44,198 nt of DNA from Zetaproteobacteria bacterium CG_4_9_14_3_um_filter_54_145 (GTDB lineage: Bacteria > Pseudomonadota > Zetaproteobacteria > Mariprofundales > Mariprofundaceae), in contig PFXI01000043.1 in the NCBI GenBank assembly GCA_002791575.1, positions 1 through 44,198 of the forward strand, written 5' to 3'. Made by a program: the position numbers and the translations under genes. Numbering within the stretch: position 1 is the first letter of the stretch; the number at the start of each line of letters is the position of its first letter. The notes under the pieces are model-generated. The model saw only the letters and a program-made list of their open reading frames with translations. It made no database searches and was not told the DNA's origin. Shown here piece by piece: positions 1 through 44,198 of this stretch.

Positions 1-2
1 GC

Positions 3-71
3 ATTAAGAATCGAAGACTTAAAGCTGGATGGGATAATGATTATTTGGAAAAACTGCTAATGGGAAAGTAA
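3..71 (+). CDS. Possible C-terminal tail of a gene cut by the left edge
   Basis: The third forward frame is open from the left edge and ends with TAA at 69-71, giving about 22 residues that include RLKAGWDNDYLEKLL. The composition looks protein-like (charged, amphipathic), but the piece is too short to assign to any family. The first forward frame is also open to a TAA at 58-60, so the choice of frame is uncertain. The stretch is AT-rich compared with the genes that follow. No function can be given. Confidence 0.25.
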   Translation: MKNRRLKAGWDNDYLEKLLMGK

Positions 72-147
72 CAGTTTTAATGCGATTGCCCTGAGAGACA
101 CCCCCGGATCTATTCCCATCCAACAGATAACTGATAGGGTCAAGCGC

Positions 148-873
148 ATGTTTGCACACATGACAAGCGGGGATATCGTCCTCAATCTGCTGTTCGCCAT
201 CGGCATGCTGCAACTGGCATGGATTTCCGTCATACTGGTTCGCCGTGGCACACCACCGGCCGCCATTCAGCATGCAATACTGCCGCCATTGGCGATCTGG
301 GTACTGATGTGGCCGGTTTACAGTGATAGTCGCAGTCTGTGGCTGGGGATTATGGCACTGATACTGCCAGCAGTACTGGCTGCCGCCCTGAGTTCACCCT
401 TCTGGAAACATTTGCGCCTGGCGTGGCGTGTGAAATCTCCGGATATGGAGCTGAAAATCTATCCGGGCATCCAGCTACCGCCGCTGGTTCACCCGATACT
501 GGCCATGCTCATTGCAGCCATATGGTTCCGCAACATCCCCGAATTCGGATTCGGGCTGGCCCTCTGTCTCTGTCTCGCCTTTCCGGCCGCCTACTGGATG
601 GATCAACTGGGAGCGTATCTGCCCCGCTTTATCAGGCTGGGCTTTCCCGCCCATCCTGAACAGACTCTGGCCGGACATCTGCTGTTTATCATCATCTCGA
701 TTGTTCTGCTCTGCTGGAGCCTGCATGTCTATCACGGCACCGACTGGCAGGCGCTGTTCATTGCCACGCTGGTCACTGCCCTCACTGCTTCTGCAACCCG
801 TGCCCTGATACCCGGCCAATGGCATGCACCGGCCGCCATGCTGAGCATGGGCTTTGTCATGTGGGTGTTATAA
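148..873 (+). CDS. Polytopic membrane protein, possibly a divergent polyprenol/phytol kinase-type (CTP-dependent) protein
   Basis: This 241-residue protein is mostly hydrophobic, with about six or seven predicted membrane segments. I do not recognise it firmly. Two C-terminal stretches recall the dolichol/phytol kinase (SEC59/VTE5) family: HPEQTLAGH near residue 170, where that family has a K-T-L-x-G motif, and RALIPGQWHAPAAML near residue 220, where the family has E-x-L-x-P-x-x-x-DN-x-x-x-P. The acidic E and DN residues are absent here, so an active kinase is doubtful and the resemblance may be chance. The ATG at 148 is used; an ATG at 163 is an alternative. The gene stands alone on the + strand and ends in a strong terminator shared with the convergent aspC gene. 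Confidence 0.75.
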   Translation: MFAHMTSGDIVLNLLFAIGMLQLAWISVILVRRGTPPAAIQHAILPPLAIWVLMWPVYSDSRSLWLGIMALILPAVLAAALSSPFWKHLRLAWRVKSPDMELKIYPGIQLPPLVHPILAMLIAAIWFRNIPEFGFGLALCLCLAFPAAYWMDQLGAYLPRFIRLGFPAHPEQTLAGHLLFIIISIVLLCWSLHVYHGTDWQALFIATLVTALTASATRALIPGQWHAPAAMLSMGFVMWVL

Positions 874-886
874 GCAGCCTGAAACG

Positions 887-923
887 GAAGGGAGTGAGGA
901 TTCGCCTCACTCCCTTCGCTTTT
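887..923 (+). terminator. Rho-independent terminator between convergent genes
   Basis: A perfect 13-bp stem (GAAGGGAGTGAGG at 887-899 with its complement at 905-917) encloses a 5-nt loop and is followed by GCTTTT on the + strand. It lies 13 bp past the stop of the membrane-protein gene and just downstream of the aspC stop on the other strand. It should end the rightward transcript; the T-tract is weaker for the leftward one. Confidence 0.85.
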
Positions 924-927
924 CCCC

Positions 928-2130
928 TCACTGCAAAGTGTGAACCGCTTCGGCAATGCGGCTGACCGCATCCTCAAGCGTCTGCTGAGCCACGGCGTAA
1001 GAGAAGCGTACATGCTCGGGCGTACCGAACTCGGTACCGGGCACCAGGGCCACACCTGCCTCTTCCAGCAACCATTCACACAGCACCACATCATCCTTGA
1101 TGACCAGACCTGCCGGCGTCCTCTTGCCGATCAGGCCGGCTACGGATGGAAACACGTAGAATGCACCATCGGGCATGATCGCATGCATGCCCGGGATGGC
1201 ATTGATCGCCTTCACCAACCAACCGCGGCGCTGCTCGTAGGTGGATACCATCTCGACTAGAGCATCTGTCGGTCCGGTCAGTGCGGCGAGTGCCGCCTTC
1301 TGGGCAATGGAGTTCGGATTGGAGGTGCTCTGCCCCTGAATCTTGGCCATGGCCTTGATAATCAGTGATGGACCGGCACAGAAACCGATCCGCCAGCCGG
1401 TCATGCAGTAGGCTTTGGAGACGCCGTTGAAGGTGACGGTCTGCTCTTTCAAATCGGGATTCACCTCGGCAAAGGTAGCGAACGGTTTGCCATCAAAGAT
1501 GATCTTCTCATACATATCATCGGTGGCAACAATCAGGTTGGGATGCCTGCGCACCACCTCACCGATGGCAGCCAGCTCCTCAGCCGTATAGACCATGCCG
1601 GTCGGATTGGAGGGGGAGTTGAGAAACAGCACCTTGCAGCGATGACAGAGCACCTGATTCAACTGCTCTGCGGTAATCTTGAACTGGTTTTCCGCCGTCG
1701 TTTCGACAATGACAGGTACGCCTTCGGTGAGCTTGACCATATCGGGATAGGAGACCCAGTACGGCGCCGGGATAATGACACGCTCGCCGGGATTAATCAC
1801 CGCCATCAGCAGGTTGAAAATGCACTGCTTGCCGCCGGTGGAGACCAGAATATCTGCCGGGCTGTAATCGAGATGATGATCACGGCTGAACTTCTCGGCG
1901 ATCGCCTGGCGCAGCTCAGGGATACCTGCCACGGCCGTATAGCGGGTAAAACCGCTATTGATCGCAGCAATACCGGCTTCACGCGCAGCCAGTGGCGTGT
2001 CAAAATCAGGTTCACCGACCGACAGGGAGATAACACTGCGTCCGGCCGCACGCATCTCCGCAGCTTTGGCAGTAATGGCCAGCGTGGCCGATGGTTTGAT
2101 CTGTTGTACGCGAATAGATAGTCGTTTCAT
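928..2130 (-). CDS. aspC: Aspartate aminotransferase (class I, PLP-dependent)
   Basis: The 400-residue enzyme should interconvert aspartate and 2-oxoglutarate with oxaloacetate and glutamate. It looks like the type Ib (Thermus/Rhizobium-like) aspartate aminotransferases. Visible fold-type I features are the N-terminal VGEPDFDTP (about 38-46), NSPSNPTG (171-178), the cofactor-contacting ATDDMY (202-207) and the Schiff-base lysine K239 in GVSKAYCMTGWR. The ATG at 2130 gives the family-typical start MKRLSIRVQQIKPSATLAIT; an upstream TTG at 2166 is less likely. It is the last gene after gatC-gatA-gatB-asmA, 46 bp beyond the asmA stop. Narrow specificity, or activity on prephenate, cannot be settled from sequence. 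Confidence 0.93.
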   Translation of the reverse strand: MKRLSIRVQQIKPSATLAITAKAAEMRAAGRSVISLSVGEPDFDTPLAAREAGIAAINSGFTRYTAVAGIPELRQAIAEKFSRDHHLDYSPADILVSTGGKQCIFNLLMAVINPGERVIIPAPYWVSYPDMVKLTEGVPVIVETTAENQFKITAEQLNQVLCHRCKVLFLNSPSNPTGMVYTAEELAAIGEVVRRHPNLIVATDDMYEKIIFDGKPFATFAEVNPDLKEQTVTFNGVSKAYCMTGWRIGFCAGPSLIIKAMAKIQGQSTSNPNSIAQKAALAALTGPTDALVEMVSTYEQRRGWLVKAINAIPGMHAIMPDGAFYVFPSVAGLIGKRTPAGLVIKDDVVLCEWLLEEAGVALVPGTEFGTPEHVRFSYAVAQQTLEDAVSRIAEAVHTLQ

Positions 2131-2176
2131 GTCAAAATGATGCCATAACTGCAACAGCCATGACAAGCAGAATTAT

Positions 2177-4792
2177 CTACTGCGACTGCCAGTGCGGATA
2201 CGGCCATGTGCCATCAATGACATGACTGCTCTTGCCCGACAAAACGCCACTGATCGCCCCGTCCGTCGTAGCGATGAGCGCACTGCCCCGATAGCGATTA
2301 CCGTGGCTGAGCAGATTGATGCCGGATATCTCGCTGAACTGCTCCTGCACCCGGAACCTGAACGCCAGCTTTCTGAACTCAGCCAGCGGCGTGCTGTTGT
2401 TCGCGGCTGGTTTATCACCCTCATTTGGCGCTGCCTGTTGCGGCGTCCAACTGCCACTGTAGATGGTGACATCGCCATTACTGCGTCGCCAGTCAGCCAA
2501 ATCCGTGGCAGGCAACACGCCTTTGAGCTCAATATTGGCCTGCGCCTTGCCTGTCATACCGGCCTGCAACCACTGATGCAGCCATGGCATCTGCTCAAGC
2601 TGCAGATCACGCGCCCTTATTTTACCATCGATACGCAGCGTACCTTCGGCCGCTGCCAGCAGCAGCCCGTCCGTTTCCAGTTCTCCGCCGGCAAAGCCGA
2701 CCTTGCCATGCTCCAGTTTAAACTTGCCATCGACAAAGCGGTAATCCGCCTCAATATCCTGCCACTGATAACCGGCAATACTCACATGCATCCGATACAG
2801 TTTGCCGTTCAGGTGCAGGTCAGGCCACAGCGCCGGCAGTGCGGGCATCGCCTGCCAGTCCAGGTGACCGCTCAACACATCCACCCAGCCGCGATGCGTA
2901 GGCAGACGAAAACTGCCCTTGAATTCAGCCTGCCCCAAACTGCCGCTGACCTGCAGGTGACTGCTGTTCATCACGCCGTCGCGGGCACTTAGGCTGCCGC
3001 TTAACTGCCACTCGGGCGTACCCAATTGCTGCAGGTTCCACTGGCCAGTAGCATCGGCCAGAGCCCCTGTATCATGCTTCCAGCCCAGCTCACCCTCGCC
3101 CTCGATGCGACCACGATACAATTGCAACCAGACCGGCAGAGCAAGCTGTTTATCATTCAGGCTGTTCAGATCCAGCTGCAGGCCGGAAAACTGCACCCTG
3201 TCCGTATACTGCCCCTGATGATACTCAAGATAGGCAAGCTGTGACTGACCCAGCACACACTGATCCAGCTGCACACTCTTCGGCTGACTAATCACTGCGT
3301 CCCAGCCAATGCTGGTACGGCAGCGACCGGCAAGCCCTCCGGGCTTCAACCACTGTTTGCCGTAGCGCACGGTTGCATCAACCGTATCAAAATCGAGTAA
3401 CAACAACGCATGATCCGGCTGCTGCTGCAAAACCACTTCGGCCCGCAATGGTCCGCTGCCGGCAAGCTCGGGTGACAGTTTCAGACAGGAGAGCAACAGG
3501 TTACCCAGCGGCTGCCACACGCCATCTGCCAGCTCTTCGGGCTCGAGCTTCAACTGCCACCCTTCGGTCTGACGTTGGGTACCGGCGTAACCACCGGACT
3601 TGGCCTGCAGCCGAATTTCACCGCCCGGGTGAGGAAATGAGACCCGGGCCTGGCCGCGCCACCCCTCTTTATTGCCGTGCAGATCAGATACGGCCAGACG
3701 CATTGCAGGCAGACTCAGGCGCTGCTGCCCATGATGGAAGGAGAGCTGGTTCAAGCCGAGGCTGCCGCTGGCCTGCCAGATATCGCCCTGCCAGCGCAGC
3801 ATGGCGGTCAGGCGCGTATTGCCCGCCAGTGTACGCGGCAGTGCAACCGTTTTCGGCAACAGTTTGAACCATGCGCCAACCGGCACATTTCGCGCATCCA
3901 TGCGACTCTCGCACTTGCCGCTGAGGCAGTGACCGTCGAGCGCAATCACGGCTCTGTCCTGCAGATGAATAAAACTGTCGTGCCAGACCAGCTCGCCGGC
4001 AGCAGGATGACTGATCTTGCCACGCAAGCGCACCGGTTGCTGATCATCACCGTCCGTCGCATCGCCAGCCTGCGCTTCAACCTCTCCGAACAGTGACCAG
4101 CCGTGATGCCTTGTGATATCAAGCGTCAGTCCGCCGGTAAGCCGCTGATTCTGGTGGCTGAGCCATTGCGTCAGCATCGCCGGTGCCACGGTAGTCAGCA
4201 GCGAGGCCGGGATTGATTTCAATTTCAGCTTACCGAAGCCGGACATCACCGCACCGGCGCGAAAGGCCAGCTGGCCATGCCCCTGCAGTGCATAACCGCT
4301 TTGGCGTGCGGACAATTCCCACAACGCTTCACGGTCTGAACCGATATTACGCACATCCAGTTGCAGATTTTCCAGTTGCGCATGACCGTCGGCATCATCA
4401 ATCGTGGCACGGTTCATATGTACCCGTTCAAAGGGCAGCGAGGCAAATGAAACAGAGAGCGCGGCAAGCGCATCGCCATCGAGTTTCACATGGGCATCAT
4501 GGATATCCAGCGTACCCATCTCGATTTTGCCGAATAGCAGCGGCAGCAGATGAATACTGATATCCACATGCCCCGCCTGCATGGAGAGGCGGGGCGCATG
4601 GAATGTCACCGTATCCAGACGCAGGCCGATTCCGTGCATCAGACTCAGGCTGACACCTTTGGCCTGCAGATCAGCACCCTGCAGGCGAGCAGTCTGCTGC
4701 TCAATGGCCGCGTGCAACGCATCAACATCCAGCCGCCACCACAACAGCGCTGCCAGTAACAGCACTGCAACGGCAAGCAGGCGTTTGTTCAT
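2177..4792 (-). CDS. AsmA/DUF3971-like inner-membrane-anchored envelope protein
   Basis: The 871-residue protein has one N-terminal membrane anchor (residues about 5-17, MNKRLLAVAVLLLAALLWW) followed by a long periplasmic region of alternating beta-strand character. This is the architecture of the AsmA/TamB/YhdP group, which bridges inner and outer membrane and is linked to phospholipid transport and outer-membrane homeostasis. Near the C-terminus QANIELKGVLPATDL and GDVTIYSGSW resemble the AsmA C-terminal module. Subfamily assignment is inference. It begins 25 bp after the gatB stop and is followed by aspC, so it is probably cotranscribed with gatCAB. Confidence 0.8.
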   Translation of the reverse strand: MNKRLLAVAVLLLAALLWWRLDVDALHAAIEQQTARLQGADLQAKGVSLSLMHGIGLRLDTVTFHAPRLSMQAGHVDISIHLLPLLFGKIEMGTLDIHDAHVKLDGDALAALSVSFASLPFERVHMNRATIDDADGHAQLENLQLDVRNIGSDREALWELSARQSGYALQGHGQLAFRAGAVMSGFGKLKLKSIPASLLTTVAPAMLTQWLSHQNQRLTGGLTLDITRHHGWSLFGEVEAQAGDATDGDDQQPVRLRGKISHPAAGELVWHDSFIHLQDRAVIALDGHCLSGKCESRMDARNVPVGAWFKLLPKTVALPRTLAGNTRLTAMLRWQGDIWQASGSLGLNQLSFHHGQQRLSLPAMRLAVSDLHGNKEGWRGQARVSFPHPGGEIRLQAKSGGYAGTQRQTEGWQLKLEPEELADGVWQPLGNLLLSCLKLSPELAGSGPLRAEVVLQQQPDHALLLLDFDTVDATVRYGKQWLKPGGLAGRCRTSIGWDAVISQPKSVQLDQCVLGQSQLAYLEYHQGQYTDRVQFSGLQLDLNSLNDKQLALPVWLQLYRGRIEGEGELGWKHDTGALADATGQWNLQQLGTPEWQLSGSLSARDGVMNSSHLQVSGSLGQAEFKGSFRLPTHRGWVDVLSGHLDWQAMPALPALWPDLHLNGKLYRMHVSIAGYQWQDIEADYRFVDGKFKLEHGKVGFAGGELETDGLLLAAAEGTLRIDGKIRARDLQLEQMPWLHQWLQAGMTGKAQANIELKGVLPATDLADWRRSNGDVTIYSGSWTPQQAAPNEGDKPAANNSTPLAEFRKLAFRFRVQEQFSEISGINLLSHGNRYRGSALIATTDGAISGVLSGKSSHVIDGTWPYPHWQSQ

Positions 4793-4817
4793 TGCCCGGG
4801 CACGGCGATGATCGACA

Positions 4818-6251
4818 TCAGCCCTTGAGCAGTACTGTTAACCGCTGATTAACCATGCCCGGATTTGCCTGCCCCTTTGAGGCCTTCATCACCTGCCCGA
4901 CAAAGAAGCCCATCAGCTTCTCCTTGCCTGCACGGTAACCGGCCAGCTGGTCGGGATTGGCTGCCATCACGGCTTCAATAATCGCATCAATCGCACCGCT
5001 GTCACTGACCTGCTTGAGCCCCTTGGCCTCGATAATGGCATCGGCATCAGCATCCGATGCCAGCATCGCATCCAGCACATCCTTGGCTATCTTGCCGGAA
5101 ATGGTGTTATCGGCAATACGATCCAGCATACCGGCCAGACGATGTGCCGACACAGGCGAATGCTCGATCTCCTTGCCCAGCTCTTTCAAGCGGCCGAGCA
5201 GCTCATTGGCCAGCCAGTTGGCACAGCGTTTCGGATCAGACGGGTGAGCCGCCACCAGCGATTCATACCAGTCGGCCAGTGCACGTGTCTGCGTCAGCAC
5301 ATCTGCATCATAGGAGGAGAGGCCATATTCGCGTTCAAAACGGTGGCGCAGCTGACCGGGCAACTCCGGCATACCGGCCCGGATCTGATCGACCTGCTGC
5401 TGAGTGACACGCAGCGGTGGCAGGTCCGGTTCGGGAAAATAGCGATAATCGTGCGCCTCTTCCTTGCTGCGCATGGAGCGGGATTCGCCCATGGCCGAAT
5501 CATACAGGCGCGTCTCCTGTACCACCTCACCGCCATCCTCAATCAGCTCGATCTGGCGGTTCACTTCATATTCGATCGCCTGTTTGATAAAGCGGAACGA
5601 GTTCAGGTTTTTCAGCTCGGCACGTGTACCGAATGGGGTACCCGGCTGATGGACCGACACATTGGCATCGCAGCGGAACTGTCCCATCTCCATATTGGCG
5701 CCGGATACATCCAGAAATACAATCAGCTGGTGCAACTGTTTGAGATAGGCAATCGCCTCATCCGCCGAGCGCATATCAGGCTCGGATACAATCTCCATCA
5801 GCGGCACACCTGAGCGGTTCAGATCGATATGGGAGACCCCGTCCAGCCCCTCATGCATCGATTTTCCGGCATCCTCTTCCATATGGATACGGGTAATACC
5901 GATACGCTTCTCACCACCATCCTTACCCGGAATATCCAGATAGCCACCCTCGACCAGCGGTACGGCAAACTGGGAGATCTGATAACCCTTGGGCAGATCC
6001 GGATAGAAATAGTTTTTGCGGTCGAATTTCGATTCGAGATTGATACCGGCATTGATCGCAAGCCCGGTCAGAATCGTTTTTTCCGCAGCCAGACCATTGA
6101 GCACCGGCAACTGACCCGGCATACCGAGACAGACCGGACAGGTCTGGGTGTTGGGCTCGGATCCGAACTCCGTCGAACAGCCGCAGAAGGCCTTGGTGGC
6201 TGTGTTAATCTGTACATGGACTTCCAGTCCGATCACTACTTCCCAGCTCAT
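4818..6251 (-). CDS. gatB: Aspartyl/glutamyl-tRNA(Asn/Gln) amidotransferase subunit B
   Basis: GatB binds the mischarged Glu-tRNA(Gln) or Asp-tRNA(Asn), phosphorylates the acyl group with ATP, and receives ammonia from GatA through a channel. The 477-residue protein is full length. It begins with [12 protein letters not shown] and carries the zinc-type cysteines of FCGCSTEF and [10 protein letters not shown], then the kinase-like core [19 protein letters not shown]. The C-terminal YqeY-like tRNA-binding region ends in [13 protein letters not shown]. The start overlaps the gatA stop in an ATGA at 6248-6251, implying translational coupling and stoichiometric synthesis. Confidence 0.98.
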
Positions 6252-7726
6252 GCCTCACCTCCGTTTGCCGCAAATGCCTGTGGCTCCTGCTTGCTCCAGT
6301 CGGTTGACGCTTCATAGGCGGACGCAGCACCCAGCAGCAGATCCTCGCGCCAGGCCGGTGCAATCCATTGCAGGCCAACGGGCAAGCCATCCACCATACC
6401 ACATGGCTGTGACATGCCCGGCAAACCGGCCAGATTCAGCGCAATGGTAAAGATATCGGCGAGGTACATGGTCAACGGGTCATCGGTTTTTTCACCCACG
6501 GCAAAGGCCGTTACCGGGCTGGTCGGTGTGGCAATCACATCCACCTGCTCGAACGCCTGCAGAAAGTCCTGCTGGATCAGCGTGCGCACCTGCTGCGCCT
6601 TCAGGTAATAGGCATCGTAATAGCCCGATGAGAGCGCGAATGCACCGGTCAGGATACGGCGTTTCACTTCCGCGCCGAAGCCCTCATCACGGCTGCGTGT
6701 GTACATATCGAGCAGATCTTCCGGTTCATTGCAGCGATGGCCGAAACGCACACCGTCATAACGTGACAGGTTTGCCGATGCCTCGGATGGCGCAATGACA
6801 TAATAGGTAGCCACTGCATATTCCGTGTGCGGCAGGGAAATATCGACAATTTCAGCACCCAGTGCTTCACACTGTTGCAGTGCCGCTTCGACTGCAGCAC
6901 GCACGCCTTCATCCATACCATCGACAAAATATTCCTTCGGTTTACCGATACGCAAGCCTGTCATATCCCGCTTGTCACAGGCCGCCAGCCAGTCCAGTGC
7001 CGGGGCATCGGCTACCGATGTGGCATCACCGGAGTCATGACCGGCCATGGCTGCCGTCACCATGGCGGCATCACGCACATTGCGCGTCATGGGGCCTGCC
7101 TGATCCAGCGATGAGGCAAAAGCAATAATGCCGCGACGTGAAACGCGGCCGTAGGTCGGCTTAAGCCCGGTAATACCGCACAATGATGCCGGCTGACGAA
7201 TCGAGCCACCGGTATCCGTACCGAGGGCAGCCGGCGCAAGCGCTGCTGCAACGGCACTCGCCGAACCACCGGAAGAGCCACCCGGAATACGGCTGATATC
7301 CCACGGATTACGACATACGCCGAAGGCCGAGGTTTCAGTCGATGAACCCATGGCGAATTCATCCATATTGGTTTTACCCACCAGTACGGCACCGGCCTCT
7401 TTCAGGCGGGTAATCACATGCGCATCATATGGTGCCTCAAAGCCTTCAAGAATCGTCGAACAGCAGCGGGTCGGCCCATTCTGCGTGCAGAAGATATCCT
7501 TGACCGCGATCGGCAGTCCTTCCAGCGGCCGCGGCTCATGTTTGGCACGATAGGCATCAGAAGCCTGAGCCTGGGCCAGCACATGAGCTGCATCCAGATG
7601 CACAAATGCATTCAGCTGATCATTATGCGCTTTTATCCGATCCAGATAGAGCTGTGCGACTTCTACAGCCGTGGTTTCACCCGCATCCAGACGGGCCTTG
7701 ATTTCAGACAGGGAACTAAATGGCAT
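6248..7726 (-). CDS. gatA: Aspartyl/glutamyl-tRNA amidotransferase subunit A (amidase)
   Basis: GatA hydrolyses glutamine to supply ammonia for tRNA amidation. It is an amidase-signature enzyme with a Ser-cisSer-Lys triad. From the chosen start these are K76 ([10 protein letters not shown]), S151 (GGSSGGSAS) and S175 ([10 protein letters not shown]), with the 75- and 24-residue spacing known from Staphylococcus GatA. The ATG at 7726 ([10 protein letters not shown]) is preferred because GGAG lies six bases upstream; an ATG at 7738 and a TTG at 7741 are possible but lack such a site. Length is 492 residues, normal for the family. It sits between gatC (57 bp upstream) and gatB. Confidence 0.97.
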
Positions 7727-7783
7727 GCGATGCTCCATCAATATTTGGCATAGTGGTGTTGTCGGGCATGAGGATCACAGGCA

Positions 7784-8062
7784 TCACTCGATCACCTTCG
7801 GTACCACATAGAGGCCGGATTCCACCCTCGGGGCAATCGCCTGCAGGGCATCACGACGGTTGCTGTTGGTCACAACATTGGCACGCAGCGGCATAGCCGC
7901 ATCATGCGGGTGCGCTGTCGGCGCTATGCCATCGGTATTTACTTCGGAAAGCTTTTCGATATAGCCGAGAATATTGCCCAACTGCGGGCCCAACTCGTCG
8001 GCCTCGCTATCGGTCAGCCGGATGCGTGCGAGCATCGCTACTTTTTTGACATCTATATCCAT
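7784..8062 (-). CDS. gatC: Aspartyl/glutamyl-tRNA amidotransferase subunit C
   Basis: The small third subunit wraps around GatA and GatB and stabilises the heterotrimer. At 92 residues it has the family length and pattern: an N-terminal helical part (VKKVAMLARIRLTDSEADEL), a central IEKLSEVNTDGIAPTAHP, and a C-terminal YVVPKVIE tail. GAGG lies eight bases before the ATG. It is the first gene of the leftward gatCAB operon. A full GatCAB set suggests that glutaminyl- and/or asparaginyl-tRNA is made by the indirect route; no glnS or asnS lies in this window to test that. Confidence 0.95.
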   Translation of the reverse strand: MDIDVKKVAMLARIRLTDSEADELGPQLGNILGYIEKLSEVNTDGIAPTAHPHDAAMPLRANVVTNSNRRDALQAIAPRVESGLYVVPKVIE

Positions 8063-8227
8063 CTTGTCCGCCTCATTATCTACTGCGCGTTATCATCTGA
8101 TTGTACTTGTCAGCCACGAATGGGCACCCTGCCGGTATTATTATTTCCCGCATAGCGCTTAAACAGCAATCATGGCTGGTGAAAGCAACCGGGTGTCTAC
8201 GATTCGTAACCTGCGTGACTCACCTGT

Positions 8228-8264
8228 AAAAATACGCTGCGCGAAGCATAGTACCGCCTTGCGC
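8228..8264 (-). terminator. Putative terminator after lpxB
   Basis: Read on the minus strand, GCGCAAG and CTT-C-GCGC form an imperfect stem with one bulged base around an 11-nt loop, followed by AGCGTATTTTT (T-run at 8228-8232). It lies about 40 bp beyond the lpxB stop, where the long lpx supra-operon should end. The remaining bases up to gatC (8063-8227) should hold the gatCAB promoter; I see only weak -10-like A/T tracts near 8140-8145. Confidence 0.4.
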
Positions 8265-8304
8265 TTTTCTCCAATACTATTGAGGACGATACAGAGCTGC
8301 GGAG

Positions 8305-9432
8305 CTAGCTTTTATCCAGCTGCTGCTCAACCATATCCACCACATTAGCGGCAACACGATGCTGCCCCAGCCGCTGACGCAGCTGTTTGAATGCAGTACG
8401 CTGAGCCGCTGCGCTCTTGCCGTCATCCAGTAGTGGCAACAGATGCAGCATGATCTGATCCACGGTACACGCCTGCTGAATCAGTTCGGGCATGACCGGT
8501 TTGTCATCGAGAATGATATTGGCCAGGCCTGCGCACTGCAGTTGCACCAGCCGCCTGGCCAGAAAGGCAAACAACGGTGACGTTTTGTATACCAGCAGTG
8601 TCGGCACATCCCACAAGGCCAGCTCGAGTGTCGCCGTACCGGATACGGCCACAGCCAGATCGGCTCTGAGGGCATACCCCTCCTCTTCCCGCCTGATCGG
8701 CATCGCACCTGCCTGCCAGAGTGGCTCAAGCGCTGCCATCGCAACCCCGGGTGCTACCGGTACCACACAGGCGATATCAGGGCAGTGCTCACGCATACGT
8801 TGCAAGACTTCAGCCAGCAACGGCACATGCGTGCGCAGCTCCTGCGGGCGGCTACCGGGCAACAGCGCCAGCAGCGTCTGTCCCTCCGTCAAACCCAGTC
8901 GCTGTTTCAATGCGGCAGCGCTCCAGCCATTCGCACAGGCTTCTGCACTGGGATTACCGACAAAACGGGCAGCAATGCCGCGTGCGGCAAACCACTCCGG
9001 CTCAAACGGCAGAATACAGGCCAGCGCATCCTGCGACTGCCTGAGCTTGCGCACCCGCCAGCTACCCCAGGCCCACAGCTTGGGTGCGACAAAGTGGATG
9101 ACCGGAATACCCAGGGCACGCAATTTACGCCCGAGGCGCATATGAAAGCTGGAAAAATCCACCAGCACGGCCACATCCGGCTGCTGTTGTTCGCACCAGC
9201 CGAGCACCGATGCCTCAACGCGGCGGATGCGCGAAAGAGCCGCCAGAACCTCACCCAGGCCCATAACATTCAGCTCGGCCATATCATGCAGCACAGTACA
9301 GCCTGCAGCCTGCATGCGCAGGCCGGCTATACCGTGAATCGAGGCATCAGGGAAACGACTGCGCAGCTCAGCCACAACCGTAGCGGCGTGCATATCGCCG
9401 GATGTTTCGCCGGCACTGATGAAAATGCGCAT
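8305..9432 (-). CDS. lpxB: Lipid-A-disaccharide synthase
   Basis: LpxB, a GT19 glycosyltransferase at the inner membrane, joins UDP-2,3-diacylglucosamine and lipid X to form the lipid A disaccharide. The 375-residue protein starts with the hallmark ISAGETSGDMHAA and contains ELNVMGLGEV, VDFSSFHMRL, HFVAPKLWAWG, a donor-binding LPGSRPQE and SGTATLELAL. It is the last gene of the envelope supra-operon, 46 bp after lpxI, the enzyme that makes lipid X, so product and consumer are adjacent. Confidence 0.97.
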   Translation of the reverse strand: MRIFISAGETSGDMHAATVVAELRSRFPDASIHGIAGLRMQAAGCTVLHDMAELNVMGLGEVLAALSRIRRVEASVLGWCEQQQPDVAVLVDFSSFHMRLGRKLRALGIPVIHFVAPKLWAWGSWRVRKLRQSQDALACILPFEPEWFAARGIAARFVGNPSAEACANGWSAAALKQRLGLTEGQTLLALLPGSRPQELRTHVPLLAEVLQRMREHCPDIACVVPVAPGVAMAALEPLWQAGAMPIRREEEGYALRADLAVAVSGTATLELALWDVPTLLVYKTSPLFAFLARRLVQLQCAGLANIILDDKPVMPELIQQACTVDQIMLHLLPLLDDGKSAAAQRTAFKQLRQRLGQHRVAANVVDMVEQQLDKS

Positions 9433-9478
9433 CAGGCGGCAGATCTCCTGCTAGAGCGCAAGCGGCTGAACACAGGCA

Positions 9479-10300
9479 CTAACTCCCGCTATAGCCATAT
9501 ACAGAGATACCGTAGTTATCGGCCATATCGCGAAAACGCTGACGCTCGATAATCAATGTTTTACCGGCTTCAACCGCCAGCAGTGTGCAGCCGTTGGCAT
9601 GCATCGTTTCGAGTGTATCCGGTCCCACTGCAGGCACGTCAAAACGCAGATCCTGAGCAGGCTTGGCCACCTTGATAACCGCCGCCTTGCCACTACCCAG
9701 TGAGCCGCCGCGCGCAATGGCCTCATCCGTGCCTTCAATCGCTTCCACGGCCAGCACAGCCTGATCCTGCACAACGATGGTCTGGCCGATATCGAGACCG
9801 GCAATGGCTTTGGCATGCATGAAACCGAACGCGATATCAGGCAGACGTTTTGCAGACTTGGGTCCTGCCAGCAGACCATCGCCGGCCAGCATATCGCCGG
9901 CATAGCGTGTCTGGTCGATCAACGTCAACCCGGCCTCTGCCAGCAGTTCAGCAATGGTATTGAGAATAGAATCATCGCGACGATCTTTCAGACGCAACAG
10001 CCCCTTCATCGCCGTCAGGTCCGGCCGAAAATTGCGAAACAGATGCAGCTTGCGCACCTTGCCGGCCATGATAATCTGATCAACGCCGGCTTTTTTGAAC
10101 GCCTTGATCATGCCGCCGATCTGGCCCACATGCAGCCAGCAGGTGGAGGCAACAAGCGTCTCGATCTCTTTTGATGTCTCTTCGCGTGCAGCGACTACAT
10201 GCACTTCGAAACCCGCAGCATTCAGCGTCTGAGCCAGTTCCAGCGGAAAATGACCATAACCCGCAATCAGGCCGATGCGGCGAGTGGTACCAGCGGTCAC
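9479..10300 (-). CDS. lpxI: UDP-2,3-diacylglucosamine pyrophosphatase, LpxI type (DUF1009)
   Basis: LpxI cleaves UDP-2,3-diacylglucosamine to lipid X and UMP, the step done by LpxH in E. coli. This 273-residue protein has the LpxI nucleotide-site start RIGLIAGYGHFPLELAQ, the LHVGQIGGMIKAFKKAGV segment, and a C-terminal catalytic half with DAVPAVGPDT-like and CTLLAVEAGKTLIIE patterns typical of DUF1009. The GTG at 10300, one base past the lpxA stop, is chosen because it puts the motif at the expected N-terminus; an in-frame extension back to 10384 would overlap lpxA by 83 bp. Its place between lpxA and lpxB matches the order known from alphaproteobacteria. Confidence 0.93.
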   Translation of the reverse strand: MTAGTTRRIGLIAGYGHFPLELAQTLNAAGFEVHVVAAREETSKEIETLVASTCWLHVGQIGGMIKAFKKAGVDQIIMAGKVRKLHLFRNFRPDLTAMKGLLRLKDRRDDSILNTIAELLAEAGLTLIDQTRYAGDMLAGDGLLAGPKSAKRLPDIAFGFMHAKAIAGLDIGQTIVVQDQAVLAVEAIEGTDEAIARGGSLGSGKAAVIKVAKPAQDLRFDVPAVGPDTLETMHANGCTLLAVEAGKTLIIERQRFRDMADNYGISVYGYSGS

Positions 10301-10301
10301 G

Positions 10302-11105
10302 CTAGTCGTTATCGCGCGCGTGCATCGAGAGCCCGCGTTTGGCCGTGCGGATGAACTCCAGCATACTGCGGGCATCGGCGTCATCGGCAGGAATCACAGC
10401 TTCTGCTTCAGCCAGGCGCTGTTCGCGACGGCCGGCTTCCTGCAGCAGTAGTCTGTACACTTCCTTCAGTCGCCCGACCCGCTCCAGCGTAAAGCCCTGC
10501 CGTTTGAGTCCGACAATATTCAAACCACTCAAGCCACTGCGATAACCGCCTGCCAGCAGGCAGAACGGTGGTACATCCTTGGTAACACCGCTCATACCGC
10601 CAATCATGGCCAACCTGCCGATACGGACAAACTGCTGAATGGCGGAAAGTCCACCGACAATAGCCTGATCCTCCACTTCCACATGACCGGCCAGGGTAGC
10701 GCAGTTGGCCAGCACAATATGATTACCGAGCAGGCAGTCATGGGCAATATGTGTATAGGCCATTAACAGATTATGATCGCCAATGCGGGTAATCATACCG
10801 CCACCCTGGGTGCCGGCATTGATCGTTACATTTTCGCGAATCTGATTGTTATCACCGATAACCGTTTGTGATGGCTCGTCGTTATACTTCAGATCCTGTG
10901 GTATCTGACCGATTGAGGCGAACGGGAATACCCTGTTGTTTGAGCCCAGCCGTGTATGACCAGTGATGACCACATGCGACTGCAGTTCGCAACCATCGCC
11001 GATCACCACATGCTCGCCTATGCAGCAGTAAGGGCCAATGGTGACATCGGAGCCAATAACAGCATGACTGTCGACTACAGCCGTCGGATGGATCCGACTG
11101 CTCAT
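10302..11105 (-). CDS. lpxA: Acyl-ACP--UDP-N-acetylglucosamine O-acyltransferase
   Basis: LpxA performs the first step of lipid A synthesis, moving a 3-hydroxyacyl chain from ACP to the 3-OH of UDP-GlcNAc. The 267-residue protein is a left-handed parallel beta-helix made of hexapeptide repeats (for example [16 protein letters not shown]). It has the catalytic histidine H122 in [11 protein letters not shown] and the family motif [10 protein letters not shown], and ends in a helical C-terminal domain. Its ATG overlaps the fabZ stop in an ATGA (11102-11105), coupling two genes that compete for or share 3-hydroxyacyl-ACP. Confidence 0.98.
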
Positions 11106-11548
11106 ACGTCTTCCTTGGCCACCAGTGTGGCGGTCAATGTTCCTTCACACACCAGCTTGCCATCAACAAATGCTTCACCCTTGAGCTTCCATAAGAAACC
11201 GCGGCGACGCAGGCAGGTCATCTCAAAAATAACCTGATCACCGGGTCTTACCGGACGCCTGAAGCGGACGCCGTCAATGCCGGTGAAATAGACCAGATAT
11301 TCACGATCGTCATCCACCGACTGAAAAGCAAGGATACCGCCGGCCTGAGCCATCGCCTCGATCAGCAGCACCCCGGGCATCACCGGATGACCGGGAAAAT
11401 GACCGGCAAACTGAGGCTCGTTGATACTCACATTTTTCAGTGCACGAATACTCTTCTCTTTTTCAAAAGCGAGAACCCGGTCGATTAACAGAAATGGATA
11501 GCGATGCGGCAAGTGCTGCATGATATCGTCAATATTCAATACTGACAT
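11102..11548 (-). CDS. fabZ: 3-hydroxyacyl-ACP dehydratase FabZ
   Basis: FabZ is a hot-dog-fold dehydratase that removes water from 3-hydroxyacyl-ACP during fatty acid elongation. The 148-residue protein carries [11 protein letters not shown] and the catalytic pair H50 and E64 in [20 protein letters not shown], at the 14-residue spacing of E. coli FabZ. It draws on the same 3-hydroxyacyl-ACP pool that LpxA and LpxD use, which explains its place between lpxD and lpxA. It begins 50 bp after lpxD and overlaps lpxA by four bases. Confidence 0.98.
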
Positions 11549-11598
11549 CGTTACTCCTCATTTATCGTTCATGACTTACCCGGCAGGAATAGTGGCGC

Positions 11599-12630
11599 TT
11601 ACTTGCGCGGATTCAGCGTCTTCCACAGGTCGGGCAGCTTCAGCATAATCGCGGAGACCCGCAACCACATCCGGTGCGGCATGGCAGGAGAGCCTGCATA
11701 GACACCACCCGCTTTGAGATCGCTCATGACCCCTGTCTGCCCGGCCAGACGACAACCGTCGCCAATTTTCAAATGGCCGGCAACACCGACCTGACCGCCA
11801 AGCTGGCAGCCCTTACCCACTTCTGATGAGCCGGAGACGCCAGCCTGACTGGCCATCACGGTAAATGCTCCAACGCGCACGTTATGGGCAATCTGAACCA
11901 GATTATCCAGCTTCACACCACGTTCAATGACCGTGTCACCAATGGCGCCTCTGTCAATACATGTGTTGGCGCCGATCTCCACATCATCTTCGATAATCAC
12001 GCGGCCGGCCTGTGGAATCTTCAGATATGCTGCCCCCGTCCATGCATAACCAAAACCGTCGGAGCCAATGACGGCACCGGGCTGCAGAATCACATCATTG
12101 CCCAACACACAGCCGTTCATAACCACTGCATTCGCATGCACGATACATCTCTGGCCGATCACAACGCCCTGACCGATCACGCATCCGGGACCGATCATGG
12201 AACCTGACCCGATCTCACTGCCGGCACCAACCACGGCTTGCGCCCCGACATCCACATCAGAAGCAATACGTGCGTCCGCAGCAATAACAGCAGTGGCATG
12301 ATGCTCTCCGCCGCCCACCGGTGCAGGGTGGAAATAACGCTGTAAACGGGCAAATGCCAGATAAGGATCATCAACCAGAATCACCTGAGATACACCTTCA
12401 CGCGCAGAGCTCTCACCGATCAGTACGGCGGCAGCAGCTGTTTTGGAGAGGTCGCCCTTGTAATGCTGATTGGAGAGAAAGGCTATCTCCGATTCCGTAG
12501 CATTTTTCAGCGTATTGACGCCCGACACCTTGCGAGAGTCATCTATGCTCTTGCCTTCCAGCGTACCGCCAACAATAGCAACAGCCTCGGCAATAGTCAG
12601 ATCCGCAACAGGTTTGGTCTTCAAAGCCAT
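11599..12630 (-). CDS. lpxD: UDP-3-O-(3-hydroxyacyl)glucosamine N-acyltransferase
   Basis: LpxD adds the second 3-hydroxyacyl chain, to the 2-amino group, in lipid A synthesis. The 343-residue protein has an N-terminal uridine-binding domain ([14 protein letters not shown] onward), a hexapeptide-repeat beta-helix, [19 protein letters not shown], and the catalytic histidine in [10 protein letters not shown]. The ATG at 12630 ([12 protein letters not shown]) is chosen; an upstream in-frame start at 12672 would overlap skp. It lies seven bases after the skp stop, so the two are probably coupled. Confidence 0.97.
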
Positions 12631-12637
12631 GACTAAA

Positions 12638-13162
12638 TTATTTCTTGCCGTCCAGCAGCTTGGTGACATCACCGGTCACATCGAGCTTTGGATCTACATA
12701 GAGAAAGACCGGACGTGGCAGAATCATGTCGTAATGACCTTTTTTGCCATAATCGGTAATCACTTTCTGGAATTTCGCACCGATACCGACATCCAGTCTA
12801 TTCTTTTCAGCCCCCAGCTCTTCCTGGGCATCCTGCTGCGTGCGCTGAAACTCCTTGCGCATCTCATTCAGCTGCTGCTGCTTCTGTGCCAGCCGATCAG
12901 GCGACATAGCCATAGACTGACCCAGCAGATCTTTTTCGCCCTTGTCAATCCTGTCCTTCAGGGTCTGCAGCTCTTTCACTTTTGTATCCTGCAGTGCCTG
13001 TAACCGTTTCATGCCCTGCTGGTAGTCTGCTGTATTCTCAACAGCGCTCTTCATATCGACATAGCCGATCTTCATCTCTGACGCCACGGCACTTCCCATG
13101 GCAAAGAAGCAGGCAGTCCCCAGCAGTAGCGCAGCCATTCTCGTTTTCATTGTCATATGCAT
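12638..13162 (-). CDS. skp: Periplasmic chaperone Skp (OmpH family)
   Basis: Skp is a trimeric periplasmic chaperone that carries unfolded outer-membrane proteins to the BAM complex. The 174-residue protein has a signal peptide (about residues 1-28, ending GSAVAS before EMKIGYVDM) and then a long charged coiled-coil arm ([20 protein letters not shown] and following). The ATG at 13162 has AGGGG six bases upstream; ATGs at 13156 and 13150 are less well placed. It follows bamA, the acceptor of its clients, after a 213-bp gap that contains a hairpin. Confidence 0.92.
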
Positions 13163-13266
13163 AAATAACCCCTTCTTTGCGTTCTGCATTCGTATCATTA
13201 CTTATTGTCCGCTCACCGGTTCATCGGGACTGTAAAACTTGTGGTCGCGTTGCAGCCTATTCATTT

Positions 13267-13306
13267 ATGCGAAAAGTAAAATCGTTTTTTTTACCCTTTT
13301 TCGCAT
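13267..13306 (-). other. AT-rich stem-loop between bamA and skp
   Basis: ATGCGAAAA (13267-13275) pairs with TTTTCGCAT (13298-13306), and GTAAAA (13276-13281) pairs with TTTTAC (13289-13294), leaving a 3-nt bulge and a 7-nt loop. In bamA mRNA this would be a 15-bp hairpin about 70 nt past the stop. No U-run follows it on the minus strand, so it is more likely a processing or stabilising element, or a weak terminator, than a full stop. Position and pairing are seen; the role is inferred. Confidence 0.5.
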
Positions 13307-13375
13307 GAAACCCGCCCCCATGCCGATAGCATGCAGGCAAACAGACAGCTCCGGCACGCCCTGATTATGACCGGA

Positions 13376-15706
13376 TCAAAACTGTGTACCCAGAGCAAAT
13401 TCAAAATTCTTCACGACATCACCCGGCAGGGTGCGCAACGGAAATGCCCATGAGAATCCTACCGGGCCTATGGGAGAAAGCCACTCCAGACCGATGCCCA
13501 CCGAGTAGCGCATGCGTGAAAAAGCAAATTTTTCGGGTATTGACGTCAGCACTGCATTACCCACCTTCACCCTCACCTGCCCCCACACCATGCCCGCATC
13601 AGCAAAAACCAGACCTCTGAAGCCCGATGTCTGCATATATGGCAATGGAAAGAACAGGTTCGTACTGGCTCTCAGCTGTCTGTCACCACCAAGTGCTTCA
13701 GATGTCGTCAAGTCCCTGAGACTGACGCCATTGGCATCAAACCCGCGTAAACTGCCGATACCACCGAGTGAATAGCGCCGCCACAGCGGAACATCCTGAC
13801 CGGCAAGGGGTCGAATCATATTGTATTCAATTGAGGGGTTGAGCACGTATGTCTCAGGCTTGTCGAGAGGTACATACAGTGCGCTCGATGCCGAAGCCTC
13901 CCAGAACTTGCTCCGCCCACCCAATCCTGCCACGGCAAACCGGATCATATCAAAATGACCGCTACGGGTACTGGTAAGGCGGTCTCTGGAATCCCACGAT
14001 ATCGACTGTGACACTTCGCCGATCGTAGTACGCCCCTCCTGGGCCCTGATGAGATTGGATGCTGTAACCGGTATGCCGGTAAGGTTCGTATCACTGTAGT
14101 TGTAACTGATACCATAGGCTAGGTTTAATGTAATAGGCACACCAAAACCGACGCCGCCGGCGATTTTATCTGTTCTGTAAGTAATCGTCGTAATCGGATC
14201 GGTCTTTACCTTGGTAAGGTTTACAGAAGCCGAGATATCACTGTCGAGAAAATGGGGATCAAGAAAGTTACCGGTCAGGTTCTGCGTAACTTTGCCCAAC
14301 TGGCCGTTCAGATTGGTCTGGTAACCCTTGCCGAACAGGTTGTTCTCGGAGATCTTGGCAGTAAGAATGACCTTTTCGCGCTGTGAATAACCGATACCGC
14401 CGGAGAGGGAGCCGGTTTTCTGCTCCTTCACATCAATCTTCATATTCACCCGATTGCTGTCACCGGTTTTATCCAGCGACACGCGCACATCTTCCACCAT
14501 CACCGCGCGCCCCAACTCCTCGCGGGTGTGCTTCACCTGGACGCCCTGATAGAGAGAGCCTTCCGACTGCCTGATCAACCGGCGCAGCACAACATCTTCT
14601 GTCTTCTCATTGCCGGATATTTCGATACGCTCAACATAAACCTTCCTGCCCTTGTCGATATCAAAGGCGATAGAGACGGTATGCGCATCGATATCCCGTT
14701 TTAGCAACGGCGTCACACTGGCAAAGGCATAACCTTCATCACCCACGCGATCGGTGATGGCCTGAATGGTACGGCTCATACTTTCCAGCGAATAGGGCTC
14801 TCCATGTTCCAGCTCGACAAGCTCCATCAACGCCGCCTTGTCCGGCACCACATCTCCCTGCACATCCAGCTGGTCCACTATATACTGGATACCCTCATGT
14901 ACACTGAATGTCAGGGTAAAACTGGTTTTATCGGTCGCCAGGGTCAACTGTTCCGAATCGACTTTCATATCCAGATAGCCATGGTTCAGATAGTACTGCT
15001 GCAGCAGCTGTACATCAGCACCAAACTTCTGCTTGTTGAACACATCACTCTTCATGACCGTATTCACCAGATCTGTTTGTCGCGAGGCAACCGCACCGCG
15101 TAGCTGACTATCGCTAAAAGCATGGTTACCAATAAAACGCACACGACTGATGCGTGTGACCTTGCCCTCATGAATTTTCACGACCACATCCACTCGCCCG
15201 TCTTTGGTCGGCGTACTGACAAATTGCACATCATTCTGATAAAAGCCGTCTTTCAAATAACCCTTGCGCAACACATTACGGTCTGCCTGCTGATTGTCAG
15301 GGTTAAAGAACGCCCCCGGCTTGAGCTTCATCTTCTTTTGCAGGTCTTTGGTGGAGTGCTCGTCATTACCCTCGATCGCCAGCTTGGCAATCAACGGATA
15401 CTCTTTCACATGGCAGACCAGATCGATACCGCGACCAGTACGCGTACCGGTAAAACGGATATCTGAAAAGAAACCGGACTTGTACAACTTTCTTACATCC
15501 CGGCTGAGGTTCTTGCGGTCGAGCTGCTGGCCGATTTTGCTGACCATACGGGCCAGCACCGCCTGCTTCTCAACATACTGGTTACCCTCAACCTCAATGG
15601 ATAAAATCTCAGACGAGCCATCAGCGGCACTGGATAAGATTGGCAAACAACAGATGCAGGAGCCCAGCACCAGCATCATGGACAGCAATCGAACAAAGCC
15701 AGTCAT
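13376..15706 (-). CDS. bamA: Outer membrane protein assembly factor BamA
   Basis: BamA (Omp85) inserts beta-barrel proteins into the outer membrane. The 776-residue protein has a signal peptide (to about residue 28), five POTRA repeats over roughly residues 30-410 (first one SIEVEGNQYVEKQAV) and a C-terminal 16-stranded barrel. The barrel includes the conserved loop-6 motif GGIGSLRGFDANGVS and ends in phenylalanine (FEFALGTQF), as expected of an outer-membrane beta-signal. The ATG at 15706 is preferred: AGGGG lies five bases upstream and it starts one base after the rseP stop. Downstream are skp and the lipid A genes. Confidence 0.97.
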   Translation of the reverse strand: MTGFVRLLSMMLVLGSCICCLPILSSAADGSSEILSIEVEGNQYVEKQAVLARMVSKIGQQLDRKNLSRDVRKLYKSGFFSDIRFTGTRTGRGIDLVCHVKEYPLIAKLAIEGNDEHSTKDLQKKMKLKPGAFFNPDNQQADRNVLRKGYLKDGFYQNDVQFVSTPTKDGRVDVVVKIHEGKVTRISRVRFIGNHAFSDSQLRGAVASRQTDLVNTVMKSDVFNKQKFGADVQLLQQYYLNHGYLDMKVDSEQLTLATDKTSFTLTFSVHEGIQYIVDQLDVQGDVVPDKAALMELVELEHGEPYSLESMSRTIQAITDRVGDEGYAFASVTPLLKRDIDAHTVSIAFDIDKGRKVYVERIEISGNEKTEDVVLRRLIRQSEGSLYQGVQVKHTREELGRAVMVEDVRVSLDKTGDSNRVNMKIDVKEQKTGSLSGGIGYSQREKVILTAKISENNLFGKGYQTNLNGQLGKVTQNLTGNFLDPHFLDSDISASVNLTKVKTDPITTITYRTDKIAGGVGFGVPITLNLAYGISYNYSDTNLTGIPVTASNLIRAQEGRTTIGEVSQSISWDSRDRLTSTRSGHFDMIRFAVAGLGGRSKFWEASASSALYVPLDKPETYVLNPSIEYNMIRPLAGQDVPLWRRYSLGGIGSLRGFDANGVSLRDLTTSEALGGDRQLRASTNLFFPLPYMQTSGFRGLVFADAGMVWGQVRVKVGNAVLTSIPEKFAFSRMRYSVGIGLEWLSPIGPVGFSWAFPLRTLPGDVVKNFEFALGTQF

Positions 15707-15707
15707 C

Positions 15708-17060
15708 TTATCCCCTGAATAAACGCGAAATATCATTATAAAATGCAAATACCATCAGACTGACAATCAGTATCAGTCCAATCATTTGCGTAATCTCCAG
15801 AAACCTCGGCGGTAAAGCCCGTCCACGCAACTTTTCCAGCCCCAGATAAACCAGCATGCCACCATCCAGAATCGGAATCGGCAACAGATTCAGAACACCC
15901 AGATTCACCGATATAAGCGCCAGAAACCCGAGAAAATAAACCAGGCCCAGATCTGCAGTCCTGCCTGCCAGCTGCGCGATGGCGATGGGCCCGCCCAGAT
16001 TATCGGGAGAAATTGCCGCTGTCACCATTTTGCCAAACACAGCCAGCGTCATCGTGGTCATTTCCCATGTGCGGACAAAACCATAACCCATACCATCGAA
16101 CAGGCCCATACGATAAAGCTCCGTCTCATGCATGGCATGAGACGCCAGACGCACACCAATACGCACCTGCTGATGATCATCGGAGACCGGCATCACCTGC
16201 AGCTGCAATAATGTCTGATCACGCCGTACCACGATTGCCACATCATGCCCGGCATTGGCCTTGATGCGCTCGATAAACTGGTTGACGTTGGCCACCGGCC
16301 AGCCATCAATCTGGCGAATGATGTCACCCTGCTTCAGGCCTGCCCGTTCGGCGGGGGAGCCCCCCATCACCTGATCAACCTTGATCGTCAGACCCGGATC
16401 AAAACCGAGCACCGAGTCAGCCACATTCAACAGCAACGGATCGACCTGCTGAACGGGCAGCAGCATCTCCAGATCCATAGACTGCTCGTCGCGTTGCACA
16501 CGCAACCGGGCCCGTTCACCGACATGAGCCTTCAGCTGTTCTTCCATCTGCTGCCATGAATGCACGGTAGTGCGATTGACCGAGAGTACGCGATCCCCTA
16601 CCTGCAGACCGGCCTGTTCGGCAACGGACGCCGGGGCAATGTGACCAACGATAGTTGGCAACACCGCCTGCCCCAGCCATGCAACCAGCATATAGGCAAA
16701 TACGGCGAATACGAAATTAAATGCCGGTCCTGCCACGGCAACGGCTGCACGTTTCCATACCGGCTGCAGATGAAATGCCCTGGCCTGTTCCTGCTCAGAA
16801 AGGGCGCTGCCTTCCTCCTGATCCGCAGGGTTCTCGCCCAGCATCTTCACATACCCACCCAGCGGAATGGCGGCGATCACATACAGTACTTCCTTATCCC
16901 TGCTGCGCCATGAAAACAGCGCCGGACCAAAACCGATAGAGAACTTCTCCACCCGAATACCCAGCCTGCGCGCCACAGTGAAGTGACCGTACTCGTGCAC
17001 GGCAATCAGCAGTGCAATGGCCACAACAAAGGCCAGCGATGTATGTAGAATCTCGATCAT
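15708..17060 (-). CDS. rseP: Site-2 zinc metalloprotease RseP
   Basis: RseP is an intramembrane protease that cleaves anti-sigma-E (RseA) and remnant signal peptides after envelope stress. The 450-residue protein has the zinc site H22-E23-x-x-H26 (HEYGH) in the first membrane helix, two PDZ domains (about 125-205 and 215-300; LQVGDRVLSVN and LKQGDIIRQIDGWPV), and the third metal-ligand motif LPIPILDGG near residue 400. Its start overlaps the dxr stop (ATGA, 17057-17060), and bamA begins one base after its own stop. Confidence 0.97.
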   Translation of the reverse strand: MIEILHTSLAFVVAIALLIAVHEYGHFTVARRLGIRVEKFSIGFGPALFSWRSRDKEVLYVIAAIPLGGYVKMLGENPADQEEGSALSEQEQARAFHLQPVWKRAAVAVAGPAFNFVFAVFAYMLVAWLGQAVLPTIVGHIAPASVAEQAGLQVGDRVLSVNRTTVHSWQQMEEQLKAHVGERARLRVQRDEQSMDLEMLLPVQQVDPLLLNVADSVLGFDPGLTIKVDQVMGGSPAERAGLKQGDIIRQIDGWPVANVNQFIERIKANAGHDVAIVVRRDQTLLQLQVMPVSDDHQQVRIGVRLASHAMHETELYRMGLFDGMGYGFVRTWEMTTMTLAVFGKMVTAAISPDNLGGPIAIAQLAGRTADLGLVYFLGFLALISVNLGVLNLLPIPILDGGMLVYLGLEKLRGRALPPRFLEITQMIGLILIVSLMVFAFYNDISRLFRG

Positions 17061-18205
17061 GCGCCGATCACCTCTTCTGCCAGTATTCTGGCATGCTCGT
17101 CAATCTGCCACACATCATCCAGTGTGGCAGCAGGGCGGTCGTCCACACGCGCCAACACCTGCTCAACGGTAGCGACGATCTGCATAAAGCCTATTCGCCC
17201 CGCGCGGAAAGCCGCATTGGCCACTTCATTGGCGGCATTCAGTGTGATCGCCAGGCTGTCTTCACCGCGCAGTACCTGCTGCACCAGCGCCATGGCCGGA
17301 AAACGCAGATGATCTACTGCATGAAAATGCAGCGTGCCTGTTTTAGCCAGATCCAGCCACGAAATACCCGTATCCAGCCGCGGTTCCGCCTGCATGGCAT
17401 AGGCAATCGGCATGCGCATGTCCGGCATGGCCAGTTGCGCCAGTGCAGAGCCATCCTGATATTCAACCATTGCATGCACGATACTTTCCGGATGAATAAT
17501 GGCGGATAATTTTTCTGCCGGCAGGTCGAACAGCCAGCGTGCCTCGATCAGCTCCAGCACCTTGTTCATCATGGTCGCAGAATCGATACTGATCTTTGCA
17601 CCCATATCCCAGTTCGGATGCGCCACAGCCTGTGCCGGCGTCACCGCGTGCAATGATGCCGGATCACGGTCTCTGAAAGGACCACCTGAAGCGGTCAGGA
17701 TCACCTGTTTCACCGAATCACGATCATGGCCCTGCAGACACTGATGTACGGCTGCATGCTCAGAATCAACAGGCACCACATCGGCCCCCGAGGCTTCAGC
17801 AGCGGCCATAAAGATGCACCCGGCAGTCACCAGGCACTCCTTGTTGGCCAGACCCACCCGTTTGCCCGCACGCACAGCCGCAAGCGTCGCAGGTAACCCG
17901 GCAGAACCAACCATCGCTGCCATAACCATGTCCGTATCCGTATCACCAGCCAGATCAATAGCCGCGTCCATGCCGCTGGCCAGACGTGTACCGGCAGGCA
18001 GCTGCCCCTTAAGCTCGGCCGCAGCGCGCTCATCGGTCATCACCACCCATGCAGGCTGCAGCTGACGGGCCAGTTGCAACATTTTTCCACTGTTCCGGTG
18101 ACCAACCAGCGCATGTGCCGTGAACTTGTCGGGATGTCGCAACATCACATCGGCAGTACTGCAACCGATAGAACCGGTTGCCCCCAGTATGGTCACGCGC
18201 AGCAT
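17057..18205 (-). CDS. dxr: 1-deoxy-D-xylulose-5-phosphate reductoisomerase
   Basis: Dxr makes 2-C-methyl-D-erythritol 4-phosphate, the committed step of the MEP isoprenoid pathway, using NADPH and a divalent metal. The 382-residue enzyme begins with the NADPH-binding [10 protein letters not shown] and has the metal/substrate motif [24 protein letters not shown] and [12 protein letters not shown]. The ATG at 18205 has GGGAG five bases upstream, so it is preferred over the GTG at 18217. It overlaps cdsA by 13 bases. The isoprenoids it feeds include the substrate of the nearby uppS product. Confidence 0.97.
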
Positions 18206-18978
18206 AAAATCTCCCACAGCAACCAGCAGACAGGCAGAGCCATAATCATGGCATCAACCCGGTCGAGTATACCGCCATGACCGGGCAACAGCTTCCCGCT
18301 GTCCTTGGCACCGACACTCCGCTTGACAGCTGATTCGGAGAGATCACCCAGCATGCCTGCCGCAACAACAACCACAGCAAGCAGCAGGGCAGGCAATAGA
18401 GCGAGCACCTGCCAGTGCAACCAGCACGCCATGGCCACAGCAACCCCGGTCACCAGGCCGGCAATGCTGCCTTCAATGGATTTACCGGGGCTTATTGCCG
18501 GACACAATTTATTTTTACCCAGTTTGCGGCCGACAAAATAAGCGGCTGTATCGGAGGCCCAGACCGCCAGACAGGCACCGATAATCAAGGCCTGACCAGG
18601 CTGGCTTGTGTGCGTTACAGCAACCGCCACGGCAAACATATAGAGCCAGAAAAACAGCCAGATCATGGCAACAAAGTTGGCAAATGACGCCTGTTGCAGA
18701 CGTGCACCAAAGACATAGATGGCAAACCAGACCAGCGCCAGCAATAACAGGTAACGGGGATCGGGCTGCAGGCTGAAGGCATACCACAACGGCAGTGCCG
18801 AGCCGATAAACGCCAGTGGCCAGCGCAATTTCATCAGCAATACCAGCTCCGCCGTGGCAGCAAAGCCAACCAGGGCCAGAAGCCGCTCAAACCACGGAGA
18901 AGCTGCATGAAAGTACCAGCCCCAAACCAGCACAACCAACAACAGGGCAGTAATGATCCGCTTGCCTAATTCACTCAT
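18193..18978 (-). CDS. cdsA: Phosphatidate cytidylyltransferase
   Basis: CdsA converts phosphatidic acid and CTP to CDP-diacylglycerol, the precursor of all major phospholipids. The 261-residue protein is almost wholly membrane-embedded and ends with the family signature: [29 protein letters not shown], given here in parts as [12 protein letters not shown] (about 215-226) and [13 protein letters not shown] (about 229-241). The ATG overlaps the uppS stop in ATGA (18975-18978), and the gene end overlaps dxr. Confidence 0.97.
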
Positions 18979-19724
18979 AACACTTGTTCACTGGTCCGGC
19001 CGAAGCGACGCTCACGACCGGCATACTCAAGCAGCGCTGCCTGCAGATCCTGCTTGCAGAATGCAGGCCACAGTACATCGGTAAAGTAGAGTTCGGCATA
19101 AGCCGCATCCCACAAATGGAAGTTGGATATGCGTTTTTCGCCGCCCGTTCTGATCATCAGATCCAGAGGAGCCACGTCATGGCGCCACATCATGGCGCGA
19201 AACAGCTCGGGGTTCAGCGAATCCAGTGCCTGATCGTAATCCGGCTGCTGCATGGCCCAGCGAGCGGCATGCTTCACCGCAGCGAGGATCTCCTGCTGTC
19301 CCCCATAGTTCAGACAGAGGATCAGATCCAGCCCTGTATTCGTCGCGGTTTCAGCACAAGCCTTCTCTACTGCACGTCTGGCACTGCCCGGAAGCGGTGC
19401 AATATCGCCCAGCACACGAAAGCGGATATCGTTCTGCTGCATGTCGGGCAGACTGCGGGGAAGCATCATGGCCAGCAGACTCATCAGGCCACGTACTTCC
19501 AGCTTCGGCCTGTCCCAGTTTTCGGTAGAAAAAGCATAGAGCGAGAGCTGCCTGATACCCAGATCCTTTGCCCATTTGACCACATCGCGCGCAACTTCGG
19601 CACCCTTCTGGTGCCCTTCCAGACGCACACTGCCCTGAGCTTTTGCCCAGCGACCATTTCCGTCCATGATAATGCCGACATGTGTTGGCAAAACCGGCTT
19701 ACCCATCGGTGTGAAATCAGCCAT
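18975..19724 (-). CDS. uppS: Undecaprenyl pyrophosphate synthase (cis-prenyltransferase)
   Basis: UppS adds isopentenyl units to farnesyl diphosphate to form the C55 carrier for peptidoglycan and O-antigen. The 249-residue enzyme has the catalytic [13 protein letters not shown] (D21), [19 protein letters not shown], and the C-terminal [18 protein letters not shown] with the conserved arginine site. The ATG at 19724 overlaps the frr stop (TGATG); a second ATG at 19706 lies closer to the conserved core and cannot be excluded. Confidence 0.97.
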
Positions 19725-20272
19725 CAAACAGTCAATATATCGTGTTCTTTGTGCTCGACAACCTGATCGACTTCTGCAATGTATTTATCGGTAATTTTCT
19801 GAATTCTATCCTGCAATCGCTTGCTTTCATCTTCGGAGAGACTCGCATCCTTCACCTGATTCTTCACATCATCATTGGCGTCACGGCGAATGTTGCGGAC
19901 AGAGACACGGGCTTTTTCACCAATGGTTCTGGCTTTCTTGACCAGCTCCTTGCGTCTGTCTTCAGTCAGCTCAGGCAGAATAATGCGCACCACTTCACCG
20001 TCACTGGTTGGATTCAGTCCCAGATCGGACTTCATGATCGCCTTCTCGATATCGCCGATAATGGCCTTTTCCCACGGCGTAATCATCAGAATACGCGGTT
20101 CAGGCACGGAGATACTGCCCACCTGATTAAACGGCACTTCAGAGCCATAATAGGAGACCGTGACATGATCGAGCAGCGCTGCATTGGCGCGTCCCGTACG
20201 TATGGTTGCCAATTCCGACCTGAGTGCCGCAATCGACTTCTTCATTCTCTCTTCCAAGGCATCAAACATCAT
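19724..20272 (-). CDS. frr: Ribosome recycling factor
   Basis: RRF, with EF-G, splits the post-termination ribosome so subunits can be reused. The 182-residue protein is full length: an N-terminal helix with LRSELATIRTGRANAALLD, the central beta domain (VSYYGSEVPFNQVGSI) and a C-terminal helix with LTEDRRKELVKKAR and NIRRDANDDVK. Of three clustered starts, the ATG at 20272 is favoured because GGAG lies five bases upstream; it overlaps the pyrH stop as TGATG. Confidence 0.97.
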   Translation of the reverse strand: MMFDALEERMKKSIAALRSELATIRTGRANAALLDHVTVSYYGSEVPFNQVGSISVPEPRILMITPWEKAIIGDIEKAIMKSDLGLNPTSDGEVVRIILPELTEDRRKELVKKARTIGEKARVSVRNIRRDANDDVKNQVKDASLSEDESKRLQDRIQKITDKYIAEVDQVVEHKEHDILTV

Positions 20273-21042
20273 CAACTCTCCTGAACCAGTGTACCAACTG
20301 CTTCACCGGATATTGCCTTTAACAACTGGCCCGGCGTGGTAACATCAAAGACTACAATCGGCATATGATTATCGCGACATAAAGACATCGCCGTCGCATC
20401 CATAACGCCAAGGCGTTTGCTCAATGCTTCGGTGAAGGTCAATGTATCATAGCGTTTTGCAGCAGGATCTTTTGCAGGGTCGGCTGTATATACCCCGTCC
20501 ACTTTCGTGCCCTTCAGCACGACGTCCGCCTGAATCTCCATCGCCCGGAGGCTGGCAGCTGTATCGGTGGTAAAGTAAGGATTACCCGTACCTGCTGCAA
20601 ACACCAGAATACGTCCCTTTTCCAGATGACGTACAGCACGGCGGCGAATGTAGGGCTCGGCGATCTCCTTGATATGCAGTGCGGATATAACCCGCACGGT
20701 CGCACCATGACGTTCAATGGCATCCTGCAGGGCAATCGAATTCATCATCGTGGCCAGCATACCCATATAATCGGCACTGGCCCGATCCATGCCGGAGGCG
20801 GTACCGCTCATACCGCGGAAGATATTGCCGCCGCCAATGACAATCGCCAACTCTATACCGCTCTGCTGGACTTCAATAAGCTCAATAGCCAGGCGGTCGA
20901 TGGTGCTGGTATCGATACCAAACGCCTTGTCACCAACCAGCACTTCACCGGAAAGCTTGAGCAGCACCCGCTTGTACGGGCGCTGCTCCTGTTCAGTTAC
21001 AACTGCATTCCCGGCAACAGCATCACCAGCGGAGGGCGTCAT
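20272..21042 (-). CDS. pyrH: UMP kinase
   Basis: PyrH phosphorylates UMP to UDP in pyrimidine nucleotide synthesis; it is a hexameric amino-acid-kinase-fold enzyme controlled by UTP and GTP. Motifs are [15 protein letters not shown] (P-loop-like), [41 protein letters not shown] and [14 protein letters not shown]. At 256 residues it has about 20 extra N-terminal residues ([20 protein letters not shown]) that look disordered; a later start is possible but the ATG at 21042 sits four bases after the tsf stop. Confidence 0.96.
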
Positions 21043-21046
21043 AGCT

Positions 21047-21925
21047 TCAACCGCCCTTGACCTGAGCAGCTACTTCTGCGGCAAAATCCTCTGCCTTCTT
21101 CTCAAGACCTTCGCCCAACTGGAAGCGCGCCATACTGACGACAGTAGCGTCACCCAGCGATTTACCCACTTTCTTGTCGGTGTCCATGACAAAATCCTGC
21201 TCCAGCAGACATACATCGGAGTAGAACTTGTTCAGCTGACCGCTGACGATCTTGTCAACAATCGCTTCCGGCTTGCCGCTGGCTATAGCACGATCTGTCA
21301 GCACAGCCCGCTCACGCTCCACACTGTCCGCATCGACATCACTGCGGCCGATAAACAGCGGATTTGCTGCTGCCACATGCATGGCTACACCACGCGCCAG
21401 CGCATCATCCACAACCTTGTCGAAACCAACCAGTACGCCGATCTTACCGGCACCGTGAACATAAGTTGCCACCGTACCACCCTCAACTTCAGCACGCACA
21501 AAACGACGAATACTCATATTCTCGCCGATCGTAGCAATCAGCTGCGACAACGCCTGCTCAACAGTGAATGTATCATCGAATGCCATGGCATTCAGGGCTG
21601 CGACATCAGCAGGGTTCTGACTGATAATCATTGCCGCCAGTTTGTTAACAAAGCCGACAAACTGATCATTCTTACTGACGAAGTCCGTTTCCGAGTTGAC
21701 TTCCAGCACAACGCCAACATTGCCTTCGCCGACAGCGACAACTACGCCTTCAGCAGCAATACGACCGGCTTTCTTGGAAGCGGCCGACAGCCCCTTTTTG
21801 CGCAGGTAATCCACTGCGCCATCCATGTCACCAGCGGTTTCAGTCAGTGCTTTTTTGCAATCCATCATGCCTGCGCCGCTAAGCTCACGCAGTTTTTTTA
21901 CATCTGCAGCCGTAATCTGGCTCAT
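21047..21925 (-). CDS. tsf: Translation elongation factor Ts
   Basis: EF-Ts is the nucleotide exchange factor of EF-Tu. The 292-residue protein starts [20 protein letters not shown], a UBA-like N-terminal domain with MMDCKKAL, followed by the EF-Tu-contacting [10 protein letters not shown]. The ATG at 21925 has GGAG upstream and gives the standard N-terminus; an in-frame ATG at 21976 would add 17 unrelated residues. It follows rpsB after a 101-bp gap holding two small stem-loops. Confidence 0.97.
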
Positions 21926-21980
21926 TCCACTCTCCGTATCTGTATTATTAGTCAGTTGTCTGCCTGCAGAACCCACGAGC

Positions 21981-22017
21981 AGCGATCACTCGCTCACACT
22001 CCTGAGTCCTGCAGGAG
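21981..22017 (-). other. Two small stem-loops between rpsB and tsf
   Basis: AGCGA/TCGCT (21981-21985 with 21990-21994, 4-nt loop) and CTCCTG/CAGGAG (21999-22004 with 22012-22017, 7-nt loop) lie in the rpsB-tsf gap. Neither is followed by a T-run on the minus strand. They could be a leaky terminator or processing site that sets the S2 to EF-Ts ratio; this role is inferred. Confidence 0.35.
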
Positions 22018-22026
22018 ACTAAGTCA

Positions 22027-22791
22027 TCAGGCTGCTTCTTCTGCAGGTGTTTCGGCAACTGCCATGGCTTCAACCAGGTCAGCGCCATCTTCGGCATTTT
22101 CAATCTGCCATGCTTCGGCACCTTCCATCAATGCATCCGCAATCTTGCTGCAGAACAGACGAACGGCACGAATCGCATCATCATTACCAGGGATGATATA
22201 ATCAATACCTGTCGGGTTGCAGTTGGAATCCACTACAGCCACAACCGGAATACCCAGTTTCTGGGCTTCCTTGATTGCCAGCTCTTCCTTGCGTACATCC
22301 ACGACAAACAGACAGTCAGGCAGGCTTACCATGTCCTTGATACCGCCAAGAGAGCGTTCCAGCTTTTCCAGTTCACGCTGCATCTGCAGTGCTTCCTTCT
22401 TGGTCAACAGCTCGAACACACCCTCTTCCTGCTGGCGCTGCAGATCTTTCATCTTGCGAACGGACTGCTGCACGGTGGCAAAGTTGGTCAGTGTGCCGCC
22501 CAACCAGCGGTGATTAATATAGAACTGACCTGCACGGCATGACTCTTCCTTGACTGCATCACGCGCCTGACGCTTGGTGCCGACAAACAGTACGCGGCCG
22601 CCGGCAGTCGCCAGCTCCTGCATGAATGTGTAGGCCTCGTTGGCCATACGCAGGGTTTTCTGCAGATCGATAATATGAATGCCATTGCGCTTGCCGAAGA
22701 TGTACGGTGCCATCTTTGGATTCCAGCGACGGGTCTGGTGACCGAAATGAACGCCTGCTTCCAGCAGTTGTTTCATGGTAAATTGGGACAT
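22027..22791 (-). CDS. rpsB: 30S ribosomal protein S2
   Basis: S2 binds the 30S subunit late in assembly and helps recruit S1. The 254-residue protein opens with [20 protein letters not shown] and [20 protein letters not shown] and includes [23 protein letters not shown] and [10 protein letters not shown], ending in an acidic, alanine-rich tail typical of proteobacterial S2. The ATG at 22791 has GGAG seven bases upstream; the longer frame from 22830 adds unrelated residues. It is the first gene of the 14.5-kb leftward supra-operon reaching lpxB. Confidence 0.98.
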
Positions 22792-22923
22792 ATGTACTCC
22801 AGTTGTTTTATTTCTTCCACGGTCTGTCACCCCTTATCGTTATTCAATAAATCGGGGCACAATGGATCAGTCCGTGTGCGAATTTGCCCTTGCGAGCGGC
22901 GCGCTTTCTAGCTAAACAGAGAG

Positions 22924-22929
22924 ATAATA
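22924..22929 (-). promoter_or_regulatory. Probable rpsB promoter (extended -10)
   Basis: Read leftwards the sequence is TTGCTATTAT: a TATTAT -10 hexamer with the TGn extension, which can offset a poor -35 (only CTTTGA-like at 16 bp). Transcription would start near 22917, giving an rpsB leader of about 126 nt. In other bacteria the rpsB leader binds S2 for autoregulation; that is possible but not shown here. Confidence 0.45.
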
Positions 22930-22967
22930 GCAAGTAATAAAGCCCTCAAAGCATCCCGTTGACACAC

Positions 22968-25900
22968 TCAGCCGGGCTTTATCAGCGCTTGCACGGTGCG
23001 GGAGAGGAGGTCGAAATCAAATGGCTTATTGAGCACCCGGCAACAGGAAGTCTGCATCTCTCCGCCCAGAACATGATTTTTGTCATAGCCGGTAATCAGA
23101 ATAACCGGCAGCGTCGCATCACTTTGCCGGATCAATTTTAGCAGCTGAACCCCTCCCAGCCTTGGCATGATGACATCCGAGATAATCAGGTCGATCTGAT
23201 CACGTCTGGCCCTCAACAACGCCAGTGCCTCCTCCCCGTCACAGGCCGTCAGCACATGATATCCCATCGTGTCCAACACCTCTCTGGTGGTATGACGCAA
23301 ATCCTCATCGTCATCAACCAGCAGTATGGTTTCGCCACGCCCCGCCGGACCCGGTGACACCTGTTTCTGCTGGGGCTCGGGCGCCTCCAGGCTCAGCGGC
23401 AGGTAAATCTTGAAGACACTCCCTCTGCCCGGCTCACTCTCAACCTCGACCGCACCGCCGTGGGTCTGTACTGCCCCATAGAGCATAGCCAGGCCAAGAC
23501 CGGTCCCCTTGCCGACCTCCTTGGTGGTAAAAAACGGTTCGAAAATCTTATCCAGCTGCTCACGCGGAATACCGCAACCATTATCCCTGACACTGATACA
23601 GGCAAAGCCATCACCCGTAACCTCAGGGTGTCTCTGCCTGAATGCACTGTCAGCCCGAAACAACATGAGGCTGCAGCGGATGATCGGCTCAGACACGCCT
23701 GCAACGGCATCGGCGGCGTTGTTTAGCAGGTTCATCAGCACCTGCTGCAACTGGGTGACATCGCCTTTGATACACAACTCATCGCTACAGACCGATGTCT
23801 GGTGATCAATACTGGCCGGTATGGCGGCTCCGGCCAGCCTGTAGCCCTCATGCATGAATGCATTGAGACTGAATATGCGCATGCTGACGCTGTCCTTACG
23901 GGCAAAGGTCAACAGTTGCTGCACCATCTCTGTAGCACGGTTTCCCAGCTGTTCAATATTGGTCAGCCTGTCGACAACCACCGGGTGCTCCTGCATCTGC
24001 ATGCGGGCCAGGTAGAGATTACCCTGCATGGCGGCCAGCATATTATTGAAATCATGGGCAATGCCGCCAACGAGCGTGCCAACCGCTTCCATTTTCTGCG
24101 ACTGCCGCAACCGCTCCTCAAACTGCCTGCGCTCGCTGACATCGCGAACCACACTGAAAATAACCTGTTCACCATCCAGCTCTATACTGCTCGCACTGAT
24201 CTCAACCGGCATGACCGACCCGTCTTTACGATAGTGCGCGGAATCGAATGTCGCTTCTCCGTGCGTTTTTATCAGGGCAAGACGCTCGGGCACACGCGCT
24301 GCAAATTCAGGTGAATCGAGCGCATTCAACTTCATGGCCAGCATCTCCTGCTTGCTGTAACCCAGTCGCCTGTATGCTGTTCGGTTGATATCGATAAAAT
24401 TACCGTGCATATCGATAATAAACATGCCGTCACTCGATGAATTAAACAGCGTGACAAACCGTTTTCGTTCCGCCTCCAACAGGGAGAGGTTCTGCTTCTG
24501 TTCACTGATATCCGTCTGGATGCCGATCATACGCAGCGGAGTGCCGTCACCATCCCGCTCGACCACCTTGCCAATTGAACTGATCCACGCCCAACCACCA
24601 TCTTTTCTGCGTCGCCTGTACTCCATCGTCTCCGGCCCTGATGTACACAAACAGCGCTGGAAGACTGTAAATACTGCATCACGATCATCCGGATGAATAT
24701 TGTCGAGCCAGTTTTGCAGGCTGGTGTGAAACGCCTCCGGCTCATAACCGATCAGCCTGGCATATTCCGGACTGACGATAATGCTCCCGCTGCTGATATC
24801 GAGGTCGAACCAGGCCTGACTGGCAGCCTCGAGCGCCAGACGCAGACGCGCCTCACTTTCTTGCAGGCGGGCCTCATCCGCCTTGCGCCGGGAGATATCA
24901 CGGATAAAGGCAACATTGTATTCAGCGTTGCCAAAACTGACAAAGTTGGCCGACACCTCGACAGGAAAAAGAGAGCCGTCCTTGCGCCGCTTTTTTGTTT
25001 CAAAACAGAGATGCACCTTCTGCTGCAACTCCTGCCAGTGACCGGGCCACGCGGCGGCGGTGAAATCAGGGTCGACATCGGGGATAGTCATCGCCACCAG
25101 CTCCGCCTGCACGTAACCAAGGGCCTTGCAGGCTGCCGCATTGGCATAGCCGATATTGGCCTGTTCATCAATCCACAGGATCATGTCAGGGGCATGATCC
25201 GATACAAACTGCGTCAGGCGAAGCTGCTCTTCCAGCGCTTTCTGCGCGGTAATGTCCCGGATAGTTCCCTCTATACCGGTGACATCTCCACACTCATCAC
25301 GCACATAGTGAGCATTTGTCGAAACCCAGATGATTTCGCCATCCACTCTGCTGATTTCGGCCTCATAGTGGTTAACCGTGCCACCGCCTTCACGCAACGC
25401 GTTCAGGAATAGGTCGCGGCCGTCCTCACGCACGTAATAGCCCGCAATCATTTTGCCCTGCAACTCACCCGCCGGGCAAGCCATCAACGTTCCGGCCGAC
25501 GGTGAAACCTTGACTATTCGCCCTTCAATATCGGTACGGTAATAGGCTTCCTGCAGACTGTTGAAAATATTACTCAGTTCCCGTTCCGAGCTGGCAAGTA
25601 CGGCCTGCTGCTCTTTCTCGCGGCTGATATCTTCGTATACGCCTACCATACCGATCACATGCCGGGTATCATCAAACAGGGGTACTTTGGAGGTACGTAA
25701 CCAGATGGTGCTACCATCCGGCGTGGTTTGCGGCTCCTCAAAAGCGAGTCTGGATTCACCCGACTGCATCACGGCAACATCATCGGCGCGGTAAGCTTCG
25801 GCCTGCTCATGCCATGGCATATCAAAATCGCTTTTGCCGATCAACGCATCCGGGTGTGCAACGCCTGCATCCCTGGCAAACAAGGTATTGCAGCCGAGGT

Positions 25901-26000
25901 AGCGGCACTCCCGGTCTTTCCAGAAGACACGGATCGGTACGCCTTCTATGATCTCCTGCAACAGGTCATGGGAAGCCAGCTGTTTGATTATCTCTTTCAT
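22968..26000 (-). CDS. Soluble hybrid sensor histidine kinase with five PAS domains and a receiver
   Basis: The 1010-residue protein has no membrane segment or signal peptide, so it should sense inside the cell. Five PAS/PAC modules can be placed at about 10-130, 135-255, 260-375, 380-502 and 510-630, several ending in the PAC pattern (for example [10 protein letters not shown]). The kinase core follows: phosphoacceptor H649 in GGIAHDFNN, an N-box [39 protein letters not shown], then a C-terminal receiver with phospho-aspartate D942 (SDVIMP) and K992 (NKPF). GAGGG lies six bases before the ATG. There is no output domain and no neighbouring response regulator, so the partner is unknown; PAS ligands (redox, haem, flavin, small molecules) cannot be read from sequence. 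Confidence 0.93.
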
Positions 26001-26140
26001 GCACAGCCCTCATCGCGCAACAGTTCTGATACCAGACAGAAAACAGTGAGGGCCAGCACGTCCAGCTTTCACATTCACCTGAATCAATCACCATGCAAGC
26101 ATAAGGATTACCCACTGTTACGCAAGCGCCTGCCCTGCCC

Positions 26141-27373
26141 TCAACGGGCGACAAGTAGCGGATAACAAAAGCGCAGCCCGGCTCTGCGCCCCCTGATCCT
26201 GCGCACCTGTGCCGTCGATATGGCCTGACCACCAAAACGGCGGTTGATGGCATTCACCGTCAGCATCAGTTGCTGCTGACGCAGGTCGCCCCGCATCAGG
26301 CCGAACAGGTCCGGCTGCGCCTGCCTCTCGCGCTGCAGCCCTGTTGCCACCACCCCGCAGCCGCGGTAGGCCTCACCGGCAACAAACAGCTCCGCAAACG
26401 CCTGATGCACTGCGGCATTGATGCGTTTCAGACTGTTGGTCGGCAGATCCAGATGCAGCGCCAGCCCCCGCCGCTCAAAGGATTCCAGCGTCAGAAACAG
26501 ATAGAGGCGGCTGGCCAACAGCTGCTTTGCCACCAGATCGGCAACCAGACGCAGTGCATGGTAACCCAGGTAGGCGGCGATGATGCGCCGTTTATCGCTG
26601 GCATGCCCCATTGATGCGGTTTTGGCCATACTTTTGGGTAGCGGCGGCTCACTTTCCAGCTTCAGCACCGCACGCCCGCGCAGCTCGTGCTGGAGAAGTT
26701 GGCCGTGGCGACCGAGCAGCTGCTGAATCAAAGCTTCATCGGCACGGGCAAACTGCAAGGCCGTGCCGATACCCCTGTTACACAGCAGCGCAGCGCGATT
26801 GCGTCCGATACCGGGAATATCGACCACTGCCAATGCCGCCAGAAAGGCGCTGATACCCGTAAAAGACACCACCGTCGTGCCATCGGGCTTGCGGCACTCG
26901 GAGGCCATTTTGGCCAGCGTGCGGCTGACACTCACACCGACCGAAACCGTAATCCCCAGCTCCTGCCAGACCGCATGGCGGATCGCATCGGCCAACTCCT
27001 CGTACGATTGATGCCACAACAAGCGGATCCCGTTAAAGTCGATAAAACCCTCATCAATCGAGTAGACCTCAACGACCGGACTGTAACGCCGCAGTATCGA
27101 AAACAGCTGTGCAGAAAGCTGACCGTAATAGCGAAAATCGGGCGACAGAAAAGCGCCATGCGGCGCCAGACGGCGAGCTTCCCACACCGGCGTACCGGTG
27201 CGAATCCCCAGCACTCTGGCGTCATAGCTTCTGGCCACAACCATGGCATCATGATTGGAAAGCACACAGATCGGCCGGCCGCGCAATTCAGGGTGTCGGG
27301 CCGCTTCACAGGAGGCATAAAATGCATCGCAATCGACATGCGCAATGGCATTCGGCCAGTCAGCTACAGGCAT
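26141..27373 (-). CDS. umuC: Y-family DNA polymerase, UmuC type
   Basis: UmuC is the catalytic subunit of the error-prone translesion polymerase Pol V. The 410-residue protein carries the Y-family signatures HVDCDAFYASCE (metal ligand D14) and YSIDEGFIDF (D107, E108), plus the helix-hairpin-helix VVDIPGIGRNRAALL near residue 190. It ends in the UmuC-type little-finger/C-terminal region QAQPDLFG and VNAINRRFGGQAI. Catalytic residues are intact and the length is near the usual 420. The partner UmuD-like gene lies 219 bp upstream on the same strand, a wider gap than the usual overlapping umuDC pair. AAAGGGG precedes the ATG. Confidence 0.93.
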   Translation of the reverse strand: MPVADWPNAIAHVDCDAFYASCEAARHPELRGRPICVLSNHDAMVVARSYDARVLGIRTGTPVWEARRLAPHGAFLSPDFRYYGQLSAQLFSILRRYSPVVEVYSIDEGFIDFNGIRLLWHQSYEELADAIRHAVWQELGITVSVGVSVSRTLAKMASECRKPDGTTVVSFTGISAFLAALAVVDIPGIGRNRAALLCNRGIGTALQFARADEALIQQLLGRHGQLLQHELRGRAVLKLESEPPLPKSMAKTASMGHASDKRRIIAAYLGYHALRLVADLVAKQLLASRLYLFLTLESFERRGLALHLDLPTNSLKRINAAVHQAFAELFVAGEAYRGCGVVATGLQRERQAQPDLFGLMRGDLRQQQLMLTVNAINRRFGGQAISTAQVRRIRGRRAGLRFCYPLLVAR

Positions 27374-27405
27374 CTATTAAAACCCCTTTCACCGCAGAGG
27401 AGCAA

Positions 27406-27424
27406 GCGCCGGCGTTCCCGGCGC
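27406..27424 (-). other. GC-rich hairpin in the umuC leader
   Basis: GCGCCGG (27406-27412) and CCGGCGC (27418-27424) form a perfect 7-bp stem around a 5-nt loop, about 33 bp before the umuC start. It is not followed by a T-run close by on either strand. A second, wider pairing (CCGGGGT with ACCCCGG, about 27467-27517) lies just upstream in the same gap. These could attenuate read-through from the lexA/umuD-like gene into umuC; this is inference. Confidence 0.4.
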
Positions 27425-27461
27425 GCGATAGCGATTATTTGATATAGTTACGCAGAAGAAA

Positions 27462-27596
27462 ATGACCGGGGTACAGATGATACCTTGTGCATGGAGCATA
27501 CGTGTGAACCCCGGCAGGCAAAGATGGCAGCTATTACTCTTTCTACTATGCCTTTTCCCTGCGTCCTTCGCCTCCTCTGTGGTAAAATGCTTCTAG
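27462..27596 (+). CDS. Doubtful 44-codon ORF with a signal-peptide-like sequence
   Basis: On the opposite strand to umuC and the LexA/UmuD-like gene, an ATG at 27462 opens 44 codons ending in TAG at 27594. The product has a basic patch (GRQRWQ), a hydrophobic core (LLLFLLCLFPASFA) and stops eight residues later. That looks like a short secreted or membrane peptide, but there is only a weak AGAAG before the start and no family match can be recognised. It lies wholly in the gap between the two genes. It may be chance. Confidence 0.2.
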   Translation: MTGVQMIPCAWSIRVNPGRQRWQLLLFLLCLFPASFASSVVKCF

Positions 27597-28165
27597 AACT
27601 TACGGAACTGGCCGACAACTTCGCCGTAGATATCCAGCGACTGCGTCGGATATATGCATGGATAATCGGCGTTGGCCGGTTCCAGATAGGGACCGCGACT
27701 GTCGCCGCGCAGGTATTTGATGGTAAAATCACCGTCGACAATGGCCACAACGATTTTGCCGATCGAGGGATTCTGCTTGCGCTCAACCACGAGAAAGTCG
27801 CCATCGTGGATGCCGGCACCGATCATCGAATCACCGGTAACCGCCACCAGCACCGTGCTGGACGGATGCTCCACCAGATATTCATCAATGGTAATAACAT
27901 CACCCAGCGCCTCGGTAGCCGGACTGGCAAAACCGGCTGGCGCCTGCCCCACATGCGGACGGGCAAAAAACATATTGGCAGGCCCGACACGGCCGCCGGG
28001 CGCCTTCTGCAGATAGCCGGAAAAAATCATACGGTCGACAAATTTCACCGCCCCCTGCTTGCTGACACCGACGAGTGCCGCAATATCCGCATAGGATGGA
28101 ATCAGTCGGTACAGGGCATAATAGTCCTGCAACCGCCCCAGATAGATATGATCTTTATTCACCAT
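27593..28165 (-). CDS. LexA/UmuD-like S24 autoprotease with N-terminal winged-helix DNA-binding domain
   Basis: The 190-residue protein joins two parts. Residues about 10-68 form a LexA-like winged helix (IPSYADIAALVGVSKQGAV, then FSGYLQKAPGGRVGP). Residues about 72-190 match UmuD: a cleavage site A77-G78 in QAPAGFASPA, nucleophile S113 in TGDSMIGAGIHDGD, and general base K150 in GDFTIKYL. The 37-residue Ser-Lys spacing equals that of E. coli UmuD (60/97) and LexA (119/156). It should therefore bind DNA, cleave itself with RecA filament after damage, and possibly serve UmuC. UmuDAb of Acinetobacter is a known protein of this kind. The ATG at 28165 is chosen; the TTG at 28201 falls on the likely -35 element. 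Confidence 0.88.
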   Translation of the reverse strand: MVNKDHIYLGRLQDYYALYRLIPSYADIAALVGVSKQGAVKFVDRMIFSGYLQKAPGGRVGPANMFFARPHVGQAPAGFASPATEALGDVITIDEYLVEHPSSTVLVAVTGDSMIGAGIHDGDFLVVERKQNPSIGKIVVAIVDGDFTIKYLRGDSRGPYLEPANADYPCIYPTQSLDIYGEVVGQFRKF

Positions 28166-28172
28166 GGGGCAG

Positions 28173-28201
28173 AGTATGGTAGACGAACGTACACTGCGCA
28201 A
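28173..28201 (-). promoter_or_regulatory. Promoter with possible operator for the LexA/UmuD-like gene
   Basis: Read leftwards, TTGCGC (28196-28201) and CATACT (28173-28178) form -35 and -10 elements with an ideal 17-bp spacer. Initiation would fall at about 28164-28168, at or next to the ATG at 28165, and no ribosome binding site is present, so the mRNA may be leaderless. The spacer contains an inverted GTA-N8-TAC (28179-28192), placed where a self-repressor would act. The E. coli CTGT-N8-ACAG SOS box is not present. Confidence 0.4.
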
Positions 28202-28480
28202 GCAGATATTACGGCCGCGTGCATACCCGCAACACGAAACACACAGCCCGCATATGAAAAAGCCTCTCAGCCGACATCACTGCACGTACGCCGGCCAGCC
28301 AGATAAGCATCTTCTGCCTTGCCATTCATCCGACTGTCGGCAAATCCCCCGCTACGCCCCGTGCAGAGCAAGCGGAAAAAACTCCCCGATGCGGCGGCAG
28401 AAAATGCCACCGGCAGCATAAACATTTCTTCCCGTACAATATAAGATATTGATATACATGGCTTTTTATAAGACAATCAG

Positions 28481-28497
28481 TTGGCCGCATTCTTGCG
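28481..28497 (+). promoter_or_regulatory. Sigma-54 (RpoN) promoter of the flgF operon
   Basis: TTGGCCGCATTCTTGCG matches the -24/-12 consensus TGGCACG-N4-TTGC: TGGC and TTGC are exact and GG-N10-GC spacing is correct (GG 28483-28484, GC 28495-28496). Transcription would start near 28508, 30 nt before flgF. Such promoters need an enhancer-binding activator (FlrA/FleQ or FlrC/FleR type), not present in the window. Confidence 0.75.
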
Positions 28498-28537
28498 ATA
28501 GTGAAGCTGTGAAAGGAAAAACAGGCAGGAGTGACGG

Positions 28538-29281
28538 ATGAATCTTGGTTATTATATCTCAGGCGTAGCAAGTCAGATGTCCCAGAACAAGATGGATGGC
28601 ATTGCGCATAATCTGGCCAATGTAAACTCTGTCGGTTACATGGAAGATCGCACATCGTTCTCCTCCATGTTTTCGGGGAAAATGGGCCGTGAAGGCGCGC
28701 CAGACAAGACATCTGCAGCCTTTCTCTCCACCAACACCCAGTATGTCAGCACCCAGGCAGGCACCATTCGTCAGACGGGTAATGACCTCGATTTCTCTGT
28801 CCACGGCGACGGCTATTTCAGGATTCAGATGAAAGATGGTACGGAAGCGTTAACACGCGCCGGCAATTTCAAGCTGGATGCCGAAGGAAAGCTGTTAACC
28901 CAGGGCGGCCTGGCTGTTCTGGACAAGAACGGCAGCCCTGTGCAACTGGGACTCGGTAAAATCAGCGCGACCGAGAATGGCGCGCTCTATGTTAACGGTC
29001 AGCCGGTCGCCGAGCTCGGCATCGCCATGATTCAGGACAGCAGAACCATCCAGAAAATTGCCGGCACCCTGATTCGCACCGGACAGGATAACATCCGCCC
29101 GGCTGACGGCAGCGTAAGCGTACATCAGGCTGAGCTGGAAGAGGCCAATGTGAATTCCGTACTGGCCATGACCCAGATCGTGGACACGATGCGTACCTAC
29201 CAGTCGATGATGAAAGTAGTCGAACAATATAACCAACTCTCCGGCCAGCTGAGCGATCGCGTCGGCGTGGTACAGGGTTAA
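28538..29281 (+). CDS. flgF: Flagellar proximal rod protein FlgF
   Basis: FlgF is a periplasmic rod subunit between the MS-ring and the distal rod. The 247-residue protein has the rod/hook-family N-terminus (MNLGYYISGVASQM, then IAHNLANVNSVGY), DFSVHGDGYFRI, LTRAGNFKLD, and the C-terminal helix EEANVNSVLAMTQIV and MRTYQSMMKVVEQ. AGGAG lies six bases before the ATG. It is the first gene after the sigma-54-type promoter; flgB, flgC, flgD and flgE must lie elsewhere. Confidence 0.96.
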   Translation: MNLGYYISGVASQMSQNKMDGIAHNLANVNSVGYMEDRTSFSSMFSGKMGREGAPDKTSAAFLSTNTQYVSTQAGTIRQTGNDLDFSVHGDGYFRIQMKDGTEALTRAGNFKLDAEGKLLTQGGLAVLDKNGSPVQLGLGKISATENGALYVNGQPVAELGIAMIQDSRTIQKIAGTLIRTGQDNIRPADGSVSVHQAELEEANVNSVLAMTQIVDTMRTYQSMMKVVEQYNQLSGQLSDRVGVVQG

Positions 29282-29331
29282 ATTTATATGCCAACAGACA
29301 TGAAACAGATAACAGATAAGGGAGTTTTATC

Positions 29332-30120
29332 ATGATGCGATCACTATGGACGGCCTCTACCGGCATGGCCGCACAAAGCCTCAATGTGGATGTTATTTCC
29401 AATAATATTGCCAACGTCAACACCAATGGATTCAAACGCGGCCGTGCCAACTTTCAGGATCTGATGTATCAGCAGATCAAGTCACCCGGTGCCGAAGCAA
29501 GCGCCGCCGGCACGCAGCTACCAACCGGTATTCAGGTCGGACTCGGCGTACGCACGGCCAGTGTCGACAGCATCTTCTCTGAAGGCAGCTTCCAGCAGAC
29601 CAACAACCCGCTCGATCTGACTATTCAGGGGCGTGGCTTCTTCCAGATTCAGATGGCCAACGGCGATTCAGCCTATACCCGTGCCGGCTCCTTCAGCCTC
29701 GACTCCACCGGTCAAATCGTCACCCAGAACGGTGACCTGCTGCAACCGGGCATCACCATCCCTACCGATGCACAGTCCATTCAGATCGCACAGGACGGCA
29801 CCGTATCGGTGACTCAACCTGCCGGCATCCAGACCGTACTGGGTCAGATCCAGATTGCCGACTTCCTCAACCCGGCCGGTCTGAGCAAGCTGGGCGGCAA
29901 CCTGTTTCAGCCCAGCAATGCCTCCGGCACCGCTGTCATCGGCAACCCGACCGAGAACGGCCTGGGCTCCATGACACAGGGAACACTTGAGATGTCCAAT
30001 GTCAGCATGGTTGAGGAGATGGTTAATCTGATTGCCGGCCAGCGGGCATATGAGATGAACTCCAAGGCGATCCAGGCATCCGATGAGATGCTGCAGACCG
30101 CCAATCAGATCAAGAGGTAA
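29332..30120 (+). CDS. flgG: Flagellar distal rod protein FlgG
   Basis: FlgG builds the distal rod that crosses the P- and L-rings. The 262-residue length and sequence are typical: MMRSLWTASTGMAAQ, ISNNIANVNTNGFKRGRANFQDL, a long central QGRGFFQIQM and YTRAGSFSLD, and C-terminal LEMSNVSMVEEMVNLI with QRAYEMNSKAIQASDEML. GGAG lies seven bases upstream. A 50-bp gap separates it from flgF; flgA follows directly. Confidence 0.98.
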   Translation: MMRSLWTASTGMAAQSLNVDVISNNIANVNTNGFKRGRANFQDLMYQQIKSPGAEASAAGTQLPTGIQVGLGVRTASVDSIFSEGSFQQTNNPLDLTIQGRGFFQIQMANGDSAYTRAGSFSLDSTGQIVTQNGDLLQPGITIPTDAQSIQIAQDGTVSVTQPAGIQTVLGQIQIADFLNPAGLSKLGGNLFQPSNASGTAVIGNPTENGLGSMTQGTLEMSNVSMVEEMVNLIAGQRAYEMNSKAIQASDEMLQTANQIKR

Positions 30121-30123
30121 GTG

Positions 30124-30828
30124 ATGCGCCACCTGAATCCCCACGCACTGATGTTGTTGATCGCTCTTGTGCTGCCTGCACTGGCCCTGCCCATGCAGGC
30201 GAGTGCTGCCACCGACGCTGCCATGCAGCAGTCGCTGAAGAGCTTTTTCAATCAAGGCGTGGTACTGCAGGGGGCGACAGCCGAACTGATCACGGTACAG
30301 CACTGGCCCAATGCCAGCGGCAGTATGCGCTGGTCGCTGCCCGCCTCACTACGCAATCATCCGGGCCGCTTCTCACTGATCGCCGAGCAGGGTAATCGTC
30401 GCTGGTATGTACCGGTGCTGGTACGCTGGATGGCCACCGCCATTGTCATGCGTCAGCAGGTTTCGGCACGAAGCTTGCTCACACAAAGTATGATGAAAAA
30501 AACACGCACCGATATTGCCGGCCATCATGGTCCATGGTGGCAAAACAGCGAAACACTGGTCGGCATGCGCCTGACCCGCCCGCTGGCAAGCGGCGAAGTT
30601 ATTCTGGCCAGCCATGTCAAACGTCCGCCAATGATCAAACGCGGCGATCTCGTCGCCATCATGCTTGATGTCGGCGGGGTGCATATCCGCACTGAAGGCA
30701 AAGCCATGCGCACGGCAGGCAGGGGCGAACGCATTATGGTCAGAAATTTACGCAGCAAGGAAGTGATTCAGGCTGTAGTCGAAAATACAGGTTTGGTACG
30801 CGTATCGCTTCATGGAGGCCGCGGATGA
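30124..30828 (+). CDS. flgA: Flagellar P-ring assembly chaperone FlgA
   Basis: FlgA is a periplasmic chaperone for FlgI during P-ring assembly. The 234-residue protein has a signal peptide (hydrophobic ALMLLIALVLPALAL, cleavage after MQASA) and a C-terminal SAF/ChapFlgA domain (TRPLASGEVILASHV, RGDLVAIMLDVGGV). The ATG at 30124 has GAGG six bases upstream; the adjacent GTG at 30121 is less likely. Its stop overlaps the flgH start (ATGA). Its gene sits two genes ahead of its client flgI. Confidence 0.92.
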   Translation: MRHLNPHALMLLIALVLPALALPMQASAATDAAMQQSLKSFFNQGVVLQGATAELITVQHWPNASGSMRWSLPASLRNHPGRFSLIAEQGNRRWYVPVLVRWMATAIVMRQQVSARSLLTQSMMKKTRTDIAGHHGPWWQNSETLVGMRLTRPLASGEVILASHVKRPPMIKRGDLVAIMLDVGGVHIRTEGKAMRTAGRGERIMVRNLRSKEVIQAVVENTGLVRVSLHGGRG

Positions 30829-31520
30829 ACATCAGAACTACACTCTGCCTGATCAGCATCGCCCCGATTATTCTCGGCGGCTGCATGCCACGGGTCGACA
30901 AGGCAACCGAAACAGAGCAAAAACAGATTGTGGATCAGGCTCTGGCCACACCAACCGAAGACACATCACATAACGGCTCATTATGGGGCGGTGGTGGTGT
31001 AGGCCTGTTGTCCGACTCCAAAGCCTCCCGTGTCGGCGATCTGGTCACAGTACTGGTATCGGAAAGCGCCAAGGCCACGCGATCGCTCGGCAGCAAGCAG
31101 AGTAAAAAATCCGCACGCGATACCGGCCTTAGCGCCAATATCGCTTATGGCGGCGCACTCGGTAATGCCGATGTACAACCATCCGGCAGTGTCGGCATGA
31201 CCAACTCCAAGAGCTTTGATGGCACAGGCTCTACCAACAGCTCCGACACGCTGACTGCCAGCGTCACCTCGGTTGTTACCATGGTCTATCCCAACGGCAA
31301 TATGCGCATCGTTGGCAAGCGCCAACTGGTGATTAATCATGAACCACAGCAGATCACCTTCACGGGTGTCATTCGTCCGGTCGATATCGCACCGGATAAC
31401 ACCATCACCTCGGCCAAAGTGGCGCAGGCGGATATCAGCTACGGCGGCACCGGCGCACTGGCCAACGCTGCGCACGAAGGCTGGGTATCCAGATCGCTGG
31501 ATTATATATGGCCATTCTGA
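30825..31520 (+). CDS. flgH: Flagellar L-ring lipoprotein FlgH
   Basis: FlgH forms the outer-membrane L-ring bushing around the rod. The 231-residue protein has a lipoprotein signal peptide with lipobox LGGC (cysteine at residue 20), then NGSLWGGGGVGLLSD, RVGDLVTVLVSE and the conserved MRIVGKRQLVINHEPQQITFTGVIRP region, written here as two adjoining motifs MRIVGKRQLVINHE and ITFTGVIRP. It starts within the flgA stop (ATGA) and ends at or inside the flgI start. Confidence 0.97.
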   Translation: MNIRTTLCLISIAPIILGGCMPRVDKATETEQKQIVDQALATPTEDTSHNGSLWGGGGVGLLSDSKASRVGDLVTVLVSESAKATRSLGSKQSKKSARDTGLSANIAYGGALGNADVQPSGSVGMTNSKSFDGTGSTNSSDTLTASVTSVVTMVYPNGNMRIVGKRQLVINHEPQQITFTGVIRPVDIAPDNTITSAKVAQADISYGGTGALANAAHEGWVSRSLDYIWPF

Positions 31521-32629
31521 TGCACTCCCGTCCCCTTTCCCGGCTTGCTGCCGTGCTCTGCCTGCTGCTGATGATCCCCGTCACTGCCCAGGCGGAACGT
31601 ATCAAGGAGCTGGCTGATATCGAAGGCGTGCGCGGCAACGCACTGGTTGGTTATGGCCTGGTGGTCGGCCTTAACGGCACAGGCGACTCCGGTACATCAT
31701 CGCCATTCACCATCAACAGCATCACCGCCATGCTGGAGCGGCTGGGCGTCAATGTACGTGCCGATATCACCAAGATGAAACCCAAAAACATTGCTGCTGT
31801 CATGGTAACTTCGGAGCTGCCGGCATTTGCACGTCCCGGACAACAACTGGACGTCACCGTATCCAGCATCGGCGATGCCAAGGATCTGCGCGGCGGTACC
31901 CTGCTGATAACCCCACTACTCGGCGGTGACGGACGTCCCTATGCGATTGCTCAGGGCGGCCTCTCTACCGGCGGCTTCAGTGTCAGCGGCAAAGGCGCCA
32001 GCAGCACCAAGGGCCACCCTACGGCAGCCCGCGTACCCAACGGTGCCCGCGTCGAACGTGCAGCCCCGCGCGGCCTCTCCGCCGATCAGGAGAAGATCAC
32101 GCTGAATCTGCATAACCCCGATTTCACCACCGCCAAGAACATGCAGGACGCCATCAACGCCGATCTGGGCAAAGGCATGGCACGCGCAATCGACTCGGGC
32201 ACAGTGCAGGTATGGAACCCGAACAGTAATGCGGTTGAGCTGATTGCCCGCCTGGAGCAGCTTGATATTGGTCTGGATCATGCCGCCGTTGTCATCGTGG
32301 ATGAACGCACCGGCACCATCGTGATGGGCCAGGAGGTGCGCATCGATACCGTAGCTGTCGCCCACGGCAGCATCAGCGTCAACATCACGGAGAATCCGGA
32401 AGTTTCACAACCCAATGCCTTTGCAGGCGGCAAAACCACCAAGGTGGATCGCACCAAGGTAAGCGTGGAAGAGGAAGAAGCCAAACTCGTCGTGCTGCCC
32501 AGACAGGTATCGCTGGCCACACTGGTCACGGCTCTCAATGCCGTCGGCGCCACACCGAGCGACCTGATTGCAGTACTGCAGGCTATCAAGGCGGCAGGCG
32601 CCCTGCACGCCGAGCTCAGGACCATGTAA
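31508..32629 (+). CDS. flgI: Flagellar P-ring protein FlgI
   Basis: FlgI forms the periplasmic P-ring bound to peptidoglycan. The 373-residue protein has a signal peptide (RLAAVLCLLLMIPVTAQA before ERIKELADIEG) and the family motifs RGNALVGYGLVVGLNGTGD, VMVTSELPAFARPGQQLDV, LRGGTLLITPLLG and IVMGQEVRIDTVAV. The ATG at 31508 overlaps flgH by 13 bases with GGA six bases before it; the ATG at 31520, overlapping the flgH stop as TGATG, would drop four residues. It ends against flgJ (TAATG). Confidence 0.97.
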   Translation: MAILMHSRPLSRLAAVLCLLLMIPVTAQAERIKELADIEGVRGNALVGYGLVVGLNGTGDSGTSSPFTINSITAMLERLGVNVRADITKMKPKNIAAVMVTSELPAFARPGQQLDVTVSSIGDAKDLRGGTLLITPLLGGDGRPYAIAQGGLSTGGFSVSGKGASSTKGHPTAARVPNGARVERAAPRGLSADQEKITLNLHNPDFTTAKNMQDAINADLGKGMARAIDSGTVQVWNPNSNAVELIARLEQLDIGLDHAAVVIVDERTGTIVMGQEVRIDTVAVAHGSISVNITENPEVSQPNAFAGGKTTKVDRTKVSVEEEEAKLVVLPRQVSLATLVTALNAVGATPSDLIAVLQAIKAAGALHAELRTM

Positions 32630-33102
32630 TGCGTGATCTCGTCGAAACCGTCATCGGCGACATCATGCAGCGCGAGCGCATGCAGAAGTCGACCGCCGCC
32701 CACAAGCAAACCGCCATGCGGCCGGCACCAACTCCGGGGCATGCACCGTTGCACAGCGTCGGCAAACAGGTGCCCGTGCCCGAATCCGCACAAAAAGATC
32801 CCGCGTTATGGAAGGCCAGCAAACAGTTTGAGGCTATCTTCCTGCAGCAGATGATGAGCGAGATGCGCAGCACCGTAAGCAAATCCGAATTCATGCCGCA
32901 TGGCTTTGCCGAAGATATGCATGCATCGATGATGGATGAGGCCATCGCTCAGGCCAGCACCAAACACGGAAGCATCGGCATAGCCAATGCCGTCTACCGC
33001 CAACTTGAGGCCGGCAGCCGGACTCAAGCAATTCCGAATCCTGCCGATAAAGAGAATATGACCAGTGATTTGATGATGGAGGCGATCCGACATGCGCGTT
33101 AA
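32629..33102 (+). CDS. flgJ: Single-domain FlgJ-like rod-binding protein
   Basis: This 157-residue protein matches only the N-terminal rod-capping half of FlgJ: LWKASKQFEAIFLQQMMSEM and the motif SKSEFMPHGFAEDMHASMMDEAIA. The C-terminal muramidase domain of the enterobacterial protein is absent, as in many other lineages, so wall opening for the rod must use a separate enzyme. A 55-residue basic, proline-rich N-terminal part precedes the domain. The start overlaps the flgI stop by one base. A sigma-28-type promoter lies in its last codons and it overlaps flgM by 11 bases. Confidence 0.92.
   Translation: MRDLVETVIGDIMQRERMQKSTAAHKQTAMRPAPTPGHAPLHSVGKQVPVPESAQKDPALWKASKQFEAIFLQQMMSEMRSTVSKSEFMPHGFAEDMHASMMDEAIAQASTKHGSIGIANAVYRQLEAGSRTQAIPNPADKENMTSDLMMEAIRHAR
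33024..33050 (+). promoter_or_regulatory. Sigma-28 (FliA) promoter inside flgJ, ahead of flgM
   Basis: GCCGATAA (33043-33050) is an exact match to the sigma-28 -10 consensus, with TCAA (33024-33027; consensus TAAA) exactly 15 bp upstream. Transcription would start near 33057, about 35 nt before flgM. The -10 is read as codons for PADK in flgJ, so it could also be chance, but position and spacing fit a class III promoter for flgM and the hook-associated genes. Confidence 0.65.
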
Positions 33103-33385
33103 CAGTTCCGGTGCGGCAACCGGCATTCACAAAAGTAGCAGTGCTGCAGGCTCTGCCAAGGGCAAGCAGACATCTGCCGGCAAGGGACGCGATTCGGTAC
33201 AGGTTTCCGACTCGGCCAGCTTGCGTGAAAAAGCGCAAATCATGCTCGCCGACATGTCGCCGGTACGTATGGAACGGATCGAGGAGATTCGCGACGCACT
33301 GGAAAAGGGTACCTATGCACAGGACAGCCACAAGGTTGCCACCCAGATTGTTGCCAATGCACTGGCGGAGCATCCATGGTCATAA
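33092..33385 (+). CDS. flgM: Anti-sigma-28 factor FlgM
   Basis: FlgM binds FliA (sigma-28) and blocks late flagellar genes until it is exported through the finished hook. The 97-residue protein has a disordered, Ser/Gly/Lys-rich N-terminal half suited to export, and the sigma-binding C-terminal half ERIEEIRDALEKGTYAQDSH followed by KVATQIVANAL. It overlaps flgJ by 11 bases and flgN by 10. A sigma-28-type promoter just upstream would let FliA control its own inhibitor. Confidence 0.92.
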   Translation: MRVNSSGAATGIHKSSSAAGSAKGKQTSAGKGRDSVQVSDSASLREKAQIMLADMSPVRMERIEEIRDALEKGTYAQDSHKVATQIVANALAEHPWS

Positions 33386-33834
33386 CATCCCTGCCCCCTC
33401 ACACCATGTCCGAGCTGCGCCAGCTGTTTGCTCAGATGGACGCCTGCGCTCGCGAGCTGGAAGTGGTTGCCAATGCGGAATATGAAGCGATCAGATCACT
33501 GGATGCTGAACAGATCATGGCGCTGACCGACCGGCGTGTTGTCGTGCACCAGTGCCTTGCCAAACTCGAGCAGGATGGCAGGGCGTTGCGCGCCCGCGCC
33601 CGCATTCCTGATGAGATGACCATGGAAGTGCTGATCGACATGTTCGGTGGCAGCAACACGGCCGAATTTCAGGCACTCAGGCGCAACCTGTATGAACGCA
33701 TGCTTCACATTGACCGACAGAGCCAGGAAAACAGCCTGCGCCTGCGTGCAGCCTATAATGTATCTTCAACCATCCTGCAGCACCTGGGCCTGGTAGAGAA
33801 GGAACAGTCCTACGGCAGGACGGCTACCCGATGA
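33376..33834 (+). CDS. flgN: Flagellar export chaperone FlgN
   Basis: FlgN escorts the hook-associated proteins FlgK and FlgL to the export gate. The 152-residue, mostly helical protein has the family pattern LRQLFAQMDACARELEVV, then a long helical body with RRVVVHQCLAKLEQD, and the C-terminal IDRQSQENSLRLRAAYNVSS where the NxxL-type client-binding helix is expected. It overlaps flgM upstream and the flgK start (ATGA) downstream, so chaperone and first client are translationally coupled. Confidence 0.88.
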   Translation: MVITSLPPHTMSELRQLFAQMDACARELEVVANAEYEAIRSLDAEQIMALTDRRVVVHQCLAKLEQDGRALRARARIPDEMTMEVLIDMFGGSNTAEFQALRRNLYERMLHIDRQSQENSLRLRAAYNVSSTILQHLGLVEKEQSYGRTATR

Positions 33835-35558
33835 TTTTCGATACCCTGAATATCGCCGCCTCCAGCCTGAGGACGCAGCAAAAAGCCATTGATGTGGTGT
33901 CGCACAATATTGCCAACGCCAATACCGCCGGCTACTCCAAGCAGGCCTCCAACATCTCTGCGCTGACACCGGAGAGGATTGGCAACCTGAGTTTCGGGCG
34001 CGGTGTGGATCTGACCAGCGTGAGCCGTACAATCGACCCGATTGTCGACAAGGCACTGACCAATAACGGTAGTCAACTGAACTACTGGACCACGCTCAAC
34101 AACGGCCTCTATAGCGTGGAGAATGTATTCGGCAGCCTGCAAAGCACGGGGCTGGCATCCGCCCTGGATAACTTTTTCCTCTCCTGGCAGCAGCTGGCCA
34201 ACAACCCGCAGGATAGTGCCCAGCAATTCAATGTCCGCGCCAAAAGTGAATCAGTGGTCAGCAGCCTGAACAGTATGAGCCAGCAGCTGGTCAGCACCCA
34301 GACCAGTGCCGACAGCCAGATCAGCAGCCAGATTGACCAGGCGAACCAGTTGCTCGATACCATCGCCTCACTCACCACGCTGATCAGCAAGCAGGAAAAC
34401 GGTCAGAAGGGTATGGCCGGTAGCGCCAATGACCTGCGCGACCAGCGCGATGTGGCCGTTCGCTCGCTGGCCAATCTGCTGCCCGTACAACAGATCAGCG
34501 ACCAGAATGGCGGCCTGCTGCTGCAGACAACCAGCGGTGACTTGCTGGCGCAGGATGGCATCTCCCGTCATCTGGCACGTGGCACAGCGGTCGGCGGCGG
34601 CTTTAGCGGTATTGTCATGGCTCAGACAGGCGCAACAGTGAATGTCGGGCAGAACGGCAGTATCGGCGGTCTGATTGAGTTGCGTGACAACAAACTCGGA
34701 GCCTATGTACAGCAGATAGACAGCCTGGCTGCCAACCTTGCCTTTTCGGTCAACCAGATCCATGCCAGTGCCACCGCTGGTACTGCCGCCACCACGATGA
34801 CATCCGGCCAGCCGAGCAATACGGCGCTGTCGCTGGATAATGTTGGCCAGGCCACCATCTTTGCCGGGCAGGTGCAAACAGGCAGCTTTACCATTCACAC
34901 CTACGATGCCGCCGGCACCCCCGCCCCGGCCGGTGGTACCGCCATCAATATCACAGCCGGCGTCACGACCATGACGGATGTGGTCAACAGCCTGAACCTC
35001 GTCGCCGGTGTTACGGCCAGTCTGGACACCTCCAACCGCCTGACTGTTACAGCGACGGCCGGCACCAGTTTCGCCCTCTCCGATGATACCAGCAATGTGC
35101 TGGCAGCCTATGAGATAAACAGCTTTTTCACCGGCTCCAGTTCCGGCACACTAAGCCTGTCGACAGCGATTCAGACCGATCCTGCCAGCATACATACCGG
35201 CCGTGTTGACCCGCTCACATCACTGATCTCGAGCGCGGATAACAGTGCTGCAACCGCTATTATGCAGCTGCAGAATCAGGCAGTGGCATTCGATGGCACG
35301 GTTAGCAGCAGCCTGCATGCCCGCACCACAACGGTATCCACCCAATATGGCAACGATGTCGCCATATCACTCCAGCAACAGCAGTACAGCACAGCTGAAG
35401 CTGATTCACTGAATAACCAGCGTCAGGCTATTTCCGGCGTCAATACGGACGAAGAACTGGTCGCAATGATTAAATTTCAGCGTGCCTATGAAGCGTCGGC
35501 CAAGGTTATTTCGACAACAAATACGATGATGGATTCCCTACTAGGACTGATCCGATGA
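33831..35558 (+). CDS. flgK: Flagellar hook-associated protein 1, FlgK
   Basis: FlgK is the first hook-filament junction protein. The 575-residue protein has the axial-family N-terminus FDTLNIAASSLRTQQKAIDV and SHNIANANTAGYSKQ, a long Ser/Thr/Ala-rich variable middle, and the conserved C-terminal helix VNTDEELVAMIKFQRAYEAS with KVISTTNTMMDSLLGLIR. The variable region (about 320-450) is unusually rich in small residues and has beta-strand repeats such as GTAINITAGVTTMTDVVN. It overlaps flgN and flgL by four bases each. Confidence 0.97.
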   Translation: MIFDTLNIAASSLRTQQKAIDVVSHNIANANTAGYSKQASNISALTPERIGNLSFGRGVDLTSVSRTIDPIVDKALTNNGSQLNYWTTLNNGLYSVENVFGSLQSTGLASALDNFFLSWQQLANNPQDSAQQFNVRAKSESVVSSLNSMSQQLVSTQTSADSQISSQIDQANQLLDTIASLTTLISKQENGQKGMAGSANDLRDQRDVAVRSLANLLPVQQISDQNGGLLLQTTSGDLLAQDGISRHLARGTAVGGGFSGIVMAQTGATVNVGQNGSIGGLIELRDNKLGAYVQQIDSLAANLAFSVNQIHASATAGTAATTMTSGQPSNTALSLDNVGQATIFAGQVQTGSFTIHTYDAAGTPAPAGGTAINITAGVTTMTDVVNSLNLVAGVTASLDTSNRLTVTATAGTSFALSDDTSNVLAAYEINSFFTGSSSGTLSLSTAIQTDPASIHTGRVDPLTSLISSADNSAATAIMQLQNQAVAFDGTVSSSLHARTTTVSTQYGNDVAISLQQQQYSTAEADSLNNQRQAISGVNTDEELVAMIKFQRAYEASAKVISTTNTMMDSLLGLIR

Positions 35559-36436
35559 GAGTTACTACCGCCCAGATGTATAACACCCTGCTTAGCGGGG
35601 TAAAACAGCAGCAGACCATCCAGGATCAGGGTAATGCCCAGATTGCTTCCGGCACCAAATTTCAGACGCCGGCGCAGGCGGGCACGGCCTACAAGACCTC
35701 ACTGGACATCAGACATGCCCAGGTCGGCTTGCAGGGTGACCTGGAATCCGTTACCACGGCCGAGTCACGCCTCTCCAGCAGCATGACCATGCTTAATGAT
35801 ATGGTTAACGTCATGAAACGGGCCCAGACCGTGGCCGTTCAGATGTCCAGTGCCAACGTAAGTGCTACCGAGCGACTGAGTGCGGCACAGGAGGCGACCC
35901 AACTGCTTAATCAGGTCATCAGCGATGCCAACCAGCAGTGGCAGGGTCAGTCCCTGTTCGCAGGTACCGCTGTAGACAAAACGGCATTTATACCCGATGC
36001 GCTGGGCAACATGGTCTATAACGGTAATGCCCAGGATCGGGCCGTCACCACCAACGATGGTCAGCAGATCATCAGCAATATCCGCGGAGACAATCCGGCC
36101 TTCGCCGCAGCATTCTCCGCACTGGAAGGATTCAAGACCGCGCTGTTAACCAACGATGCCGCAGGTGTACAGAGTGCACTGGGTGCATTAACCAGCGCCG
36201 GTGATGGCGTCATCGGCATGACCAGTGATGTAGGTGCAAGACTGTCTGGCGTACGCCTGAATCAAGCTGCCATCGGGGATCGACAACTGAACCTGCAGAT
36301 ACAGCTGAATACGCATGAAGCTGTCGATATCCCGGCCGTTGTGGCCAGCATGCAACAGTCCAGCATCGCCCTGCAGGCTGCATATAAACAGATCTCCCAG
36401 CTTCAGTCCCTCAGCCTGACCAACTTTCTGAGATAA
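35555..36436 (+). CDS. flgL: Flagellar hook-associated protein 3, FlgL
   Basis: FlgL is the second junction protein, directly below the filament. The 293-residue protein starts MRVTTAQMYNTLLSGVKQQQ and has flagellin-like N-terminal coils (QIASGTKFQTPAQAG), LNDMVNVMKRAQTVAVQM, WQGQSLFAGT, and a flagellin-like C-terminal helix ending AAYKQISQLQSLSLTNFLR. The ATG overlaps the flgK stop (ATGA). csrA follows four bases after its stop, in keeping with the flgL-csrA/fliW order known in several flagellated bacteria. Confidence 0.95.
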   Translation: MRVTTAQMYNTLLSGVKQQQTIQDQGNAQIASGTKFQTPAQAGTAYKTSLDIRHAQVGLQGDLESVTTAESRLSSSMTMLNDMVNVMKRAQTVAVQMSSANVSATERLSAAQEATQLLNQVISDANQQWQGQSLFAGTAVDKTAFIPDALGNMVYNGNAQDRAVTTNDGQQIISNIRGDNPAFAAAFSALEGFKTALLTNDAAGVQSALGALTSAGDGVIGMTSDVGARLSGVRLNQAAIGDRQLNLQIQLNTHEAVDIPAVVASMQQSSIALQAAYKQISQLQSLSLTNFLR

Positions 36437-36440
36437 GCCG

Positions 36441-36698
36441 GTGCTCGTCTTACGTAGAAAAATCGGCGAAGTTATTCAGATCAATGACAACATCCGTATT
36501 ATTATACAGGACGTGCAAAATGAGCACATTGTACGCATCGGTATTGAAGCGCCGCCCGAAATTCCGGTGCACCGGATGGAAATTTACAACCTGATCCAGC
36601 AGGAAAACAAGGCTGCTGCCGGTGCCAATGCACTGCAATGGCTTAAAGGAGTAACTCATGAGCGCAGTAGCAGTGACAAGGATGCCGGAGATGAGTGA
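36441..36698 (+). CDS. csrA: Translational regulator CsrA (long, FliW-responsive type)
   Basis: CsrA dimers bind GGA motifs in mRNA leaders and block or stabilise messages, including flagellin. The 85-residue protein begins at a GTG, with MLVLRRKIGEVIQINDNIRI and the RNA-binding strand IEAPPEIPVHRMEIY (R45). It is longer than the 61-residue E. coli form; the extra C-terminal tail (about residues 55-85) is where FliW is known to bind CsrA in Bacillus and Campylobacter. It ends 41 bases inside fliW, so antagonist and target are made together. Confidence 0.95.
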   Translation: MLVLRRKIGEVIQINDNIRIIIQDVQNEHIVRIGIEAPPEIPVHRMEIYNLIQQENKAAAGANALQWLKGVTHERSSSDKDAGDE

Positions 36699-37101
36699 CA
36701 CCCTGCCAAACACCAAAGAGGCTTTTTATTTCCCTCAGGGCATGGTCGGCTTTGGCGATGCGCATGAATTCGGCCTGATCTATGAGGGTGTGGGCAACAT
36801 TGCCTGCCTGCAATCCATAGACCAGCCCGAGGCTGCATTCCTGTTAACCCCGTGGAATCAGTCACGTCTGGGCGCACAACCCAAACTGAACAGGGAACAG
36901 GCCCAGTGTATTGAAGTGCAGGATGAGCAGGATGTCATGTGGTTGATCGTCCTCAACCCGTTTGCAGACAAAAAGTGGGTTACCGCCAACCTGAAGGCGC
37001 CGATTGCCATCAATACGGAAAAACGTATCGGTCTGCAGTGCATACGCCCGGAACCTGAGCTGGAGCTGCGCTTCCAGTGGATGGCTCAGCCGGGCAGCTG
37101 A
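36658..37101 (+). CDS. fliW: Flagellar assembly factor FliW (CsrA antagonist)
   Basis: FliW binds both flagellin and CsrA: when flagellin is exported, free FliW inhibits CsrA and flagellin translation resumes. The 147-residue protein has the family core FYFPQGMVGFGDAHEFGLI, FLLTPW, and LNPFADKKWVTANLKAPI with INTEKRIGLQ near the end. The ATG at 36658 has GGAG six bases upstream and overlaps csrA by 41 bases; an ATG at 36691 has no properly spaced site. It is the last gene of the flagellar block, and flagellin itself is not in the window. Confidence 0.95.
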   Translation: MSAVAVTRMPEMSDTLPNTKEAFYFPQGMVGFGDAHEFGLIYEGVGNIACLQSIDQPEAAFLLTPWNQSRLGAQPKLNREQAQCIEVQDEQDVMWLIVLNPFADKKWVTANLKAPIAINTEKRIGLQCIRPEPELELRFQWMAQPGS

Positions 37102-37138
37102 TCAGCGCCGCTTATCGGCAACGACACACCCCGCATGA

Positions 37139-37169
37139 CAGCAGCATGCGATATCAACATGCGCTGCTG
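37139..37169 (+). other. Hairpin after fliW
   Basis: CAGCAGCATG (37139-37148) pairs with CATG-CG-CTGCTG (37158-37169), giving a 10-bp stem with a 2-nt bulge and a 9-nt loop. It lies about 40 bp after the fliW stop, where the flagellar transcript should end. It has no T-run, so termination here would need Rho or the stem may only protect the 3' end. Confidence 0.3.
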
Positions 37170-37260
37170 AGCTCGTAACCAACCACGGCCTTCCCCTTTC
37201 CATTAGCCGGATTGGCTCCTACACTGCATAAATCAGTCGCAACACTCATCAGGAGCAAGC

Positions 37261-38613
37261 TTGAGCAAGAAGAGCAACCCGTCGTGGACAGAGCAACTCT
37301 CCCACCTGCTGGAAATGGATGTGGCAGATATTGCCAGCCTGCCGGCACTTTACCGCCATGCCACCCATCTGCTGCGCTTTGGTTTTCGTGTCATCGAGCG
37401 CTTTATTTTCGACAAATGTATTCAACGCGCATCGGCCCTGGCATTCGCCTCGCTACTGGCCATTGTACCGATGGTGGCGCTCGGCTTTTCCATTTTCACC
37501 AGCTTTCAGGCCTTTGATGCGGTATCCGGCCATGTACGGGACCTGCTACTGGAATACCTGATCCCCGCCAGCCAACAGGCCGTTGAGGAGTATCTGGGCT
37601 CGGTGGCCGACAAAACCGCGGCCATCTCCGTCTTCGGGGTGCTGGCCCTGCTGTTCACGGCCACCGCCCTGCTCAACACGGCAGAAGAGGCATTCAATGA
37701 TATATGGCGCATCACCCGCGCCCGCGCATGGCTCTCCAAGTTCGTCACCTTCTGGGCCACATTGACGCTGGCACCGATCCTGATCGGTGCCTCACTGAGC
37801 ATCACCTCATACTTTACCGCCATGCCGATACTCAGGCATGTAGCAGAGGGGGCCGGCTACCTCAGCCATCTGCCCTTTCTGCTGCCATGGGTGATGTCTT
37901 CACTGGCACTGACAACACTCTATGTCGTACTGCCAAATACCACGGTCCCCTTCCGCTATGCCTTTGTCGGCGGCCTGATCGGCGGTGCCATGTTTGAATG
38001 GACCAAGATCGGTTTCGCCTTCTACATCACCGAGATTGCCAACTACGAAAAACTGTATGGCGCCCTCTCAACACTGCCCATTTTCCTGATATGGCTCTAT
38101 CTGGCTTGGGTCGTGGTACTACTGGGCTCGGAAATAGCCTTCTGCATGCAGCATCCTGAACAGTCGACCAGGCAACGAAACCGTTTTATCAAGCCGGGAC
38201 TGCGCCAGTTCTATTCGCATCTGATCCTGCTGCGTGCAGCCCAGGCACTGGAGCGCGGAGAAACCCTCTCACTGGCCGATCTGCTCGAAGAGACAGAGGT
38301 ACCGGAAAACATCCTGCAGGAGTGGCTGGACCGGCTGACCGAGCTGGAGCTGCTGCGGCGCACCGATGCTACCGGCAAACAGGCATGGGTACTGGCACAG
38401 GATCCGGACAGGCTGAATCTGATGACGGTCTTCGAACGCCTCAACGAGGCTCCGATGCAGGTACCCGAAGAGTGGACCGAGAGTACGATCGGCCGCCAGC
38501 TTCTCGGCCTCTATTTCCGCATGCAGCGCGAGCATGGCGATATCCTGCAACAGAGCAGCCTCAAGCAGCTGATGGCACGCAGTAAAGAAGAGGGCGACGA
38601 TGCCGTAAGGTAG
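37261..38613 (+). CDS. YihY/BrkB family membrane protein with C-terminal winged-helix-like extension
   Basis: The 450-residue protein has about six membrane helices (residues 55-300) with the YihY/BrkB pattern: ASALAFASLLAIVPMVAL, LLFTATALLNTAEEAFNDIW, and FLIWLYLAWVVVLLGSEIAF. The family was once mislabelled ribonuclease BN; its function is unknown, and transport or efflux is only suspected. Residues about 310-450 are soluble and look like a winged helix (LSLADLLEETEVPENILQEW, then LTELELLRRT). The TTG start at 37261 is supported by AGGAG five bases upstream and gives a full N-terminus; the next ATG would remove 18 residues. The M24 peptidase gene follows 15 bp later. Confidence 0.9.
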   Translation: MSKKSNPSWTEQLSHLLEMDVADIASLPALYRHATHLLRFGFRVIERFIFDKCIQRASALAFASLLAIVPMVALGFSIFTSFQAFDAVSGHVRDLLLEYLIPASQQAVEEYLGSVADKTAAISVFGVLALLFTATALLNTAEEAFNDIWRITRARAWLSKFVTFWATLTLAPILIGASLSITSYFTAMPILRHVAEGAGYLSHLPFLLPWVMSSLALTTLYVVLPNTTVPFRYAFVGGLIGGAMFEWTKIGFAFYITEIANYEKLYGALSTLPIFLIWLYLAWVVVLLGSEIAFCMQHPEQSTRQRNRFIKPGLRQFYSHLILLRAAQALERGETLSLADLLEETEVPENILQEWLDRLTELELLRRTDATGKQAWVLAQDPDRLNLMTVFERLNEAPMQVPEEWTESTIGRQLLGLYFRMQREHGDILQQSSLKQLMARSKEEGDDAVR

Positions 38614-38628
38614 TGACAGCATGGGCAG

Positions 38629-39756
38629 ATGAAAAATGCCCGCCTGATTATTGCCGATTCCGAACACAATGCCGATATGCTCTATGCCAGTGGCATGTTT
38701 GTACCCGATCCGTTTATTGCCATTGAGCTGGACGGCCGATGGCACGGCCTGCTTTCACCGCTGGAGGTGGATCGTGCCACCAAAGTTTCGCAGCTGGCTG
38801 AGGTACATCTGGACACTCCGTGGCGCAACGCAGCAGAAATCCGGGACTGGCCGGGACTGGCCGGCTGTGCCGCCGCGTTTCTCGCCGCCCACAATGTACA
38901 GGGGATCAGCGTGCCGCCGTCATTCCCGCTGCGCTACGCCGATCAACTGCGCGGCTGGGGTTTTGAGCTGGCAGCCTCCACCGATGCCTTCTTTCCCGAG
39001 CGGCCGGTAAAAACCGAGATCGAAATCAAATATCTGGCACAGGCCGAACGCCTGACGCGCCAGTCGATGCAACAGGGTGAGCAGTATCTGGGCCGTTGCA
39101 GCATCGGTAACGATAACATCCTGCGCGATCCCGACAGTGGCAAAAAAGTCACATCGGATGATGTAAGGCGAGCCATCGAAACATTCCTGATCGGCAAGGG
39201 TGCGATGCCCGCCCATACCATTGTGGCCTGCGGCCGGCACTCATCCGATCCGCATAATACCGGCAGCGGCTACATCCGTGCACATGAACTGATTATTATC
39301 GACATCTTTCCACGCGTTCTCACTACCGGCTACTGGGGTGACATGACACGCACCTATGTCAAAGGCAAAGCAACCACTGAGCAGAAGAAGATGTACAACA
39401 CCGTGCGTGAAGGTCAGGACATCGGCCTGGCCATGATGGCTGCAGGCGTGGACAGCAGGCACATCCACGCCGCCATTACCGCTCACTTTGATGCGCAGGG
39501 CTTTAAAACAGGTACGGTACGCGGCAAACAGGGTGGTTTTTTTCACGGCACCGGCCACGGTGTTGGTCTGGAGATTCACGAGGGACCACGGGTCTCTACG
39601 CGTGGCGAAATACTCAAGGCAGGCCACGTAGTCACCTGTGAACCCGGCCTCTACTACCCCCATATCGGCGGCGTACGCCTGGAAGATATGGTCGTCATCC
39701 GTGACGGCGGCTGCGACAACCTCACCCGCTACAAACGCAATCTGGAAATCGCCTGA
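38629..39756 (+). CDS. M24 family metallopeptidase (Xaa-Pro aminopeptidase/dipeptidase-like)
   Basis: The 375-residue enzyme should remove N-terminal residues from peptides, probably with proline second, in the cytoplasm. The pita-bread catalytic domain (about 130-375) has all five dimetal ligands: D225 (IIIDIFPR), D238 (GYWGDMTRTY), H310 (FHGTGHGVGLEIHE), E338 (VVTCEPGLYY) and E352 (VRLEDMVV), with H204 nearby. The N-terminal creatinase-like domain (1-125) is present. Whether it is PepP- or PepQ-like cannot be told. It follows the YihY gene by 15 bp and converges on czcA, with no clear terminator in the 27-bp gap. Confidence 0.93.
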   Translation: MKNARLIIADSEHNADMLYASGMFVPDPFIAIELDGRWHGLLSPLEVDRATKVSQLAEVHLDTPWRNAAEIRDWPGLAGCAAAFLAAHNVQGISVPPSFPLRYADQLRGWGFELAASTDAFFPERPVKTEIEIKYLAQAERLTRQSMQQGEQYLGRCSIGNDNILRDPDSGKKVTSDDVRRAIETFLIGKGAMPAHTIVACGRHSSDPHNTGSGYIRAHELIIIDIFPRVLTTGYWGDMTRTYVKGKATTEQKKMYNTVREGQDIGLAMMAAGVDSRHIHAAITAHFDAQGFKTGTVRGKQGGFFHGTGHGVGLEIHEGPRVSTRGEILKAGHVVTCEPGLYYPHIGGVRLEDMVVIRDGGCDNLTRYKRNLEIA

Positions 39757-39783
39757 CTTCTGCCCCACTGCAGATGGTTCTAA

Positions 39784-42700
39784 CTACGGACATCGCAGCA
39801 TTCTATTGCGGCTAAAACGCTCATAAAGGCACGGCAAAACGAACAGTGTTAATAGTGTGGATGATACAAGACCTCCCACCACTACCGTTGCCAGAGGTCT
39901 CTGGATTTCAGAACCAATACCTGTAGCCAGCAGCAATGGAATCAGGCCCAGCGCCGCGATCATGGCAGTCATCAGCACCGGTCTTAAGCGACTCTCCGCG
40001 CCATGTCGAATAGCATCGGCTAACTCGTGTTCACCCAGATGACGGTTGATTGCATCAACCAGTACCACGCCATTGAGTACGGCTACGCCAAACAGTGCGA
40101 TAAAGCCGATACTGGATGGTACTGAGAGATATTGACCGGAAACCAACAACGCCAGAATACCTCCAATCAGTGCCATCGGCACATTGAGCATGATCAATGC
40201 TGCCTGTCCGACTGAATGGAATGCAAAATAGAGCAGCAGAAAGATCAGCAGCAGCGACAATGGTACCACGACCATCAACCTGGCCTGTGCCCGCTGCTGA
40301 TTCTCAAACTGGCCACCAAACACCACTGTATAGCCCGGCGGCAGATCGACCTCACTTTGAATACGCTGATCCAGTTCAGCCACAAGACTACCCATATCAC
40401 GCCCTTCAACGTTGCTCTGAATCACGACGCGGCGTTGCACATCATCCCGATTAATCATCGGGGGGCCTTGCTCTACGCCAATGGTGGCTACATCTTCAAG
40501 GCGCACCCATGCTCCACTCGGAGAGCGTAAGATTAGACTGCCAATCGATTCAATGTCATGACGATAATCTTTTGCCAGTCGCACATAGATATCATACCGC
40601 TCATTGCCCTGAATGACCTGCCCGGCAGATGCACCGCCAATAGCATCCGAAACCAGACTCATCACATCATCTACAGGGATACCATATTGATCCAGCTTGC
40701 TGCGGTCAGGACGAATCACCAACTGCCCTTCACCCTCAATCTGTTCCATCTCCACATCGCGCGTGCCTTTAACACTTTTCGCTACTGTCTCGATTCTTTT
40801 GCCCATTTCCGCCAGTACTTTAAGATCAGGGCCAAACAGTTTAATTGCCAAGGCAGCTTTTACACCGGAAAGAAGCTCATCCACTCGCATGGCAATCGGC
40901 TGGGTGAATGAAATGAGGATTCCAGGAACGACTTCCATCTTCTTCCGCATAAGGCTCTGTAGCTCTTTTCTGTTACTGGCACTTGTCCACTCGTCTACAG
41001 GCTTCAGCCCGACATAAAACTCAATATTAGATGCTGGCTCCGGATCACCGCCAATTTCTGCCCTACCGGTGCGCGCTGATGCATAGGTAACTTCGGGGAA
41101 TTCACTAAGTAATACATGCTCTAACTTTTCTCCTACACCTCTGGCATAAGCAAGTGAAGCGGATGGGGCCAGTGTAATGCGAATAGCCAACGTTCCTTCT
41201 TCCAGTTCCGGCACAAACTCAGTTCCCAGAAAAGGAACCGTAGCAAGGGTAAGTACAAAAGCCGCAGCCGCACCACCAATCACGGCTTTACGTGCCTTTA
41301 GAGCAGCTTTAAGCAGCCCATGATAAGCACGCGAAACCGGTGCTAACAGAGGGCTCTCTTTGTGAACCACACCTTTGGTGAAGGCATAGGTTGCCAATAC
41401 AGGCATCACAAACAAGGCCACCAGCAGTGAAGCAAACATGGCAAAGCAGATCGAGAGTGCCATCGGCGTAAACATCTTGCCTTCCACACCCTCAAGAGCA
41501 AACAGAGGTGTGAATACCAGCAGAATAATAAGTACCGCAAACAGCACCGGACGCGCTACTTCTTTCGAGGCCTCAGTAATACACAAAGGGATTCCCTGGT
41601 GATTGATCAGGCCATGATCTCCTGCCGGCGTTTTCTCCAGATGTTTAAAGATATTTTCCACCATGACAACAGATCCATCAACCATCATACCGATGGCAAT
41701 GGCTAAACCACCCAGACTCATCAGGTTGGCTGAAATGCCGTAATGTTGCATAACGCCTAATGCCGTCAGGATTGAAACCGGAACAGATAACAATACCAGT
41801 GTCGCTGCTCGCATATTCATCAGGAACAGGAATAGCACGATGATGATCAAAACAAAGGCTTCCAACAACGCTTTTTCAACTGTCCATACAGCTTTGTTAA
41901 TCAAATCAGACTGATCGTAAAAGGGCTGAATGGTAACACCTTTGGGTAGCGCCTTCTGAACGATCTCCAGCCTTGATTTAACGTCATCAATGGTGTTCTT
42001 CGTATTGGCCCCAAAGCGTTTCAGTACAATGCCAACGACAACTTCACCAAGTGAAGTAACCTTCCCATCATCATCTCGCTCAGTCATGGTCACTGCGCCC
42101 TGACGAATCTCACCACCAAAGCCCACCGTCGCAACATCAGAAACGCGAACAGATGTGCCATCTACAGTCTTGACCGGTATCGCCGCAATGCCTTTCAAAC
42201 CCTCTGTACCACCGGCAACCCAGCCCACACCGCGAATCACCAACTGCTCATCACCCTGGGCCAGATACCAGCCACCAGCATTGCGATTATTCGCTTTAAT
42301 GGCTTTTACCACGTCATCTATATGAAGATTGTAGGAGAGCAGCTGTTCAGGATTTAGTTGCACCTGATACTGCCTGACTTCGCCACCGTAAGAGAGAATG
42401 TCAGTGACACCTTCAACCGGCATCAGCATTAATTTCACTACCCAGTCGTTCAATGATCTGAGCATCATCGCATCAAAACCGGCGTCCGGATCCGACTTGA
42501 TAATATACTGGAACACCTGACCAAGCCCAGATGAGTTCGGCCCTATTTTGGCTGTCCCCGCCCATATCGGAACGGTTTGACTGGCATCCTGCAGTTTCTG
42601 AAATACCAGTTGTCTGGCAAAGTAGATATCAGTCCCTTCCTTGAACACCACGGTAATCACAGACAGGCCCGTCTTGGAAATCGAGCGCACCTCTTCAACA

Positions 42701-42933
42701 TCCGGCAGTGCATACATCACCGCTTCAATCGGATAGGTGATTAATTGCTCTACCTCTTCCGAGGCCAGACCTTGCGCTTCAGTATTAATCTGCACCTGCA
42801 CATTGGTGACATCCGGAAATGCATCCAGATTCAATTTAGGCACAACAAACAGTGCATAAGCCATTGAACCCAGCAGTAACAACAGGATCAGAAGGCGGTT
42901 ATTGACAGCGGCATCAATCAGTTTCGAAAACAT
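39784..42933 (-). CDS. czcA: Heavy-metal efflux RND transporter, CzcA/CusA family
   Basis: This 1049-residue inner-membrane proton antiporter pumps metal ions through a tripartite CBA complex. It has the twelve-helix RND layout: a first helix (LLILLLLLGSMAYALFVV), a porter loop, helices 2-6 with GGLAIAIGMMVDGSVVMVEN, a second porter loop (FTQPIAMRVDELLSGVK) and helices 8-12. Proton-relay residues D419 and E426 are present, but the position equal to CzcA D402 is A413, as in CusA. The three methionines that bind Cu/Ag in CusA appear not to be conserved (the third aligns with E686). A divalent substrate is therefore more likely than Cu(I), without naming which. The region is AT-richer than its neighbours (for example 40% GC at 41881-41940 against 60% at 38281-38340). 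Confidence 0.94.
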   Translation of the reverse strand: MFSKLIDAAVNNRLLILLLLLGSMAYALFVVPKLNLDAFPDVTNVQVQINTEAQGLASEEVEQLITYPIEAVMYALPDVEEVRSISKTGLSVITVVFKEGTDIYFARQLVFQKLQDASQTVPIWAGTAKIGPNSSGLGQVFQYIIKSDPDAGFDAMMLRSLNDWVVKLMLMPVEGVTDILSYGGEVRQYQVQLNPEQLLSYNLHIDDVVKAIKANNRNAGGWYLAQGDEQLVIRGVGWVAGGTEGLKGIAAIPVKTVDGTSVRVSDVATVGFGGEIRQGAVTMTERDDDGKVTSLGEVVVGIVLKRFGANTKNTIDDVKSRLEIVQKALPKGVTIQPFYDQSDLINKAVWTVEKALLEAFVLIIIVLFLFLMNMRAATLVLLSVPVSILTALGVMQHYGISANLMSLGGLAIAIGMMVDGSVVMVENIFKHLEKTPAGDHGLINHQGIPLCITEASKEVARPVLFAVLIILLVFTPLFALEGVEGKMFTPMALSICFAMFASLLVALFVMPVLATYAFTKGVVHKESPLLAPVSRAYHGLLKAALKARKAVIGGAAAAFVLTLATVPFLGTEFVPELEEGTLAIRITLAPSASLAYARGVGEKLEHVLLSEFPEVTYASARTGRAEIGGDPEPASNIEFYVGLKPVDEWTSASNRKELQSLMRKKMEVVPGILISFTQPIAMRVDELLSGVKAALAIKLFGPDLKVLAEMGKRIETVAKSVKGTRDVEMEQIEGEGQLVIRPDRSKLDQYGIPVDDVMSLVSDAIGGASAGQVIQGNERYDIYVRLAKDYRHDIESIGSLILRSPSGAWVRLEDVATIGVEQGPPMINRDDVQRRVVIQSNVEGRDMGSLVAELDQRIQSEVDLPPGYTVVFGGQFENQQRAQARLMVVVPLSLLLIFLLLYFAFHSVGQAALIMLNVPMALIGGILALLVSGQYLSVPSSIGFIALFGVAVLNGVVLVDAINRHLGEHELADAIRHGAESRLRPVLMTAMIAALGLIPLLLATGIGSEIQRPLATVVVGGLVSSTLLTLFVLPCLYERFSRNRMLRCP

Positions 42934-42944
42934 ATGCCCTCACC

Positions 42945-44198
42945 TCAATGGTTGTGCACTTCAAAACCGGACTTCGCCAGTTCCGAAGCAAGGGCAAATG
43001 CACCCTTAAAAACAATTTTCTCACCCTCGTTCAGACCTTTCAGTACCGGGACAAATCCCATACTGGCTTTACCAACACGCACCTCTCTACGCTCAAAGTG
43101 GCCTGGTTCTTCCTCAACAAACACAATCAACTCACTACCTTGTCGCTGGACAGCCGCTTCCGGTAAAAACAATCCACCTTCACCGCTGCCCGATTCAATC
43201 GCTGCATTTACAAACATGCCGGGATGCAGGCCATCTTCAGGGTTCTGTACTTCAATGCGCACACCAACCGTGCGTGTCGTTTGGTCAAGCTGGTGATGAA
43301 TATTGATGACCCGGCCTTTATACTGGCTATTACTGTTTCTCAATGAAATAACAGCATGATGACCAACCTGAATGCCATCCATCTGGGTCCGGGATAACTT
43401 CACTTCAACCCAGACGGTTGATTCATCAACAACCTGCATCAACCGGGTGCCGGCAGCAATGTGCTGACCTATACGAAAATCATCTGCCACAATCGTCCCT
43501 GAACTTGGGGCATAAAGGGTTAACTGACCATATTGGCCCGAGCTTATCAGGGCATCTATTTTCCTGTCGGATAGACCATACGAGGATAATGAGGCACGCG
43601 CTGCTGCAAGGTTTGCATGAGCGGCCTGATGAACGCTTATTGCTTGCTGCAGCCGCGCTTGCGATACAATTTTTTGCTTTGCCAAACCTTCGATGCGTTT
43701 CAGGCCCAGCTTACTTTTACGATGCTCAGCTTCTGCTCTCAGATAATCGGCTTCTGACTGTGCCAAAGCTGAACTGGTGAGGCTCACCAGCTTCTGCCCT
43801 TTTTTAACCACATCACCCAATCGCACATGGCGAGCATGGATAGCACCATCAAGCAGGGTCGTAATATCTGCTAATTTATACGCATCAAAACCCACACTTC
43901 CCGGTGCATTGATGGACTGAACATGTGGGCGGAACTGAATCACTTCTATTTCTATACCCGCCTGTTTGATCTGAGCTGGCGTTAACTGTATCGCGCCTAC
44001 ATGGGCATCGGAGTGTTCATCGCCATGGACATTTTCATGATGTCCATGATCTTCTGCGATGGCAGGAACACTCATAAATATAAGTGTCGTGATTAACGCT
44101 ATTAATGAGCCACTTGCAAAAGCCTGAGTAAAATTGAATGTCAGCGCCTGAGCCGTTGGATTAATCGTTTTAATTATCGCTCTCCCTGCGGGTTTCTC
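42945..44198 (-). CDS. czcB: Efflux RND periplasmic adaptor subunit, CzcB family (5' end beyond window)
   Basis: The membrane-fusion protein links the RND pump to its outer-membrane channel. It contains a His-rich N-terminal stretch (HGHHENVHGDEHSDAH), a barrel-sandwich domain (LDGAIHARHVRLGDVVKKGQKL), a helical hairpin (about 110-165 counted from the ATG at 44075) and beta-barrel and proximal domains. An ATG at 44075 gives 376 residues, but it falls inside a signal peptide: the frame stays open for 41 more codons to the right edge, and SLIALITTLIFMSVPAIA spans that ATG. No ATG, GTG or TTG is in those codons, so the true start is probably outside. It precedes czcA by 11 bp. No czcC-like outer-membrane gene is visible; it may lie just upstream. 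Confidence 0.9.
   Translation of the reverse strand, partial: EKPAGRAIIKTINPTAQALTFNFTQAFASGSLIALITTLIFMSVPAIAEDHGHHENVHGDEHSDAHVGAIQLTPAQIKQAGIEIEVIQFRPHVQSINAPGSVGFDAYKLADITTLLDGAIHARHVRLGDVVKKGQKLVSLTSSALAQSEADYLRAEAEHRKSKLGLKRIEGLAKQKIVSQARLQQAISVHQAAHANLAAARASLSSYGLSDRKIDALISSGQYGQLTLYAPSSGTIVADDFRIGQHIAAGTRLMQVVDESTVWVEVKLSRTQMDGIQVGHHAVISLRNSNSQYKGRVINIHHQLDQTTRTVGVRIEVQNPEDGLHPGMFVNAAIESGSGEGGLFLPEAAVQRQGSELIVFVEEEPGHFERREVRVGKASMGFVPVLKGLNEGEKIVFKGAFALASELAKSGFEVHNH

Follow-up and report, generated by a model that had tools for sequence, protein, structure and literature searches.

The window analysed here, a 44,198-nucleotide stretch of DNA, belongs to a genome of Mariprofundus (Zetaproteobacteria), a marine iron-oxidising bacterium; the assembly is 99.4% complete. 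On the minus strand of the window lies an open reading frame of 190 amino acids (27593–28165, N-terminus MVNKDHIY), whose product consists of a LexA-type winged-helix head and a UmuD-type self-cleaving core. The open reading frame, profile, alignment and fold matches together identify it as an HTH-UmuD hybrid gene and a predicted self-cleaving autorepressor, and Mariprofundus ferrooxydans PV-1 has a protein that is 98% identical. A TTG at 28201 that could serve as an alternative start is the −35 hexamer of the promoter. Directly downstream on the same strand, after a gap of 219 bp, follows a gene for a UmuC-like Y-family DNA polymerase of 410 amino acids with the short tail RFCYPLLVAR (26141–27373), assigned by its open reading frame, profile, tree and alignment.

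Residues 71–184 of the hybrid match Peptidase_S24 with an E-value of 7.5e-25. Its top NCBIfam model is UmuD (PRK10276) at 104 bits, below the cut-off of 110, followed by LexA (TIGR00498) at 75.4 bits, below the cut-off of 110.95. The first-pass annotation of this DNA had described the C-terminal half as UmuD-like, with cleavage between Ala77 and Gly78 and a catalytic dyad of Ser113 and Lys150, and the alignment confirms this description: the predicted self-cleavage site (27932–27937) and both dyad residues (Ser113, 27827–27829; Lys150, 27716–27718; all on the minus strand) have UmuD-type spacing and are invariant in 21 relatives. UmuD′ is also among the structural matches of the core.

The same annotation had placed a LexA-type winged helix at the N-terminus. 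In the AlphaFold2 model the first ~62 residues form three helices (residues 5–19, 25–32 and 36–48) followed by two strands, which is a winged helix (pLDDT 81–94), and an hhalign profile comparison matches this head to LexA N-terminal domains with a probability of 98.2 and an E-value of 3.7e-14. The domain thus spans residues 5–62 (27980–28153, minus strand), with residues 36–48 as the recognition helix. The window protein by itself does not match PF01726; two distant hybrid relatives do, the best at 1.9e-5. The top full-length structural match of the hybrid is Thermotoga LexA (3k2z, TM 0.73). The annotation had also described this head as absent from ordinary UmuD, and the E. coli protein indeed lacks it.

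The promoter and its operator-like palindrome

The hybrid promoter consists of a −35 hexamer, TTGCGC (28196–28201), a 17-nt spacer and a −10 hexamer, CATACT (28173–28178), 7 nt before the ATG, all on the minus strand. Both the −10 hexamer and the TTGC upstream of the palindrome are conserved in the genus, where the layout is TTGCnn, 17 nt, CATACT. Because only 7 nt separate the end of the −10 hexamer from the ATG in this genome, with a similar distance in congeners, the hybrid mRNA may be leaderless. General scans for promoter-like and terminator-like sequences stayed at chance level and missed this conserved promoter.

The −35/−10 spacer is occupied by a 16-bp operator-like palindrome, GTGTACGTTCGTCTAC (28179–28194, minus strand; genus alignment, site search and shuffles), the genus consensus of which is GTGTACGNNCGTACAC. 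Across the genus it stands 12–13 nt before the ATG, at −28 to −30. The segment from 28165 to 28201, which the first-pass annotation had put forward as promoter DNA for a gel shift, does therefore contain a candidate binding site. The window copy is imperfect, and 191 of 400 shuffles were equally good, so that it is not significant alone; its significance derives from the perfect copies at the identical position in congeners, which were matched by 0–4 of 400 shuffles. At the level of sequence the case for an autoregulatory operator is strong, in line with the earlier proposal that the protein may be a repressor.

Beyond these sites, the hybrid promoters carry different palindromes: GTATCCGACTGGATAC in Ghiorsea, GCGTACAAATGTACGC at a second hybrid operon in PV-1, CTGAACGTTCGTTCAG in a Lentisphaerae genome, GGATAGAACGATCGTTCTATCC in Syntrophaceae and TTAGAGCAATTGCTCTAA in Parcubacteria; in several Rhodocyclaceae promoters the palindromes are weaker or unclear. 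The recognition helix is 95% identical inside the genus, and its identity falls to as little as 15% across lineages. That operator and head appear to change together across lineages fits an autorepressor, as suggestive evidence rather than proof.

The partner polymerase and a possible role for the predicted cleaved core

The hybrid gene is the sole S24-peptidase gene of the source genome, and the downstream gene is its sole Y-family polymerase gene. The first-pass annotation had reasoned from the case of a genome lacking canonical lexA, and our search of this genome for other S24 proteins found neither LexA nor a separate UmuD; RecA is present. S24 genes were found in 21 of the 23 Mariprofundus genomes, nearly all of which carry the hybrid alone. 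PV-1 (G003), which has a second hybrid, and two genomes with phage-type repressors (G012 and G021) depart from this, and two single-contig genomes (G008 and G011) show the same pattern as the rest. Neither a canonical LexA nor a separate UmuD was detectable by these searches in the 23 genomes, and since no other S24 protein was found, the phage-type repressors and the second hybrid aside, the genus appears to be without canonical LexA. Other Mariprofundaceae genera present a different picture: in the four cases noted there is a LexA-like S24 core of ~155 amino acids that lacks a DNA-binding head, and the hybrid is missing.

Starting from the domains, the active site, the operator-like site, the gene order and the missing LexA and UmuD, all of them read directly from the sequence, we consider it very probable that the hybrid is a damage-sensing autorepressor with a very small regulon that is relieved by RecA-stimulated self-cleavage. 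By analogy with the LexA, UmuD and UmuDAb families, from which DNA binding, RecA-dependent cleavage and derepression are extrapolated, a hybrid dimer would use its winged helix to bind the palindrome between the −35 and −10 hexamers of its own gene, silencing the hybrid gene together with the Y-family polymerase downstream and, in congeners, an unlinked second Y-family polymerase too. Upon damage, RecA bound to single-stranded DNA would stimulate cleavage of Ala77-Gly78 by Ser113/Lys150, separating the head that binds DNA from the core that dimerises and so freeing the polymerase genes from repression. The UmuD′-like core (residues 78–190) may then serve the polymerase as an accessory subunit, a step that we propose because the genome has no other UmuD. 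It is the least certain step of the explanation, and we rate it just short of an even chance. Several observations count against the autorepressor reading: the imperfect window palindrome, the single strong site in the source genome, the 219-bp gap, a polymerase that is not part of the canonical UmuC clade and has no known UmuD′-binding tail, and one genome with the hybrid in which no Y-family polymerase was found (G014).

Aligned to E. coli UmuC, the polymerase keeps the catalytic D and D/E, the clamp motif xLF and a RecA-NT-like motif. Its C-terminus matches DUF4113 only at positions 1–23 of 51, and the E. coli UmuD′-binding tail is absent, being replaced by RFxYPLL; in E. coli UmuC the role of the tail is to bind UmuD′ (PMC6511836). 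In our tree the protein falls outside the canonical UmuC clade (SH-aLRT 100). The hybrid gene is upstream of a umuC, as first annotated, in the sense that a Y-family polymerase gene follows, for which the name umuC is acceptable only as UmuC-like. The absence of the canonical tail favours an alternative in which the hybrid is a repressor only, its cleaved core plays no part in polymerase function, and the polymerase works solo or with another partner. This alternative competes just with the last step above, so that our confidence in the one does not exclude confidence in the other, and we regard it as a serious possibility that stays somewhat below even. It is also favoured by the report that UmuDAb of Acinetobacter, a comparable protein, failed to rescue a umuD mutant of E. 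coli (PMC4807011). Against it stands the tail that took the place of the canonical one: Mariprofundus and Ghiorsea polymerases have a common conserved tail, [RK]FxYP (in Mariprofundus [RK]FxYPLL), as would be expected of polymerases with a common partner. The tail is common to the second polymerase as well, which mostly has no UmuD of its own. On these two grounds a common partner for both polymerases is plausible, and the hybrid core is the sole candidate of its class.

PV-1 has, in addition to the counterpart of the window operon, a second hybrid-polymerase operon, 57% identical, which has GCGTACAAATGTACGC as a separate operator. The polymerase of this second PV-1 operon defines the clade into which the genus's unlinked second polymerases fall.

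Gene order bears on the same question from both sides. Pairing of hybrid and polymerase with no UmuD between them is kept in most of the genus, in Ghiorsea and in three distant genomes, each from a different lineage, which argues against the repressor-only alternative. However, the hybrid persists in two Mariprofundus genomes without an adjacent polymerase. In one (G012) it stands alone and an unlinked polymerase carries an operator site, which points to action in trans; in the other (G014, 92% complete) the hybrid is present and a Y-family polymerase was not found. Both genomes speak for regulation in trans, with the subunit role optional. In Rhodocyclaceae, relatives of the hybrid are followed by a separate UmuD and then by a canonical UmuC, as though each job had gone to a protein of its own, an arrangement that likewise favours the repressor-only alternative.

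The predicted regulon and the relationship to LexA and UmuD

A search of the 23 genus genomes for the operator, allowing up to one mismatch, yielded 19 perfect copies, where by our own estimate ~0.2 would be expected by chance in 55 Mb. Twelve of these stand before the hybrid gene, four before the gene of the second Y-family polymerase (~413 amino acids) and three before tnpB. A fifth copy at the second polymerase has one mismatch, and the site is placed alike relative to the −10 hexamer and the ATG. The remaining one-mismatch sites look like chance occurrences (one, for example, lies within mutL), as does a site in a viral contig with no related genes nearby. The source genome has a single strong site, at the hybrid promoter; sites with two or three mismatches fall below the reversed-pattern control and so lend no support to a global SOS regulon in this genome. 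In the 21 genomes with a readable region upstream of recA, there is no site within 900 bp of that gene, the best matches having 5–6 mismatches. Because the perfect sites are confined to the hybrid, the second polymerase and tnpB, and none is found at recA, the predicted regulon is small: it comprises the hybrid and one or two polymerases, with tnpB added in some strains, and in the source genome it is this operon only.

A feature of another kind precedes recA, where a short hairpin lies just before the ribosome-binding site; its stem seems to vary while pairing is kept (for example TTCGAGCTATCGAA and TTCCGCTAAGGGAA). In Mariprofundus tnpB genes (two contigs of G020, and G015 and G011), the palindrome stands one base before the ATG. 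It is present with at most one mismatch in 4 of 12 cases and with at most three in 7 of 12. A generic origin of these palindromes was rejected, as TnpB relatives from Klebsiella and Arsenophonus have none, and the combination of site and ATG is unique to Mariprofundus among 398 Pseudomonadota genomes. TnpB may be under damage control in Mariprofundus.

The first-pass annotation had suggested that the protein could be the main SOS regulator, and such broad control is not borne out by this distribution of sites. That the hybrid is the main, diverged LexA of the lineage and rules a full SOS response is, in our judgement, improbable. The genus has no other LexA, the head is of LexA type and the closest full-length fold is that of Thermotoga LexA, all of which would suit such a role, but the lack of a site near recA, the restriction of perfect sites to hybrid, polymerases and tnpB, and a score below the LexA equivalog cut-off all speak against it.

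So does phylogeny. The S24 core tree unites the hybrids of Mariprofundus and Ghiorsea with the Rhodocyclaceae operon repressors and the three hybrids of Parcubacteria, Syntrophaceae and Lentisphaerae in one group (SH-aLRT 86), which lies beside all HTH-less UmuDs (92) in a joint clade (97). A second, careful tree recovers LexA (100/96) and HTH-less UmuD (90/83) as a clade each, with the hybrids in neither; a single hybrid clade is neither rejected nor shown (p-AU 0.30), and with few alignment columns the exact branching is uncertain. The hybrid groups with UmuD and not with LexA, so that a placement among LexA paralogues that never pair with umuC, which would have spoken against the initial reading, did not arise. 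Five N-terminally extended UmuDs were rejected as relatives of the hybrid, because their extension (GGxRxGAGRKPGS) is unrelated to the winged helix; this extension (GGxRxGAGRKPGS...IRVP) is possibly another DNA-binding head.

A pure UmuD, with the head a relic and the operator used by another repressor, is very improbable: by sequence the core is closest to UmuDs, but the head is conserved to the same degree as the core and, within the genus, its recognition helix even more strongly, palindrome and helix vary together between lineages, and no other LexA-like protein was found to use the operator.

Comparison with known systems and significance

The closest described counterpart of the proposed autorepressor is UmuDAb of Acinetobacter, a LexA-independent repressor of umuDC operons (PMC4807011, PMC11332147, PMC8565304). 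In this genus, which is without LexA, UmuDAb carries an HTH head on a UmuD core and has been shown by experiment to repress itself and umuDC operons and to be cleaved in a RecA-dependent manner at Ala83-Gly84 with a Ser119/Lys156 dyad; some species have a umuDAb-umuC operon (PMC4807011). Going by this description of UmuDAb, the hybrid shares the UmuD-type self-cleaving core, LexA-like head, Ala-Gly site and Ser/Lys spacing, as well as a genus without LexA, a position upstream of a umuC-type gene and a regulon of itself and error-prone polymerases, which for the hybrid consists of predicted sites and has tnpB as an extra. However, UmuDAb is reported to fall among the UmuDs of Moraxellaceae (PMC8565304), whereas the hybrids lie beside all ordinary UmuDs; ordinary umuDC operons are present several times over in A. 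baumannii, and Acinetobacter has the corepressor DdrR, whereas this Mariprofundus has no other UmuD; and UmuDAb uses a larger operator that has a 5-bp core, whereas that of the hybrid is a compact 16-bp palindrome. The Mariprofundus system, as predicted from sequence, therefore resembles a variant of the UmuDAb type, alike in its working parts and different in tree position, in having no other UmuD and in its compact operator.

With LexA (TIGR00498) the hybrid shares a winged-helix head, a self-cleaving core and a palindromic operator in its own promoter, but its core is in a different clade and below the cut-off, it has no operator at recA and it forms an operon with a Y-family polymerase. 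With UmuD (PRK10276) it shares core similarity, the spacing of cleavage site and dyad, and the pairing with a Y-family polymerase; ordinary UmuD, however, has a short arm in place of the ~62-residue head, and the E. coli protein has Cys-Gly in place of Ala-Gly. Two further systems are compared by description only. Streptococcal HdiR is an S24 repressor with a regulon limited to error-prone polymerases and, unlike the hybrid, clusters with phage repressors (PMC8565304). The regulon of the two LexA proteins of Geobacter sulfurreducens omits recA, like that predicted for the hybrid, but these proteins bear the name LexA (Jara 2003, cited in PMC6511836). Small SOS regulons under non-LexA S24 proteins have been described as convergent (PMC8565304).

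Among the papers searched, none dealt with an SOS response in Mariprofundus or Zetaproteobacteria. The locus adds an example from outside Acinetobacter, branching next to the UmuD family as a whole and not inside it, of a LexA-less bacterium in which an error-prone polymerase would be under a self-cleaving UmuD-type repressor, with a concrete predicted operator available for experiment. A speculative and rather unlikely extension is that the hybrid operon represents an ancestral state, in which a LexA-like autorepressor had its own Y-family polymerase and cleavage both derepressed the operon and yielded the subunit; UmuD would then have arisen by loss of the head, with control handed to LexA, and the operator would have been taken up by Mariprofundus TnpB elements. 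Should the core, once freed, also serve the polymerase, a single step would both derepress the operon and activate mutagenic synthesis, and Mariprofundus ferrooxydans PV-1 would offer a way to test whether UmuD originated from a LexA-like repressor.
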